From: Clostridioides sp.
GTDB taxonomy: Bacteria; Bacillota; Clostridia; Peptostreptococcales; Peptostreptococcaceae
Assembly: GCA_031261505.1 (NCBI GenBank)
Contig: JAISJN010000018.1
Location: forward strand, 1-64,000
Direction of reading: 5' to 3'
Length of the DNA: 64,000 nt
Shown piece by piece: positions 1-64,000 of this stretch (the first letter of the stretch is position 1; every line of letters begins with the position of its first letter). The position numbers and the translations under genes were made by a program. The notes beneath the pieces were generated by a model that saw nothing but the letters and a program-made list of their open reading frames with translations, was not told the origin of the DNA and ran no database searches.

Positions 1-3000
1 TCTAATCTCTTTATTTCGTTTAATGTCTTGTCGTCAATATCGTCCTTTTTAGTTAATAGTATAGGACAATTCTTTTCATGTGCTAGTACTGTTGCTGTTA
101 GAACATCTGTGTATTTTTCGCCACTTGCCAATACCACTGATTTTGTTGGATTACTTGGGACAATTGGATCATTAACTTTTACCATCTGCCATACATACGT
201 TTCATTACCAGAATGTTTTGTTATCACGTCATCTGCGGTCATTGTATTGCCCTTCGGCTTAGTTACTGTACCAGATCCTACGTTTATCCATTTTCCGGTT
301 GTCTTATATTTTCCACCATCAATTGATATTAGAGTATCCGCTGTTGAATCTGGTAGCATTGTATTAGAGGATCCTTTGAAGTTTATTCCCAATTTCAACT
401 GTCTAAGTTCATTGCAGTCATAAAACATAGCTTCCATAGTAGTAACCTTATCTGTGTTAAACTTGTCACCTAAATCAATTGATTCCAAATTAGTACAGGC
501 AGCAAACATACTCTTCATATTAGTAACCTTAGATGTATCAAACTTACTCACATCAAGTGATTCCAAATTAGTACAGGCAGCAAACATCTCAAACATATCC
601 TCAACCTTAGACGTGTCAAACTTACTCACATCAAGTGATTTCAAATTACTACACATAACAAACATGTCTTTCATATTAGTAACCTTAGATGTATCAAACT
701 TACTCACATCAAGTGATTCCAAATTAGTACAGGCAGCAAACATATAAGACATATTCTCAACCTTAGACGTGTCAAACTTACTCACATCAAGTGATTCCAA
801 ATTACTACAAGAATCAAACATATAAGACATACTAGTAACCTTAGACGTGTCAAACTTACTCACATCAAGTGATTCCAAATTACTACAAGAATCAAACATA
901 TAAGACATATTCTCAACCTTAGACGTGTCAAACTTACTCACATCAAGTGATTTCAAATTACTACACATAACAAACATCCTAGACATATCCTCAACCTTAC
1001 CAGTGTTAAACTTATCACCTAAATCAATTGATGTCAAAGCGGAACAGTATTCAAACATAAATGACATATTAGTAACCTTATCTGTGTTAAAATTACTTAA
1101 ATCAAGTGATTCCAAATTAGTACAGGCAGCAAACATACTCTTCATATTAGTGAGTTCAGGTGTGTCTAAGTCACTAATATCAATCGAGGTTAAAGCGTTA
1201 CAGGCATCAAACATATAAGACATATCAGCAACCTTAGATGTATCAAACTTACTTAAATCAACAGATTTTAAACTAGCACAGGTATAAAACATATAAGACA
1301 TGTCAGTAACCACAGATGTGTCTAAGTCATTAAAATCGATCGATTCCAAATTACGACAGGCATAAAATGACTCGTCGAGACTACTTGCAATAACTCCAGA
1401 TTCAAACTTTATTTTTTTACATTTATCATACTTATCGAATACACTAGATAATCTTCCGGATATAGTTCCTACCTTAACAGTAAGAACACAACTTGAACTG
1501 TCATAGAAACAAGGACTTGTTCCCCACTTGAAATCAGGGGCTAGTTTTAATTCCCATACATAAGTTTCATCTCCAGAATGTTTACTTATTACATCATCTG
1601 CGGTCATTGCATTGCCCTTCGGATTAGTTACTGTACCATTTCCTACATTTATCCATTTTCCTGTTGTATTATATTTCACGTTATCAATTGTTACCAATTG
1701 ATTTGAAGTAGGATTATACAAAGATGTAGAGGAGGGTGCGTGGAAAGAGTTCCCTAGTTTTAACTGTTGAAGATTGTTACTTTGCAAAAACATATTAGTC
1801 ATAGTAGTAACCTTAGCAGTGTTGAAATTACTTAAATCAAGCGATGTCAATTTACCGCAGTTATAAAACATAGAACTCATATCAGTAGTATTAGTAGTAT
1901 TAAAATTATCTACATTAAGAGATGTTAAACTGCTACAATTACCAAACATATATTTCATAGTACCAACATTAGTAGTATTAAAATTACCTACATTAAGAGA
2001 TGTTAAACTGCTACAATTATAAAACATATAGCTCATATTAGTAACCTTAGATGTATTAAACTTACTTAAATTAAGTGATGCTAAATTACTACAGCCATAA
2101 AACATATAAGACATATTATCAACATTATTAGTGTTTAAGTTATCAAAATCAATAGATATCAAACTTGTACAGTTATAAAACATCTCAGACATATTAGTAA
2201 CCTCAGATGTGTCTGAGTCATTAAAATCAACAGATGTCAAACTTGTACAATTCCTAAATATTTTTGCAAGGTTTGTAAATTTAACTCCAGACTCAAACTT
2301 TACTTTTTTAACGTCACCAGAGTTATTGAAACCGTATACAGAAGATAAATTATTTGATATAGTTCCAGCACCAACAGTTAAAACACAACTTGAACTGTCA
2401 TAGAAACAAGGACTTGTTCCCCACTTGAAATCAGGGGCTAGTTCTAATTCCCATACATAAGTTTCATTTCCAGAATGTTTACTTATTACATCAACAGAGT
2501 TCATTGCATTGCCCTTCGGATCAGTTACTGTACCATTTCCTACATTTATCCATTTTCCTGTTGTATTATATTTCACGTTATCAATTGTTACCAATTGATT
2601 TGAAGTAGGATTATACAAAGATGCAGAGGATGGTGCGTGGAAAGAGTTCCCTAGTTTTAACTGTTGAAGTTTGCCACAGCCATTAAACATAGTAGCCATA
2701 GTAGTAACCTTAGATGTATCAAAGCTACTTAAATCAAGTGATGTCAAACTTGTACAGTTATTAAACATCTCACCCATAGTAGTAACCTCAGATGTATCAA
2801 AATTACTTACACCAAGTGATGTTAAATTACTACAGCGAGAAAATATACCATACATACCAGTAACCTTAGCAGTGTCAAAATGGCTTAAATCAAGTGATGT
2901 CAAACTACTACATTTAAAAAACATATCAACCATATTCGTAACGTTAGATGTATCAAAACTACTTACATCAAGTGATATTAAACTACTACAGCCAGAAAAC

Positions 3001-3434
3001 ATAGCATCCATAGTAGTAACATTAGATGTGTCTAAGTCTTTAAAATCAATCGATATCAATTGGTTACAGTTATAAAATGCCTTTTCGAGACTACTTGCTA
3101 TAACTCCAGACTCAAATACTACGCTTTTAACGGAATCGGAACTAGGAATCGTTCCAAATATAGTTTGAGATCCTGTTCCTTTCGATACAGTCATTAGTCC
3201 AGTTTCTGCATTAAAGGTATAAGGGCACTCACCCCAAATTCCAGCTTCTAATTCCCTAGTACTCTTACCCTCTATCTTTGAACTACTTATATCTTTTTTA
3301 TCATCCTTCTTTTCATCAGCAACTTCAGATTTAGAATTACTGTTCTCCTCAATGGCAAATGCCAATGGTGTTACTGATGTGGTTGTCAAAACCATCAATA
3401 ATGCTAATGTCGTTAATTTTTTCTTCATCTTCAT
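1..3434 (-). CDS. BspA-like (DUF285) repeat surface protein, C-terminus beyond window
   Basis: Reading the minus strand from ATG at 3434 (AGGAG 8 bases upstream) gives an open frame to base 1, about 1144 codons with no stop, so the C-terminus lies off the left edge. It starts with a signal peptide: Lys-rich MKMKKK, a hydrophobic core and a likely cut after LAFA. It then carries dozens of repeats of about 23-25 residues of the form SLTSLDLSxFDTSxVTNMxxMFxxC, the DUF285/BspA-like pattern found in secreted adhesins and lipoproteins of oral and gut bacteria. Non-repeat blocks (CVLTVGAGTIS, then YVWELELAPDFKWG) recur between repeat runs near 2400-2650 and 1500-1740, and in part near 190-330. Likely cell-surface binding or adhesion. 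The anchor type cannot be seen because the C-terminus is missing. Plus-strand open frames here are shadows. Confidence 0.85.
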   Translation of the reverse strand, partial: MKMKKKLTTLALLMVLTTTSVTPLAFAIEENSNSKSEVADEKKDDKKDISSSKIEGKSTRELEAGIWGECPYTFNAETGLMTVSKGTGSQTIFGTIPSSDSVKSVVFESGVIASSLEKAFYNCNQLISIDFKDLDTSNVTTMDAMFSGCSSLISLDVSSFDTSNVTNMVDMFFKCSSLTSLDLSHFDTAKVTGMYGIFSRCSNLTSLGVSNFDTSEVTTMGEMFNNCTSLTSLDLSSFDTSKVTTMATMFNGCGKLQQLKLGNSFHAPSSASLYNPTSNQLVTIDNVKYNTTGKWINVGNGTVTDPKGNAMNSVDVISKHSGNETYVWELELAPDFKWGTSPCFYDSSSCVLTVGAGTISNNLSSVYGFNNSGDVKKVKFESGVKFTNLAKIFRNCTSLTSVDFNDSDTSEVTNMSEMFYNCTSLISIDFDNLNTNNVDNMSYMFYGCSNLASLNLSKFNTSKVTNMSYMFYNCSSLTSLNVGNFNTTNVGTMKYMFGNCSSLTSLNVDNFNTTNTTDMSSMFYNCGKLTSLDLSNFNTAKVTTMTNMFLQSNNLQQLKLGNSFHAPSSTSLYNPTSNQLVTIDNVKYNTTGKWINVGNGTVTNPKGNAMTADDVISKHSGDETYVWELKLAPDFKWGTSPCFYDSSSCVLTVKVGTISGRLSSVFDKYDKCKKIKFESGVIASSLDESFYACRNLESIDFNDLDTSVVTDMSYMFYTCASLKSVDLSKFDTSKVADMSYMFDACNALTSIDISDLDTPELTNMKSMFAACTNLESLDLSNFNTDKVTNMSFMFEYCSALTSIDLGDKFNTGKVEDMSRMFVMCSNLKSLDVSKFDTSKVENMSYMFDSCSNLESLDVSKFDTSKVTSMSYMFDSCSNLESLDVSKFDTSKVENMSYMFAACTNLESLDVSKFDTSKVTNMKDMFVMCSNLKSLDVSKFDTSKVEDMFEMFAACTNLESLDVSKFDTSKVTNMKSMFAACTNLESIDLGDKFNTDKVTTMEAMFYDCNELRQLKLGINFKGSSNTMLPDSTADTLISIDGGKYKTTGKWINVGSGTVTKPKGNTMTADDVITKHSGNETYVWQMVKVNDPIVPSNPTKSVVLASGEKYTDVLTATVLAHEKNCPILLTKKDDIDDKTLNEIKRL

Positions 3435-4062
3435 ATCAATCATCTCCTATTTTTAAAATATTTGCAAATTATGGGCACCAAAGTGAAGTGTATACAGTAT
3501 ATATTAATCAAAAAACATACCCCCCCCTTCGAGTGTACTGAAACAACATGGATATATGTCAAAATAGCAAGTATAAGTCGCGTTACGACAAAACATTGAG
3601 TTTGTCCATAATATCATTGAATATGGATATTATGGCTCGGTATGGTAACTCAAGAAAAAGACCTACAAAATCGGTAGGGAAAAGGTGAAGGGCTAACTCA
3701 AAAACAGTTTTAAATGGATAGAATTAAACAAAAAAGGGTGCGTATATTGTGAAAGACAACAATATAAAACATCTACTTAAAATCGATGAATAGTAGATAG
3801 TGAATGAATAGAGAGTAGATTTAAAATGAAACACCGTGAAGATTGAAATATTTTGTGGGAAATTAATATTTCTCGGGAAATAAAATTGAAGTATAAGAAA
3901 ATAACAAGGTATACAGGATAATTTGCATTTAAATGTAGTATTTGTCTGAAATTTATACGATAATCTGTGTTAAACTAGGTGAATAGGGATATATATATAA
4001 AGAGGATTTGACAGTGTGACTTAGTTCTACGCTGATATTATTATATAGATAGGATGGATATT
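3435..4062. other. Intergenic region between divergent BspA-like gene and ogg
   Basis: No convincing gene. It holds a run of eight C at about 3521-3528 and a hairpin at 3606-3635 (CCATAATATC / GATATTATGG) flanked by TTGAGTT near 3595 and AACTCAA near 3646. TTGACA at 4008-4013 resembles a -35 box but no well-spaced -10 follows. The region must carry the promoters of both divergent genes. Confidence 0.5.
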
Positions 4063-4953
4063 ATGGAATTAATTCAGAGAGAAAATACAGTTATCGCTAA
4101 GGGACTTAGAGATTTTGACCCTAAGCATATTTTTGAATGTGGACAGTGTTTTAGATGGAAAATACAAGAGGATGGATCTTATACTGGCGTGGCTAAGGGC
4201 AAAATTTTAAATGTAGATCGAGATGGCGATGATATTTTGTTCAGAAATACAAGTGTTGAAGAGTTCAATGAAATCTGGTACGACTACTTTGACCTAGGTA
4301 CAGATTATTCGGATATAAAAGCAAAGCTCAAGAAAATGGATGGATATCTAGACAAAGCAACCGATTTTGGAAGTGGAATTAGAATTTTGAGACAGGATGG
4401 TTGGGAGATGTTGATTTCATTTATAATATCATCTAATAACAGAATTCCTATGATCCAAAAGGCTATCGAAAATTTATCAAGAGAGTTTGGAAGCTACATT
4501 GGTGAGTTAGATGGAGAAAAATACTACGCTTTTCCAACTCCTAAGGAATTAAATATGGCAACTCAAGATGAGATAAGAGCTTGCAAGACCGGATTTAGGG
4601 ATAAATATATCAAGAGCACAACTGAAGAGGTTGTAGCTAGTGGTGAGGACGTCAGCGGGTTTACTACTATGAGTACTGAGACTTGTAGGAAGGAATTACT
4701 CAAGTTCAAAGGGGTTGGATCTAAGGTATGCGACTGTATATCTCTGTTTGGAATGCAAAAATACGATACATTCCCAGTAGATGTATGGGTAAAAAGGGTA
4801 ATGCAGGAGTTTTATTTAGAAGAGGAATTGAGCTTGCCTAAGATTAGAGAGTTTTCGATAGATATGTTTGGAGACTTATCCGGATTTGCTCAACAGTATC
4901 TATTTTATTACGCAAGAGAGTTCGGTATAGGCTCTAATAAGCCTAAAAAATAA
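4063..4953 (+). CDS. ogg: 8-oxoguanine DNA glycosylase/AP lyase
   Basis: Repairs oxidised guanine in DNA. The N-terminal OGG_N-type beta region contains FECGQCFRW. The helix-hairpin-helix is LLKFKGVGSKVCDCISLF, in which GVGSKVCDC places the Schiff-base lysine as in OGG1 (GVGTKVADC), and FPVDVWVKRV carries the catalytic aspartate. An in-frame ATG at 4054 exists, but AGGATGG sits at the right distance from ATG 4063, so I use 4063 (296 residues, close to the bacterial OGG1-like length). It is a single gene and groESL follows under its own CIRCE promoter. No defects are visible. Confidence 0.88.
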   Translation: MELIQRENTVIAKGLRDFDPKHIFECGQCFRWKIQEDGSYTGVAKGKILNVDRDGDDILFRNTSVEEFNEIWYDYFDLGTDYSDIKAKLKKMDGYLDKATDFGSGIRILRQDGWEMLISFIISSNNRIPMIQKAIENLSREFGSYIGELDGEKYYAFPTPKELNMATQDEIRACKTGFRDKYIKSTTEEVVASGEDVSGFTTMSTETCRKELLKFKGVGSKVCDCISLFGMQKYDTFPVDVWVKRVMQEFYLEEELSLPKIREFSIDMFGDLSGFAQQYLFYYAREFGIGSNKPKK

Positions 4954-4987
4954 GAACTTAATTAATGATATATTATTCTAAAAACTA

Positions 4988-5016
4988 TTGAAATTTTTAG
5001 TACATTAGTATATTAT
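4988..5016 (+). promoter_or_regulatory. groESL promoter (sigma-A type)
   Basis: TTGAAA at 4988-4993 and TATTAT at 5011-5016 are separated by 17 bases. An overlapping TATAAT lies at 5014-5019. It sits immediately upstream of the CIRCE operator. Confidence 0.6.
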
Positions 5017-5024
5017 AATATATG

Positions 5025-5051
5025 TTAGCACTCTCGGTCAAAGAGTGCTAA
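5025..5051 (+). promoter_or_regulatory. CIRCE operator (HrcA binding site)
   Basis: A perfect inverted repeat TTAGCACTC, nine spacer bases, GAGTGCTAA. This is the canonical CIRCE element bound by the heat-shock repressor HrcA. It lies 57 bases before groES, so groESL is predicted to be HrcA-controlled. No hrcA is in the window. Confidence 0.97.
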
Positions 5052-5108
5052 CTAAAAAAATAAATTATTTCTGAATAAGGGATTACACATAATTGGGAGG
5101 TAGGAAAA

Positions 5109-5393
5109 ATGAAAATCAGACCATTGGCTGACAGAGTCGTAATCAAAAAAATAGAAGCGGAAGAAAAGACTTTAAGTGGAATAGTTCTTCCAGGAAATGC
5201 AAAGGAACAACCTCAGGTAGCAGAAGTTGTAGAGGTAGGACCAGGTGTAGTCACAGTTGGCAAGGAAGTAGTAATGGAAGTTAAGGTTGGAGATAGAGTT
5301 ATATTCCAAAAATATGCAGGAACAGAAGTTAAATTAGAAGGCGAAGATTATACCATACTAAAACAGAGCGATATACTAGCGGTATTAGAATAA
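5109..5393 (+). CDS. groES: Co-chaperonin GroES
   Basis: 94 residues, standard length. [14 protein letters not shown] at the start, a mobile-loop region [16 protein letters not shown] (residues about 18-33) and the C-terminal [15 protein letters not shown] are family hallmarks. It forms the heptameric lid of GroEL in the cytoplasm and helps refold proteins. GGGAGG lies about 8 bases before the ATG. It is the first gene after the CIRCE site and groEL follows after 111 bases. Confidence 0.98.
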
Positions 5394-5468
5394 TAGAATA
5401 TAATTATATATGACAACACAAAAATAAGCTGAGGGTTAAAATAAAGAATTAAAATAAGTGTAAGTTAA

Positions 5469-7127
<1,659 letters not shown>

Positions 7128-7148
7128 TATAGATTTTACAATTAATAT

Positions 7149-7213
7149 AGCCTGTGTGGGTTGGAATGATATAAATTCATGTTTATGTTATTTCAATTCA
7201 CACAGGCTTTTTT
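7149..7213 (+). terminator. Rho-independent terminator of groESL
   Basis: AGCCTGTGTG at 7149-7158 pairs with CACACAGGCT at 7199-7208 and is followed by a T run. The loop is long (about 40 bases) with minor internal pairing. Confidence 0.85.
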
Positions 7214-7284
7214 GTAACAAATTCTTGAGTTTATTCATATTGTAATAATGATAGATGAGATTAAAGAACCTTTAAAAGGAGTGA

Positions 7285-8883
<1,599 letters not shown>

Positions 8884-8910
8884 TAAATGTAAGTGGTGAA
8901 TTATCATTTA

Positions 8911-8950
8911 AAAGGTATAGCATGTTGTATATCAAGCAGGCTATACCTTT
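8911..8950. terminator. Bidirectional terminator between convergent genes
   Basis: AAAGGTATAGC at 8911-8921 pairs with GCTATACCTTT at 8940-8950. T runs lie on both strands between the beta-propeller gene and the convergent TOPRIM-like gene. Confidence 0.8.
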
Positions 8951-8960
8951 GTATTAACTG

Positions 8961-9647
8961 TTAATTTTTAAAATACAATCCAAGATTTGTGTATCTATTC
9001 AAAGAGTGAAGGTCGGATTTTATAAAATGCCAGGTCTCGGGATAATTTCCGTCGACTGCAAAATCGCTATCGCAAATAAAATCGACGAACTCTTTCTCGT
9101 GTCCGTCGAATCTATCGGTGAACTTGTCGGCGAGCTCTGTCTTAAGATGTCTGTCTAGATTCTGCTTTCCGTAGAGGACATGGTCTAAATTGGTGGAAAA
9201 ATAGTACACTGAGTAGGGGATGTCGTTGATTTCAGGTGTTGAACTCAATTTATTCAAGATAAGGGATTTTCTATCATTCCTATCTATTATTGATTCCACG
9301 TCCTTGGTCAATATACAGTCGTCTGAGTAAACCACTCCGTATCCATTTTTATGTTTCACATGCTCGCAATCTACAAAGGCACCATCGGTGTCTATTAGGT
9401 GTACAATCCTCTCTATATCCGACTTTTTAAAGAGTGGGTTGTTTTCTTCCAGGAAATTTTTTACCAGAGAGTGAACCTCACTTAAGATATTTTGATTGTC
9501 TGATGAATCTCTAGAAGTAATGTCTCCGCTGACTATATAGAATTTCGTCAGACTATTGCTAACCAGCCTAGATAGAAGTAGGGATAATGCCCTTTCCTCT
9601 GAAGGACCTTCTACCAAAAAAAGGCTTATCTTTTTTTCATCATTCAC
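8961..9647 (-). CDS. Small TOPRIM-like protein, partner of the upstream ATPase
   Basis: 228 residues. Starts at GTG 9647, overlapping the ATPase stop as GTGA (an ATG follows at once), so the two genes are translationally coupled. I see FLVEGPSEERAL near the N-terminus (Glu13) and HLIDTDGAFVD with the D86-x-D88 pair. This Glu plus DxD order resembles the metal-binding core of TOPRIM nucleases in OLD-type, RloB-like and PARIS (AriB) proteins. That is a motif-level reading, not a family match. It likely acts as a nuclease or effector controlled by the ATPase. No membrane segment or signal peptide. It could instead be a non-nuclease regulatory subunit. Confidence 0.6.
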   Translation of the reverse strand: MNDEKKISLFLVEGPSEERALSLLLSRLVSNSLTKFYIVSGDITSRDSSDNQNILSEVHSLVKNFLEENNPLFKKSDIERIVHLIDTDGAFVDCEHVKHKNGYGVVYSDDCILTKDVESIIDRNDRKSLILNKLSSTPEINDIPYSVYYFSTNLDHVLYGKQNLDRHLKTELADKFTDRFDGHEKEFVDFICDSDFAVDGNYPETWHFIKSDLHSLNRYTNLGLYFKN

Positions 9648-11128
9648 CTCAGATCACCCGCCTTTCTGAATGCGTGTCTGATTTCAAACGAATTTGTCTC
9701 TCTGTAGATTTCCTCTTTTTGACCTCCGAGTATTACAAGTCTCAAGTAGAAGTCCCTTAAATTGTCGGTCTTTTTGACATTGACGAGTCTAAGATATCTA
9801 TTTTCTGGATTCGTCGTTGTGAAAACTACAGATTCCTTGCTAAGTCTCTCAAGCGGTCTTAAATTATGAGAGGTGAAGATGAATTGACCATTGGAGTTTT
9901 TCTCAAATACCTCAAGAATTTCGCCTAGAAGGTATTCAAATACACCCGAATCGAGCTCGTCAATAGCTAGACAGACTCCTTCATTGTTGTATACGGCTAT
10001 CATCACACTGAGTATGGAGATGATCTTCTTTATACCCTCAGACTCGTATTTAAGTGGAATGCCTAGGTCGCCTCTCCTTGAGATAAGTTCTATATTCACA
10101 AGCTTTTGTGTACTTGTGGATAAATGTGCTCCGAGATTGCATAATTCTATTTTGAGTTCTGGAATCAAGGCGCTCAAAACTATATTTATCTGCTCTATAA
10201 TTTTGGTCATGATATCGTACATTTCCTCGGGTATACTGAAATTATCAAAAAAATGTATGGTAAAACCATCGGAAACAACAGTATTTTCAATGTATTCATT
10301 AGTGATGGAGCTTGAATCACCCACGTCGTAATTGTCTCGATTTCCTCCAGAAGAAGCCTTTGAGTTAATTTTGAAATTAAACGGCATCAGGTGATCACTA
10401 TTTATCTGTCCAAGTTGATCCGTCTTTATAACAAATAGATTTTTATTTGCAAAATTTTGTAATGCATTTATTATCTGTGGATATCTTTCATCCATGCTTT
10501 CACTGTTCCTAAAAATTGCAGTCATCAATTCAGAAAATATATACGAGGTAGAGTCTTTAAGTGAAAATGCGCGTGCGATGTTTATTTTGTAGATATTTTC
10601 GGCGTTCTCTCTTATTATATCGTTATATCTCTTTTTTGGTACGAAACAAGTGAGTTCATTGTCGATATCGTAGTCTATCATTTTAACCTTGACCTTTCTC
10701 GTCTTATCGAGAGAGCTTAGGTCTATGAAATCAAGCCTTTCCTTGGATACGATGACCTTACCTGTTTTTTCTGATGTCTTTGTCGGAACCTTCTTTTTTA
10801 ACTCCAGGGAGTAATCTACCAAAAATTCTTTATCAGCATCCTGGATCAAAAACTTAGTAGACAGAGTTGCAAAATCATCGCCAAACGAAATTAAATTTGT
10901 CGTGTTATCGGGAAGCGGCTCGCCCTTGATGACATATTTCAAAAGATTTAAAGAGTCGATCAAGGTCGTTTTACCAGAGCCATTTTGCCCGTAAATACCC
11001 AGGATGTCTGATATATCAGATGGCTCATCTGAGTTTATATAGTTGTAACTGTTCATAGTTACGGTCCCGTTTTTGACATTTTTGAAGTTTTTTAGATGTA
11101 TTTCCTGTAGTCGAACTGTGGAGTTCAT
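9644..11128 (-). CDS. ABC/SMC-like AAA ATPase of a two-gene defence-type pair
   Basis: 494 residues from ATG 11128, preferred over an in-frame ATG at 11209 because GGTGG lies 7-8 bases before it. The N-terminus IHLKNFKNVKNG is typical of RecF/OLD-like ATPases. Walker A is GQNGSGKT at residues 47-54. A signature-like YESEGIKKI, Walker B CLAIDELDSG and the switch histidine in FTSHNLRPLE lie in the C-terminal third. The middle is a divergent helical insertion. This architecture (AAA_15/AAA_21 type) occurs in many phage-defence modules, where the ATPase senses and a partner cuts. Here the partner is the overlapping TOPRIM-like gene. Housekeeping RecF or SMC is unlikely given length and context. 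Function is inferred. Confidence 0.75.
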   Translation of the reverse strand: MNSTVRLQEIHLKNFKNVKNGTVTMNSYNYINSDEPSDISDILGIYGQNGSGKTTLIDSLNLLKYVIKGEPLPDNTTNLISFGDDFATLSTKFLIQDADKEFLVDYSLELKKKVPTKTSEKTGKVIVSKERLDFIDLSSLDKTRKVKVKMIDYDIDNELTCFVPKKRYNDIIRENAENIYKINIARAFSLKDSTSYIFSELMTAIFRNSESMDERYPQIINALQNFANKNLFVIKTDQLGQINSDHLMPFNFKINSKASSGGNRDNYDVGDSSSITNEYIENTVVSDGFTIHFFDNFSIPEEMYDIMTKIIEQINIVLSALIPELKIELCNLGAHLSTSTQKLVNIELISRRGDLGIPLKYESEGIKKIISILSVMIAVYNNEGVCLAIDELDSGVFEYLLGEILEVFEKNSNGQFIFTSHNLRPLERLSKESVVFTTTNPENRYLRLVNVKKTDNLRDFYLRLVILGGQKEEIYRETNSFEIRHAFRKAGDLR

Positions 11129-11269
11129 TGTATCACCACCTGTATAATAATTAATACAGATAGTATGTGTAAAATTTAATTTATGTATGTGTAAATTTGT
11201 ATGAATCAATTTAAATTTTTGCTGCTAATTGCAATAAGTTTAAATAATAAATAACTACATAAATTAACG

Positions 11270-12358
11270 CTATAGACTCTTGTATATATCCTCGATATCC
11301 TCTAATGTCACCTCGAGTGGATGATTTTTGAGTTTTTCCTTGTTATTGAACATGTTAGCAGAGTAATCAGAGACTTCGACCTTAGAGAGAGCTACCTTAT
11401 CTGGATATAGAGCATCGATAAATACTTTAAACTCAGAAATTGAATCGAATCCCAATGCAGAAATTACTGTGTCAACCTTTGATTTTGAGCTTTTTTCGTA
11501 TAAATTGAGATATCCAGCGAGAAGTATTCCACAGCCTTTACCATGGGGAACGTTGTGGAAATAAGTAAGAGGATAACTCATTCCATGTGGAAGAGATGTT
11601 CCGCTTTGAGATATCAAAATACCTGCGATTGTAGAAGCAAGTATAAGTTTTTCTCTAATTTCGTATGGAAAATTACCATTTATGAGATTAGATTTATACT
11701 CGCTGAACAAATGAAGTCCGTATTCTGCAAATATAATGCTTAATGCATTTGAATTTGTAGATAAATACCCTTCAACTAAATGTGCCAAGGTGTCTATTGC
11801 CGTATTTATAGTTATATTTATCGGTGTGTCCAGTAAGTACTTAGCATCTAAAAACGCAAGCACAGGGAAGACCTTAGTCGCAATACCCCTCTTAGTTTTC
11901 ATATCCTTGTCAGTTATAATGCTGTAAGGGGTAGTTTCGCTTCCTGTTCCAGCAGTCGTAGGAATAGCTAATAGAGGTAGGTAGTCTAAATTTCCGTCTA
12001 CAAAAATATCACTGACTACAGTATTTACGTTTTTAAGTAGCAATGAAACTGCTTTTGCGGTGTCTATTGCAGAACCACCGCCTACACCGATTAGGAAGTC
12101 TATGTTTTTAGACTTATATAAAGATACTATTTTTTGTACGGTCTCCTTAGACGGGTTTTCTTCAACCTCATCAAATATGAAGTACTCTATATTTTCTTGA
12201 TCTAGAGCTATCTTTACGTCGTCTAATGAGCCGTTTCTCTTTGATGAATTATGTCCTGTGATGATTAGACAGAGTTCACCAAAACTTTTGATTTCGGATG
12301 AGTTTTTTACAACACAATCCTTGTCTTGAATAATTTTTGTTGGCATGTAGTAATTCAT
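11270..12358 (-). CDS. Iron-containing alcohol dehydrogenase family protein
   Basis: 362 residues from ATG 12358, with AAGAAGGAA upstream; the earlier in-frame start at 12382 lacks a site. The NAD(P)-binding GVGGGSAIDTAKA and the metal ligands in DTLAHLVEGYLS (Asp, His) and LPHGMSYPLTYFHNVPHG (two His) are the type III (Fe-ADH) signature. It reduces or oxidises an alcohol/aldehyde pair; the substrate cannot be told. A DPE repeat lies 36 bases before its start. It is not clearly in an operon. Confidence 0.87.
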   Translation of the reverse strand: MNYYMPTKIIQDKDCVVKNSSEIKSFGELCLIITGHNSSKRNGSLDDVKIALDQENIEYFIFDEVEENPSKETVQKIVSLYKSKNIDFLIGVGGGSAIDTAKAVSLLLKNVNTVVSDIFVDGNLDYLPLLAIPTTAGTGSETTPYSIITDKDMKTKRGIATKVFPVLAFLDAKYLLDTPINITINTAIDTLAHLVEGYLSTNSNALSIIFAEYGLHLFSEYKSNLINGNFPYEIREKLILASTIAGILISQSGTSLPHGMSYPLTYFHNVPHGKGCGILLAGYLNLYEKSSKSKVDTVISALGFDSISEFKVFIDALYPDKVALSKVEVSDYSANMFNNKEKLKNHPLEVTLEDIEDIYKSL

Positions 12359-12393
12359 GGTTTCTTCCTTTCTTCTTTCCAAATATGTATTTT

Positions 12394-12490
12394 AAATGGT
12401 GATTCAATGATTTCAGTATGGGTTTCAACCATAACAGAAATGAGATTTATGCCAGCATTCTATATGTTGGAACATTTATCTCAAGTTATA
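12394..12490 (+). repeat. Dispersed palindromic element (DPE) copy A
   Basis: Begins AAATGGTGATTCAATG and ends ATCTCAAGTTATA. It has the central GAAATGAGATTTATGCC. The hairpins are partly degraded. It lies 36 bases upstream of the alcohol dehydrogenase start. Confidence 0.85.
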
Positions 12491-12667
12491 ATTCGGTCCT
12501 GTAGCAAATATATGTGATTACAATTATTTTATACAATAAATTGGAAATTTACAATAAAATTCAAGAATAATCTAAAAACATACTTAGAGGAGCTGTTTAG
12601 TAACTTGATTTTAATTGTTCTTTAGTAGTAATAACTGATATTTTCAGAAAAATAGAGACAAAACATA

Positions 12668-12697
12668 TTGACAGAATATGCGGAATTAATGTAGAAT
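12668..12697 (+). promoter_or_regulatory. Sigma-A promoter of a gene-free transcript
   Basis: TTGACA at 12668-12673, 18 bases, then TAGAAT at 12692-12697. No coding gene starts nearby; the downstream sequence folds and ends in a strong terminator. Confidence 0.6.
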
Positions 12698-12703
12698 AGT
12701 CAT

Positions 12704-12946
12704 TGGACACGTTTATTGGTCTACATAACTTAATAATAAGAATAATATCACTCTGGTTTTTTACATAGAATTTTATAGTAAAGGTTTTAAATCACGAGTG
12801 AATTATATATCAGAATTGCAGATGGTAAATACCCACGCTGATTAATATCCGTGGATGTTGGCAATTTAGTCCGCATTTCTGGAAGCCTGTATAATAATTT
12901 CTACCCCAATAGAAACTATGAAGTTATTATACAGGCTTTTATTTTT
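12704..12946 (+). ncRNA. Unassigned structured leader or small RNA
   Basis: Between a good promoter and a strong terminator lie about 240 bases with no gene. The core at 12811-12881 nests CAGAA/TTCTG, AATTGC (12814-12819)/GCAATT (12861-12866) and CCCACG (12832-12837)/CGTGG (12850-12854). A hairpin AGCCTGTATAATAA (12884-12897)/TTATTATACAGGCT (12924-12937) with a T tail follows. It looks like an aptamer plus terminator or a stand-alone small RNA. I do not recognise it as purine, TPP, SAM, c-di-GMP, lysine or T-box. guaA begins 300 bases further on, with its own promoter. Confidence 0.45.
12884..12946 (+). terminator. Strong intrinsic terminator of the RNA upstream of guaA
   Basis: A perfect 14-bp stem with a 26-base loop and TTTTATTTTT tail. 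It belongs to the candidate RNA at 12704-12946. Confidence 0.85.
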
Positions 12947-13016
12947 AAATGATGATTTCATGATTTCAGCTAATGATGATTCAATGATTTCAGTTGGGAC
13001 ATTATCTCAAGTTATA
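12947..13016 (+). repeat. DPE copy B, internally deleted
   Basis: AAATGATGATTTCATGATTTCAG is followed by a second copy of the 5' end (GATGATTCAATGATTTCAG), then jumps to GGGACATTATCTCAAGTTATA. The hairpins are lost. It abuts the upstream terminator tail. Confidence 0.75.
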
Positions 13017-13108
13017 GGTTGAATTCGTAGCAGGCTGGCTTATCAAAACCGCGAAAATGTGATAATATAGAATTACGAATAGAAGTACGAAAAAAATCTT
13101 GTTTTATC

Positions 13109-13138
13109 TTGCAATAATATACGTAAATTGTGTATAAT
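13109..13138 (+). promoter_or_regulatory. guaA promoter
   Basis: TTGCAA at 13109-13114, 18 bases, TATAAT at 13133-13138. The predicted leader is about 105 bases and contains a small CACGT/ACGTG hairpin near 13165. Confidence 0.65.
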
Positions 13139-13251
13139 AATAAGTTATATAACGAATCTTTAACACGTGATTTTACGTGAGAATTTCAATGAAATCGCCG
13201 ACGAGAGAATATACGTGTAGTTAAATCAAAAAAGACTGAAGGAGAAAAAAT

Positions 13252-14787
13252 ATGAATCATGAACTAGTGCTTGTTGTAGACTTTGGTGGTCAATACAACC
13301 AATTAATAGCTAGAAGAGTCAGAGAAAATGACGTATACTGCGAAATAATCCCTTACACTGCTGGTGTAGAAGCGATAAAAGCAAAAAATCCTAAGGGAAT
13401 AATATTTACAGGTGGACCTAACAGTGCATACCTACCAGATTCACCACAGATATCAGCAGATATATTTGATCTTGATATACCTATACTAGGAATATGTTAC
13501 GGAATGCAATTCATAGCTCACACATTAGGTGGAGAAGTTAAAAGAGGCGAAAATAATCAAAAAGAATACGGTAAAACAAAAATCAACTATGGAGAATCAA
13601 CATTATTTGATGGTTTAACTACAAATTCAGTTTGGATGAGCCATACAGACTACGTTGCAAATGCTCCAGAGGGATTTGAAATAGTTTCATATACAGACGT
13701 ATGTCCGGTAGCAGCATTCCAAAAAGTTGATAAAAAAATATACGGAGTTCAATTCCATCCAGAAGTTGAACACAGTCAAGAAGGGTACAAAATAATCAAA
13801 AACTTCCTATATAATGTTTGTAAAGTCAGCGGAGACTGGACTACCACTTCATTTATAGATGACAAGATAAAAGAACTTAAAGAAAAAATAGGCGATAAGA
13901 AGGCTCTATGCGCTCTAAGTGGTGGAGTTGACTCATCTGTCGCAGCGGTATTAATACACAGGGCTATAGGTGACAACCTAACTTGTATATTCGTAGATCA
14001 CGGACTTCTAAGAAAAAATGAAGGGGACGATGTAGAGAGAATATTCAGAGAAAAATTTGACATGAATCTAATCAGAGTAAATGCTGAAGATAGATTCTTA
14101 GGAAAATTAAAAGGCGTAACAGAGCCAGAACAAAAGAGAAAAATAATAGGTGAAGAATTCATCAGAGTATTTGAAGAAGAATCTCAAAAACTTGGAAGAA
14201 TGGACTTCCTAGTACAGGGAACAATTTATCCTGACGTTATAGAAAGTGGATTAGGGGATTCAGCTACAATAAAATCTCACCACAACGTCGGTGGACTTCC
14301 TGAAGATGTAGACTTCCAAGAAATAATAGAGCCACTTAGATTATTATTTAAAGACGAGGTTAGACAGATAGGTCTAGAACTTGGAATAGAAGAAAATCTT
14401 ATATTCAGACATCCTTTCCCAGGACCAGGACTTGGTATCAGGGTAATAGGTGAAGTGACTAAAGAAAAATGCGATATCTTGAGAGAAGCAGATGCCGTTT
14501 ACATGGACGAGCTTAGAAATGCAGGTCTTTACAGAGAAATTTGGCAGGCATTCGCAACTCTACCAGATGTTATGACAGTCGGCGTAATGGGTGATGAGAG
14601 AACTTATGCACATCTAGTAGGTATAAGAGCTGTAACTTCGTCTGACGGTATGACTTCTGACTGGTACAACATGCCTTATGATGTATTAGAGAGGATATCT
14701 AATAGGATTATAAACGAGGTCGATGGGGTTAATAGGGTAGTGTATGACATTACTTCTAAACCACCTGGAACTATTGAGTGGGAATAG
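13252..14787 (+). CDS. guaA: GMP synthase (glutamine-hydrolysing)
   Basis: Converts XMP to GMP using ATP and glutamine. 511 residues, standard length. Class I amidotransferase domain first: nucleophile Cys in GICYGMQ and the His-x-Glu in VQFHPEVEH. The ATP-pyrophosphatase P-loop [10 protein letters not shown] follows, and the C-terminal dimerisation domain ends [12 protein letters not shown] has AAGGAG 7 bases upstream. Monocistronic, with its own promoter and terminator. Confidence 0.99.
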
Positions 14788-14806
14788 TAATATTTAAGTA
14801 GTACTG

Positions 14807-14858
14807 TAAGGGATGTAACTAGGTTGAAATATCTAATTACATCCCTTATTTTATTTTT
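14807..14858 (+). terminator. guaA terminator
   Basis: TAAGGGATGTAA (14807-14818) pairs with TTACATCCCTTA (14837-14848), followed by a T-rich tail. Confidence 0.9.
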
Positions 14859-14944
14859 TAAAATATAGATTTTATATAACAAAACGTATATAATAGATGT
14901 TAACGATATAAAAAATATATTTTATATAATAAGGAGGGAAGTGT

Positions 14945-16030
14945 ATGAATCCATTTGTTCCAAAAAAACTACCATTCGATGATTTAAATCTATTGTATTT
15001 CATGAATGAATTAATCGAGGCTAATAAAAATATAGCTAGATATCAAGAGATATTAAACAGTTCAAAAATATCTTGGGATATACTCATTAACCCATTGCTA
15101 TTACAAGAAGCTGTTCAATCGACAAAAATTGAGGGCACACAAGTAACAATAGATGAGGTATTAGAAAGTGAATTAGAAAACAATAAAGAAAAAGATGATA
15201 ATGTAACGGAAGTACTGAACTATTATAAGGCACTTGTTTTTGGAGAAGACTCATTAAAAAGGCTCCCTTTAGGTACAAGGATATTTAAGAAGCTACATGA
15301 AATATTAATGTCAGATAATGTTAGAGGTAAGAATAAATCACCGGGAGAATTCAGGAGAATACAAAATTTCATAGGTCCTACTGGATGTACTGTTAAAACG
15401 GCAACATTTGTTCCTCCAGAACCTCAGCTGGTAGATGATTATATATCAAATTTAGAAAAATATATGAACGATAGAGATGACGCTATAGATCCATTAATAA
15501 AAATAGCAATCATACATGCACAGTTTGAAACGATTCATCCATTTTTAGACGGCAATGGTCGAATAGGCAGAATTTTAATACCATTATATCTATATGATGT
15601 AAGTTTAATAGACGCACCTAATTTTTTCATAAGTGACACTCTTGAAAAAGACAAGTTTAGATATTATAAAATGCTTAATGACACCAGGTTGAACAATAAA
15701 TGGAATGAATGGATTAAGTTTTTTATTGAGAGTATAAATGAACAGGCAAAGAAAAATATAAATGTTTTAAAAATCATAAATAATAATTATGAAGAAAGTA
15801 TTGAAACAGCAAGAAAACTTGTTAAGAATAACAAGATTATAGATATAGTAGAGATGATGTACAGAGTACCTATATTCAATGTAAATAAGATGGCAGAATT
15901 AACTGGAATACAAAGTCAAACTTGTAGGAAATATTTAAATGTACTAGAATCAAATAATGTGATTTTCTCAGATGGGAAATCTAGGGGTAAAACATATTAT
16001 AATTATACATTACTTGAAAATTTAAGATAA
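14945..16030 (+). CDS. Fic family protein (AMP-transferase fold) with winged-helix C-terminus
   Basis: 361 residues. Fic core HPFLDGNGRIGR at 198-209 matches HPFxxGNGRxxR, with catalytic His198. The N-terminal Fic_N-like region holds STKIEG at 59-64, fitting the [S/T]xxxE[G/N] inhibitory helix, so this is a class II, self-inhibited Fic protein. The C-terminus (about 295-361) looks like a DNA-binding winged helix (NVNKMAELTGIQSQTCRKYLNVL). It probably AMPylates a protein and may also regulate transcription; the target is unknown. ATG has AGGAGGG 6 bases upstream. Monocistronic, with an A+T-rich promoter region before it. Confidence 0.88.
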   Translation: MNPFVPKKLPFDDLNLLYFMNELIEANKNIARYQEILNSSKISWDILINPLLLQEAVQSTKIEGTQVTIDEVLESELENNKEKDDNVTEVLNYYKALVFGEDSLKRLPLGTRIFKKLHEILMSDNVRGKNKSPGEFRRIQNFIGPTGCTVKTATFVPPEPQLVDDYISNLEKYMNDRDDAIDPLIKIAIIHAQFETIHPFLDGNGRIGRILIPLYLYDVSLIDAPNFFISDTLEKDKFRYYKMLNDTRLNNKWNEWIKFFIESINEQAKKNINVLKIINNNYEESIETARKLVKNNKIIDIVEMMYRVPIFNVNKMAELTGIQSQTCRKYLNVLESNNVIFSDGKSRGKTYYNYTLLENLR

Positions 16031-16111
16031 TAAGTGCTGATATATTGAACCATTTAGCAATAGAATCAAGTTAAATGATGATTGTCAGATGTGGGAAAAA
16101 ATTAAAAAATA

Positions 16112-16162
16112 AAACAAGAAGGATGTCAACGCATAAAAATATCGTGGACATCTTTCTTGTTT
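16112..16162. terminator. Bidirectional terminator between fic and mocR
   Basis: AAACAAGAAGGATGTC (16112-16127) pairs with GACATCTTTCTTGTTT (16147-16162), with one G-T pair. The two flanking genes converge here. Confidence 0.8.
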
Positions 16163-16173
16163 CATATCTAGAT

Positions 16174-17565
16174 TTAACTATTTAAATAATCTCTCAAAAT
16201 ACCCAAAGCTTTCTTTAATTTAGGCATACTGCCAGCTGATGATAGAGAAACACGTAGATAGCTCTGCTTGTCGTCATTGGCTACAGCAAATCGATTAGAG
16301 TGGTATATTCTAACGCCTAGTTTGGCGAGATCGTCTTCAACTTCGTAAAAAGGTTTATCAGTATCGATCGGAAGCCAGCAGTAATAGGTCACGAAATCCT
16401 TGTCATGTCTGCAGTTTGGAAAATACTCATCAAATAAAAGACAAGCCTTTTTAGCCAAATCGCGTTTGTTTTCAGCAATCCTATAGGCATCGCCGTTTAA
16501 GATAAGCTCTGTTATTATTTCAGCATCTAAGGAAGACGTTTTTATGTTGATATTATAAAACCCGTTCAATATTTTTTCTTTAAACTTTTCGGAAAAAGCC
16601 ATAAATGCAATTCTTAGTCCAGGGCAAAGGCTCTTGGTAGTTGCGCAGATGTACAAGCTCTGATCTGGAATTATATCAAACATTGAAGTAGTGGGAATCT
16701 TGTACGCTGTGGACAGCCATGCAGATACATCGTCTTCTATTAAAATTAAATCCTGTTCCTTAATTACAGAGGCAAGTTCTTTTCTCCTGTCGATAGGAAT
16801 ACAGATAGACGTTGGATTTGAGCAGCTTGGCATTAAGTAGACGCCGTTTATCTTCTGCCTCCTGCATTGTTTTTGTAGCTCAGAGGCTATCATACCGTGA
16901 GTATCGCCTTCTATTGGGATTAAAACTATGTTTAACAGTTTTGCGAGTTCAATCATATTTGAATAAGTGTACTTATCGGTTGCAATTTTGTCGCCTGGTG
17001 AGAATAGAGATATCAAGGCTATTGTCAATGCGTTTTGAGCACCAGCGAAGATAGCAGTATGCTCGCTGTCGGAATGCACTCCCATCTGTTCCATCCATCT
17101 TAGTCCCGCCGCCAGTTGATGAGGATGTCCAAGGGGATGGTGGTAATCGTATAGATTCCTCAAATAACCTTTCGCAACTACGGATTGGGTGGCTTTTTCA
17201 ACCAGTTCGCTGTACTCGCTAAATCCATTCACAGCGCCGAGTTCGATACATCCATTATCAAGGTCGGAAACATAGATTCTTATTTTTTCAGCAGCGTGTG
17301 GTGCTACGAAAGTTCCCTTTCCGGTTATTCCGTAAATCAATCCCTTTTGTTTGCAAGTGTTATACGTCCTAGTTATCGTCGTGAAATTTACATCTAGAAA
17401 GTCAGCGAGCTCACGTTGTGGTGGGAGTAAGGTGCCAGGTGATAGCCTACCGCTCTTTATTTCCTCTTCTAACTGTTCTGCTAACGATAAGTAGTATGGA
17501 TGCGTTAGTACATCTCTATCTGGTTTCCATGTCATGGGGTAATTGTCAAAAGAATTTACAGGCAT
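16174..17565 (-). CDS. MocR/PdxR-type GntR regulator with aminotransferase domain
   Basis: 463 residues from ATG 17565 (MPVNSF; GAGG 9 bases upstream), chosen over a TTG at 17586. A GntR winged helix at about 20-85 (LAEQLEEEIKSGRLSPGTLLPPQRELADFLDVNFTTITR as two blocks) is followed by a fold-type I aminotransferase domain with NPTSICIP, LIEDDVS and the PLP-lysine region TTKSLCPGLR. MocR proteins sense PLP or amino-acid adducts. It is divergent from an ECF S component 150 bases away, which suggests it controls that transporter, and a vitamin B6 link is the natural inference. Alternative: control of a GABA or amino-acid pathway elsewhere. Confidence 0.85.
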   Translation of the reverse strand: MPVNSFDNYPMTWKPDRDVLTHPYYLSLAEQLEEEIKSGRLSPGTLLPPQRELADFLDVNFTTITRTYNTCKQKGLIYGITGKGTFVAPHAAEKIRIYVSDLDNGCIELGAVNGFSEYSELVEKATQSVVAKGYLRNLYDYHHPLGHPHQLAAGLRWMEQMGVHSDSEHTAIFAGAQNALTIALISLFSPGDKIATDKYTYSNMIELAKLLNIVLIPIEGDTHGMIASELQKQCRRQKINGVYLMPSCSNPTSICIPIDRRKELASVIKEQDLILIEDDVSAWLSTAYKIPTTSMFDIIPDQSLYICATTKSLCPGLRIAFMAFSEKFKEKILNGFYNINIKTSSLDAEIITELILNGDAYRIAENKRDLAKKACLLFDEYFPNCRHDKDFVTYYCWLPIDTDKPFYEVEDDLAKLGVRIYHSNRFAVANDDKQSYLRVSLSSAGSMPKLKKALGILRDYLNS

Positions 17566-17587
17566 TTTTCTCATCCTCGCTTTCAAT

Positions 17588-17617
17588 ATTGTAATACATA
17601 CAATTCTATTATTGTAT
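17588..17617. promoter_or_regulatory. Candidate MocR operator half-sites
   Basis: ATTGTA (17588-17593), TACAAT (17599-17604) and ATTGTA (17611-17616) lie in the divergent spacer. ATACAAT and ATTGTAT form a 7-bp inverted repeat with a 6-base spacer. Position and symmetry suit the adjacent MocR regulator. Confidence 0.4.
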
Positions 17618-17714
17618 ATATTATATCATGGAGGTAAAATGTAATCAATACATGTAGAAGACTATTGATTGGAATTTGAAGATAATGGCAGATTGAATAA
17701 AAGGAGTGGTTAAA

Positions 17715-18251
17715 ATGGGAAATAACGCTGATACAGTAAAGAAGAATACTAGTAAAAGTATGACATCCTCGGTAGTCCAGGTAGGAATAATGGCGGCAAT
17801 AGCATTTGTCTGTACTAGTATAATAAATATACCGTTTTTCTCTGGGGAGGGTGTGCTTCATCTAGGAGACAGTGCTGTATTTATAGCAGCTATAATGTTA
17901 GGAAAGAAAAAAGGAGCGTTAGCAGGTGCAATCGGCATGACCTTGTTCGATGTACTTTCACCGTATGTAGTATGGGCTCCATTCACATTTGTAATAAAAG
18001 GATTAATGGGGTACACAGCGGGAGTTATAGCTTATAGAAATGGATACGAGGGTAAAAATCTTTGGAATAATGTGTTAGCATTTATAGTTGCTGGAGTTGT
18101 TATGATGATAGGGTATTTTTTCGCAGGATGGATGATATACGATTGGCCTAATGCAGTGCTAGGAGTACCGAGTAACGCACTTCAAGTCTTGCTTGGAATG
18201 GCAGTAGCACTTCCGATAACTAATCAACTTAAGAAGCATATCAAACTTTAG
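17715..18251 (+). CDS. ECF transporter S component, possibly for vitamin B6
   Basis: 178 residues from ATG 17715 (GGAG 8 bases upstream; a GTG at 17706 is in frame). Several membrane segments: VQVGIMAAIAFVCTSIINIPF, the loop HLGDSAVFIAAIMLGKKKGALAGAIGMTLFDVLS typical of ECF S proteins, WAPFTFVIKGLMGYTAGVIAY, and two more. It binds a vitamin and docks on a shared EcfAAT module encoded elsewhere. Divergence from a MocR (PLP-sensing type) regulator suggests a PdxU-like pyridoxine transporter; this is context inference, and HMP or another substrate is possible. It ends in a strong terminator. Confidence 0.8.
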   Translation: MGNNADTVKKNTSKSMTSSVVQVGIMAAIAFVCTSIINIPFFSGEGVLHLGDSAVFIAAIMLGKKKGALAGAIGMTLFDVLSPYVVWAPFTFVIKGLMGYTAGVIAYRNGYEGKNLWNNVLAFIVAGVVMMIGYFFAGWMIYDWPNAVLGVPSNALQVLLGMAVALPITNQLKKHIKL

Positions 18252-18255
18252 AACA

Positions 18256-18308
18256 AAAATAGCTATTTCATAATATGTTATAAGCATATATGTTGAAATA
18301 GCTATTTT
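18256..18308 (+). terminator. Terminator after ECF S gene
   Basis: AAAATAGCTATTTCA (18256-18270) pairs with TGAAATAGCTATTTT (18294-18308), a perfect 15-bp stem. Confidence 0.8.
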
Positions 18309-18365
18309 ATATGAACATTAGCTCTATATCAATAGTTTTTTACTAAAATGTGAAACGAGTATTAT

Positions 18366-18854
18366 CTACATAATGTCGAGTTCAGCGTACTTATGCCAAT
18401 CTCTAACGAACATGATATTTGACAACCAAAAATGGAATAGAATATATATAAGCAAAATATTTAAGATCAATAATCTTCCCCAGTCAAATACAGCTGAAAA
18501 CATAACAAAGATAAATATATAATTTATACTTGTATTTGAGCCAAGATACCTCGAAGCATAAACCTTGAGGGCAGCATTAATTTCTCTTTCGTCATTTGTC
18601 CAACTAAGTATATCCTGTTTCATCAAATCCTCATTTTTAATTTTTTTAAGGTCGATACCGTGTTTTTTAGGATAATATTTGATAGCCAGACAATTAGCAA
18701 GACCTACTACTATAGTAGTAAAGAGTAATGCCAATCCAAGATGTCGATTTGTAATAAAATCGTTGTTTAATTTTAATAAAATGATGACACATAGACACGT
18801 ATGGTTGACAATGTTGGTAATCGACCTAAATTTTAAATATTCTTTAGAAGTCAT
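18366..18854 (-). CDS. Small membrane protein, partner of a degraded XRE regulator
   Basis: 162 residues from ATG 18854, with GAGGAG 10 bases upstream. Hydrophobic stretches near residues 18-28, 40-60, 112-127 and 130-147 suggest four membrane passes with a charged loop (KIKNEDLMKQDILSWTNDEREINAALKVYASRYLG). Not recognised as a named family. Small membrane proteins of this kind often follow an XRE regulator, and here the tail of one overlaps its start by 11 bases. Function unknown. Confidence 0.65.
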   Translation of the reverse strand: MTSKEYLKFRSITNIVNHTCLCVIILLKLNNDFITNRHLGLALLFTTIVVGLANCLAIKYYPKKHGIDLKKIKNEDLMKQDILSWTNDEREINAALKVYASRYLGSNTSINYIFIFVMFSAVFDWGRLLILNILLIYILFHFWLSNIMFVRDWHKYAELDIM

Positions 18855-18972
18855 TTTTTTCTTTCTCCTCACTTTCTTCATAAATAAATAACTCATCGAC
18901 AGTGCTATCTAATTTATTAGCTAATTTAAACGCTGGGCTAAGTGAAGGATCGTACTTATTATTTCTTATACA
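18844..18972 (-). pseudogene. C-terminal remnant of an XRE/Cro-type HTH regulator
   Basis: The minus frame ending at TAA 18844 reads IRNNKYDPSLSPAFKLANKLDSTVDELFIYEE in one run (split here only by notation), the standard tail of a small XRE regulator. A stop codon at 18973-18975 precedes it and no HTH N-terminus is seen upstream. So only about 42 codons survive, overlapping the start of the membrane-protein gene in the usual regulator-partner arrangement. Confidence 0.65.
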
Positions 18973-19377
18973 TTAAAAGTGAAATACTTTTTACATATAT
19001 CCATGTACGAATCTGAATACTTAATACATAGCGGAAGATATTGCTTTAAAGAATCGATTTCCGTATAATTTAATTATAGAGCTGAAAATAAGTGGGTAAG
19101 ATGTTTATTATCTACCGTTTAGGATATTGAGAAATAGATAGCTTATTCATACAGTGAACAATTGGTAATATTTAAATAATTAGACGATCAGACGATATTC
19201 ACTGTATGAAATAATTAAGTGATAATAACTTATGCAAAGTCACTGCCTTTTGGTGGAAGACCCGGCACAAGAAAATAAGTAAAAATACAAAAATGTAGGA
19301 TTATGTTTAAATGTATACAATTTAGGTATAATATATACAATGTGTTTACACATTATATCAAACATTGGAGGGAAGAC
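18973..19377. other. Gene-poor region with a 13-bp inverted repeat
   Basis: No gene seen. TTCATACAGTGAA (19146-19158) and TTCACTGTATGAA (19198-19210) form a perfect 13-bp inverted repeat with a 39-base spacer. A TATAAT-like region near 19330 probably drives the GNAT gene. Confidence 0.45.
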
Positions 19378-19659
19378 ATGATACAGATTAAATTTGAGGA
19401 AGAAAAAGACCGTTTTGCAGCATACAGCGAAGGAAAGGAAGTTGGAGAAGTCACATTTAGCAAGGCTGGAGATAAAATCCTGATTATAGACCACACCTTT
19501 GTAGATGAAGAATTCAGAGGGCAACATATAGCAAATGAACTAGTGAAACACGTAGTCGACCTAGCTATAGAGCGAGACAAGAAAATAATGCCGCTTTGTC
19601 CATTTGCCAAAAAAGAATTTAGTAGAAAGCCAGAGTATCAAGCTATAGAATATAAATAA
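19378..19659 (+). CDS. Small GNAT N-acetyltransferase (YjdJ-like)
   Basis: 93 residues from ATG 19378, with GGAGGG 6 bases upstream; the in-frame ATG at 19303 has no site. IIDHTFVDEEFRGQHIANELVKHVVDLAIERDKKIMPLCPFAKKEF matches the small single-domain acetyltransferases (GNAT_acetyltr_2/YjdJ type), with acetyl-CoA contacts in RGQHIANEL and a conserved Cys in CPFAKK. Substrate unknown. Monocistronic with a terminator. Confidence 0.85.
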   Translation: MIQIKFEEEKDRFAAYSEGKEVGEVTFSKAGDKILIIDHTFVDEEFRGQHIANELVKHVVDLAIERDKKIMPLCPFAKKEFSRKPEYQAIEYK

Positions 19660-19709
19660 TCATCATGGAGTGAAATAGCGATTAATCTATTTCAGCTTAA
19701 ACTAGAAAG

Positions 19710-19746
19710 ATGTCCAAAATCTATATAGATTTTGGGCATTTTTGTG
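19710..19746 (+). terminator. Terminator after GNAT gene
   Basis: GTCCAAAATCTA pairs with TAGATTTTGGGC, followed by ATTTTTG. Confidence 0.8.
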
Positions 19747-19926
19747 GTTTAAAAATTTTATAATTAGCATTCCCGTAATGTGCTATACTACATATAGATG
19801 TAAAATTAATACAGATGTAGTTATATAGTCTTAGAAAGCAATAAACTAGATAAACATAAGTAAATTTTGATTGGACAAACTATATCGTGATACTAGGAGA
19901 TACAGTTGAAAAGGAGGTCGAAGAAG

Positions 19927-20706
19927 ATGAAGGGATTTGCGGTAGTAACAGGTGCAACATCGGGAATTGGAAAAGAATTTGCTAAAAAATTTGCAGATGA
20001 AGGATATCCAGTCCTGCTGATAGGAAGAAATATAAAAAAATTAGAAGAACTAAAAAATGAGCTAGAAGAAGAATACCAACCACAAAAAGTAGAGACAATA
20101 GTGGCAAATCTAGCTAACAAAGAAGATGTCGAAGAAGCAAGCATGCTCCTTGAAGACTACACAATAGATATATTCGTAAACAACGCAGGATTTGGATTAT
20201 GCGGAGAATTCTTAGAAACAGATTTAAATGGCGAAGAGGAAATGATAAGGGTAAACATAATGGCATTGACTCATTTTACAAAGGTAGTACTAAGAAAGAT
20301 GGTAAAAAGAGAGTGTGGAAACATAATAAATATGGGTTCGATCGCATCATTTATGCCAAATCCACTCGGAAGTGTGTACGCAGCGACAAAAGCGTATGTA
20401 CTCAGCTTCTCACAGGCAGTCAACGAGGAAATAAGGGGAACAGGTGTAAACATAACAACACTCTGTCCAGGACCGACGGCCACAGCATTTGGAAATAAAT
20501 CTGGAATGGGTGATACAATTGCATTCTCAAGAGAGATGTCGCCAAAAGAAGTAGTGGATATAGGATATGAAGCTATGAAAAAAGGCAAGAGAAAAATAGT
20601 GCCTGGCATTGGAAACAAATTATTAGTGAGATTAAGCATATTAGCTCCAGTAGCTATAGTACTAGTGCTGGCAAAACTATCATTGAAAAAAAGAGATAAC
20701 GAGTAA
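19927..20706 (+). CDS. Short-chain dehydrogenase/reductase with C-terminal membrane segment
   Basis: 259 residues from ATG 19927 (GGAGG 9 bases upstream; TTG 19906 rejected). Cofactor motif TGATSGIG near residue 10, NNAG near 86, and catalytic Ser-Tyr-Lys in GSIASFMPNPLGSVYAATKAY. It is an NAD(P)H-dependent oxidoreductase of the DltE/YqjQ-like group, substrate unknown. The last 30 residues (LLVRLSILAPVAIVLVLAKL) form a hydrophobic helix that may anchor it to the membrane. Monocistronic; a DPE copy follows. Confidence 0.88.
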   Translation: MKGFAVVTGATSGIGKEFAKKFADEGYPVLLIGRNIKKLEELKNELEEEYQPQKVETIVANLANKEDVEEASMLLEDYTIDIFVNNAGFGLCGEFLETDLNGEEEMIRVNIMALTHFTKVVLRKMVKRECGNIINMGSIASFMPNPLGSVYAATKAYVLSFSQAVNEEIRGTGVNITTLCPGPTATAFGNKSGMGDTIAFSREMSPKEVVDIGYEAMKKGKRKIVPGIGNKLLVRLSILAPVAIVLVLAKLSLKKRDNE

Positions 20707-20733
20707 CATATTTCCAATAATTATATGGTTAAA

Positions 20734-20833
20734 TATAACTTGAGATAAATGTCCACCACCTCTACAGGTGGCGGGCATTTATCTCATTTACGTGTGGGAC
20801 AAATCCAAGGCGGAAATCGTTGAATCACCATTT
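20734..20833 (-). repeat. DPE copy C
   Basis: Near-complete, reversed. Starts TATAACTTGAGATAAATG, hairpin CCACCACCTCTACAGGTGGCGGGC, then CGTTGAATCACCATTT. Lies 28 bases after the SDR gene. Confidence 0.9.
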
Positions 20834-20897
20834 AAAACGCTTAAATAATAGGCTATGTTTTAATACAGTGTTGATATTAAGTATGATTTCAATAATA

Positions 20898-20941
20898 AAA
20901 AAGTAGGAGTATGCCGACTGATGATATACCTCTACTTTTTC
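20898..20941. terminator. Bidirectional hairpin terminator
   Basis: AAAAAGTAGGAGTAT pairs imperfectly with ATACCTCTACTTTTT, with T runs on both strands. It separates the SDR gene plus DPE copy C from the convergent small membrane gene. Confidence 0.7.
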
Positions 20942-20966
20942 GTTTATGTTTTATTAATATAGTGCA

Positions 20967-21287
20967 TTAATCAGATTTTTTATTTCTATAAATCACTCTA
21001 TTCTTGATAAAATAACTTATAACACCTAATATATTATAAATCACCAACAACTCAATACAACTCCCCGTATGATACCATAGATTTATAGGAACTATAAATG
21101 CAATAGATGATAAAATAAACCCTATAATTAACTCTTTTGTAAAATTTGAATATATTCCACCTTGGATTATAAATGTAATTGGAAATAACAAATATAATCC
21201 AACTAATATATATTTATCAGCTCTGGATAAAAAAGCTATTGCAAGTATTATTATACTTGGTAATATTACAGATGGTATTTTCTTCAT
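20967..21287 (-). CDS. Small hypothetical membrane protein
   Basis: 106 residues, with AGGGTGG about 8 bases before the ATG. Three or four hydrophobic segments (VILPSIIILAIAFL, YILVGLYLLFPITFIIQGG, LIIGFILSSIAFIVPINLW, ELLVIYNILGVISYF) and a basic tail. I do not recognise the family. It stands alone on the minus strand. Confidence 0.6.
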   Translation of the reverse strand: MKKIPSVILPSIIILAIAFLSRADKYILVGLYLLFPITFIIQGGIYSNFTKELIIGFILSSIAFIVPINLWYHTGSCIELLVIYNILGVISYFIKNRVIYRNKKSD

Positions 21288-21458
21288 AAAACGCCACCCT
21301 TATCCCTTTGTAAATTTGTATTATTAATAAATTTTGTACTTACTTTTATTATACCATTCTTTTAAATTATTTTACCTGTTTTTATGTGTTTATGGTATAA
21401 ATTGAAGTCTGTAGCAAATTTATTATAGGACTTATGACTATCTGTACATAATTATGAA

Positions 21459-21517
21459 ATTTAACAAGCCCACTTGAATATACTATATTAAATGACATTC
21501 AAGGGGGCTTGTTAAAT
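21459..21517 (+). promoter_or_regulatory. 21-bp hairpin sequestering a ribosome binding site
   Basis: The arm at 21459-21479 (containing AACAAGCCCACTTGAAT) pairs with 21497-21517 (containing ATTCAAGGGGGCTTGTT) at 20 of 21 positions around a 17-base loop. The only ribosome site for the gene at 21519, AAGGGGG, lies inside the right arm, and the ATG follows at once. Confidence 0.7.
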
Positions 21518-21518
21518 T

Positions 21519-21788
21519 ATGCGAAAAAACTGCGTGCTATACGAAAGTACAGCTGATTATCATATTGCCAGTATATTCTCGTGGTATTTCGATGACTGTA
21601 TCGTAGTACCAGTAGCGAACTACGAAAAAGACTTGGGAAAGAATATATATATAATAGGAGGAATAGCCGAAATAAAATTCAAAGCCAAATATTTACCAGA
21701 TAAATACATCGCATTCACAGGAATTGATAGATTCGAAACATTAGATAAAGCCATGTGCTATGCAAAATCACACGGTTTTTACAATTAG
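21519..21788 (+). CDS. Hypothetical 89-residue protein under a hairpin
   Basis: MRKNCVLYESTADYHIASIFSWYFDDCIVV and onward; soluble, mixed alpha/beta character, no motif I recognise. Two Cys residues near the N-terminus (Cys5, Cys27). The AAGGGGG ribosome site is within a 21-bp hairpin, so translation should depend on opening that structure. Monocistronic. Function unknown. Confidence 0.55.
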   Translation: MRKNCVLYESTADYHIASIFSWYFDDCIVVPVANYEKDLGKNIYIIGGIAEIKFKAKYLPDKYIAFTGIDRFETLDKAMCYAKSHGFYN

Positions 21789-21837
21789 AGAGTAATTTTA
21801 GATAAAAATATTATTATGAGTAAAAACAATGATAATA

Positions 21838-21880
21838 GCGATAAAATATTGATAGCGATAAAATATTGATAGCGATATAA
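21838..21880 (+). repeat. Short tandem repeat, 17-bp unit
   Basis: The unit AAAATATTGATAGCGAT occurs about 2.5 times in tandem after the 89-residue gene. Confidence 0.6.
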
Positions 21881-21930
21881 GAGGATATAAGCAAAATAAT
21901 TATGGAAACAGAAAATGAAGGCAACAAAAT

Positions 21931-22020
21931 ACCCCCAGGGTATATGATTTAATTGAGCAGACGAATAGAGAAAGTTCTAAACGAGCGGCTAGCAATTTAC
22001 GATCATATGTACTCTGGGGG
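21931..22020. other. Long-range hairpin at the 3' end of the CAP gene
   Basis: CCCCCAG (from 21932) pairs with CTGGGGG near 22013-22019, and ATATGAT (21942-21948) with ATCATAT (22002-22008). There is no clear T run, so a terminator role is uncertain. Confidence 0.4.
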
Positions 22021-22041
22021 CGTTGTTATGCAAAAATATAT

Positions 22042-22995
22042 TTATCCAACGAACATCTGTGTCCAGTAGATTGTTCCATTAGCATTTTTTGCTACACCAA
22101 CTCCGATTTTAGTAAAGTTAGAAGTTAGTATATTTTTTCTATGTCCTTCAGAATTCATCCAAGCTGTCATAACTTCTTGAGGACTTTTTTGTCCCATAGC
22201 TATGTTTTCACCAGCTGTTTGATAAGTTATTCCATATTTTTTCATCATATCAAATGGAGAACCATAAGTAGGTGAATTGTGGTCAAAGTAGTTTTTGTTT
22301 ATCATATCTTGAGATTTTAAAGTAGCTACTTCAGAAAGTTTAGCATCTAAAGTAAGTGCTTTTAATCCGCTTTTAGCTCTCTCAGCGTTAACTATATCAA
22401 GAACTTGTTTTTGTAAATCAGCAAATTCTCCAGTTCCAGCATTAGAGTTGTCGTTTGCATCGTTGCTGTTTGCATCGTTGTTGTTTGCATTGTTGTCGTT
22501 TGTATCATTTTTGTCAGTGTCGTTATTTTCTTGAGCGTCGTTGTTGTCAACAGTGTTGTCAGATGAATCATCTTGTCCATTGAAGATATCTACAATTGAA
22601 CAGAATCCATTTTTCCAGTCGTTGTTGTCAACTACATTGCAGTTACCAGTATTACAGTTACCGTTTGAAATATCGCAACTTCCGTTATCGCAGTTGCCAC
22701 CAGCACAGTTGTTTGAAGAACCACAGTTGCCAGTGTTACAGTTAGTATTGTTGTTTCCAGCGTTGCAATTAAATCCGTTTAAGAAACTATTACAGTTTGA
22801 TCCGAAATTAAGGTTGCAATTAGATTTTGATTTTCCATTTGAACCACAGCTTCCGTTGCTACAAATAGTATTTGGTCTTGCTGAGTTTTTAATAGTATTA
22901 GCATTTACTTGTACTGTACTTGAGAATGCAGTTACTCCAATTACACTTGACACTATTAAAGTTTTTGCTTTTTTCGATAGTTTAAAATTCATCAT
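22042..22995 (-). CDS. Secreted CAP/SCP-domain protein with Cys/Asn-rich region
   Basis: 317 residues. Signal peptide MMNFKLSKKAKTLIVSSVIG..., likely cut near VNANT. Residues 45-125 are Asn/Cys/Gly-rich with about 19 Cys (NCNTGNC-type units). About 140-190 is an Asp/Asn linker (NDTNDNNANNNDANSNDAN). The CAP domain runs from about 195 (LQKQVLDIVNAERAKSGLKALTLD ... HNSPTYGSPF ... AGENIAMG ... MNSEGHRKNIL ... GVGVAKNANGTIYWTQMFVG), as in clostridial YkwD-like proteins. GAGAGG precedes ATG 22995; ATG 22992 is equally possible. Function in CAP proteins is poorly defined; the Cys-rich part may bind metal or cross-link. Confidence 0.9.
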   Translation of the reverse strand: MMNFKLSKKAKTLIVSSVIGVTAFSSTVQVNANTIKNSARPNTICSNGSCGSNGKSKSNCNLNFGSNCNSFLNGFNCNAGNNNTNCNTGNCGSSNNCAGGNCDNGSCDISNGNCNTGNCNVVDNNDWKNGFCSIVDIFNGQDDSSDNTVDNNDAQENNDTDKNDTNDNNANNNDANSNDANDNSNAGTGEFADLQKQVLDIVNAERAKSGLKALTLDAKLSEVATLKSQDMINKNYFDHNSPTYGSPFDMMKKYGITYQTAGENIAMGQKSPQEVMTAWMNSEGHRKNILTSNFTKIGVGVAKNANGTIYWTQMFVG

Positions 22996-23103
22996 ATTAC
23001 CTCTCTTTTTAAATATTTTTTCTTTTGTCGAATTAAATATCGACTCCCTCTATATGGGGTGTATCTTACCCACGCAGGGGTAGGGGGAAATCTTTCTCGA
23101 GTT

Positions 23104-23204
23104 AAATCTAGATTCAACTCTTTCAGTTGTGGTTTTCAACCTGAACTGAAATGAGATTTATGTCCAACACATATAAATGTGTGGGATATTGATCTCAAGT
23201 TATA
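23104..23204 (+). repeat. DPE copy D, diverged
   Basis: AAATCTAGATTCAAC, TTTCAG ... CTGAAATGAGATTTATG, a hairpin CACACAT/ATGTGTG and the end GATCTCAAGTTATA. It lies upstream of the CAP gene. Confidence 0.8.
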
Positions 23205-23794
23205 AAAGTATCTTAATCTTACGCTGATTGTTGCCAAATCAATATCTGTATTTCAATTAACTACAGTCAATATACTAACATAGGAATGACAGGTTTGTAA
23301 CTGTTAAGTTATGTAAACTTAAGTGAAAAACGACAAAATATAAGTAATAAGGTAAAATAAATTATAAACAATATTTTATATATATTACAAAAATGTAACT
23401 AAACACTAGTGTTTGCATAAAGGATACTGTATTTATAAATGGGAGAAAGGAGGTTAATCTGGAATAATTACAAGTATTTACAAGGAGTAAAATGAATTTA
23501 AAGATGAGGGTTACCGGTTGGAAATGTACAAAATAGACTCGATTTAAAATAATTCGGGTATCAAAATAAAAGACGGAATAAAATACAAAACAAGATAATT
23601 CGGAATAAATATTATTTCTCCAATGAAAATCGGAATTTAACGATTAAATAACGATTGAGTAGGGTGAAACCAGTATGTGATTTACGTAAATATGAAGAGA
23701 ATATATTTATAAAATTTCTAAGTTTAGAAAATATACGTTGTATTTACATAAATTTTATGATAGACTACAACTTAAATGAAGAGAAACAAGTAAT

Positions 23795-23888
23795 AGCTAG
23801 GGGCGCTATAATTGGATAGCTGAGAGAAAAGCCTAAAACTTACAAACCCTAATGACCTGATCAAGATAATGCTTGCGAAGGGAAGCCT
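23795..23888 (+). promoter_or_regulatory. TPP riboswitch (THI element)
   Basis: AGGGGCGCT, GCTGAGAGAAAAGCC, ACCCTAATGACCTGATC, AAGATAATGCTTGCG and AAGGGAAGCC occur in the order and spacing of the TPP aptamer. It lies about 350 bases before thiC and predicts repression of the thi operon by thiamine pyrophosphate. Confidence 0.95.
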
Positions 23889-24095
23889 ATGAAGAATTTA
23901 CAAAATTGCCGATAAGTTTAAATATAACAACAGCAGAAAATAACAGCATTCCGAGTGCAGAGAGTTAGTCGGAAGTGCACGTATTTCAGGATTGATGATT
24001 GAAAAATCGTTTTCTATAATCTTTAGGGAATGCGGAATGCAGGCTGTGAGAATAGTTGTTAAATTGCGAAATAGAGGCAGTAGGAGTAAAAATTC

Positions 24096-24128
24096 AAAGT
24101 GCTTTCCATAAAGGAAGAGCGCTTTTTT
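24096..24128 (+). terminator. Riboswitch expression-platform terminator
   Basis: AAAGTGCTTTCC pairs with GGAAGAGCGCTTT (one bulge, two G-T pairs), followed by a run of T. It sits 114 bases before thiC. The 200 bases between aptamer and hairpin contain further pairing (GCATTCCG near 23946 with CGGAATGC near 24032), so the antiterminator may be long-range. Confidence 0.75.
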
Positions 24129-24241
24129 TAATGCAAAAAAACGAAATTATCCTAAGAGAAGCCTTGTGGACGCAACTGCAAAATTGATGAACCAATAAAG
24201 ATTTGAAATACAAAATAAAATCAAAAGGGAGATTAAAATTC

Positions 24242-25543
24242 ATGAATTACACAACACAGATGGATGCAGCGAGAAAAGGGATAATTACAGAAGAAATGAA
24301 GGTAGTAGCAGAGAAAGAACAGTTGGAAGTAGAAGAACTGAGAGAGTTGATAGCTAGGGGACAGGTTGTAATACCTGCAAACAAGAACCATAAGAGTTTA
24401 AGTGCAGAGGGCGTAGGTAGTGGACTTCGCACAAAAATCAACGTCAATCTAGGAATATCTAGGGATTGCAAAAATATAGACGTGGAATTAGAAAAGGTGA
24501 GAACTGCAATAGATATGAAGGCAGAGGCTATTATGGACCTGAGCAACTACGGAAAGACTAGAGAATTCAGGGAAAAAGTAGTTGAGATCTCTCCAGCTAT
24601 GATAGGTTCGGTTCCTATGTACGATGCAATTGGATATCTAGACAAAGAACTTAAGGATATAGCAGAGCAGGAATTTTTAGATGTAATTGAGCAGCATGCA
24701 AAGGATGGGGTGGACTTTATAACAATACATCCAGGTATAACTAGAGAAGTGTGTGAGAAAGTTAAAAATCATCAAAGGATCACACATATAGTTTCAAGAG
24801 GTGGATCATTATTGTTCGCTTGGATGGAGTTAAACGATAAAGAAAATCCTATATTCAGCAATTTCGATAAAATTTTAGATATATGTGAAGAATACGATGT
24901 CACTCTAAGCCTAGGGGATGCGTGTAGACCAGGTTGCATTTCAGATGCTACTGATACAGTTCAGATTCAAGAACTAGTTAATTTAGGCGAGCTAACTAAA
25001 AGGGCTTGGGAGAGAAATGTACAAGTCATGATAGAAGGACCCGGACATATGGCTATAAACGAGATAGAGGCAAATGTGCTACTTGAGAAAAGACTTTGTC
25101 ATGGAGCTCCTTTCTATGTGCTAGGACCTCTAGTTACAGATGTTGCACCTGGATACGACCATATTACAAGTGCGATAGGTGGAGCTTTGGCATGCTCAAA
25201 AGGAGTTGACTTCCTCTGTTATGTGACACCTGCAGAACATCTAAGACTTCCAAATCTAGAGGATATGAAGGAGGGAATAATAGCTGCCAAAATAGCAGCC
25301 CACGCAGGCGATATAGCTAAAAATGTCAATGGTGCACGAGAATGGGACGATAAGATGAGCAGGGCGAGAGCGGATTTAGACTGGGAAGAGATGTTCAACC
25401 TTGCAATGGATCCAGAAAAGGCTAGAAGGTATAGAGAAGAATCGAAACCAGCAAATGAAGACAGCTGCACAATGTGTGGGAAGATGTGTTCTATGCGTAC
25501 TGTAAAGAAAATACTAAATCACGAAGAACTAAGCTTGATATAA
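24242..25543 (+). CDS. thiC: Phosphomethylpyrimidine synthase
   Basis: Converts AIR into HMP-phosphate with S-adenosylmethionine and a [4Fe-4S] cluster. 433 residues from ATG 24242, which has AAAGGGAGA upstream; the TTG at 24203 is rejected. C-terminal [10 protein letters not shown] carries the cluster cysteines. [29 protein letters not shown] and [15 protein letters not shown] are family hallmarks. It is the short (anaerobe-type) form. First gene of the thi operon behind a TPP riboswitch. Its stop codon overlaps the end of DPE copy E. Confidence 0.98.
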
Positions 25544-25630
25544 ATTGAGATAAATGTCCACCACCTCTATAGGTGGCGGACATAAATTTCATTTAAGTGG
25601 GGGTAATTCTAAACTAGCTAATCAGCATTT
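25539..25630 (-). repeat. DPE copy E, overlaps the thiC stop codon
   Basis: Reversed copy starting TATAAATTGAGATAAATG; its TATAA supplies the thiC stop at 25541-25543. Hairpin CCACCACCTCTATAGGTGGCGGAC, end AATCAGCATTT. It sits within the thi operon before thiS. Confidence 0.88.
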
Positions 25631-25680
25631 AAGTTTACAACTATGTAGATTGAGATAAATAAATGAAAGGAGGGGCGAGG

Positions 25681-25875
25681 ATGATAGTAAATGGAAAAGA
25701 AGAGAAGTTCAAAATAAATATGAGTATACTAGATTTGCTAGAGAGATATAATTTAAAAGCAGATAGAGTAGTAGTCGAAGTCAATGCAGAGATAATAGAC
25801 GTAGATGGATACGGCGACTACATCATAGATAAGGCGGATAAGATCGAGATAATAAGCTTTGTAGGTGGTGGTTAG
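25681..25875 (+). CDS. thiS: Thiazole sulfur-carrier protein ThiS
   Basis: 64 residues from ATG 25681 (AAAGGAGG upstream; the ATG at 25663 precedes that site). Ubiquitin-like fold with terminal GGG; the final Gly is adenylated and thiocarboxylated to carry sulfur for ThiG. Two bases before thiF, so translationally coupled. Confidence 0.93.
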   Translation: MIVNGKEEKFKINMSILDLLERYNLKADRVVVEVNAEIIDVDGYGDYIIDKADKIEIISFVGGG

Positions 25876-25877
25876 GC

Positions 25878-26684
25878 ATGAAAATTTATATAAATGAAAT
25901 AGAAAACGAAGTCGAAAATGGAATGAACTTGTTTAAATTGAGGCAGGAAAAGAGCGATAAAAGCGATGTTATGGTTTTAAACGGGTTTCCTGTGAAACAA
26001 GATTGTATTTTGAAGGAAAATGACAGAGTGACATTGATACAAAAAGGTGTGATGCCTAAAATAGAGGAGCTAGAGAGTCTGATGATAGCGAGACACACAC
26101 CTAGGATTCACGAGAAACTTAAAAGAGGAAGTGTAGCGATACTGGGGCTAGGCGGGCTTGGTTCAAACATTGCAATATCATTAGCGAGAATAGGCGTAGG
26201 GAAGCTGATTTTGATGGACTACGATGTAGTAGAGCCGTCAAACTTAAATAGACAACAGTATATGATTGAAGATATAGGAAGGCTAAAAACCGAGGCGATA
26301 AAATCTAATATAGAGAAGATAAACCCGTTTATCGAGATAGAGATAGTCGATGTATTCTTGAGAGAGGATAACTTAGATATCTTAGAAGATCTAGGCGTTG
26401 ATATTGTAGTAGAGGCATTTGACGATCCGGTTTCAAAAGCCAAGCTATCGAACTATGTATTGAAAAAAATGAGTGGTACATATCTCATTACATCATCTGG
26501 AATGGCTGGGTACAGCGACTCAAATACGATAAAGACAAGAAAAGTAAAAGACAGGTTTTACATCTGTGGAGATCTTGTAAATGAGGCGAGGCAAGGTGAG
26601 GGGCTAATGGCACCGAGGGTAGCAATCTGTGCGAACCACATGGCGAACTTGACAACTCAGATATTGATAAATGCAGAGAAATAG
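25878..26684 (+). CDS. thiF: ThiF-family adenylyltransferase with N-terminal ThiS-like domain
   Basis: 268 residues. Residues 1-60 resemble a ThiS/ubiquitin-like domain (MKIYINEIENEVENGMN ... RVTLIQKG) that lacks a terminal GG. The E1-like Rossmann domain follows, with GLGGLGSNIA, DYDVVEPSNLNRQQY and DIVVEAFDDP. It adenylates the ThiS C-terminus. The fused layout is known for the clostridial ThiF family 2. The usual CxxC zinc pairs are not obvious, and the family-2 form often lacks them. It sits between thiS and thiG. Confidence 0.9.
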   Translation: MKIYINEIENEVENGMNLFKLRQEKSDKSDVMVLNGFPVKQDCILKENDRVTLIQKGVMPKIEELESLMIARHTPRIHEKLKRGSVAILGLGGLGSNIAISLARIGVGKLILMDYDVVEPSNLNRQQYMIEDIGRLKTEAIKSNIEKINPFIEIEIVDVFLREDNLDILEDLGVDIVVEAFDDPVSKAKLSNYVLKKMSGTYLITSSGMAGYSDSNTIKTRKVKDRFYICGDLVNEARQGEGLMAPRVAICANHMANLTTQILINAEK

Positions 26685-26726
26685 AGAAATATATAAGAAA
26701 GCAAAATTAAAAAAGGAGTGAAAATC

Positions 26727-27512
26727 ATGGATGATAAATTGATATTAGGCGGTCACGAATTCGCAAGTAGACTCTTGGTTGGAACAGGAAAATACGGAAC
26801 AAACAAAATAATTCCAGAGGTAATAGATGCTAGTGGGAGTGAAATAATTACAATGGCGCTCAGGCGAGTAGACCTCGGAAATAAAAATGAAAACATACTA
26901 ACACACATACCAGAGGGAATAACTATTTTACCAAACACATCTGGTGCTACAAATGCAGATGAGGCTGTTAGGATAGCTAGAATATCTAGGAAAATGGGTT
27001 GTGGCGATTTTATTAAAATCGAAGTTATTTCAGACACTAGATACCTACTTCCAGACAATGAAGAAACGATAAAAGCAACCGAAATACTAGCGAAAGAAGG
27101 GTTTGTAGTGCTTCCGTACATGACTCCAGACTTATATGCAGGAAGAAGGTTGATAGAGGCTGGAGCAGCAGCTGTTATGCCATTAGGTGCACCTATAGGA
27201 TCTAATAGAGGCCTTCAGATGAAGGAAATGATAAGAATAATGATCTCAGAATTAGATATACCGATAATCGTGGATGCGGGAATAGGTAAACCGTCACAGG
27301 CTATGGAGGCAATGGAGATGGGCGCATCTGCAGTTCTCGTAAATACAGCAATAGCGAGTGCTGGAGACCATGTGGAGATGGCTATGGCGTTTAGACTAGC
27401 AGTAGAAGGTGGAAGAAGTGCTTATCTAGCTCAAACGGGTGCTGTAAGTGAATTTGCAAATGCATCATCGCCATTGACAGGATTTTTGGGCGAATTAGAA
27501 CTTAGTAAATAA
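26727..27512 (+). CDS. thiG: Thiazole synthase
   Basis: 261 residues from ATG 26727 (AAGGAG 9 bases upstream). Builds thiazole phosphate from DXP, dehydroglycine and ThiS-thiocarboxylate. TIM barrel with LLVGTGKYG, the Schiff-base lysine in FIKIEVI, and phosphate-binding [11 protein letters not shown] and PIIVDAGIG. Works with ThiH, which supplies dehydroglycine from tyrosine under anaerobic conditions. Confidence 0.98.
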
Positions 27513-27599
27513 ATCGATGATGAGGGATTAAATTGATATTTGATGAGGCGTTAAATCAGGATTGAATTTGATAAATAAACTCTAGAGAGGAGCAACTAT

Positions 27600-28703
27600 A
27601 TGAGTTTTTACGAAGTAATAGATAGATATAGAGATTTTGATTTTGAAGAATATTTCAAAAACGTAAGTGGAGCGGATATTCTTAGAAGCTTGGAAAAAGA
27701 TAAATTGAGCCATGAAGACGTTCTTAATTTACTTTCGCCTAAGGCACAGGAGTACCTTGAAGCAATGGCTCAAAAGGCAGCTAAAATAGCACTTCAAAAT
27801 ATGGGTAAAACAGTTTGCCTCTACACCCCTATGTACATAGCAAATTACTGTATAAATGAATGTGTGTACTGCGGTTACAACGTGAAAAGTGGGATTAAAA
27901 GAAAAAAATTAAATATTGAAGAGATAGATAGGGAAGGGGATGCAATCAAGGACCTTGGATTCAACCATATACTAGTGCTCACAGGTGAGAGCGAGTACCA
28001 CTCGAGTATAGAGTATATCGGCGAGGCAGTCGAATTACTATCAAAAAAATTTCCTTCAATAGGCATAGAAGTATACCCTATGGACGTGGAGGGGTATGAA
28101 TACGTGATAAGCAAGGGCGCTGATGGTTTGACCGTTTATCAAGAAACATACGACGAAGAAATGTACAAAAAAGTCCATATAAAAGGGCCAAAGGCGAATT
28201 ATAGGTATAGATTAGATGCACCCGAAAGAGGAGCTATGGCGGGAATGAGAACTTTATCTGTAGGAGCATTGCTAGGGCTTAGCGAATTCAGGAAGGACGC
28301 CTTCTTTACAATCTTACATGGCGAGTATTTAAAGGACAAGTATCCACATATTGAATTGTCTTATTCAGCTCCGAGAATCAAGCCGTTTAAGGGATGTTTC
28401 GATGGAAAAGTAGGAGTCAGCGATGCCGATTTATATCAAATAATGTGCACGATGAGGATATTCGACCACCACAGTGCATTAAATGTGTCTACGAGAGAAG
28501 ATTTAGAGTTTAGAAAACATCTTATGTGTCTCGGAGTAACAAAATTAAGTGCAGAAGTAACTACGAACGTAGGTGGGCATTCACAGAACGAAGTTGAAAC
28601 AGCTCAGTTTGAAATAGAAGATGACTGTTCGCTAGAAGATATAGATGAAATGCTAAAATCAATTGGATATCAGTATATATTCAAAGATTGGGTGAGATTC
28701 TAA
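27600..28703 (+). CDS. thiH: 2-iminoacetate synthase (radical SAM)
   Basis: 367 residues. Cleaves tyrosine to dehydroglycine and p-cresol. The radical-SAM cluster motif is CINECVYC (Cx3Cx2C) near residues 84-91. The C-terminal region after GGHSQNEVETAQFEI matches ThiH. ATG has GAGAGGAGC upstream. One base before thiE. Use of ThiH rather than the glycine oxidase ThiO fits an anaerobe. Confidence 0.97.
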   Translation: MSFYEVIDRYRDFDFEEYFKNVSGADILRSLEKDKLSHEDVLNLLSPKAQEYLEAMAQKAAKIALQNMGKTVCLYTPMYIANYCINECVYCGYNVKSGIKRKKLNIEEIDREGDAIKDLGFNHILVLTGESEYHSSIEYIGEAVELLSKKFPSIGIEVYPMDVEGYEYVISKGADGLTVYQETYDEEMYKKVHIKGPKANYRYRLDAPERGAMAGMRTLSVGALLGLSEFRKDAFFTILHGEYLKDKYPHIELSYSAPRIKPFKGCFDGKVGVSDADLYQIMCTMRIFDHHSALNVSTREDLEFRKHLMCLGVTKLSAEVTTNVGGHSQNEVETAQFEIEDDCSLEDIDEMLKSIGYQYIFKDWVRF

Positions 28704-28704
28704 G

Positions 28705-29463
28705 ATGTACCTAATAACCAACAGACATTTAACGCCTGATTTAGATACATATCTAAGCGTAATAGAAGATGCGGTCTCATCAGGAGTAAAAAACGTCATA
28801 GTAAGGGAAAAAGATATGGATGATTTAGAATTCAAAGATTTATATCTTGATATAGTAAAACGCGTGTCTGTTTTGCCACGGGCGAAAGACGGAGTAAATT
28901 TAATAATCAACAACAAGGTAGAAGCCTTCCGATCATTACAAGCGGACGGGCTTCAACTTTCGTTTGGTAAATTTATAGAAATGGTCGAATCGGGAGAAAG
29001 ATTTGAAGAATTTAGCGTAGAGAAAAATAAAATACTTGGATTATCTATACATTCGGTTGACGAGGTGAATAAATTAATCGAAGTTTTAAAAGAAATCGGC
29101 CCGGTAGTAGAGTACATTACGGTATCTCATATATTCAGCACCGACTGTAAAAAAGGACTAGTTCCAAAAGGAATAGAATTTATAAAAGAAGTAAAAGAAG
29201 TCCTAGAGCAGAGATATAAAGAATGTGCAACAGACGCTAAATCAGAAATAAAAACAGAAACAGAAATAAAAACAAAAGCGAAAACAAAAGTGGTAGGAAA
29301 AGAAAAAAGAAAAATAAAAATAATCGCATTGGGGGGAATTATTCCGACAAATGTATCAGAACTAGAGAATGAAGCCAACGACTACGCCGTAATGTCGACG
29401 GTGATGAAATCTAAGAACGTAAGAAAAACAATATTAGATTATAACGCTTCCAGTGTGGGCTAA
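28705..29463 (+). CDS. thiE: Thiamine-phosphate synthase, with a Lys/Thr-rich insertion
   Basis: 252 residues, longer than the usual 205-220. Joins HMP-PP and thiazole phosphate. TIM barrel motifs are VIVREKD, LQADGLQLSF, LGLSIHSVDEV, VSHIFSTDCKKGLVP and IALGGI. Two oddities: the usual INDR-type loop reads INNK, and an insertion rich in Lys, Thr and Glu (about residues 172-205, EIKTETEIKTKAKTK) sits before the last strand. A TenI-like protein remains possible, but position as last gene of a complete thi operon favours ThiE. Its last five codons (ASSVG) and stop lie inside DPE copy F. No thiD is in the window. Confidence 0.85.
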   Translation: MYLITNRHLTPDLDTYLSVIEDAVSSGVKNVIVREKDMDDLEFKDLYLDIVKRVSVLPRAKDGVNLIINNKVEAFRSLQADGLQLSFGKFIEMVESGERFEEFSVEKNKILGLSIHSVDEVNKLIEVLKEIGPVVEYITVSHIFSTDCKKGLVPKGIEFIKEVKEVLEQRYKECATDAKSEIKTETEIKTKAKTKVVGKEKRKIKIIALGGIIPTNVSELENEANDYAVMSTVMKSKNVRKTILDYNASSVG

Positions 29464-29492
29464 TCCCACACTGAAAGCGTTGAATCAGCATT
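29443..29492 (-). repeat. DPE copy F, half element containing the thiE stop
   Basis: AACGCTTCCAGTGTGGG (29443-29459) and CCCACACTGAAAGCGTT (29465-29481) are paired arms with one mismatch. The 5-base loop CTAAT holds the thiE stop TAA. It continues GAATCAGCATT. The second hairpin half is replaced by a separate terminator. Confidence 0.85.
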
Positions 29493-29500
29493 AAAATAAG

Positions 29501-29542
29501 AAAATTATGCCCACTGCCTAGATAGGCGGTGGGCATAATTTT
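29501..29542. terminator. Bidirectional terminator between thiE and nadA
   Basis: AAAATTATGCCCACTGCCTA (29501-29520) pairs with TAGGCGGTGGGCATAATTTT (29523-29542). It resembles the second DPE hairpin. Confidence 0.85.
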
Positions 29543-29550
29543 AAGGTGAA

Positions 29551-30636
29551 TTAACTTAAAGATAGCATTTTTTCTAATGCCATAACTGCATTTTCACTAA
29601 TTTTTTCATCTACGGTTATTACATTTTTTACATCGCAATTTAGTATATTGTCAATAGCCCAAGCAAGATGTGGAAGCTCGATTCTGTTCATGCTAGAGCA
29701 TGGACATGAATTAGGGTTAAGTGAGAATACGTGCTTATCTGGATACCTAGCGATTATGCGACCAACCAAGTTGTTGTCAGTGCCTATAGCCCAGTAAGAA
29801 CCGTCGGGAGAATTTTTCACAGAATTTAAAATCTTGTTGGTAGATCCATGAGAATCAGAAAGTGCAACCACCTCACGACAGCATTCCGAATGAACTATGA
29901 TGTTTACTTCTGGATAGGTATCCCTCATGTATTTTACGTGTTCAGTTATGAACTGCTGGTGTACAGAGCAAAATCCATTCCATAAAATTATTTTGCAATC
30001 GTCGAGGTCGCCGTCTGAATTCAGCTCGTGATCGATATAATCCCAGGTAGCCATTTGATCTAGTGGTATACCTAGGTCAAAGCATACATTTCTACCTAGA
30101 TGTTGGTCTGGCATGAAAAATACCCTCTTGCCTTGGTTTAAAGCCCAGGTGATAATATTTTCTGCATTGCTAGAAGTTACAGTTGAGCCTCCGTGAGTCC
30201 CGACAAAAGCCTTAACGCTAGCAGTGGAGTTGATATAGGTGACAGGTAGCAAATCACCAAATTTTTCGGTGAGCATATTCCAAGCGATTTCGAGTTCATC
30301 GTCATCGACCATATCAGCCATTGTACAGCCAGCGCTTAAATCAGGTAAAATTACCTTTTGATTATCTTCAGTAAGTATATCTGCCGTCTCAGCCATGAAG
30401 TGGACTCCACAGAAGACAATATGCTCAGCGACCTTGTTTAGCTGTGCTAGCTGAGCTAATTGAAGTGAATCTCCAGTTTCATCTGCAAATTTGACTACCT
30501 CGTCCTTTTGATAGTGATGAGCCAATATCAATAACTTATCTCCAAGTTTTTCTTTGGCGTCTAGGATTCTTTGAGACAATTCATCATATGACGCCTCATT
30601 ATAATATTTTGGCAAATTAGTTGTTAAACTCTCCAT
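29551..30636 (-). CDS. nadA: Quinolinate synthase
   Basis: 361 residues. Condenses iminoaspartate with dihydroxyacetone phosphate to quinolinate using an oxygen-sensitive [4Fe-4S] cluster. LILAHHYQKDEVV, the substrate loop FCGVHFMAETA, cluster Cys in SAGCTMADM, GFCSVHQQF and NPNSCPCSSM, and the HSECCREVV motif fit the family. Its ATG overlaps the nadC stop by one base (TAATG). Last gene of nadB-nadC-nadA. Confidence 0.97.
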   Translation of the reverse strand: MESLTTNLPKYYNEASYDELSQRILDAKEKLGDKLLILAHHYQKDEVVKFADETGDSLQLAQLAQLNKVAEHIVFCGVHFMAETADILTEDNQKVILPDLSAGCTMADMVDDDELEIAWNMLTEKFGDLLPVTYINSTASVKAFVGTHGGSTVTSSNAENIITWALNQGKRVFFMPDQHLGRNVCFDLGIPLDQMATWDYIDHELNSDGDLDDCKIILWNGFCSVHQQFITEHVKYMRDTYPEVNIIVHSECCREVVALSDSHGSTNKILNSVKNSPDGSYWAIGTDNNLVGRIIARYPDKHVFSLNPNSCPCSSMNRIELPHLAWAIDNILNCDVKNVITVDEKISENAVMALEKMLSLS

Positions 30637-31541
30637 TAATCTTCTCCCTTGATATTTGATGATTTACCATCCTTAGTATTATCATTATCGTTTAATATAT
30701 TTTTCATTTTTTCTATATTGTTGAAGCTTATATCAAGTGCAGTGACCGAATGTGTGAGGAATCCTATAGATATATAGTCAGCTCCACAGCCACTGTACGA
30801 ATTTATATTGTCTAAATTTATCCCACCAGATACTTCGGTTACAATGTGGGAAGGTATAAATTTCATAAATTCACTGACCTCTTGAGGGCTTCTGTTGTCG
30901 AACATTATTACGTCGGCATTTGCGTTGACAGCTTGTTTTACCTCGTCTAGGCTTTCGACCTCAACTTCTATTTTAACCATCTGTCCTATCTGGTCTCTGA
31001 CTTTTTTTACCGCTTTTTCGATACCACCAGCATAGGCGATGTGATTATCCTTTAGCATAACTCCGTCGTACAGCCCAACCCTATGGTTATAGCCCCCACC
31101 CTGGGTTACAGCGTATTTATCAAACAGTCTAAGACCCGGTGCTGTTTTTCGAGTATCACAGATCCTTATCTTAGTATCGTTTAGTTCGGCTATGGATTTT
31201 GCAGTGATTGTAGCTATTGCACCCATGCGCTGCATTAAGTTTAGTATGACGCGCTCGCCAGTTAGGAGAGTTCTTACAGATCCTTTTGCAGTTCCGATTA
31301 TATCTCCGGATTTGACAGTGTCACCGTCTTTGATCGAAGGTGTAAAATGAGCTTCACCACCGAGGATATCGTATACGATGTTTGGAATAAATGTTCCACA
31401 GATAACCCCATCTTGTTTGGCGAGGAACACACCCTCGTCAACGTCGGTTTCGGTAAAGGTCAAATCGGTTGAAAGATCTCCTGTACCAATGTCTTCGTTT
31501 AAAAACTCTTCAATTTTTTTTCTAGCCAAGAGTAAATTCAT
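30636..31541 (-). CDS. nadC: Nicotinate-nucleotide pyrophosphorylase (quinolinate phosphoribosyltransferase)
   Basis: 301 residues. Makes nicotinate mononucleotide from quinolinate and PRPP. Hallmarks: EDIGTGDLSTDL, RICDTRKTAPGLR (PRPP/quinolinate-binding Arg and Lys), KYAVTQGGGYNHRVGLYDGVMLKDNH in segments, and EVSGGINLDNI. The tail after residue 280 (NDNDNTKDGKSSNIKGED) is extra and hydrophilic. ATG has AAAGGAA upstream. Coupled to nadA by TAATG. Confidence 0.97.
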   Translation of the reverse strand: MNLLLARKKIEEFLNEDIGTGDLSTDLTFTETDVDEGVFLAKQDGVICGTFIPNIVYDILGGEAHFTPSIKDGDTVKSGDIIGTAKGSVRTLLTGERVILNLMQRMGAIATITAKSIAELNDTKIRICDTRKTAPGLRLFDKYAVTQGGGYNHRVGLYDGVMLKDNHIAYAGGIEKAVKKVRDQIGQMVKIEVEVESLDEVKQAVNANADVIMFDNRSPQEVSEFMKFIPSHIVTEVSGGINLDNINSYSGCGADYISIGFLTHSVTALDISFNNIEKMKNILNDNDNTKDGKSSNIKGED

Positions 31542-31568
31542 ATCTAAAAATTCCTTTCAAGGATTTAT

Positions 31569-31605
31569 TATAACTTGAGATAAATGTAACAATCTCTATA
31601 GATTT
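31569..31605 (-). repeat. DPE copy G, terminal fragment
   Basis: TATAACTTGAGATAAATGTAAC is the conserved end, followed by a weak hairpin (AATCTCTATAGATT). It lies 28 bases upstream of nadC, within the nad operon. Confidence 0.7.
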
Positions 31606-31676
31606 TGCGAATATCGTTCTAAATAAAAATTGCATTACATTATTACTGCATATTGAATTATAAACTTGTTACGAGC

Positions 31677-33302
31677 CTATTTTTTTAATATAAAATGAGC
31701 CCCTATGCTTTCTTTTCTATTTAAAGCGTACTTTGCTATTAAATAGGCGAGTAGGGTTAAATTTCGTCTCTCGAGAATATCTCTATCTAGAACTTCATTG
31801 TCGAGAAGGTTTAAAAAGTCAAACTGAGAAATCCATTCTATAAAATATTCGAGTTTTTCTTCTGTTCTAGTTATCCCGAGGTAGTTCCAGCACTTATCCT
31901 TAAGTACATCTACATCTGGAAGATTTATAAAATGTTTATCCGAAATAGAATCGCAATCGCAATTGCAATCGGACTCACGTATATAACAATCAAAACCAGA
32001 GCCGGATTGGGAGTCATGTACATAAGGATTAAAGCTAGAGTCAAATTCAGGGTCGCACACGGAAGAATCAAACATAGGTTCGCATTCAGACGGTAGATCA
32101 GATGTGACAGAGATCTCGCTGGCTGTGATTCGTTCAAATGACGACCTCTTTTTTATCTCAAGAGAAGCTTCATTCGCAAAGACGATGGCCTCGAGTAGTG
32201 AATTGCTAGCCAGTCTATTTGCACCGTGGACGCCTGTACAAGCGGTTTCGCCAATTGCAAATAGGTTTGAGATATTCGTCTCTCCGTGTAAATCGGTTTT
32301 GATTCCACCCATGAAGAAATGAGCTCCAGGCTGAACTGGGATTCTGCCAGTTTCTTCAAATGGTATGTCGTGCTTCTTTAAATTTTCTGTTATACCGGGG
32401 AAACGTTCCGTGAAATTTGGAATACTCGATATGTCTAAAAATACATTCTCACCCTTTAGGATTTCAGCTGCCAACTCTCTGCTAACTACATCCCTAGGAG
32501 CTAAGTCCTCGTATTCGTGTTTTCCCTTCATTATCCTAGATCCGTCCTCCCTGACCAAAACAGCCCCTTCACCTCGAACAGCCTCGGAAATCAAACCGTA
32601 GCAATGTTTATCAATAGATAACAGAGTAGGGTGGAATTGTACGAATTCCATATTGCTGAGTTCACAGCCAGCAAGGTAGGCTATAGAGATACCATCTCCA
32701 GTGATCGTTGAATCATTTGAGGTGATAGGGTAGAGACCACCTATACCTCCAGTCGCAAGTATGACGTAGTCGCTATAAATAGATTCAACTTCACCAGACT
32801 GGTTTAATGCCTTTACGCCGATACAGCAACCATTTTCAACTATTAGTTCTGTGATAAAAGTATTTTCTTTTATTTCTATATTTTTTAGTAGACTCTGGAG
32901 AAAAGATGTCATATGCTCACCAGTTTTGTCTCCGCCACTGTGGAGTATACGGGCGATTTTATGAGCGCCTTCAAGTCCGTAACTGTAGCTACCGTCGGAT
33001 TTTTTATCGAATTTCATACCCCAGTCTATCAATTTCTGAATAATCTTTGGTCCCTCCACAACGAGTTCATTAAGAGCATCGGGATTGTTTAGGTATGAAC
33101 CAGCAATCATCGAATCTAAAAAATGTTCATTAGGGGAATCATTAGAATCGTATGCAGATGCAATACCTCCCTGAGCTAACATAGAATTACAATCGGACAT
33201 ACTTTCTTTTGTTAATAAAATAACATCTAAATCATTCTGGAGAAGGTTTGCAGACATAGAACCCGCGATACCGCCACCTACCACCAAAACTTTTTTCCTC
33301 AT
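31677..33302 (-). CDS. nadB: L-aspartate oxidase with an acidic Cys-bearing insertion
   Basis: 541 residues. Oxidises aspartate to iminoaspartate with FAD; anaerobes use fumarate as acceptor. FAD motif VVGGGIAGSMSANLL at the N-terminus; LAQGGIASAYD, HSGGDKTGEHM, FVQFHPT, GAHFFMGGIKTDLHGETN and GANRLASNSLLEA are conserved. Between the capping domain and the C-terminal helices (about residues 400-460) is a low-complexity insertion with repeated CDPEFDSS-like and CNCDCDS units that I do not expect in this family. The C-terminal helical domain is short. Start ATG has GGTGG upstream. First gene of the nad operon. Confidence 0.94.
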   Translation of the reverse strand: MRKKVLVVGGGIAGSMSANLLQNDLDVILLTKESMSDCNSMLAQGGIASAYDSNDSPNEHFLDSMIAGSYLNNPDALNELVVEGPKIIQKLIDWGMKFDKKSDGSYSYGLEGAHKIARILHSGGDKTGEHMTSFLQSLLKNIEIKENTFITELIVENGCCIGVKALNQSGEVESIYSDYVILATGGIGGLYPITSNDSTITGDGISIAYLAGCELSNMEFVQFHPTLLSIDKHCYGLISEAVRGEGAVLVREDGSRIMKGKHEYEDLAPRDVVSRELAAEILKGENVFLDISSIPNFTERFPGITENLKKHDIPFEETGRIPVQPGAHFFMGGIKTDLHGETNISNLFAIGETACTGVHGANRLASNSLLEAIVFANEASLEIKKRSSFERITASEISVTSDLPSECEPMFDSSVCDPEFDSSFNPYVHDSQSGSGFDCYIRESDCNCDCDSISDKHFINLPDVDVLKDKCWNYLGITRTEEKLEYFIEWISQFDFLNLLDNEVLDRDILERRNLTLLAYLIAKYALNRKESIGAHFILKK

Positions 33303-33429
33303 AAATTACTTCACCACCTTAATTTTGAATTGATATTTTTTATAATAATCTATGGTGTCTTTAGTTTATATTTTACACAAATACAGCAAAAAAACAAGGG
33401 AATTTAGGCAATTTATCGTTATTTTAGAT

Positions 33430-33492
33430 GTTTATTTTTTATCATGTAAATTTAGATTCTAGACTCTAAATTTACAAATAGGAAAAATAAAC
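33430..33492. promoter_or_regulatory. Long imperfect palindrome upstream of the nad operon
   Basis: TGTAAATTTAGA (33445-33456) and TCTAAATTTACA (33465-33476) are perfect 12-bp arms. Outside them, GTTTATTTTT (33430-33439) pairs with AAAAATAAAC (33483-33492). Candidate operator or structured leader, about 130 bases from the nadB start. The regulator is unknown. Confidence 0.45.
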
Positions 33493-33671
33493 CTAAAAAA
33501 TAACAAATTTGAAGATTATGAAAAAATGATACACTATTGATAATAAAATAACAAATACATTGTAATAACTCGAGAAATATAGCATAAACACTGTATGTTT
33601 CGACAGAATTTTCATTTCAATGTAGGAAAAATTCCCCACCATGAAACCATAATTTGAGAGAAAGATAAATG

Positions 33672-33702
33672 AAAAAAGGAAGGTAGCTGAACCACCCTCC
33701 TT
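33672..33702 (-). terminator. Terminator of the isochorismatase-like gene
   Basis: On the minus strand AAGGAGGGT pairs with ACCTTCCTT (one wobble pair) and a T run follows. Confidence 0.8.
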
Positions 33703-33729
33703 AAATTAAATGCCTTAAAATTAAATATT

Positions 33730-34362
33730 TTAGTTTTTAGGTATCATTTCGTTAGCGTATTCCAGCCCGAGACCATATACGCCACCGACCTGTTGTATCA
33801 AGTTGGTTACAGGAGTATAAGTAGCGGAATTTGCCCAGTCTCTTTGAAGCTCAAGAAGAAGTGCCTGCCAAGTAAGAGGTTTTACTCCAGCTTGAATCAT
33901 CCTTTGGACGGCCATATCGTGTGCATCCTTGCTAGATCCACCACAGGCATCTGATACAAAGTAAACATCATAACCGTCGCGTTTAGCACATAGAGCAGGT
34001 AGGGCTACACAGACTTCTGTCCATAGACCTGCAATTATAAGTTTTTTACGTCCAGTTGCCATAACAGCAGCTTTGAAATTTTCATCCTCCCAAGAGTTTA
34101 ATGTAGTTCTGTCTATAGGAGTTTGGTTGGGGTATACTTCTTGTAGTTTTGAATACATCGGTCCTGAAAATTCCTTAGCTTGAACTGTAGATAGTATGAC
34201 TGGGACATTGAAGATTTTTGCAGCCTTAGCCAAGCCTACTACATTGTTCATTATCTGGGCGCGATTAAAACCTTCTACGCCAAAGAACATCTGAGGTTCT
34301 TCGTCGATTATAGCTATTACAATATCCTCTGGTGCTAGTAAAACGTCTTTATAATTATACAT
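33730..34362 (-). CDS. Isochorismatase-family (YcaC-like) hydrolase
   Basis: 210 residues, the YcaC-like length. Cys nucleophile in LIIAGLWTEVCVALPAL, the aspartate in IAIIDEEPQMFF, and the cis-peptide region GLWTEVC match the cysteine-hydrolase fold. Substrate is not predictable; these enzymes hydrolyse amides or carbamates. ATG has AAAGGAGC upstream. Divergent from the ferritin-like gene across a palindrome that may be a shared operator. Confidence 0.88.
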   Translation of the reverse strand: MYNYKDVLLAPEDIVIAIIDEEPQMFFGVEGFNRAQIMNNVVGLAKAAKIFNVPVILSTVQAKEFSGPMYSKLQEVYPNQTPIDRTTLNSWEDENFKAAVMATGRKKLIIAGLWTEVCVALPALCAKRDGYDVYFVSDACGGSSKDAHDMAVQRMIQAGVKPLTWQALLLELQRDWANSATYTPVTNLIQQVGGVYGLGLEYANEMIPKN

Positions 34363-34435
34363 TGGAGAGCTCCTTTCAAATTTGTATCTTTGGTTATTAT
34401 CTCAATAAAATCTTTCTATTATACATCTAAGATTT

Positions 34436-34457
34436 GACAGTCGATATCGACATGGTA
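34436..34457. promoter_or_regulatory. Palindrome GTCGATATCGAC in a divergent promoter region
   Basis: A 12-bp perfect palindrome at 34440-34451 directly overlaps a TTGACA-like -35 box (34435-34440). Position between divergent genes suggests an operator. Confidence 0.4.
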
Positions 34458-34545
34458 AAAATATCTTATTTATAGCGAAATTTTGTAATAAAAATTTTGT
34501 GTTCTGCATATATTTTAGAGCATATGAATTTAGGAGGTTAATTTT

Positions 34546-35610
34546 ATGAAACGCAATAAACGAAATGAGGCTGCTAAGTTAGGAAATTCTAAAAAAAATA
34601 ACAGCGCTAAAGAAAGCTATTCAAATACAACGAAAGATACAAGCGGAGGAAACAAAAAAGCAGTGGAAGGAAACCATGTAGAAGAAAGTAAAAAGGGAGT
34701 AGAAGGAAGCAAAGGTTCGGGAACTGAGACTAAAACTATAGAAGAAAATGATTATATAGGATCAATTGAAAAGGAACAAACGGGTTCGGAATTGAGCAGT
34801 AGTAAGTCTGACACATCGAGTAAATCCGGCTCGAGCAGCAGCGAATCTGGAACATCGAGCAAATCTGGCTCGAGCAGCAGTGAATCTGGAACATCGAGCA
34901 AATCTGAATCGAGCAGTGGTAAATCCAATACATCGAATAAGTCAGAATCAAGTGCTAAGAAAAAATCCTCATCTAAATCTAAAAAAACGGGTGAAGAAAT
35001 AGAAATAGTAGAAAGTGGAAAAACTTCTAATTCTGCTGCAAATGCATCGAAACAGAAACAGACTATAATCCAAAACAGCAAGGAAAACCACAGCAAAGAG
35101 GAGGGGCATGCTTTTAAATGCCTTGATCCGTGGCCGGAGACAAAGGTAGCTGGAATAAACAAAAAATATGCAGAAATCCTAATGGATATATTCGCAGGTA
35201 TAGACAGCGAATTCACGTCGTTGACACAGTATATATACAAGAGTTCAAACGTGGATGCAGATGAAGAACTTCAGGAAATGTGGGAGAATATGGCTAAGAC
35301 TGAGCTTAATCACCTAACTATTTTAGCTAAGGTAATCAGGCTATTAGGTGGAGAACCAAAATTCAGAGGCGGCATAACTTCAAATGGAAATTGGTGGCAC
35401 GGTGGAATCTCTGGATACGGAATAAAAGTTGAAGACCAGCTTGCGAGCGATTTAGAAAGTGAAATAAAATCTATCCTAAACTACAAGTCGGCTATGGGAA
35501 TGATTGAAGATGTCTTTGTAAGAGAAATTCTAAAGAGGATAATAAGAGATGAAGAAGTTCATATAAAAGTATTGTCGGATGCAATAAACAAACATTGCAT
35601 AAAAGGTTAG
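34546..35610 (+). CDS. Ferritin-like diiron domain protein with Ser/Lys-rich N-terminus
   Basis: 354 residues. Residues 1-185 are low complexity: Lys/Asn/Glu-rich, then repeated SSKSGSSSSESGT units (about 85-130). From about 200 a four-helix ferritin-like domain has Glu in DSEFTSL, a KTELNHL ExxH motif, a Glu in ESEIKSIL and a second ExxH in DEEVHIKV, the diiron ligand set of bacterioferritin/rubrerythrin-like proteins. No signal peptide or rubredoxin domain. Likely iron or peroxide handling; the Ser-rich tail may direct localisation or be modified. Strong AGGAGG before ATG. Divergent from the isochorismatase-like gene. Confidence 0.8.
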   Translation: MKRNKRNEAAKLGNSKKNNSAKESYSNTTKDTSGGNKKAVEGNHVEESKKGVEGSKGSGTETKTIEENDYIGSIEKEQTGSELSSSKSDTSSKSGSSSSESGTSSKSGSSSSESGTSSKSESSSGKSNTSNKSESSAKKKSSSKSKKTGEEIEIVESGKTSNSAANASKQKQTIIQNSKENHSKEEGHAFKCLDPWPETKVAGINKKYAEILMDIFAGIDSEFTSLTQYIYKSSNVDADEELQEMWENMAKTELNHLTILAKVIRLLGGEPKFRGGITSNGNWWHGGISGYGIKVEDQLASDLESEIKSILNYKSAMGMIEDVFVREILKRIIRDEEVHIKVLSDAINKHCIKG

Positions 35611-35652
35611 AGCATATCAAAACTGATATGATATATATTTTCAAATAATATT

Positions 35653-35700
35653 AAAACAGGGTGAAACATAGAAATAAAACTATATTTAACCCTGTTTTTT
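35653..35700. terminator. Bidirectional terminator
   Basis: AAAACAGGGT (35653-35662) pairs with ACCCTGTTTT (35689-35698), with T tails on both strands between the ferritin-like gene and the convergent ClC gene. Confidence 0.9.
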
Positions 35701-36922
35701 ATTTTTGGACATCAGTTTTACGCAACGAATATATACTCCTGTGGCCGGAGAAGAAAAAGCTCAAGACACAGATCAAAAACATATATTCACATCCAGATCC
35801 TCCAAACAACTCAATACCCATGATAAAACAAGTTATCGGGGCGTTGGTAGCAGCTGAAAAGACTCCTATGTATCCAAGTGCGGCCAGAAATGAAGTCGGC
35901 AACGACAATAGATTAGATAGTGTAGAGCCTAGTGTAGCACCTATTACAAACAATGGAGTAACCTCTCCACCTTGGAAACCTGCGCCAAGTGAGAGTGCAG
36001 TGAGTAGTAACTTAATCACAAACGCAAGGGGGTTGTTTTCTCCAGTGAATGCCTTATCAAGCAGAGGAAGGCCTAGGCCGATATAATCTCTAGAAGATAT
36101 GGCAAGTACAAACAGTATAATTACAATTCCACCTATGAAAGACCTAAGAATAGGGTCTTTTATGTAAGTTGAATATAAAGATTTTGCAAGTCTGACCGAA
36201 TGAATAAAAATAAACCCTGTTATTCCAAAAATAATGCCAGACACAATGAGCTTTGCAAACAGAGCTGGGTTGATCTCTGGGATATTTCCAATTTTATAAA
36301 GCTTATGATTCGTACCGAGAAGTAGAGCGGTCGTATTTGCAAAAAACGCAGAGAACAAGCAGGGTATAAGTGAATCAGGTCGTATTTGTCCAGAACTGGG
36401 AACCTCTAAACCAAATAGAGTACCAGCTAGGGGAGTGCCAAATACTGAACTAAATCCAGCGGAAACACCACAGCGAATTAATATTTTTCTATCGTCACAG
36501 TCTAATTTAAAAATATTCCAGATAGCGTTTGATATAGCTCCACCCATTTGAACAGCTGTACCTTCTCGACCGACTGATGCACCAAAAAGATGGGAGGCAA
36601 CAGTTCCAAATAAGGTAAGTGGAAGTAGTATCAGAGGTATATCCTCATCACCTCCAGCGGCTTGTGAGAGCACTAGGTTATTTCCGAGTATGGAGTTTTT
36701 TCCGTAATATTTATAGCAGTACGAAACTAATGCACCTCCGAGTGGGAGTATGTAAAATAGCCAGCTATTTGATGTCCTTAATTCAGTTGCAATGGACAGT
36801 AGCCTCAAAAACACAGCGGAAACGGCTCCAACTGGAATTCCGACAATCAGAGCGAGAAAGAGCCATTTAAAAAAATACTTTAAAATTTTAACAGCATTAG
36901 ATTTATAGTATATATAGTCCAT
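35699..36922 (-). CDS. ClC-family chloride channel/transporter
   Basis: 407 residues from ATG 36922 (AAGGAG 6 bases upstream; ATG 36946 rejected). About ten hydrophobic segments. The ClC signatures are visible: GASVGREGTAVQMGGAI (the GREGP-type motif with Thr-Ala in place of Pro), GVSAGFSSVFGTPLAGTLFGLEV, and GGEVTPLFVIGATLG (GxFxP-type). Exchanges or conducts chloride or other small anions (fluoride is possible). No CBS domains. A DPE copy lies 34 bases upstream. Confidence 0.93.
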   Translation of the reverse strand: MDYIYYKSNAVKILKYFFKWLFLALIVGIPVGAVSAVFLRLLSIATELRTSNSWLFYILPLGGALVSYCYKYYGKNSILGNNLVLSQAAGGDEDIPLILLPLTLFGTVASHLFGASVGREGTAVQMGGAISNAIWNIFKLDCDDRKILIRCGVSAGFSSVFGTPLAGTLFGLEVPSSGQIRPDSLIPCLFSAFFANTTALLLGTNHKLYKIGNIPEINPALFAKLIVSGIIFGITGFIFIHSVRLAKSLYSTYIKDPILRSFIGGIVIILFVLAISSRDYIGLGLPLLDKAFTGENNPLAFVIKLLLTALSLGAGFQGGEVTPLFVIGATLGSTLSNLLSLPTSFLAALGYIGVFSAATNAPITCFIMGIELFGGSGCEYMFLICVLSFFFSGHRSIYSLRKTDVQK

Positions 36923-36955
36923 TTGATTCTCCTTACATATATTCAAATTCCTATT

Positions 36956-37055
36956 AAATGGTGATTCAACGTTTTCAGTGAGAGATTTGACTCACACTGA
37001 AATGAGATTTATGCCCTCCACCTGTAGAGGTGTGGGACATTTATCTCAAGTTATG
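36956..37055 (+). repeat. DPE copy H
   Basis: Near-consensus: AAATGGTGATTCAACG, TTTTCAGTGAGAG / CTCACACTGAAA hairpin, GAGATTTATGCCC, CCACCTGTAGAGGTGTGGG hairpin, ATCTCAAGTTATG. Lies 34 bases upstream of the ClC start. Confidence 0.92.
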
Positions 37056-37315
37056 ATAACATCTATTGTTAGTGAAATCAAGTTGATGACTAAAACTAAG
37101 TTAATAGTATAAACAAGTTAATAGGATAAATAAGTTAGTGACCATAATTAAGTTGACACCATAATCACATATATTTTATGTAGTTTTAAAATATATTCCA
37201 ATATATTCAAATAGGTATATATTTTATAGTATTATAAATATTAAAACTCATGAAAAGCTTGTGTTTGTAACGAAATCAAATATTTTCACATAGATTGAGA
37301 ACGTTTGAAAAGCGC

Positions 37316-37344
37316 TTGATTTTAAATTGGCTTGGATATATAAT
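37316..37344 (+). promoter_or_regulatory. Sigma-A promoter with no gene behind it
   Basis: TTGATT (37316-37321), 17 bases, TATAAT (37339-37344). AAGCGCTT overlaps the -35 and resembles the core of a CcpA cre site. Confidence 0.6.
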
Positions 37345-37350
37345 GTAAGT

Positions 37351-37640
37351 ATATTTAATCGCGTACACAACTTAACAATTGGATGTTGGAGCGAAATTCC
37401 AATGATGGAGTTTGATTTTGGACTAATCTGAAATTTAGACTAATTTTAAATGATATTTGACGGTATTTGCGAAATGGCGAGTGTATATGCTGCTAAATGT
37501 GTATAAATGGTTTCAGGGGGAACGATTAGAGAGAGTCAAATGGGGATGATCGTAAGTTGCAGTATTTGCAACAGAGTAGGTTACCAAGAAAAAATTAGAA
37601 TAGGGATATGTGGATTGAACACATATCCCTATTTACGGTT
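37351..37640 (+). ncRNA. Candidate small RNA of about 280 bases
   Basis: Downstream of a consensus promoter there is no credible gene. The segment contains TTGGA/TCCAA pairing near 37380-37405, a TTGCAG/TTGCAA-rich part near 37556-37572, and ends with a perfect 14-bp hairpin: AATAGGGATATGTG (37599-37612) / CACATATCCCTATT (37620-37633). The T run after it is weak. A 67-codon frame at 37507-37710 lacks a ribosome site and spans the hairpin, so I do not call it coding. Not matched to 6S, tmRNA or RNase P features that I know. Confidence 0.4.
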
Positions 37641-37695
37641 TCAAAAAATATTTAGAAAAACTCATGCTATAGATATAGACCTGTACAAACTAAAA

Positions 37696-37801
37696 TATAA
37701 CTTGAGATAAATGTCCCACACCACGTACTTTGCAGCACAGGTACTCACCAGTACAGGCACTCACCAGCGCAGGCATTTTACAGCGCAATAAATCACCATT
37801 T
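37696..37801 (-). repeat. DPE copy I with inserted 17-bp units; contains the epimerase stop
   Basis: Starts TATAACTTGAGATAAATG and ends ATCACCATTT. The centre is replaced by units such as CACCAGTACAGGCACT and CACCAGCGCAGGCATT. The epimerase stop (TGA, 37793-37795) and its last codons AAA TGG are the element's AAATGGTGA end. Confidence 0.85.
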
Positions 37802-38920
37802 AAAATGATATCGACTGAAGTACTTTTCTAAATAATCGACGATGTATTCGCTAGAATGTCCATCTCCATAAGGGTTGATTGAATTCGCCATAGATTCGTA
37901 CACCTCACGATCTTCTAGCAATATTTTTGCTGTATTGTAGACATCGTCTTCACCCAGACCAGTCAGCTTCAAGGTTCCAGCGCGTACACCCTCAGGTCTT
38001 TCGGTAGTGTCCCTTAGCACCAGTACGGGCTTGCCAAGAGAAGGTGCCTCTTCTTGAATTCCGCCACTATCGCTCATTATAAAATAGCTTCTCGCCATAA
38101 AATTATGGAAGTCAATTACGTCAAGTGGCTCGAGTAGATGTATTCTTGGATTTCTATTTTCGTCGTCGCCGAACACATCGTAGGCTAGTTTTCTAACCAG
38201 AGGGTTTAGATGTACAGGGTACACCAGATGGACGTCGTTGAATTCCTCGACAATTTTTAGTACAGACCTAAATATATGGCTCATAATGTCTCCAATATTT
38301 TCTCGTCTATGAGCAGTAAATAAAATCATTCTATCATCGCCGATAGATTCGATCAATGGATGTGTGTATTCCTTGAGTATAGTAGTGCTCAAGGCGTCAA
38401 TTGCCGTATTACCAGTAACTATTATCTTTTCGGGATCCTTTCCCTCACGAATCAAATTATCTCTGGCGTATTCTGTAGGTGCAAAATGGAAATCAGCCAC
38501 TACACTGGTGAGCTGTCTGTTTACCTCCTCTGGAAAAGGAGAGTGTTTATTATATGTTCTAAGTCCAGCCTCGACATGCCCGAGTAGTACACCGTTATAA
38601 AATGCACATAGGCTAGCTGCAAATGTAGTGGTAGTATCGCCGTGTACGAGTATTATATCCGGAGCGACTTCCTTCACAACTAGGTCTAGAGTGGAGAGGA
38701 CATGGACTGTAATTTCCGATAGACTCTGTGATTCTTGCATTATATTTAAATCGTAATCAGGTACTATGTTAAATGCTGATAACACCTGGTCGAGCATCTG
38801 CCTATGTTGTGCAGTTACACAGACTACACTCTCGATGCCATCTCGCTTTGATAATTCTTTTATAACGGGAGACATTTTTATAGCCTCAGGTCTTGTGCCA
38901 AATATCGAAAGTACTCTAAT
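37793..38920 (-). CDS. wecB: UDP-N-acetylglucosamine 2-epimerase (non-hydrolysing), abnormal start
   Basis: Interconverts UDP-GlcNAc and UDP-ManNAc for surface glycans. HGDTTTTFA, HVEAGLRT, PFPEEVNR, TGNTAIDAL, TAHRREN, DSGGIQEEAPSLGKPVLVLR and the Glu/His active-site region are clear. The first ATG (38875) would omit the conserved IFGTRPEAIK nucleotide-binding motif. That motif is encoded upstream in the same frame (VLSIFGTRPEAIKM) back to a stop at 38921-38923. The only codon well placed behind AGGTGA is ATT at 38920. Two missing A bases after a TTG would explain it. The gene follows the 660-residue glycosyltransferase. I report the extended form; real initiation at ATT is uncertain. Confidence 0.85.
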   Translation of the reverse strand: MRVLSIFGTRPEAIKMSPVIKELSKRDGIESVVCVTAQHRQMLDQVLSAFNIVPDYDLNIMQESQSLSEITVHVLSTLDLVVKEVAPDIILVHGDTTTTFAASLCAFYNGVLLGHVEAGLRTYNKHSPFPEEVNRQLTSVVADFHFAPTEYARDNLIREGKDPEKIIVTGNTAIDALSTTILKEYTHPLIESIGDDRMILFTAHRRENIGDIMSHIFRSVLKIVEEFNDVHLVYPVHLNPLVRKLAYDVFGDDENRNPRIHLLEPLDVIDFHNFMARSYFIMSDSGGIQEEAPSLGKPVLVLRDTTERPEGVRAGTLKLTGLGEDDVYNTAKILLEDREVYESMANSINPYGDGHSSEYIVDYLEKYFSRYHFKW

Positions 38921-38938
38921 TCAAATCACCTACCTCAT

Positions 38939-40921
38939 TTAATTAATCCATTCGACTAAGTTTACGTACTCATCTAAAATAGATTCATACTGCGCCATAG
39001 ATCCATATATACCTTGTGGATCCAATCTCATGTAGCGATTGTATTTTTCTATCCTGTCACACTCTCTTGCCCAACCGTAATGCTTAAGTCTGAGTGAGGA
39101 AGTGCAGCTTAAGAGTTTGTTTACATTGTATGGAAGTCTACCACAGTGTTGAGGGGTATTTTTAAACGCGTATTTAAATTCTTTTTGATATCGAACCAAA
39201 AATGGTCTATAGATCTTATGTGCACACCAAAGAGCGTCGTCCCTATAGTGGTTTTCATCCCAAAAATCGTATAATCTAAAGGTGTAGCAGTCAAAATATT
39301 CATTTATCATCAAATCGTGAATATATCGTTTGAATGAGTCCTCAAAAATCTCATCTGAATCTAAAAAAATCATCCATTCAGGATCTGTTTTAATTGTTTC
39401 AATCCATTGCTGTTTTCTTAAATTCGCTTCATTATGAAACTGAGATTTCTCATTCTTAATTATTTTTAGCGGTATCCCAGTTAAAATTTCCTCACATATA
39501 GCGATGGTGTCATCCACGCTGCCATCGTCAATTATAACGGCTTCGTCGATATACTCTCGTATTGATTCAAGCCCCATTCTTAAATAGCGACCAGCCTCGT
39601 TTTTAACCACCATCGATAAGGTCAATTTTGGTGATTCTCTAATATAACGAGTCATTGGAGGATTAAAAATAGGTTTTTTATCAAATTTTTCGTATTTACT
39701 GATCGAATAACAACCATTTTTGTCTTTGATTAATTCACATCGAGCTGGATTGATTTCAGTAAAACTCTCGAGCTTATCGCCATAGGAGCGCTTAAATCCC
39801 TTGGCTGAAATCTCAAAACTACAGCTTAAGATTCCGGTATCGTCCGTTGACAGATCAAAGGCTGAAATCTCAGACTTTCGGATTAATTTTTCTGAGATGA
39901 TTTCCTCAAACTGCGATTTAAACATATTAAGCTGTCTTTCAAATTCTTTAGGGGTGAAATTGTTTATAAAAGCAGATGTCTTAAGAGTTTGAAGATAGTC
40001 ATCTATCTGAATACCGTTCAAATCTTTATACGAATAATTTTCAAGCGGCAAAATTGATTCAGAGATGAGTTGTTTAAATTCAGAGATGAGTCGTTTAAAT
40101 TCTGAGTTAAACAAATCATCCTCTCTTATTTTAAAATCCGATTTAAATTCAGCGACACCATTTAAATCAGAATCTCTGTAAATATGATAGGCGGGGTAGT
40201 GGGTGTCTACGAATAAATCGAATCCCAAAACGGCAGCTCTTATACAGAAATGTCTGTCCTCTCCCCAAAATGAAACATTGTAGACCCTATCAAAGCTAAT
40301 ACCAGAATTTATCGCCTTTTTGCTTAAAAGCGTACAGGCGCCCAGACCTCCGACCTTGTATACGCCAGGAGTTCTGAGTTTGTTTAAAAATTCTTTTGAC
40401 TGTAGGTTGTAGTCTAAGGATTTCATACCGTCGTACATATTGTATTTATCTTGTACCCACACCTGTGGCATAGGTTCGGAGTTAGGACCCCACCTGGTCC
40501 AAAATATATTTGAGACGATGTCCTTATCATCGCGTCTAAGTTGTATTAAAGAGAGCGGTGCAACTAGGACATCAGAGTCTATAAAAAAAAGGTAGTCAAA
40601 GTCGTTTTTTCCAGCATATTTGATTATTGAATTTTTAAATTGAGTGATTTTATCTATTAAGGCATTATTCCAAAGATGTGTAGATTCGGTCTTTACATAT
40701 CTGCTGGAGATGTTGGAATTAACAATAGTTACATTTTCTTGGAAACCCTTGAATGTCTCGAGTAAATTAGAAGATTCGACATCGATATTATCATCTATAA
40801 AATAATAATGTATTTCAAAATTGTCTTTTTTTAACTCAGTAAGTGATAGCAGAAATTCACTCAATATCTCAGGTGTTTGGTGGATTGGGCTAGCTATTAA
40901 AATTTTATCTGATTTTTCCAC
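38939..40921 (-). CDS. Two-domain glycosyltransferase (fused)
   Basis: 660 residues. N-terminal GT-A-like domain (about 1-270): KILIASPIHQTPEIL, YYFIDDN, DxD in FFIDSDVLV, VGGLGACTLLSKKA and FWGEDRHFCIRAAVLGFDLFVDTH. A linker with a small duplication (SEFKRLISEFKQLISE) follows, then a GT2 domain (about 430-660): LSMVVKNEAGRYLRMGLES, IIDDGSVDDT, IFLDSDEIFEDSF, DALWCAHK. Likely builds a surface glycan in the cytoplasm. Upstream genes encode the same two domains as separate proteins. ATG preceded by AGGAGGATTT. Same operon as the epimerase. Confidence 0.85.
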   Translation of the reverse strand: MEKSDKILIASPIHQTPEILSEFLLSLTELKKDNFEIHYYFIDDNIDVESSNLLETFKGFQENVTIVNSNISSRYVKTESTHLWNNALIDKITQFKNSIIKYAGKNDFDYLFFIDSDVLVAPLSLIQLRRDDKDIVSNIFWTRWGPNSEPMPQVWVQDKYNMYDGMKSLDYNLQSKEFLNKLRTPGVYKVGGLGACTLLSKKAINSGISFDRVYNVSFWGEDRHFCIRAAVLGFDLFVDTHYPAYHIYRDSDLNGVAEFKSDFKIREDDLFNSEFKRLISEFKQLISESILPLENYSYKDLNGIQIDDYLQTLKTSAFINNFTPKEFERQLNMFKSQFEEIISEKLIRKSEISAFDLSTDDTGILSCSFEISAKGFKRSYGDKLESFTEINPARCELIKDKNGCYSISKYEKFDKKPIFNPPMTRYIRESPKLTLSMVVKNEAGRYLRMGLESIREYIDEAVIIDDGSVDDTIAICEEILTGIPLKIIKNEKSQFHNEANLRKQQWIETIKTDPEWMIFLDSDEIFEDSFKRYIHDLMINEYFDCYTFRLYDFWDENHYRDDALWCAHKIYRPFLVRYQKEFKYAFKNTPQHCGRLPYNVNKLLSCTSSLRLKHYGWARECDRIEKYNRYMRLDPQGIYGSMAQYESILDEYVNLVEWIN

Positions 40922-40945
40922 ATAAATCCTCCTTCTACTTCTGTT

Positions 40946-41043
40946 AAATTACGACTCCGTGATGGTGTCCCAGCACTGAAATGAGAATTATGCCCAGAAT
41001 CTAGATATTGACCTAATTCTCAAGTTACTTTACTCAAGTTATT
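40946..41043 (+). repeat. DPE copy J, diverged
   Basis: AAATTACGACTCCGTG, CAGCACTGAAATGAGAATTATGCCC, weak hairpin, CTCAAGTTAC, then a repeated CTCAAGTTATT. Lies 25 bases before the fused glycosyltransferase start. Confidence 0.75.
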
Positions 41044-42192
41044 TTACTCACTCCACTCCACCAAGTTGATGTTTTTATCCATAATAGATATATACTGCTT
41101 TAGTGAATTATAGATGCCGAGTGGATCCATTTTCATATAACGCTCATATTTCTGTATCCTATCTTCTTCCTTTGCCCAACCGAAATGTTTAAGCCTAAGT
41201 TGGGAAGAAGCTGTGCATAATGCATTTGAATTAATTGGAAGCCTGGGACAATGGTGGGCTGTGTTATCAAACTTATAATCGAAATCAGGCTGATATCTAA
41301 GCATGAATAATTTATAGTATTGATGAGCACACCAAAGGGCATCATCACGATAGTGATTTTCATCCCAGAAGTCGTATAATCTAAATCCATATCCGTCGAC
41401 TAGGTCATTGCTCATCAAGTAGTAGACCTCATCTTCGAAGGATTTTTCGAAAATCTCATCTGAATCTAAAAACAATATCCAATCAGGGTCGGTAGCAACT
41501 ACCTCATTCCACTGTTTCTCTCTCAAATTGACCTCGCTTGTCGAAAAATCTGAACCAGAGTTTTTGACTATTTTAAGTGGAATATCGGCCAATACCTCTT
41601 CGCATATGGCAACCGTGTCATCTGTGCTCCCGTCATCGATTATGACTGCATTATCTATATAATCGCGAGCAGATTCGAGAACAGGTCTCAAATACCTATC
41701 AGCCTCGTTTTTAACTACCATGGACAGGCTGAGCCTAGGTATCTCTCGGATATATCTAGCCATAGGGAGTGGTGACAAAGGCTTTTCATCTATTTTCTCG
41801 TATTCAGATATCTTGTAATCTCCATTTTCTAATTTAGTTAGCTTGCATCTGGCAACCTTGATTTCATGGAAACTTTTTAACTTATCTTCGCCGAACTTCG
41901 AAAATCCATCGCTTAAGATGTCGAAATTGCAGTCGACAGAGGAGTCATCATCTTCAAAAACATCAAAAGAAGTAACTTCAGATTTGTAGATAATCTTCTC
42001 AGCTATTATTTCGGTCCATTTATCCTTAAATATTTCCAACTGCCTACAGGCTTCATCAGAGGTGAAATTTTTTAAAAAATCAATGTGAGCAAATTTTTTT
42101 ATATACGCATCTCTATCAAGTCCCGACAGCTCTCTATATGAATAGTTCTCAAGCGGCAAAATAGACTTGCAAATTAGATCTCTAAAGTTCAT
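41044..42192 (-). CDS. GT2 glycosyltransferase, C-terminal half of a split paralogue
   Basis: 382 residues from ATG 42192 (AAGGAG 9 bases upstream); the longer in-frame start at 42297 reads through non-homologous sequence. It matches the fused protein from its ESILPLENYSY region onward: CKSILPLENYSYRELSG, LSMVVKNEADRYLRPVLES, IIDDGSTDDTVAICEE, ILFLDSDEIFEKSF, DALWCAHQYYK. It adds a sugar to a surface glycan; acceptor unknown. It follows the gene for the N-terminal half after about 107 bases. Confidence 0.85.
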   Translation of the reverse strand: MNFRDLICKSILPLENYSYRELSGLDRDAYIKKFAHIDFLKNFTSDEACRQLEIFKDKWTEIIAEKIIYKSEVTSFDVFEDDDSSVDCNFDILSDGFSKFGEDKLKSFHEIKVARCKLTKLENGDYKISEYEKIDEKPLSPLPMARYIREIPRLSLSMVVKNEADRYLRPVLESARDYIDNAVIIDDGSTDDTVAICEEVLADIPLKIVKNSGSDFSTSEVNLREKQWNEVVATDPDWILFLDSDEIFEKSFEDEVYYLMSNDLVDGYGFRLYDFWDENHYRDDALWCAHQYYKLFMLRYQPDFDYKFDNTAHHCPRLPINSNALCTASSQLRLKHFGWAKEEDRIQKYERYMKMDPLGIYNSLKQYISIMDKNINLVEWSE

Positions 42193-42299
42193 GCGAAACA
42201 TCTCCTTATTTGTATTCAACATGCTTGTTAAATTATAGCAATTAATAACGTGAGATAGAGGGATAATAAATCTCTCAAATCCACAATAAAAAACCAATC

Positions 42300-43100
42300 C
42301 TAAAAGCTTTTCTTGTAGCTGTTTAGTCCCTCTAAATCAGAGTCTCTGTATATATGGTAAGCTGGATTATGGGTATCGACAAACAGCTCAAGCCCTAAAG
42401 CCTCAGCCCTGATACAGAAATGTCTGTCCTCTCCCCAGAATGATATATTCTTTATCTTGCTGAAATTTACGCCCTTTTTGAGAGCGTGCTTACTGATTAG
42501 GGTACAGGCACCTAGGCCTCCAACCCTGTACACACCTGGAACTCTCATTTGATTTAAAAAATCAGCAATCTGTTCGCTACTGTCTATAGAATTTCCATTC
42601 GTATACATATTGTACTGGTCCTGTAGCCAAACCTGTGGCAATTCAATACTGTCGGCATTCCACCTAGTCCAGAATACACAAGAGACGATATCCTTATCAT
42701 CAGACCTGAGCTGAGTAAGCGTTGAAGGGTGGAGGTATAGGTCAGAATCTACAAATAATATGTAGTCGAATTCATTTTCCTTTGCGTATTCTATTATATG
42801 ATTTTTAAACTCAGTGATCCTATCGATTAATCCATAAGTCCAGATATGGGTAAAATCGTCTTGCTCAACAGTTTCAATCTGATCTGAATTATCGGACTTA
42901 ACTAAGATTACATTTTTTTCTTCTTCCTTGAAAGACTTTAAGATTGCTGAGGATTCTTCTTCTACATTATCGTCTACAAAATAATAAGAGACCTCGTATT
43001 TACTCTTTGTCAGTCCTTTAAGAGAATCCAAATATTCAGTGATTATCTCTGGTTTATCCTTTATTGTACCTGCGATTAAAATTTTCTCTTTAATATCCAT
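42300..43100 (-). CDS. GT-A-like glycosyltransferase, N-terminal half of a split paralogue
   Basis: 266 residues. Collinear with residues 1-270 of the fused protein: KILIAGTIKDKPEII, YYFVDDN, DxD in ILFVDSDLYL, CVFWTRW, VGGLGACTLISKHA, FWGEDRHFCIRAEALGLELFVDTHNPAYHIYRDSDLEG. Stops at YKKSF just where the fused protein enters its linker. ATG has AGGAGGTTA upstream. First gene of the glycan operon. Confidence 0.83.
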   Translation of the reverse strand: MDIKEKILIAGTIKDKPEIITEYLDSLKGLTKSKYEVSYYFVDDNVEEESSAILKSFKEEEKNVILVKSDNSDQIETVEQDDFTHIWTYGLIDRITEFKNHIIEYAKENEFDYILFVDSDLYLHPSTLTQLRSDDKDIVSCVFWTRWNADSIELPQVWLQDQYNMYTNGNSIDSSEQIADFLNQMRVPGVYRVGGLGACTLISKHALKKGVNFSKIKNISFWGEDRHFCIRAEALGLELFVDTHNPAYHIYRDSDLEGLNSYKKSF

Positions 43101-43189
43101 AGTTAACCTCCTAAAAAGTATCTTATTTACTTATCTGTATATACTTATTCCAATAAAAACGAATTTAGACTTTGAATAGCCTTGTAAAT

Positions 43190-43246
43190 AATTTGAGATT
43201 TATGCCCGCCATCTATAGAGGTGGGGGACATAAATCTCAAGTTATA
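43190..43246 (+). repeat. DPE copy K, second-hairpin half only
   Basis: TTTGAGATTTATGCCCGCC, ATCTATAGAGGTGGGGGACATAAATCTCAAGTTATA. The first hairpin is absent. Confidence 0.85.
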
Positions 43247-43321
43247 TTTTGAATATTTGTATACATTTTTTATTTAAATATCAAATGAATTTAAGCATAT
43301 TTTAAAAAACATGTAAAAGAT

Positions 43322-43361
43322 AAATCCGAATATTCATAAATAAGAACAAAACACGAACATT
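43322..43361 (+). promoter_or_regulatory. Candidate PurR boxes upstream of purE
   Basis: AAATCCGAATATT (43322-43334) differs at one position from the Gram-positive PurBox AWWWCCGAACWWT. AAACACGAACATT (43349-43361) differs at two. They lie just upstream of the purE promoter. Similarity only. Confidence 0.35.
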
Positions 43362-43405
43362 TAATCTCGAAAAATAAAAAATGTACATTAAAAATGAAAA
43401 ATAAC

Positions 43406-43434
43406 TTGAATAAATATGTATATTATTATAAAAT
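43406..43434 (+). promoter_or_regulatory. purE operon promoter
   Basis: TTGAAT (43406-43411), 17 bases, TAAAAT (43429-43434). Confidence 0.5.
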
Positions 43435-43523
43435 TAGAGTATATAATTCGTACATTATAGAATAATAATTTGTTTTCGAAGACTAAAGAGAAAATGTTTT
43501 TACAGAAAGGCATGGTGAATTAC

Positions 43524-44000
43524 GTGAAAGTAGCAGTAGTAATGGGTTCAAAATCGGATTACCCGAAATTGGAAGATGGGATCAAACTCTTAGAAAGATA
43601 TGGAATAGAAGTAGTAGTAAGAGCGTTATCAGCCCACAGAACACCACATGAACTTACAGCATTTTTAGAAGAAATAGAGGGAACAGTTGATGTGATAATT
43701 GCAGCAGCTGGAAAGGCAGCACATTTACCAGGAGTGATAGCGAGTCAGACCCTGATTCCAGTAATAGGATTGCCGATAAAATCTTCTACGATGGATGGAC
43801 TAGATTCACTTTTATCAATAGTACAAATGCCAAAGGGAATACCGGTAGCAACTGTAACGATTGACCTAGGCTTAAACGCAGCACTTTTAGCCATGCAGAT
43901 AATGACGCTAAAGTATCCTGAGCTGATAGAAGATTTAAAGGCATACAGGAAAGAAATGGCAGACAAGGTTTTGGAAGATGACAGAAGCTTGAGGAAATAG
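43524..44000 (+). CDS. purE: N5-carboxyaminoimidazole ribonucleotide mutase
   Basis: 158 residues from GTG 43524, where KVAVVMGSKSDYPKL begins as in the family and GGTGA lies 6 bases upstream; ATG 43512 is an alternative. GSKSD, SAHRTPHEL and AAGKAAHLPGVIAS hold the active site. SAHRTP is usual for the class I form that acts after PurK, but no purK is in the window, so it is elsewhere or PurE acts with bicarbonate. First gene of the purine operon. Confidence 0.97.
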   Translation: MKVAVVMGSKSDYPKLEDGIKLLERYGIEVVVRALSAHRTPHELTAFLEEIEGTVDVIIAAAGKAAHLPGVIASQTLIPVIGLPIKSSTMDGLDSLLSIVQMPKGIPVATVTIDLGLNAALLAMQIMTLKYPELIEDLKAYRKEMADKVLEDDRSLRK

Positions 44001-44048
44001 ATTGATACACAAAGAAAAATACTATTTTAAATACTGGAGGATATGCAG

Positions 44049-44759
44049 ATGTTAAAAGAAGAAAACTTACTATATGAGGGAAAAGCAAAAAGAGTATATA
44101 AGACAGATAATGAAAATGAATACGTTGTTTATTATAAGGACGATGCAACAGCTTTCAATGGTGAAAAGAAGGAATCAATAGATTCGAAGGGAATACTTAA
44201 TAATAAAATATCTACAATAATATTCGAGATGCTTAACGAAAACGGTATAGATACACATTTCGTTAAAAATCTTTCAGAGAGGGAACAACTTGTAAAAAAG
44301 GTCACAATACTACCTCTCGAAGTAATAGTAAGAAATATAACAGCTGGTTCATTCTGTAAGAGATACGGAATAGAAGAAGGAATAGTATTAGACGAGCCAA
44401 TATTTGAATTTAGTTATAAAGACGACGACCTCGGCGACCCTATGTTAAACGACGACCATGCATTTGCGATGAAGTTGGCGACTAGAGAAGAATTAAAATT
44501 CTTAAGAGAAGAAACTCTTAAGATAAACGATTTATTAAAGGATTTCTTCCTTAAATTAAATCTTAAGTTAGTTGACTTTAAAATAGAGTTCGGAAAAGAT
44601 TCACAAGGAAAGATAATCTTAGCAGATGAAATATCACCTGATACTTGTAGATTATGGGATGTTGATACAAACGAGAAACTAGATAAAGATAGATTCAGAA
44701 GAAATCTTGGAGGCTTAGTGGAAAGTTATACAGAAGTTCTTTCAAGAATGAATAAATAG
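44049..44759 (+). CDS. purC: SAICAR synthase
   Basis: 236 residues from ATG 44049 (GGAGG 8 bases upstream; ATG 44043 is too close to it). Joins CAIR and aspartate using ATP. LLYEGKAKRVY, LPLEVIVRNITAGSFCKR and LADEISPDTCRLWD are signatures. Confidence 0.98.
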   Translation: MLKEENLLYEGKAKRVYKTDNENEYVVYYKDDATAFNGEKKESIDSKGILNNKISTIIFEMLNENGIDTHFVKNLSEREQLVKKVTILPLEVIVRNITAGSFCKRYGIEEGIVLDEPIFEFSYKDDDLGDPMLNDDHAFAMKLATREELKFLREETLKINDLLKDFFLKLNLKLVDFKIEFGKDSQGKIILADEISPDTCRLWDVDTNEKLDKDRFRRNLGGLVESYTEVLSRMNK

Positions 44760-44771
44760 GAGGCACAAACT

Positions 44772-46133
44772 ATGTGTGGTATCATCGGAATGTTCTCGAA
44801 TAAAAACATAGCAAAAGATCTATATTATGGGTTGTACTCGATACAACACAGGGGTCAGGAAAGCTGCGGGTTGGCTGTTGCTGACGATAATGAAAACAAA
44901 ATTAAATATATACGAGAAATGGGATTAGTCGGTGATGTTTTTAAAGAGAAACAAATCGACTATCTAAACGGAAGTAAGGGAATAGGACATGTTCGTTATT
45001 CGACAGCAGGCGGAAGTATAATAGAAAACTGCCAACCGTTTGTCGGAACACTTAGAAAGAGAAATCTTGCGGTTGCCCACAATGGAAACTTAGTAAACGC
45101 ACAGGTGTTAAAGGATATGTTGGAAGAAGACGGATATATGTTTCAGACTAATTCAGATACAGAGGTAATCCTCTATATACTGGCTAGATACTATAAAGGA
45201 GATATAGTTGAAAGCTTGAAACTCACTATGGACTATATCAAGGGCGCTTATGCTCTAGTCATCCTTTGCGACGACGCATTGGTTGCAGCTAGGGATCCAC
45301 ATGGATTCAGGCCGCTCATAATGGGAAAAAGAGGAGATGAGTATATCTTCGCCTCTGAAAACTGCGCTATAGACATACTCGGTGGAGAAGTCATAAGAGA
45401 TGTAGAGCCAGGAGAGATAATAGTAGTAAAAGACGGAAGTGTCGAGTCTTTTAACTACTCTCAAAACTACAAACCAGTTAAAAAGAGCTGTATATTTGAG
45501 CATGTCTACTTCGCTAGAAACGATGCGACTATAGACGGTGTCAACGCGTACGATTTTAGAATAAGATGTGGAGAAAAACTTGCAGAAAACGACGAGGTAG
45601 ACATAGATTTAGTAGTGCCTGTACCAGATTCGGGTTGGCCGGGAGCATTGGGATACGCAAATGCTGCTGGTATGAGGGTGAGTGAAGCCTTGGTCAAAAA
45701 CAGATATGTAGGCAGGACCTTCATAAAACCGACTCAGGAAGAAAGAGAAATAGGGGTTAAGATAAAATTAAACCCACTTAAGAGGCTCATAAAGGATAAA
45801 TCAATAGTTCTGGTAGACGACTCGATAGTCAGGGGTACAACTTCTAGACAGTTGGTGAAATCATTGAGAGAAGCTGGTGCTAGGGAGATACATCTAAGAA
45901 TCACCTCTCCACCAGTTGCATATTCATGTTTTTACGGAATAGATACTCCTAACAGAGCAAATTTGATTGCATCGAACCACACAGTTGAAGAGATGAGAGA
46001 CTACATCGGTTGCGATACGCTTAAGTTTATAGATATAAACGATATGTTGGACGTAGCTGGAAGCCATACGAATTTCTGTAAAGCTTGTTTTGACGGAGAC
46101 TACGCAGTCAAAATTCACGATATAGAAGGATAA
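44772..46133 (+). CDS. purF: Amidophosphoribosyltransferase
   Basis: 453 residues; first committed step, PRPP plus glutamine to phosphoribosylamine. Nucleophile Cys2 in MCGIIGMF, so no propeptide has to be removed. PRPP motif SIVLVDDSIVRGTT. Cys in KKSCIFEHVYF, YIGCDTLKF and NFCKACFDG match the ligands of the [4Fe-4S] cluster in the Bacillus-type enzyme. AGGAGG upstream. Confidence 0.98.
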   Translation: MCGIIGMFSNKNIAKDLYYGLYSIQHRGQESCGLAVADDNENKIKYIREMGLVGDVFKEKQIDYLNGSKGIGHVRYSTAGGSIIENCQPFVGTLRKRNLAVAHNGNLVNAQVLKDMLEEDGYMFQTNSDTEVILYILARYYKGDIVESLKLTMDYIKGAYALVILCDDALVAARDPHGFRPLIMGKRGDEYIFASENCAIDILGGEVIRDVEPGEIIVVKDGSVESFNYSQNYKPVKKSCIFEHVYFARNDATIDGVNAYDFRIRCGEKLAENDEVDIDLVVPVPDSGWPGALGYANAAGMRVSEALVKNRYVGRTFIKPTQEEREIGVKIKLNPLKRLIKDKSIVLVDDSIVRGTTSRQLVKSLREAGAREIHLRITSPPVAYSCFYGIDTPNRANLIASNHTVEEMRDYIGCDTLKFIDINDMLDVAGSHTNFCKACFDGDYAVKIHDIEG

Positions 46134-46144
46134 CGAAGATAGAT

Positions 46145-46230
46145 AGAAGTATATAATAGCGCGGCTATAGCAGATAACTAAGACGAGAGAGTATAATAGT
46201 GTTACTATAGTGGATAACTAAGGTATATAA
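46145..46230 (+). repeat. Imperfect tandem duplication between purF and purM
   Basis: Two units of about 42 bases share ATAATAG, CTATAG and GATAACTAAG at matching positions. No gene; probably non-functional. Confidence 0.5.
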
Positions 46231-46293
46231 GTAAATCACGGTGTATATAGAAGTTAATGGATTTAAAATAAAATTTTTGGAGGATTAAACTGA

Positions 46294-47370
46294 ATGTTAA
46301 CATATAAGCAGTCAGGTGTAGATATAGACGAAGGAAATAGAACAGTAGGCCTTATTAAAGGGCTTATAAAAGGAACTTACGATAGAAATGTAATAGGAGA
46401 CCTCGGAAATTTCAGCGGTCTTTACAGTCTCCAAGACTTTGTGCTCATGAAAGAACCAGTGCTACTTGCATCGACAGACGGAGTTGGAACAAAGCTTAAA
46501 ATAGCTCAGATGCTCGGCAAACACGATACAGTAGGTATAGACTTGGTAGCGATGTGCGTCAATGACTTAATCTGTCAGGGAGCAAAACCACTATTCTTCC
46601 TAGACTATATTGCACTTGGAAAGTTAATAGCCGAAGATATAGAAGAGGTAGTAGGTGGTATAACTGACGGATGCCTGATGTCGGGAGCTTCTCTTATCGG
46701 AGGAGAAACAGCTGAGATGCCTGGAATGTACGGGAAAGGCGATTACGATTTAGCAGGATTTTCAGTTGGAATAGCAGACAAAGAAAATATAGTATCTGGT
46801 AGTGACGTAAAAGAAGGCGATCTTCTAGTGGGTATATCTTCAAGCGGAATCCACAGCAACGGATTTTCTTTCATAAGAAAGATATTCCTAGAAACTTACG
46901 ACTACAAACTAGAAGGATATATAGACGAATTAGGTATGACTTTGGGGGATGCACTTTTAACTCCCACAAAGATATATGTAAAACTAGTCCTAGAGTTATT
47001 ACAAAAAAGAAATATAAAAGCCATAGCCCATATAACTGGCGGTGGTGTGATAGAAAATATTGTAAGGGTAATTCCTGATGGATTGGGTCTAGATATAAAC
47101 AAGGACTCTTGGGAAAAACCAGCCATATTTAAAATGATAGAAGGATTTAACGCAGTTGACGAAAGGGAACTCCACAAGAGTTTCAACATGGGTATAGGAC
47201 TTGTGCTAGTAGTAGATAAGGACGAAGCCAAAAGGGTAGTCGATTTCGTAAATAAAAGAGAAAACGACAACATAAACTATGTTGAAGATAAGTATAAAAA
47301 GTTATATGAAGACAGGGCCTACATCATAGGTGAGGTAACCGCTGAACACGAAGGTGTAGAACTTCGTTAA
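46294..47370 (+). CDS. purM: Phosphoribosylaminoimidazole synthetase (AIR synthase)
   Basis: 358 residues. Makes AIR, which also feeds ThiC in thiamine synthesis. YKQSGVDIDEGN, STDGVGTKLKIA, GGETAEMPGMY, SSSGIHSNGFS and AHITGGGVIENIVRV are conserved. A short loop (about 320-335) makes it slightly long. GGAGG upstream. Confidence 0.98.
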   Translation: MLTYKQSGVDIDEGNRTVGLIKGLIKGTYDRNVIGDLGNFSGLYSLQDFVLMKEPVLLASTDGVGTKLKIAQMLGKHDTVGIDLVAMCVNDLICQGAKPLFFLDYIALGKLIAEDIEEVVGGITDGCLMSGASLIGGETAEMPGMYGKGDYDLAGFSVGIADKENIVSGSDVKEGDLLVGISSSGIHSNGFSFIRKIFLETYDYKLEGYIDELGMTLGDALLTPTKIYVKLVLELLQKRNIKAIAHITGGGVIENIVRVIPDGLGLDINKDSWEKPAIFKMIEGFNAVDERELHKSFNMGIGLVLVVDKDEAKRVVDFVNKRENDNINYVEDKYKKLYEDRAYIIGEVTAEHEGVELR

Positions 47371-47456
47371 TCGCTCGCGTAAAAGATGAGCGATCGAATG
47401 CTGAGCTCAAGTAGTAGTTTTCGGTTATTAACTAGCGAAGGTGAGGTGCTGAGTAG

Positions 47457-48050
47457 TTGAAAAATATCGGTGTTTTAGTATCTGGTGGAGGAACTAATCT
47501 ACAATCCATAATAGATGCTACCAAAGCAAAAACGATAGACGGTGAAGTAAAGGTAGTGATTTCAAACAAAGATGGAGTTTACGGACTCGAGAGAGCTAAA
47601 AACTCTGGTATAGAAGCAATATACGAGACAGATGAGGATAGGGTTATAGAGATCCTAAAAGATAGAAATATAGATTTAGTAGTACTTGCGGGATATCTAA
47701 AGATTATAAGTCCAAAGTTTGTAAATGAATACAGAAATAAAATGATCAATATACATCCTTCATTGATTCCTGCATTCTGTGGCAAGGGATTTTACGGTCA
47801 GAAAGTACATCAAGGAGTACTGGACTACGGTGCAAAAGTCACTGGAGCAACAGTTCACTTCATCGACGAGGGAGCTGATACAGGGCCGATCATCATACAA
47901 AAGGCAGTAGAAGTAAAAGACGATGACGACGCCAAAGAACTCGGAGCGAGGGTGCTTGTGGTAGAGCATGAAATCTTGGTAGAGGGCGTAAAATTATTCT
48001 GTGAAAATAAATTGAAAGTTGAAGGTAGGAGGGTATCGATAAATGAGTAA
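47457..48050 (+). CDS. purN: Phosphoribosylglycinamide formyltransferase (folate-dependent)
   Basis: 197 residues from TTG 47457 (GAGGTG 8 bases upstream). N-terminal NIGVLVSGGGTNLQSIID, catalytic Asn-His in MINIHPSLIPAF and Asp in ATVHFIDEGADTGPII. Overlaps purH by 8 bases, so coupled. Confidence 0.97.
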   Translation: MKNIGVLVSGGGTNLQSIIDATKAKTIDGEVKVVISNKDGVYGLERAKNSGIEAIYETDEDRVIEILKDRNIDLVVLAGYLKIISPKFVNEYRNKMINIHPSLIPAFCGKGFYGQKVHQGVLDYGAKVTGATVHFIDEGADTGPIIIQKAVEVKDDDDAKELGARVLVVEHEILVEGVKLFCENKLKVEGRRVSINE

Positions 48051-49578
48051 AAAGAGAGCTTTAATAAGTGTAACAGACAAGACAGGTGTTGTAGAATTTG
48101 CAAAAGAACTGAGCAAATTAGGATATGAAATAGTGTCTACAGGGAATACGTACAAGGTGATAAAAGAAGAAGTAGAAGATGCTATACAGATAGATGAAGT
48201 TACGAATTTCCCAGAAATGCTAGGCGGAAGAGTAAAGACTCTACATCCTATGATACACGGTGGTATACTTTATAAGAGAAACGACGAAGGTCATGTATCA
48301 ACTATAGAGGAACACGGCATAGAGCCGATAGATATAGTTGTGGTAAATTTATACGATTTCGAAGGGACTCTAAAAGCTGGAAAACCTCATGATGAAATGA
48401 TCGAGAACATAGATATCGGCGGACCTTCGATGATAAGATCTGCAGCTAAGAACTACAAGGATGTATTGGTCGTAGTAGATATCAAGGACTACGGTATGAT
48501 CGTTGAAAAGTTGAAAAACGATGAGATTACCTTAGAAGACAGAGAAAAATTAGCATATAAAGCATTTGCCATAACTGGAAGATACGACAGTTTGATATCA
48601 AACTACTTTGCAGAAAGAGTTGGAGATAGATATCCAGAGATAATGAATATGAGTTTCCAAAAAGAAAAAGAATTGAGATACGGTGAAAATGCTCACCAAA
48701 GAGGTTTTTTGTACAGTGAATCATCGTCTAAGAACCCAATACTTGAATTCGAACAATTACATGGAAAAGCAGTATCTTATAACAACTTAAACGACTTATC
48801 AGGTTGTCTAGAAATGATGAGAGAATTCAAGGACGACAAGCAAATACTATCTGTTGCAGTTAAACACGCAAACCCATGCGGAGTTGCACTTGGAAAGACT
48901 CCAAAAGAAGCATTCCAAAAATGTTTTGACGCGGATCCAGTTTCAATATTCGGTGGGATAGTAGGTATAACTTCAAAGGTTGATCTCGCTACAGCTGAAA
49001 AACTACACGATATCTTCCTTGAAATAGTAGTGGCTTACGACTACGAACCAGAGGCACTTGAATTAATATGCCAAAAGAAAAATCTGAGAGTACTTAAAAT
49101 AAATGAACCAAAAGAAAGCAAACAACATTTTGAAATGAAATACTTAGACGGAAAACTTCTTGTTCAAGATAGAAACGAGGCTCTATTTGAAAAACAAGAA
49201 GTAGTAACAAAGGTTAAACCAACTAAGGCAGAACTTAGGGATATGGAATTTGCTATGAAGATAGCTAAACATCTAAAATCAAATGCAATATCAGTAGTTA
49301 AAAACGGTCAGACTCTTGCAGTTGGCATGGGTCAAACTTCTAGAATCTGGGCGCTTAAAAACGCACTTGAAAATAATAAAGACAAAGACTTTACAGGAGC
49401 GGTATTGGCATCTGATGCATTCTTCCCATTTGACGACTGCGTTACTCTTGCACATGAATACGGAATCAGTGCAGTAGTACAGCCAGGAGGATCAATAAAA
49501 GACGAAGATTCAATAGAAGCCTGTGATAGATTTGGTATGTCGATGGTATTTACTGGCACTAGACACTTTAAACATTAG
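48043..49578 (+). CDS. purH: Bifunctional AICAR transformylase/IMP cyclohydrolase
   Basis: 511 residues, last two steps to IMP. MGS-like cyclohydrolase domain first (ALISVTDKTGVVEFAKEL, TLHPMIHGGIL), then the transformylase with RYGENAHQ, VKHANPCGVA and SDAFFPFDD. GGAGGG upstream in purN. A DPE copy follows. Confidence 0.99.
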   Translation: MSKKRALISVTDKTGVVEFAKELSKLGYEIVSTGNTYKVIKEEVEDAIQIDEVTNFPEMLGGRVKTLHPMIHGGILYKRNDEGHVSTIEEHGIEPIDIVVVNLYDFEGTLKAGKPHDEMIENIDIGGPSMIRSAAKNYKDVLVVVDIKDYGMIVEKLKNDEITLEDREKLAYKAFAITGRYDSLISNYFAERVGDRYPEIMNMSFQKEKELRYGENAHQRGFLYSESSSKNPILEFEQLHGKAVSYNNLNDLSGCLEMMREFKDDKQILSVAVKHANPCGVALGKTPKEAFQKCFDADPVSIFGGIVGITSKVDLATAEKLHDIFLEIVVAYDYEPEALELICQKKNLRVLKINEPKESKQHFEMKYLDGKLLVQDRNEALFEKQEVVTKVKPTKAELRDMEFAMKIAKHLKSNAISVVKNGQTLAVGMGQTSRIWALKNALENNKDKDFTGAVLASDAFFPFDDCVTLAHEYGISAVVQPGGSIKDEDSIEACDRFGMSMVFTGTRHFKH

Positions 49579-49630
49579 TTTGAACTATTTTGGTGGGAGT
49601 GATATGCCCAACTGAGTTGAGGGATAGATT

Positions 49631-49729
49631 ACTGATGATTCAACGCTTTCGGTGGGGGATTTCGCCCCCGCTGAAATGTGAATTATGTCCCCCACCTCCT
49701 TAGGTGGGGGACATCTTTCTTAGGTTATA
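49631..49729 (+). repeat. DPE copy L, both hairpins intact
   Basis: GATGATTCAACGCTTTCGG, GGGGGATTTCGCCCCC hairpin, GCTGAAATGTGAATTATG, TCCCCCACCTCCTTAGGTGG hairpin closing with GGGACAT, GGTTATA. It splits the purine operon between purH and purD. Confidence 0.92.
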
Positions 49730-49884
49730 TCGTATTTATCGACTTGTGTTAAGGGAGATACCGAGTTTTACTCTGAGAAAATTTGAGCGTGACTAAAGAA
49801 TATATCTAACCACGAAAACTGCTATTTAGGAGAACTTAAATAGAATGGATGAATAAAAAAAAACACTGAGACTAGGAGATTATT

Positions 49885-51135
49885 ATGAAAATATTAGTTA
49901 TAGGTGGTGGCGGAAGAGAGCATGCCATCTGTTGGAAGCTCAGCAATGAAAAACAAGTAGAAAAGATATACTGCGCACCTGGAAACGCTGGTATTGGAGA
50001 AGTAGCCCAATGCGTAGACATAAAGGACGACGATATAGATGGACTTTTAAAATTTGCCCTAGACAACGAGATAGACCTGACAGTAGTTGGTCCAGAGGTA
50101 CCTCTAGTACTTGGGGTAGTGGATAAGTTTCAAGAAAATGGACTTCGAGTATTCGGTCCAGACAAGAAATGTGCTCAGCTAGAGGGAAGTAAGGCGTTTT
50201 GCAAGGACTTCATGGTGAGACATGCAATTCCAACGGCAAAGTACAGGGAATACACTGACGTATCAGAGGCAATAGGAAATATAGACGAGTTTGGATATCC
50301 AGTAGTCATTAAGGCAGACGGACTAGCAGCAGGAAAGGGAGTCGTAATAGCACAGACTCACGAGGCAGCTATAGAAGCTCTAAATGAAATGATGAGTGAG
50401 AAAAAATTCGGAGACGCTGGAGAAAAGATAGTCATAGAAGAATTCTTGACAGGGGTCGAAACGTCGATACTTGCCTTTGTCGACAACAATACTATAGTTC
50501 AGATGGTGAGTGCAAAAGACCACAAGAAAGTCTACAATGGGGAAAAAGGACCAAATACAGGTGGTATGGGAACTTTTTCGCCAAGTGAGATATATACTGA
50601 AGAATTAGCTGAAAAAGTGAGGGTGTCGGTATTAGAAAAGACGCTTGAAGGTTTCAAAAAAGATGGATTGAAATTCAGAGGAATCCTATTTGTAGGGCTT
50701 ATGATATCGCCAGATGGCGAAAAAGTTTTAGAGTACAATGTAAGATTTGGGGATCCTGAAACTCAATCGGTGCTGTTTAGACTAGAAACCGATTTAAGCG
50801 AGATAATGATGGCGATAACAGAGGATAGGTTAAAAGAAGTAGAAATAACTTATTCAGACGAAGAAGCTGTCTGTGTAATGTTGGTATCTGGAGGATATCC
50901 TGAAAACTACGAAAAAGGGAAGGTCATCACTGGACTGGATTCATTGGACGATGGAATAATGGTATTTCACAGTGGAACAAAGATGAGTGACGGAAAGCTT
51001 GTGACAAACGGCGGAAGAGTTATAGGAATAACTTCAAAAGGAAAGACAGTTGCACAAGCGAGCGAAAAAGTCTACGCAAATATACAAAAGATAAACTTTG
51101 AAGGTATGCACTATAGAACGGATATCATGAAATGA
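49885..51135 (+). CDS. purD: Phosphoribosylamine-glycine ligase
   Basis: 416 residues. ATP-grasp enzyme making GAR. MKILVIGGGGREHAICWKL, GPEVPLVLGVVDKF, VIKADGLAAGKGVVIA, GPNTGGMGTFSP and YNVRFGDPETQ are hallmarks. AGGAGA upstream. It is 24 bases before purL. Confidence 0.99.
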   Translation: MKILVIGGGGREHAICWKLSNEKQVEKIYCAPGNAGIGEVAQCVDIKDDDIDGLLKFALDNEIDLTVVGPEVPLVLGVVDKFQENGLRVFGPDKKCAQLEGSKAFCKDFMVRHAIPTAKYREYTDVSEAIGNIDEFGYPVVIKADGLAAGKGVVIAQTHEAAIEALNEMMSEKKFGDAGEKIVIEEFLTGVETSILAFVDNNTIVQMVSAKDHKKVYNGEKGPNTGGMGTFSPSEIYTEELAEKVRVSVLEKTLEGFKKDGLKFRGILFVGLMISPDGEKVLEYNVRFGDPETQSVLFRLETDLSEIMMAITEDRLKEVEITYSDEEAVCVMLVSGGYPENYEKGKVITGLDSLDDGIMVFHSGTKMSDGKLVTNGGRVIGITSKGKTVAQASEKVYANIQKINFEGMHYRTDIMK

Positions 51136-51159
51136 ATCTCAAATAACGGAGGACGAAAA

Positions 51160-54100
51160 ATGTCAGTATTAGCAAGTAAAAACCTAGGTGTAAGAAGAGT
51201 ACTAGTAGAACAGAGACCTGGATTTGACAATGAGGCAAGAGGTCTTAAAAAGGATATATTTGAAAGTCTTCATATAGATAGCGTTGAAAATATCAGAGTA
51301 TTAAACAGATACGATATAGAGGGAATATCTGATGAGGTATACGACACAGCGGTAAAAACAATATTTTCAGAACCAAACCTAGACTTAGTCTACCATGAAG
51401 AAGTTCCTTGGGAAGGTGAAGACAATATATTTGCAATAGAATACCTACCAGGTCAATACGACCAGAGGGCTGACTGGGCAGAGCAATGTGTAGCGATATT
51501 AAATGAAGGCGTTAGACCTAGGATAATATCGTCAAAATTATATATATTAAACGGATGCATAGACATAGAAGAGTTCCGTAGAATAAAGGAATACTGCATC
51601 AATCCAGTAGACAGTAGAGAAGCGGAAATCATCAAACCGGATACTCTAAGAGTCGATTACGAAACGCCGTCAAATGTGCAAGTGTTTGACGGATTCATAG
51701 ATTACACGGCTGAGGAGCTAGAAAAATTCCTCAAAAAACAATCTCTAGCTATGACTATAGGAGATCTAGAGTCGATTCAGGTCTATTTTAGAGATTCAGA
51801 AAAGAGAAATCCGACTATAACAGAGATCAAAGTTCTAGATACTTACTGGTCAGACCATTGTAGACATACAACATTTATGACAGAGATATCAAAGGCTACA
51901 ATAGAAGAAGGCAAGTACAATGAGATAATAAAAGAAACCTATAATATGTACCTAGATTCGAGAAAAGAAATATACACAGATAGACATAAGGATATATGTC
52001 TTATGGATATCGGTACAATAGCTGTTAAAGAGCTTAGAAAACAAGGTAAATTAAAGGATTTAGACGAAAGCGAAGAAATAAACGCCTGCAGTATAAACGT
52101 GGACGTAGATATAGATGGAGAAAAAGTTCCGTACCTAGTTATGTTTAAAAATGAAACACACAACCATCCAACAGAGATAGAGCCGTTTGGTGGAGCAGCG
52201 ACCTGCCTAGGAGGAGCTATAAGAGATCCCCTTTCAGGAAGAAGCTATGTATACCAAGCTATGCGAGTAACTGGAAGCGCAGATCCGAGGACGACTTTGG
52301 AGGATACTTTATCTGGTAAACTAATGCAGAAGAAGATAACTACAGAGGCAGCCAATGGATACAGCTCATACGGAAACCAAATCGGTCTAACAACTGGACA
52401 GGTATCTGAAGTGTACGATGAAGATTTCGTAGCGAAGAGAATGGAGATAGGTGCGGTAATAGCAGCGGCTCCAAAGGAAAACGTGATAAGAAAAAGACCT
52501 GAAGAGGGCGATGTGATAATCCTTCTAGGAGGAAAGACAGGAAGAGATGGATGCGGAGGGGCAACTGGCTCATCAAAGGAACATACAGAGGCATCCATAG
52601 TTGAAGCAAGCACAGAAGTCCAAAAAGGTGACGCTCCAAATGAGAGAAAAATTCAGAGATTCTTTAGAAACGCAGATGCAGCTAAGATGATAAAAAGATG
52701 CAACGACTTCGGTGCAGGTGGTGTGTGCGTGGCTATAGGTGAGATAGCTGACAGTTTAGACATCAACCTAGACCTAGTTCCAAAGAAGTACGATGGATTA
52801 GATGGAACAGAACTCGCTATATCAGAATCACAAGAGCGTATGGCAGTGTGTATAGACAAAGAAAACAAAGATAAATTTATAGAACTAGCATCACTTGAAA
52901 ATTTAGAGGCAACTCACGTAGCCACAGTGACAGACACAGGATACCTAAGATTATTCTGGAGAGGTGAGGCAATAGTAAACGTGAGCAGAGCTTTCTTAGA
53001 TACAAATGGAGTTAAACAATCTACAGAAGTGCACGTATCGAGGGTAAATGAAGAAAAGAACTTCTTTGCAAAAGAAAACATCTTCGGTGGCAAGTTAAAC
53101 GAAGATAATATAAAGAGAAGCACAAAGGCTACAAAAATAGATTTAAACAGCGCTGGAATAGATAAATTTTCAGGAATAGCAGATAAGTTTAAATGTGTAA
53201 TATCAGATCTAAACGTATGTTCTCAAAAAGGACTAGTTGACAAGTTCGACTCTACAATAGGTGGCTCAACAGTACTTATGCCATATGGTGGAAAGTATCA
53301 AGCATCTCAATCTCAAGCAATGGTAGCTAAGATACCAGTACTAGGAGGAGAAACTAATACCTCTACAATAATGACTTACGGATACAACCCTAAGATAGGG
53401 AAATGGAGTCCTTTCCACGGAGCACTCTACGCTGTAATAGACTCGGTGACTAAGGTAGTAGCAGTAGGTGGAGATTATTCTAAGATAAGACTTACCTTCC
53501 AAGAGTACTTTGAAAAACTAGGCAACGATCCACAAAAATGGGGCAAGCCGTTCTCAGCTCTTCTAGGGGCATACTACGCGCAGAACAAGCTAGAAATACC
53601 TGCAATAGGTGGAAAAGACAGTATGTCAGGAACATTTAAAAACATACACGTCCCTCCAACTCTAGTATCTTTTGCAGTCGATACAGTAGACGCCGCCAAG
53701 GTAATATCTTCTGATTTCAAAAAAGAAAAAAGCGTCGTAGCACTTCTAAAGACTGAAGTAGGAGAAGACGGAGTACTAGACTTTGACGAGTTTAAAAAGA
53801 ACATGGCAAAGGCAAGGGAAATGATTCACAGTGGAAAAGTACTTTCTTCATACGCAGTTGGATATGCGGGAATTGGAGAAGCTATTTCTAAGATGTCGTT
53901 TGGAAATAAAATAGGATTTAAATTCTGCAAGGGATTTGTATCAGAGGTAGAAGAAGCTAACAATCTATTCAAACCTATGTACGGTTCGATGATTCTAGAA
54001 TTGACAGAGGGTGCAATGGACGAATTAGAAGGTTATAATGCAGTTAAACTAGGTAAGACAAAATCAGAAAGAGCTATAATAGTTGCGGATCAGAGAATAA

Positions 54101-55038
54101 GTCTAGACGATTTATATTACGAATACACAAATACTCTAGAGTCGATATTCCCAACTAAGATAGAAGAGATAGACGAAGACATCAAGACTATAACTTATAT
54201 CAGCAAGGGCGATGCATGCCACAGTGGAAGTACAATCGCCGCACCTAGAGTATTTATACCAGCGTTCCCAGGAACCAACTGCGAGTATGATGTCCAGAAG
54301 AGATTTAGAGAATCTGGAGCAAAGACGAGCATAAAGGTATTCAAAAACCTTACAGAAGCCGATATAGAAAGTTCAATAGAAATGATGGTAGATGAAATAA
54401 AAAATTCTCAGATAATCATGTTGCCAGGAGGATTCAGTGCTGGAGACGAACCAGGAGGATCTGGTAAATTCATAGCTACAGTATTTAGAAATCCAAGGGT
54501 AATGGAAGCCGTAAACGAGTTCTTATATAAACAAGACGGATTGATACTGGGGATATGCAATGGATTCCAAGCCCTAATCAAACTAGGACTAGTGCCATTT
54601 GGTGAAATAAGAGTGATGGATGAAAAATCTCCAACGCTCGCTCACAACAAGATAGCTCATCACCAATCTATGATAGTGAACACAAGGATAGCTTCAAATA
54701 AGTCTCCATGGCTTGCAGAGACAAATGTAGGAGATATCCACAAAATAGCTATATCTCACGGAGAAGGTAGATTCGTAGCCGATGAAGATACGCTTAATAC
54801 CTTGATTGCAAACGGTCAAATAGCAACTCAGTACGTAGACTTCGACGGAGAGGCTACCTACGATATAGAATTCAATCCGAACAGCTCGTTCTACGCAGTA
54901 GAAGGTATAACAAGCATCGACGGTAGAGTTCTTGGAAAGATGGGTCATTCTGAAAGAATTGGAAACAATGTATTAAAGAACATATATGGAGAAAAAGACC
55001 AGAAAATATTTGAATCTGGAGTGAAATATTTTAAATAA
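51160..55038 (+). CDS. purL: Phosphoribosylformylglycinamidine synthase, single-chain (PurL-PurQ fusion)
   Basis: 1292 residues. ATP- and glutamine-dependent conversion of FGAR to FGAM. Order: PurS-like N-terminus, two AIRS-type halves (DTYWSDHCRHTTF, ETHNHPTEIEPFGGAATCLGG, FGAGGVCVAIGEI, AIGGKDSMSGT) and a C-terminal glutaminase (VFIPAFPGTNCEYD, MLPGGFSAGD, nucleophile in LGICNGFQ, His-Glu in ISHGEGRF). The fused form replaces separate purS, purQ and purL. GGAGG upstream. Last gene of the operon; a structured RNA candidate starts 4 bases later. Confidence 0.98.
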   Translation: MSVLASKNLGVRRVLVEQRPGFDNEARGLKKDIFESLHIDSVENIRVLNRYDIEGISDEVYDTAVKTIFSEPNLDLVYHEEVPWEGEDNIFAIEYLPGQYDQRADWAEQCVAILNEGVRPRIISSKLYILNGCIDIEEFRRIKEYCINPVDSREAEIIKPDTLRVDYETPSNVQVFDGFIDYTAEELEKFLKKQSLAMTIGDLESIQVYFRDSEKRNPTITEIKVLDTYWSDHCRHTTFMTEISKATIEEGKYNEIIKETYNMYLDSRKEIYTDRHKDICLMDIGTIAVKELRKQGKLKDLDESEEINACSINVDVDIDGEKVPYLVMFKNETHNHPTEIEPFGGAATCLGGAIRDPLSGRSYVYQAMRVTGSADPRTTLEDTLSGKLMQKKITTEAANGYSSYGNQIGLTTGQVSEVYDEDFVAKRMEIGAVIAAAPKENVIRKRPEEGDVIILLGGKTGRDGCGGATGSSKEHTEASIVEASTEVQKGDAPNERKIQRFFRNADAAKMIKRCNDFGAGGVCVAIGEIADSLDINLDLVPKKYDGLDGTELAISESQERMAVCIDKENKDKFIELASLENLEATHVATVTDTGYLRLFWRGEAIVNVSRAFLDTNGVKQSTEVHVSRVNEEKNFFAKENIFGGKLNEDNIKRSTKATKIDLNSAGIDKFSGIADKFKCVISDLNVCSQKGLVDKFDSTIGGSTVLMPYGGKYQASQSQAMVAKIPVLGGETNTSTIMTYGYNPKIGKWSPFHGALYAVIDSVTKVVAVGGDYSKIRLTFQEYFEKLGNDPQKWGKPFSALLGAYYAQNKLEIPAIGGKDSMSGTFKNIHVPPTLVSFAVDTVDAAKVISSDFKKEKSVVALLKTEVGEDGVLDFDEFKKNMAKAREMIHSGKVLSSYAVGYAGIGEAISKMSFGNKIGFKFCKGFVSEVEEANNLFKPMYGSMILELTEGAMDELEGYNAVKLGKTKSERAIIVADQRISLDDLYYEYTNTLESIFPTKIEEIDEDIKTITYISKGDACHSGSTIAAPRVFIPAFPGTNCEYDVQKRFRESGAKTSIKVFKNLTEADIESSIEMMVDEIKNSQIIMLPGGFSAGDEPGGSGKFIATVFRNPRVMEAVNEFLYKQDGLILGICNGFQALIKLGLVPFGEIRVMDEKSPTLAHNKIAHHQSMIVNTRIASNKSPWLAETNVGDIHKIAISHGEGRFVADEDTLNTLIANGQIATQYVDFDGEATYDIEFNPNSSFYAVEGITSIDGRVLGKMGHSERIGNNVLKNIYGEKDQKIFESGVKYFK

Positions 55039-55042
55039 AACA

Positions 55043-55173
55043 TTATAGGGAATGGTGCGTGGACCCTCAGACGCATGCCCGCTTCAAATTTCGCTACTCG
55101 TAGGACCATCTCGACGACGCTGCAATTTGAATCGGGAAGATATGGCAGAGGGTACGTCACCATTATCCTATAA
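55043..55173 (+). ncRNA. Compact structured RNA element after purL, family unknown
   Basis: A closed fold can be drawn by eye. Outer stem TTATAGG + AATGGTG (55043-55057) with CACCATT + CCTATAA (55158-55173). Next, CGT/ACG and ACCCTC (55063-55068)/GAGGGT (55148-55153). Inner stem CCCG + TTCAAATT (55078-55090) with AATTTGAA + CGGG (55124-55136). An apical loop holds CTAC/GTAG. It is much richer in G+C than its surroundings and lies in the 3' region of the purine operon. No match to riboswitches, SRP RNA, tmRNA or 6S that I can recall. Could be a 3' regulatory RNA, a stand-alone small RNA or a fragment of a mobile element. Confidence 0.55.
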
Positions 55174-55205
55174 TTAAAAAAAATAAAAAAATAAATTAAA
55201 ATAGG

Positions 55206-55240
55206 ACCCGTTGGTATTTTTGCCTGCGGGTTTTATTTTT
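55206..55240 (+). terminator. Terminator after the purine operon
   Basis: ACCCG/CGGGT stem with GG/CC extension and a TTTTATTTTT tail. Confidence 0.75.
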
Positions 55241-55645
55241 CAAAAAAGCATAAAAAATCATATGTGAAATGGATAAAGCGATTAAAAGGTGGAGGTGGAG
55301 TGGCGCAAAAATATACTTCGATTAAAATAGTATTTTATCTTAAACTTTTTAGATTTTTTTACTTAAACTTTTAGTAAAAGAACAAGTCACCATAATGTGC
55401 ATATATGGACATAAATTAGACAAATTATTATTTAGATTTTGTTTGACGAAAGAATTAAAAAAACGCAAGCGATGACTAATTAATACCGATTGATATATAG
55501 AAAAATTTAATATAATGTATATTGTATACAGATGATGTGCTGCAAAACGTTTGAAAAAAGTCGTTTAGTGTGTGATTTGGTTTTCCTCAAGAGTGGATTC
55601 TATGTGGAAGGTTTGTCGAAATATATACAAAGGTGAAAGGGTGAG
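55241..55645. other. Intergenic region before the surface-protein operon
   Basis: A+T-rich, no gene seen. TATAAT-like sequences near 55510-55520 could drive the downstream gene. Confidence 0.4.
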
Positions 55646-58519
55646 GTGAAAATGCGTAAGCGTATTAGGAGGCTATTATCGAGCATGGTGTGCTTTATTA
55701 TGGTGATAAGCACATTACAAACTTCAACTATTGCATTTGCACAAGAAAGCAAATTGACTCTGGTTGATAAAGAGGATGGATATAAAAATGGTATTGTTTC
55801 AGTTGGAATTAGCAGAGACAATATAAATGCACAGGCAGAAATTAAAATTAAAGGAATGAGTGGAAATCCGGATAAGGTGTATAGCGCAAGTGATTTGGGG
55901 GATAAGACTGACAAGTCAAATATACATGTGTGGACAGGTTTGAAAGGAAAATATAATAATAATGACTCTAATATTTGGAATAGTCTTACTAGTGGTTGCT
56001 ATAATAGATTTGATGGAAGATACGATGGAAATACAGTCTATATACCGAAAAATGTATATAAACAAAATCAAGATATCAATGTTGAAGTAACATATCCGAA
56101 TGCACTTTACAAAAGAAGTGTAGTATGGAGTGAAGAGTTCAACAAATATGTAGAGGGCCCAAGGATATATGTGACTCCTAAGGTAACATTAAGTGGTTTT
56201 ATAAATGTGCTTGAATGGTATAGGAAAGAAGGGCTTCGACCAGAATATGACGGAATGGCATTGGTATTGTCTAACGATTTTGCAAGTGGAGTTTTTGCTT
56301 GCAATATAGAGGGATATCAGGCTAAATTTGAATTTTATGATAAAGATGGTAAATCTATAGATTTAAATCACGTTACAGTAGTAAATAAAGATGGTAGTAC
56401 TGAAGAGAAAGATAGTATTTGTGATATCGTGTTTGCTTCATTAAATGATAGAACATATGATTTTGAACCGCCTATGGAGGTACGTGAAGGTGTGGCAGTG
56501 ATGAGTCCAAATGAAGGGACAAAAGCATATGCGTATAAGGATTCAAATATTGGAACAAAAAAATTTAAATCTGTAACAGGAGATTCAAAACTTGATTCAA
56601 AAGACTATATAGCAGATTTAAAATGGAATGATTATTATGATAAGTTAGATCTGGTATCGTATTTAGGTATAAGTGAGAATTTTACAGATCAACTTGGAAG
56701 TTCAGATTTTTATAAAAATATGGTAAGTTTTAAAATGAGTGAACTAGATAAATATGAATTTTTCATAAGTGAATTCCAAGTGCCTAAAGATCCTGAAGCT
56801 GATACAACCAAAAAATACGGTCATGCTTGGACTGCTTTTTCAATTGGTAGTGCAGAAAAATACATCAATGAGTATACGAATACTCCAACAAAAAGCGTTT
56901 CTGATGAAGATGAAAAAGATTCCCCAGGCAACTATATAGATTCAAAAGACGAAGAGATGATATACAAGGTAAATCACACTGTTAAAGATTTACATTCTGA
57001 AGTGAGTGAAGTGTACAGTAAATATTCTATTGAAGATGCCTTGCCAAATGAGGTTGAATTTGTATCAGCTGAAATGCTTGTAGATGGGAAACCTTTTGAA
57101 TCAAGTGCTAAACCAGTATACGATAAGGGAACTCACAAGGTCACTTGGGAGGCAAATAAAGAAGATTTAGGATGTATAGATGCAGAAGGAAAATTTGTTA
57201 CGGGAAACATGGCATTAGCAGGAGAAACCTATACCTTATTGATAAGGGTAAAAGTAAAGGCAGAGGCTATCGAATCGGGAAAAGATTTTAAAAATACTGG
57301 GAAAGTAAACTTTGACGACCAAAGTATGACTTCAAATGAAGTAGTAACACATCCACATAAGGATATTGAGGATCCACATAAGGATATAGTTGGTCAGGAA
57401 GGTAAGGACAAAGTAAATCAAGAAAAAGAAAAAGAGTTTTCGTACAACCTAAGTGAAAATATACCAGAAACAATAGCTGCTTTTAAAAACTTTGGATTCA
57501 AGGATGAACTTGATTCTAGACTTGAGTATATTACAGATAGTGCAAAACTTATGGTAGATGGACAGGAACTCAATAAGGCAGATTCTAAGATAACATTCGA
57601 GGAATTAAAGAATACATTGACAGCTACAATCGATGATGAAGACGTTCTTAAAGCTCTTGAAGGGAAGGATAAACTGGAACTTAAGTTTGATGTAAAAATA
57701 AAGGTATCAGCAGAATCAGATAAAGAGATATCTAATACAGGAAAACTAGACTACACAAATAAAAGTGGAGTTACAGGAGAAAAGGATACTAATCCAGTAG
57801 TTGTAGTACCACCGGGAGACCCAATAAAACCAGATGATCCAACAAAGGATGTAAATGGGAAACCAAGTGACAATGCAAACATAGGTCAAGAAGTAACATT
57901 CAATCTAAAAGAAAAATTACCATCGGATATAGAAGAGTACAAGTTATTTGGATTTAAAGACGTATTAGATGAAAAATTAGACTATGTAGCAAATTCAGCA
58001 AAAATGATGTTAGACGGAAAAGAAGTAAGCGGATTCAAAATAAAATACGATTCGTCTTCAAGAACGTTGACAGCAATAGCCAAAGACGATGCAGTAAAAG
58101 CATTGAAAGGTGGAAAAGAATTAGTACTTACATTTAAAGCTAAGTTAAATGAAAAGGCTAAGGGAGAGTCGGAAGTAAAGAACCAAGGAAAATTAGACTA
58201 CACAAATAAAAATGGAGTTACAGGAGAAAAGGATACAAATCCAGTAGTTGTAGTACCACCGGGAGACCCAAATAAGCCTAGTGACCCAAGTAAGCCTAGT
58301 GATCCAGAAAAACCAAGTGATCCAACTACACCGACACCACCTAAGACGCCAGGTACAACAACTGGTGACGATGGCAAAGGACCTTCAACATCGCCAAAAA
58401 CTGGAGATTACACTGACATAAAAAGAATGTATGCAATTGTAATTATATCAGTACTTGGAGTGGCTGGATGTACATTCTACCTAAAAAGGAGAAATAAGAA
58501 AGAGAACGATGTAAAATGA
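55646..58519 (+). CDS. Sortase-anchored surface protein with isopeptide D2 domains
   Basis: 957 residues; start GTG 55646 or ATG 55652. Signal peptide KRIRRLLSSMVCFIMVI..., likely cut after AFA. Residues 40-400 are a unique N-terminal region. Then three related modules (about 430-570, 575-710, 715-860) of the fimbrial isopeptide D2 type, each with a Lys early (DPHKDIVG, DPTKDVNG) and NTGKVNFDD / NTGKLDYTN at the end, where Lys-Asn bonds are expected. Two end with the near-identical NPVVVVPPGDP. A Pro/Ser spacer (SDPSKPSDPEKPSDP) leads to SPKTG at 916-920, a membrane helix and a KRRNKK tail. Probably covalently linked to the wall by the adjacent sortase. Confidence 0.9.
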   Translation: MKMRKRIRRLLSSMVCFIMVISTLQTSTIAFAQESKLTLVDKEDGYKNGIVSVGISRDNINAQAEIKIKGMSGNPDKVYSASDLGDKTDKSNIHVWTGLKGKYNNNDSNIWNSLTSGCYNRFDGRYDGNTVYIPKNVYKQNQDINVEVTYPNALYKRSVVWSEEFNKYVEGPRIYVTPKVTLSGFINVLEWYRKEGLRPEYDGMALVLSNDFASGVFACNIEGYQAKFEFYDKDGKSIDLNHVTVVNKDGSTEEKDSICDIVFASLNDRTYDFEPPMEVREGVAVMSPNEGTKAYAYKDSNIGTKKFKSVTGDSKLDSKDYIADLKWNDYYDKLDLVSYLGISENFTDQLGSSDFYKNMVSFKMSELDKYEFFISEFQVPKDPEADTTKKYGHAWTAFSIGSAEKYINEYTNTPTKSVSDEDEKDSPGNYIDSKDEEMIYKVNHTVKDLHSEVSEVYSKYSIEDALPNEVEFVSAEMLVDGKPFESSAKPVYDKGTHKVTWEANKEDLGCIDAEGKFVTGNMALAGETYTLLIRVKVKAEAIESGKDFKNTGKVNFDDQSMTSNEVVTHPHKDIEDPHKDIVGQEGKDKVNQEKEKEFSYNLSENIPETIAAFKNFGFKDELDSRLEYITDSAKLMVDGQELNKADSKITFEELKNTLTATIDDEDVLKALEGKDKLELKFDVKIKVSAESDKEISNTGKLDYTNKSGVTGEKDTNPVVVVPPGDPIKPDDPTKDVNGKPSDNANIGQEVTFNLKEKLPSDIEEYKLFGFKDVLDEKLDYVANSAKMMLDGKEVSGFKIKYDSSSRTLTAIAKDDAVKALKGGKELVLTFKAKLNEKAKGESEVKNQGKLDYTNKNGVTGEKDTNPVVVVPPGDPNKPSDPSKPSDPEKPSDPTTPTPPKTPGTTTGDDGKGPSTSPKTGDYTDIKRMYAIVIISVLGVAGCTFYLKRRNKKENDVK

Positions 58520-59379
58520 ATGTAAAAAAAATATTTTGTTTGATTATGATTCTGTTTTTTTCGTTCACAGGTATGTATTATGGGGGGAAAGTTTTTATAT
58601 ACGAGAAAGAATCACTGTTACAACAGAGTAGTTTCAATGATTTATTAAACACGGCATCGATAGACGACGATTCAGAAGGGGACTCAACAAATGGATTGTC
58701 AAATGGATTATCAAAATTCAAAGCATCAATTTTTTGGTCCTCGATTTTGGGAAATCAACATGAACAGAAAAAGCAAAAGTCATCGAACTATGTGAATATA
58801 CCATCAAGCAGTGAGGTATGTAGGTTACATGCGAAGAATCCAGATATAGTTGGATGGATAAAAGTTACAAATACAAGAATAAATTATCCTGTTATGCAAA
58901 CAAAGAGCGAGCCGTATTTTTACCTACACCATGATTTAAATAGAAAAACTTCGAATTACGGGGTGCCATGTCTTGGGGAAAATACAGATTTATCAAAGCC
59001 AAGTGATAATTTGATTATATATGGACACCACATGAGAAATGGAACAATGTTTGCGGATTTAGAAGAGTATAAGAATAAAGACTTTTTCAAACAAAATAGA
59101 TATATATATTTCAACACCATAGAGGGTGATGGAAAATATGAGGTTGTAGCAGGGTATAAGACAACAGTGGGTAGTGGTAATGATGAGTTTAAATACTATA
59201 ATTTTGTGGATGCAAGCTCAAAAGAGGAGTTTGATGCCTATGTTGCGAAGAGCAAGGGCAAGGCTTTATATGATACGGGGGTAACTGCATCGTATGGAGA
59301 TAAGTTAATAACTCTCTCGACATGTGAGTATAGTGCTGCAAATGGTAGGATGGTTGTATTAGCAAAAAAGGTTGAGTAA
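58516..59379 (+). CDS. srtB: Class B sortase
   Basis: 287 residues, overlapping the surface-protein stop by ATGA. N-terminal membrane helix (IFCLIMILFFSFTGMYYGG), then the sortase barrel with NPDIVGWIKV, catalytic His in YGHHMRNGTMF (171/172), Cys270 in TLSTCEYS and Arg278 in NGRMVV. The family cleaves a sorting motif and joins it to peptidoglycan or a partner. The neighbouring SPKTG protein is the obvious substrate, matching the (S/P)PxTG preference of C. difficile SrtB. Ends with a hairpin. Confidence 0.93.
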   Translation: MNVKKIFCLIMILFFSFTGMYYGGKVFIYEKESLLQQSSFNDLLNTASIDDDSEGDSTNGLSNGLSKFKASIFWSSILGNQHEQKKQKSSNYVNIPSSSEVCRLHAKNPDIVGWIKVTNTRINYPVMQTKSEPYFYLHHDLNRKTSNYGVPCLGENTDLSKPSDNLIIYGHHMRNGTMFADLEEYKNKDFFKQNRYIYFNTIEGDGKYEVVAGYKTTVGSGNDEFKYYNFVDASSKEEFDAYVAKSKGKALYDTGVTASYGDKLITLSTCEYSAANGRMVVLAKKVE

Positions 59380-59386
59380 AAAATTA

Positions 59387-59425
59387 AGCAGAGGTTGTCA
59401 CAGTTTTAAGGTGCCAGCCTCTGCT
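59387..59425 (+). terminator. Hairpin after sortase gene
   Basis: AGCAGAGGTTG (59387-59397) pairs with CAGCCTCTGCT (59415-59425), with one G-C/T-G adjustment. The T tail is weak. Confidence 0.65.
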
Positions 59426-59514
59426 ATACTATAAGTAGAGAAAGATATCCCTCACTTATTTAGGCTTGGGAATAACTATTACTTAATCTAAATTTATACA
59501 GGAGATATGAGACA

Positions 59515-60375
59515 ATGGATATTTTAAAGAAACGCAATAGCGTAGAGTTTGAAGTCTATGGAAAGTACGCCTTATTTTCAGACCCTGTCACTCGTGTCGG
59601 CGGGGAGAAGATGAGTTATCAAATACCTACGTACCAAGTCTTAAAGGGAATAATGGAAAGTGTATATTGGAAGCCAACTATTATTTGGTACATAGATAAA
59701 GTTAGGGTCATAAATAAGATAGCTACTCAGGATAATGAGATTAGACCTATAAAGATGAGTAGCTGGAAAGAAAATGATTTAGCGTATTGCACTTACCTCA
59801 ACGATGTAAGGTATCAGGTTCTAGCTCATTTTGAATTTAATTTGAATAGACCAGAATTAGAACAGGATCGAAATGAAAATAAACACCATAATATAGCGAA
59901 GAGAAATATAGAAAAGGGAGGTCGCAGAGATATATTTCTAGGGACTCACGAATGTCAAGGCTACGTTATACCCTGCGAATTTGGAGAGGGTGAAGGGTAT
60001 TACGATGAATATGGTGAGATTTCATTTGGACCTATGTTTCACGGATTTAATTACCCAGATGAAACAGGGGAGGATAAATTAGAAACACGTTTTTGGAACG
60101 CAAAAATGGTGGATGGAGTAGTTGACTTCATAAGTCCAGTTGAATGCACAATGGTTAAGTTTATTCGAAAGCAAAAGGCTAAGAGATTTACAGGAGTTAG
60201 GAATGTAACTGTAAAGAAGGGCATGACTGGAGATATGGGATTCACTAAAGATAATGAGATAGCTAAAAATAAAGAGATGGATAAAAATGGATATTTAACT
60301 AAAGTAAAGTGTGTAACTGAAAATCAAGACTGCGTAAAAATAAAGAATTTTACTGTAATTAAGGGAGATTTATAG
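59515..60375 (+). CDS. cas5c: Type I-C CRISPR protein Cas5c (Cas5d)
   Basis: 286 residues, slightly long. In type I-C this protein cuts pre-crRNA and caps Cascade. N-terminal RAMP strand NSVEFEVYGKYALFSDPVTRVGGEKMSYQ, PTYQVLKGIMESVYWKP, a Lys123-His124 pair in ENKHHNIAKR where the family has catalytic Lys-His, then RRDIFLGTHECQGYV. The last 50 residues are Lys-rich and extra. AGGAG 10 bases upstream. No cas3 precedes it (a sortase does); cas8c follows after 12 bases. Confidence 0.92.
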   Translation: MDILKKRNSVEFEVYGKYALFSDPVTRVGGEKMSYQIPTYQVLKGIMESVYWKPTIIWYIDKVRVINKIATQDNEIRPIKMSSWKENDLAYCTYLNDVRYQVLAHFEFNLNRPELEQDRNENKHHNIAKRNIEKGGRRDIFLGTHECQGYVIPCEFGEGEGYYDEYGEISFGPMFHGFNYPDETGEDKLETRFWNAKMVDGVVDFISPVECTMVKFIRKQKAKRFTGVRNVTVKKGMTGDMGFTKDNEIAKNKEMDKNGYLTKVKCVTENQDCVKIKNFTVIKGDL

Positions 60376-60387
60376 GGGGCGTGCGAG

Positions 60388-62373
60388 ATGAGTTTTTGGC
60401 AGGGGTTGGTTGACACTTATGATGTAAATTTCGTCGAATTAGAAAAAGAATTCCCTCTATCTACAACTTCTATTTCAAATAATTCCAACGATATCATAGT
60501 CATCAAACTCGATGGAGATGGAAATCATTTAGGACATTATAAAATCGAAAAAAGAAGTAAGGATGAGAAAGTTATTAATTTTGTATTTCCTGTAAGTGAA
60601 GAGAGCATGGGACGATCTTCTGGTATATATGCACATCCTATATTTGATCAGTTTGAGTATCTTTCTGGAAGTGGCGATAAATTCAAGGCATATATCGGAC
60701 AATTGAGGAGATTTGCAGAGAGCCGTTACACAACACAACAAATCAAGTCAATTTACAACTATATTTCTAAGAAAAGTATTTCATCAGATTTATCAGATAT
60801 GAAAGTAAAACCAGACATAAATATATTGTTTGAGGTGAAGACACGTGTAGGAAACGCGGATAAAGTGTGGGAAAACAATGAAACAATTAGAGCTTGGCAT
60901 AATTACTATATTTCCACGAAGAATCAAGATGAAAGCCTTGATTTTATAACTGGAGAACTGAAAGAATACGCAAGGGCTAATCCTAGAAAAATAACTAATA
61001 GTAGTCCTAATGCAAAGCTGATCTCGGCAAATGATAGATCGAATTTTACATATAGGGGGACTTTCACAAATCCTGAGGACGCGTTGTCAATAGGTTATGA
61101 AAGCAGCCAAAAAGCTCATCAATTTTTGAGATTTTTGGTTAGGGATAGAGGATTGACTTCGGGTGAGCAGGTAATTATCACCTATCAAATAGGACAAGAC
61201 GTGAATATGATGAAGCTCAAGAATCCATTGGCAAACAGTAAAAGTATAGTAAAAACGTTAAGAGATGTGAAAAAAAGTTATGGAATTAAAAATATAATTG
61301 AAGATATTGGTATCGACTATACAAAATTGCTTAAGGAATATGCATTGAGAGAGGAAAAATACAATGCGTTAAATCTACACAAGAAGTCTTCAATCGTCGT
61401 CTTGAGCGAAGAAAATACAGGTCAGATGTGTGTAAAATACTACAAAGAAAAGACGGCAATTATTATTTTGGACGCGGCAACAACAGGTAGACTTGCTGTG
61501 AAATATTATCAAGAGCTAGATAGCGAAGAATATTTGGAAAAACTTATTGACTGGCACGAAACTTGTAAGTTTAATTTCTCGTATTTTGATAAGCTAAATA
61601 ATTACCACAATTGTATACAAACACCTAGCGTGGATAGGATCATCAAAGCGATGTATGTAAGACAAAAAACAAATAATGATATCGGATATAATAAGTTTTC
61701 AAAAACAGCCCGTGAATGCTTAATTCACTGTATTTTCAACGGAGAAAGCATTCCAAGAGATTATGTAGACAAAGTGGTCAGAAGAGCTTCAATGCCATTT
61801 AACATCAAGGGTAAAATTTATGAAAAAGTCGTACGAGAATATGAAGAGATAGTAAGTATAGCCTGTGCATTGGTGAGAAAATCAGTGAAAGATGTGTACG
61901 AATTGAGTTTAGAAAGAGAAAATACAAAAAGGGATTACCTATTCGGACGATTACTAGGAGCTGCAGAAAAGTTAGAATCCGGTGAAAATAAAAAAATTAT
62001 GAATGAGCGAGCGACTATAGCAGTGAGATATATGAGTGATTTTTCTAATAAACCATTCAAGACATGGCTTATAATTCGTGAAAGGCTAGTTCCATATATA
62101 CAGAGTCTTGAGATGGATAAGAGTCCTATGTATTTAAGAACAGAGGAAATTGCGAATTCAGAGATAGAAGAAATAGAAAATATGTTTAAGATAAGCGATT
62201 TTGAAAATAATTTGCCACTTAGTGGGATTTTCTTGATTGGATATGCCTGTGAAAAAGCATGGATCAGCGAAGAAGACATAAGATTATCTAGAAAAAATGT
62301 ATCTATGAAAGAAGAAGTTATGAAATTATCTAGGGAAAATACGCAGATTGAAATTGCATTAAGTTCACAATAA
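60388..62373 (+). CDS. cas8c: Type I-C large subunit Cas8c (Csd1), copy 1
   Basis: 661 residues. MSFWQGLVDTYD, FPVSEESMGRSSGIYAHPIFDQFEYL, IRAWHNYY, SANDRSNFTYRG and SYESSQKAHQFLRFLVRDRG-type segments match the Csd1 family, the PAM-recognising large subunit of I-C Cascade. GGGGGCG lies 8 bases before ATG. Followed not by cas7 but by a decayed array and a second cas8c. About 650 residues is at the long end for the family; the C-terminus (ENTQIEIALSSQ) has no obvious domain. Confidence 0.92.
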   Translation: MSFWQGLVDTYDVNFVELEKEFPLSTTSISNNSNDIIVIKLDGDGNHLGHYKIEKRSKDEKVINFVFPVSEESMGRSSGIYAHPIFDQFEYLSGSGDKFKAYIGQLRRFAESRYTTQQIKSIYNYISKKSISSDLSDMKVKPDINILFEVKTRVGNADKVWENNETIRAWHNYYISTKNQDESLDFITGELKEYARANPRKITNSSPNAKLISANDRSNFTYRGTFTNPEDALSIGYESSQKAHQFLRFLVRDRGLTSGEQVIITYQIGQDVNMMKLKNPLANSKSIVKTLRDVKKSYGIKNIIEDIGIDYTKLLKEYALREEKYNALNLHKKSSIVVLSEENTGQMCVKYYKEKTAIIILDAATTGRLAVKYYQELDSEEYLEKLIDWHETCKFNFSYFDKLNNYHNCIQTPSVDRIIKAMYVRQKTNNDIGYNKFSKTARECLIHCIFNGESIPRDYVDKVVRRASMPFNIKGKIYEKVVREYEEIVSIACALVRKSVKDVYELSLERENTKRDYLFGRLLGAAEKLESGENKKIMNERATIAVRYMSDFSNKPFKTWLIIRERLVPYIQSLEMDKSPMYLRTEEIANSEIEEIENMFKISDFENNLPLSGIFLIGYACEKAWISEEDIRLSRKNVSMKEEVMKLSRENTQIEIALSSQ

Positions 62374-62384
62374 AAGAGGCATGT

Positions 62385-62580
62385 GTCTCACTCTTTGGAG
62401 TATCATATGACAGCCTTAGAGTGCGTGGATTGAAATGATTAAAATAGAATAGGAACTATCAATTAAGTAATAAAGAAAGATACACTCGCTTTTACAGCGT
62501 GGATTTAAATTTGGATATGGAATATTAAATAAGGAAGGTTTTAAGTTTACAATCGCATCATAAGATGTGTGGATTAAAAT
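62385..62580 (+). CRISPR. Decayed type I-C CRISPR array
   Basis: Repeat-like tails GCGTGGATTGAAAT (62423-62436), GCGTGGATTTAAAT (62497-62510) and GTGTGGATTAAAAT (62567-62580) are 74 and 70 bases apart, as expected for a 32-base repeat with a 35-40 base spacer. 5' halves with hairpin potential precede each (CACTCGCTTTTACAGCGTG, AATCGCATCATAAGATGTG), and GTCTCACTCTTTGGAGT sits at 62385-62401. The GTGGATTGAAAT end is the I-C repeat hallmark. All units differ, so the array is degenerate and probably inactive. Confidence 0.65.
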
Positions 62581-62630
62581 AGTGTTTATGATAAATTAAA
62601 TAATTGAGCGATGTAGATTTATCACAACCG

Positions 62631-62670
62631 AAACGAAAACGACCCAACCTGTGACGGGTCGTTTTCGTTT
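62631..62670 (+). terminator. Perfect 15-bp hairpin after the CRISPR relic
   Basis: AAACGAAAACGACCC (62631-62645) pairs with GGGTCGTTTTCGTTT (62656-62670). Confidence 0.85.
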
Positions 62671-62674
62671 ATAT

Positions 62675-62724
62675 AATTAGAGAGAGCAACCTATACCTAA
62701 GTATGGTTGCTCTCTCTAATTTTA
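62675..62724. terminator. Second perfect 17-bp hairpin
   Basis: AATTAGAGAGAGCAACC (62675-62691) pairs with GGTTGCTCTCTCTAATT (62705-62721), T-rich tails on both strands. Confidence 0.85.
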
Positions 62725-62775
62725 GGAAAAATATATATTTTAGGAAATATATATATTTTAGGAAATATAAAATAG
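62719..62775 (+). repeat. Short tandem repeat TTTTAGGAAATATATATA
   Basis: Three units of about 18 bases containing TTTTAGGAAA and TATATA. Confidence 0.6.
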
Positions 62776-62974
62776 ATGTCGTTTTGATAGGCAAATGCGT
62801 TGTTTTGAGAAATGTGATTTAAATAAGGTCAAGGGAGAAATTATTTTTAGATGCTGAAATATGCACTACAGTTGATATTTTGATGAGTTTGAATGCTATT
62901 TCTATACACATTATCAAAAATACCGAAAAAAATGATATTATTCAGTATATACACTGTATACATTTGTGGTGGAA
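62776..62974. other. Gene-free spacer before DPE copy M
   Basis: No gene recognised. A possible promoter-like ATACACTGTATACA palindrome lies near 62949-62962. Confidence 0.4.
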
Positions 62975-63101
62975 TATAAGTTGAGATAAATGTCCTCCAC
63001 CGCCATAGGCGGCGGGCATAAATCTCATTTCAGTGTGGGTTGAAATTACCAAGCATGTACTCGCCAGCACAAGTACTTTACAGAACAAGTAATCACAATT
63101 T
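62975..63101 (-). repeat. DPE copy M with inserted units, adjacent to cas5 scar
   Basis: TATAAGTTGAGATAAATG, CCTCCACCGCCATAGGCGGC hairpin, CATAAATCTCATTTCAGTGTGGG, then insert units ACTCGCCAGCACAAGTAC like those of copy I, ending CACAATTT. The cas5 remnant starts 6 bases later. Confidence 0.88.
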
Positions 63102-63107
63102 AGATGA

Positions 63108-63143
63108 AATAGCGTCGAGTTTGAAGTCTACGGGAGGTATGAA
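63108..63143 (+). pseudogene. cas5c scar: 11 codons fused in frame to cas8c copy 2
   Basis: AAT AGC GTC GAG TTT GAA (and on to 63140) encodes NSVEFEVYGRY, residues 8-18 of Cas5c (28 of 33 bases identical to 59536-59568). A TGA precedes it, so it is not translated from its own start. The next codons are GAA and the ATG of cas8c. The rest of cas5 is deleted. Its GGGAGG now lies 7 bases before that ATG. Confidence 0.85.
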
Positions 63144-64000
63144 ATGAGTTTTTGGCAGGGTTTAGTTGAGACTTACGATGCAAATTACGATGAATTAGAG
63201 AAAGAATTTCCTCTATCTACAACTTCGATTTCGAATAATTCCAATGAAATTATAGTTATTAAACTAGATGTAGACGGAAATTATTTAGGATATTATAAAA
63301 TAGAAAAAAGAAAGAACAAAGAGGAAGTAAGTGATTTTGTATTTCCTGTCACTGAACTCAGCATGGGTCGCTCGTGCGGAATATGCGCGCATCCAATCTT
63401 TGACCAATTCGGCTATCTTTCTGGAGAGGGAGATAAATTCGAAGCGTATATCAAGCAATTAAGAGATTTCGAACAGAGTAGATATGCAACAAGTCAAATT
63501 AAAGCAATTTTTAACTATGTTTCGGGGAAAAGCATTCTGTCAGACTTAGCGGATATAAAAATAAAAGGAAATAAAAATATTTTATTTGAAGTAGAAACAG
63601 GTGGCGCAGGAGAGGCAAAAGTTTGGGAAAACAAGGAAACAATTAGAGCTTGGCATAATTACTATCTTTCCACTAAGGAGCAAGATGAGAGCTTTGATTT
63701 TATAACTGGAAAAATTCAAAAGCTAGCAAGGGCTCATCCTAGAAAAATTTCTAACACGAGTGGTAATGCAAAATTGATATCTGCAAATGATCGATCAAAT
63801 TTCACATACAGAGGAATTTTTGCGGATTCAGATGAAGCCTTGTCAATAGGTTATGAAAGCAGCCAGAAAGCTCACCAACTCTTGAGATTTTTAATCAGAG
63901 ATAGAGGATTGAGCTTGGGGGAACAGGTGATCATCGCCTATGAAATAGGACAAGACTTGAATTCAATGAAGCTCAAAAATCCACTAGAAAGCGGTAAAAA
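63144..64000 (+). CDS. cas8c: Type I-C Cas8c (Csd1), copy 2, cut by window end
   Basis: Open from ATG 63144 to the end, 285 codons. Aligns throughout with the first 285 residues of copy 1: MSFWQGLVETYDANYDELEKEFPLSTTSISNNS (same blocks), SCGICAHPIFDQFGYLSG, IRAWHNYYLSTK, SANDRSNFTYRGIF, ESSQKAHQLLRFL. It has no frameshift so far and looks functional. The ribosome site GGGAGG comes from cas5-derived sequence. Genes beyond the edge, possibly cas7-cas4-cas1-cas2, cannot be seen. Confidence 0.9.
   Translation, partial: MSFWQGLVETYDANYDELEKEFPLSTTSISNNSNEIIVIKLDVDGNYLGYYKIEKRKNKEEVSDFVFPVTELSMGRSCGICAHPIFDQFGYLSGEGDKFEAYIKQLRDFEQSRYATSQIKAIFNYVSGKSILSDLADIKIKGNKNILFEVETGGAGEAKVWENKETIRAWHNYYLSTKEQDESFDFITGKIQKLARAHPRKISNTSGNAKLISANDRSNFTYRGIFADSDEALSIGYESSQKAHQLLRFLIRDRGLSLGEQVIIAYEIGQDLNSMKLKNPLESGK

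What the first reader, a model, noticed from the sequence alone, without database searches (positions are those of the whole stretch)
59515..64000. Type I-C locus with two cas8c copies around a decayed CRISPR array
Order is cas5c, cas8c-1, array relic, two terminators, DPE, cas5 scar, cas8c-2. A normal I-C operon is cas3-cas5-cas8c-cas7-cas4-cas1-cas2. Copy 1 lacks cas3 before it and cas7 after it. Both cas8c frames are open, so both large subunits may be made. That suggests either a partial duplication being resolved or Cascade with alternative large subunits.
Basis: partly seen in the sequence, partly recalled or inferred. Interest (0 to 1): 0.72.

Follow-up and report, generated by a model that had tools for sequence, protein, structure and literature searches.

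The report
Duplicated CRISPR subunits with conserved guides
A bacterium carries two extra, intact copies of a CRISPR targeting-complex subunit, each followed by a worn-looking guide array in which mainly the guide handles and two 13-14-letter seeds survived, and one of these seeds points at the bacterium's own surface-protein genes, so this looks like a CRISPR complex reused to control the cell surface.

Summary
The gene order is real: cas5c, cas8c-1, degenerate array A, terminators, cas5 scar, cas8c-2. Past 64000, cas8c-2 is complete (650 aa) and followed by a second degenerate array, B. A full I-C operon, with the cas7 missing here, lies on another contig. Both extra cas8c are under purifying selection (dN/dS 0.15-0.19) and keep the conserved core, so this is not plain decay. 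The 'relic' arrays matter most: at synonymous distance about 1.0, two spacer seeds (13 and 14 nt) are identical between A and B, while the spacer 3' ends are 48% and 14% identical (chance about 4e-7). With a TTC PAM and the seed rule shown for CreA guides (nt 1-5, 7-11), the shared seed AGTGTTTATGATAA has two genomic sites, both at heads of CWB2/WxL surface-protein operons; array A's first seed has one, upstream of the adjacent pilin-sortase operon. Best explanation: a duplicated Cas5c-Cas8c pair plus ectopic crRNAs that bind host surface genes without cutting, borrowing Cas7. Processing, binding and repression are inferred. The other conserved seed has no credible target. The fourth 'repeat' (63033) belongs to an abundant intergenic element. 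No other sampled genome shows this layout.

The parts
59515..60375 (+). cas5c copy, 286 aa, 79% identical to the operon Cas5c, with a 42-aa longer C-terminus
60388..62373 (+). cas8c-1, 661 aa, intact; fold of I-C Cascade Cas8c including the C-terminal small-subunit region
62384..62630 (+). degenerate array A: three units with I-C handle (handles end at 62436, 62510, 62580); seeds A1 GATTAAAATAGAAT from 62437, A2 TTGGATATGGAAT from 62511, A3 AGTGTTTATGATAA from 62581
62631..62670 (+). terminator ending array A (15-bp perfect stem with T-rich tail)
62672..62724 (.). second hairpin, 20-bp arms, 95% complementary
62976..63107 (+). copy of an abundant intergenic (MITE-like) element; source of the false fourth repeat at 63033
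63108..63139 (+). scar of a deleted second cas5c; its GGGAGG lies 6 nt before the cas8c-2 start and may serve as ribosome-binding site
   Evidence: the ribosome-binding role is inference
63144..64000 (+). cas8c-2, 650 aa; continues past the window to C9:65096; degenerate array B (4 units) follows at C9:65130-65480 with guides B1, B2 (= A2 seed), B3, B4 (= A3 seed) and a terminator-like stem
55317..55333 (+). only genomic TTC + seed site of guide A1 (TTCGATTAAAATAGTAT), upstream of the pilin-sortase operon 55646-59379

Best explanation
A Cas5c-Cas8c pair was copied from the I-C operon, acquired a short array, and was tandemly duplicated. The arrays then became fixed, degenerate guide genes. Proposed working: array RNA is cut at its hairpins by Cas5c (C9 or C10 copy); the crRNAs, which keep the I-C handle, load into Cascade made of Cas5c, Cas8c-1 or Cas8c-2, and Cas7 supplied by the C10 operon. 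The complex binds TTC-preceded sites that match only the seed at the heads of surface operons: CWB2/WxL operons through guide A3/B4, and the neighbouring pilin-sortase operon through A1. Because only the seed matches, Cas3 should not be triggered and the outcome is repression. Shown: intact, constrained genes; conserved seeds and handles; seed matches in the genome. Inferred: RNA processing, make-up of the complex, binding, repression, and whether Cas8c-1/2 are needed or the canonical Cas8c also uses these guides.
For: dN/dS 0.19 and 0.15; 39 and 38 of 41 strongly conserved Cas8c columns kept; I-C Cas8c fold. Seeds S2 and S3 identical in both arrays (27/27) although fourfold sites of the adjacent cas8c pair are 57.7% identical and spacer 3' ends 10/21 and 3/21. 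A3/B4: two TTC sites with 13 and 11 consecutive non-flipped matches, both at heads of CWB2/WxL operons, mismatched only at flip positions 6 and 12 within the first 13 nt, and sharing a 16-mer at non-homologous positions. A1: one TTC site with 12 matches beside the locus. Expected per guide genome-wide 0.03-0.06 at 12 and about 0.01 at 13. The seed rule, TTC PAM and degenerate repeats are those of CreA guides (PMC8501985, PMC9458426). The same search found a clear positive in an unrelated I-C locus.
Against: S2, equally conserved, has no credible target: its three 10-match sites are in housekeeping coding sequence. B1 and B3 matches are at the level of reversed controls. The A1 site lies well upstream of the best-looking pilin promoter. 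The C21 site is inside coding sequence. Hairpin folding energies are not individually significant. No expression data; one genome only. The surface-gene category was recognised after the search.
Confidence: 0.5

Rival explanations
1. A decaying partial duplication of the I-C operon: the extra genes and arrays have no present function.
For: cas7, cas3 and the adaptation genes are missing here; one cas5 is reduced to a scar; repeats are degenerate; a transposase fragment follows array B.
Against: Both frames open at dS about 1 with dN/dS 0.15-0.19; conserved core kept; seeds conserved beyond neutral expectation.
Confidence: 0.18
2. Spare large subunits for defence: Cas8c-1 and Cas8c-2 assemble with Cas7 from C10 and the normal array, giving other PAM choice or escape from anti-CRISPR proteins that bind Cas8c; the arrays are leftover immune spacers.
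For: Intact diverged Cas8c; cas7 in trans; anti-CRISPRs that bind I-C Cascade are solved (8dfs and 8dfo).
Against: Does not explain conservation of seeds and handles without spacer 3' ends, or the surface-operon matches; the normal array has only two intact repeats.
Confidence: 0.15
3. A CreTA-type addiction module: the arrays are creA antitoxins that repress a toxin RNA and so guard the CRISPR locus.
For: Degenerate repeats, seed-length conservation, TTC PAM (PMC8501985, PMC9458426).
Against: CreA targets lie in cis; no guide has a good TTC + seed site within the C9 or C10 cas loci (at most 7-8 consecutive matches); matches lie in surface operons instead; the unexplained S2 leaves some room.
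Confidence: 0.1
4. A phage-derived solo cas5-cas8 pair that interferes with host Cascade.
For: A cas5-cas8 pair without the rest of the operon.
Against: No relatives in phage records or viral contigs; copies derive from the host's own operon; no phage genes seen around.
Confidence: 0.04

Closest known systems
CreA guides of CreTA modules (type I; PMC8501985, PMC9458426)
   Same: Degenerate ectopic repeats, handle kept, pairing through nt 1-5 and 7-11 after a TTC PAM, binding by Cascade without cutting
   Different: No toxin and no target in cis; several guides per unit; linked to duplicated cas5c/cas8c; targets look like host surface operons
scaRNA-Cas9 repression of a lipoprotein operon in Francisella novicida (as summarised in PMC9458426)
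   Same: A degenerate CRISPR RNA directs a CRISPR effector to the 5' region of host surface genes through a short match
   Different: Class 2 single-protein effector, no duplicated effector genes
TldR RNA-guided repressors of flagellin (PMC13418256)
   Same: Nuclease-family relative plus fixed guide used to control a surface structure
   Different: TnpB-derived and phage-borne; unrelated protein
Canonical type I-C CRISPR-Cas (for example Desulfovibrio vulgaris, PMC7684278)
   Same: Cas5c and Cas8c families, Cas8c fold, handle and hairpin type of repeat
   Different: No cas7, cas3, cas4, cas1 or cas2 at this locus; repeats not identical; two cas8c genes in tandem

Membership tests
Cas8c/Csd1 protein family | Score over the curated cut-off and I-C Cas8c fold | tested here: met
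   cas8c-1 227 bits against 218.65; all three copies over the PF09709 cut-off; Foldseek to I-C Cascade Cas8c, E 2.9e-18
Complete type I-C CRISPR-Cas locus | cas3-cas5-cas8c-cas7-cas4-cas1-cas2 in one operon | tested here: not met
   Only cas5c and cas8c here; the full set is at C10
Complete type I-C CRISPR-Cas locus | Array of near-identical 32-nt repeats | tested here: not met
   Units share the handle but not the 5' half or loop; a normal array is at C10
CreTA module | Degenerate repeats with kept processing elements | tested here: inconclusive
   Handle conserved; hairpins readable but not significant by folding energy; processing untested
CreTA module | TTC PAM and seed match (nt 1-5, 7-11) to the promoter of a toxin in cis | tested here: not met
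   Sites are in trans, or 5 kb away for A1, at surface operons; none in the cas loci
CRISPR-guided regulation of host genes | Short guide match at the 5' region of host genes | tested here: met
   A3/B4 at two CWB2/WxL operon heads, A1 at the pilin operon; S2 without target
CRISPR-guided regulation of host genes | Change of target expression when guide or effector is removed | not testable with these tools
   Needs RNA-seq or reporter assays
Phage-borne solo cas genes | Close relatives in phages or viral contigs | tested here: not met
   No match

The most novel reading that the evidence does not exclude
A paralogous Cascade (Cas5c and Cas8c duplicates, borrowing Cas7) has become a dedicated RNA-guided regulator of cell-surface operons, with its own fixed guides conserved only at seed length: a class 1 counterpart of scaRNA-Cas9 and TldR regulation.
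Probability: 0.33. Interest if true: 0.88.

Novelty: new variant of a known kind. Interest (0 to 1): 0.72.

Why it matters
Known CRISPR-guided regulators reuse the cell's one effector. Here the effector's own subunits appear duplicated and kept alongside fixed guides, which would show how a multi-subunit immune complex splits into a defence copy and a regulatory copy. The conserved seeds name the likely targets, so the idea can be tested with one small-RNA library and one reporter assay. It also shows that an array that looks dead can be conserved exactly where a guide needs it.

Tried and rejected
Fourth repeat at 63033 and its 'spacer': rejected as a CRISPR unit because it lies in an abundant intergenic element. 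Rfam on the region: nothing relevant, best E 0.92. Targets for A2/B2: 14-mer search, TTC + seed with up to 2 mismatches (this pattern had its second free position at 11 instead of 12; its hits were re-read by hand), and a PAM-free search with positions 6 and 12 free; hits at C13, C14, C1, C7, C16 and C18 are in coding sequence or lack a TTC PAM. B1 (3' end of a CWB2 gene) and B3 (upstream of a MerR gene) hits set aside because reversed controls give as many. Close relatives of this Cas8c: none above about 37% identity in 119 related genomes, none in GTDB contigs with the three-copy profile; a broader profile gave 80 ordinary I-C loci, the best at 54% in a Lactobacillales MAG. Phage and viral relatives: none. 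PDB by sequence with the three-copy profile: nothing; by fold: I-C Cas8c. Internal Cas11c start sites compared between copies: inconclusive. A 17-match hit in the mock-guide control was traced to a spacer meeting its own locus.

Full report
WHAT IS THERE. The window is contig C9:1-64000 of a 2.14-Mb, 21-contig AT-rich genome. At its right end lie cas5c (59515-60375), cas8c-1 (60388-62373), a degenerate array (A), two hairpins, a copy of an intergenic element, a 32-nt scar of cas5c and cas8c-2 from 63144. Reading on, cas8c-2 ends at C9:65096 as an intact 650-aa frame and is followed by a second degenerate array (B), then a transposase fragment. The same genome has a complete I-C operon at C10:11225-19030 (cas3, cas5, cas8c, cas7, cas4, cas1, cas2) with two normal repeats and a third, worn one, beside a Cas12a locus. 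So the window's locus lacks cas7 but the genome does not.

THE GENES ARE ALIVE. Copy 2 and the operon copy are 69% and 63% identical to copy 1. Between copies 1 and 2 dN is 0.19 and dS 1.02; between copy 1 and the operon copy 0.26 and 1.66. Of 41 columns at least 95% conserved in 79 other Cas8c proteins, the copies keep 39 (copy 1), 38 (copy 2) and 39 (operon). The tree is (Lactobacillales MAG L131,(operon copy,(copy 1, copy 2))) with strong support: copied from the operon in this lineage, then duplicated in tandem. The model of Cas8c-1 (mean pLDDT 79.8) matches solved I-C Cascade Cas8c and, at its C-terminus, the small subunit. Duplication like this is rare: in 391 genomes of the class, 62 have a Cas8c match, none other has three, and one other has two full-length copies, on separate contigs. 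In the 80 best other Cas8c loci, cas7 follows cas8c wherever the contig continues.

THE ARRAYS ARE NOT SIMPLY DEAD. Units in A and B differ widely in the 5' half and loop of the repeat but keep a handle close to TGGATTNAAAT. Guide S2 is TTGGATATGGAAT in both arrays and then diverges (10/21 identical); guide S3 is AGTGTTTATGATAA in both and then diverges (3/21). Fourfold-degenerate sites of the adjacent cas8c pair are 57.7% identical, so 27 of 27 identical seed letters has a chance of 3.6e-7. The conserved stretch begins where a crRNA spacer begins and has seed length. Each array ends in a terminator-like stem. Gene conversion confined to two seeds would be an odd coincidence but is not excluded. 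Hairpin conservation is suggestive only: stems can be read in most units, some with changes that keep pairing (CGCACTC/GAGTGCG to CGCATT/AATGCG, for example), but folding energies are not individually significant.

TARGETS. CreA guides repress through a TTC PAM and pairing at nt 1-5 and 7-11, positions 6 and 12 being free (PMC8501985). Applied genome-wide, S3 (A3/B4) has a single site without mismatch, C21:1810 (13 consecutive non-flipped matches for B4), and a second, C18:106902, with 11. Both mismatch the guide at flip positions 6 and 12. C21:1810 lies in the signal-peptide codons of a CWB2-repeat protein heading a WxL-type surface operon; a paralogous operon about 6 kb on has the same place with two changes. 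C18:106902 lies in the intergenic region about 270 bp before another CWB2/WxL operon. The two heads share the 16-mer TTCAGTGTATATGAAA at non-homologous positions and little else. A1 has one site, C9:55317, upstream of the pilin-sortase operon adjacent to the CRISPR locus. Per guide, about 0.03-0.06 such sites are expected genome-wide at 12 matches and 0.01 at 13. Mock guides from real spacers of this genome reach at most 9 in 379 kb apart from one self match, although part of that sequence had been fetched because it held hits. Heads of the 31 CWB2 genes make up under 1% of the genome (own estimate). The method found a clear positive in an unrelated I-C locus (Methylobacter L162). Weak points: S2, as conserved as S3, has no credible target; B1 and B3 are at chance level; the A1 site is well upstream of the likely promoter; the shared 16-mer might be a protein operator that a guide happens to match; the surface-gene category was not fixed in advance.

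MECHANISM. Most likely Cascade, guided by these fixed crRNAs, binds surface-operon heads by seed pairing and blocks transcription without recruiting Cas3. Cas7 must come from the C10 operon. Whether Cas8c-1/2 define a separate complex or only add large subunit is open.

NOVELTY. It works like CreA, scaRNA-Cas9 and TldR, but it is not a CreTA (no toxin or target in cis) and not a canonical I-C locus. Retained duplicated Cascade subunits beside degenerate host-directed guides were not found in the papers searched, which are an open-access subset.

Noticed in passing
window 62976-63107; at least 32 copies in 379 kb of this genome: Abundant intergenic element, consensus near TATAACTTGAGATAAATGTCCCCCACCTCTATAGGTGGCGGGCATAAATCTCATTTCAGTGGGGGTTGAAATCCCCCACTGAAAGCGTTGAATCATCATTTAA, two hairpins; it mimics a CRISPR handle.
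   Followed up: partly
L227:3330-3440 (C14:29330-29440): Three tandem 43-48-nt units carrying the I-C handle (GTGCGTGGATTGAAA) between a glycosyltransferase gene and ugd in a polysaccharide locus: further ectopic I-C repeats; no target found.
   Followed up: partly
L162:6740-7210 (Candidatus Methylobacter oryzae): Lone degenerate I-C repeat in a large cas3-cas5 gap whose spacer start matches a TTC site (15 non-flipped matches in a row) in the same gap: looks like an unreported CreA/CreR-type guide in type I-C.
   Followed up: partly
G372:C86:15205-17484: A Cas8c frame of 784 aa in which the C-terminal (small-subunit) segment is matched twice.
   Followed up: no
L006:3849-10290 (C10): Cas12a (type V-A) locus with cas4, cas1, cas2 and a 12-repeat array directly beside the I-C operon.
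   Followed up: no
whole genome: About 31 CWB2-repeat proteins (91 repeats) in 2.1 Mb, several heading WxL-type operons: an unusually large surface repertoire.
   Followed up: partly
L010:1501-1514 (C16:49937): Third exact copy of TTTGGATATGGAAT, 64 nt into an HD-domain gene and without a TTC PAM; may be chance.
   Followed up: partly
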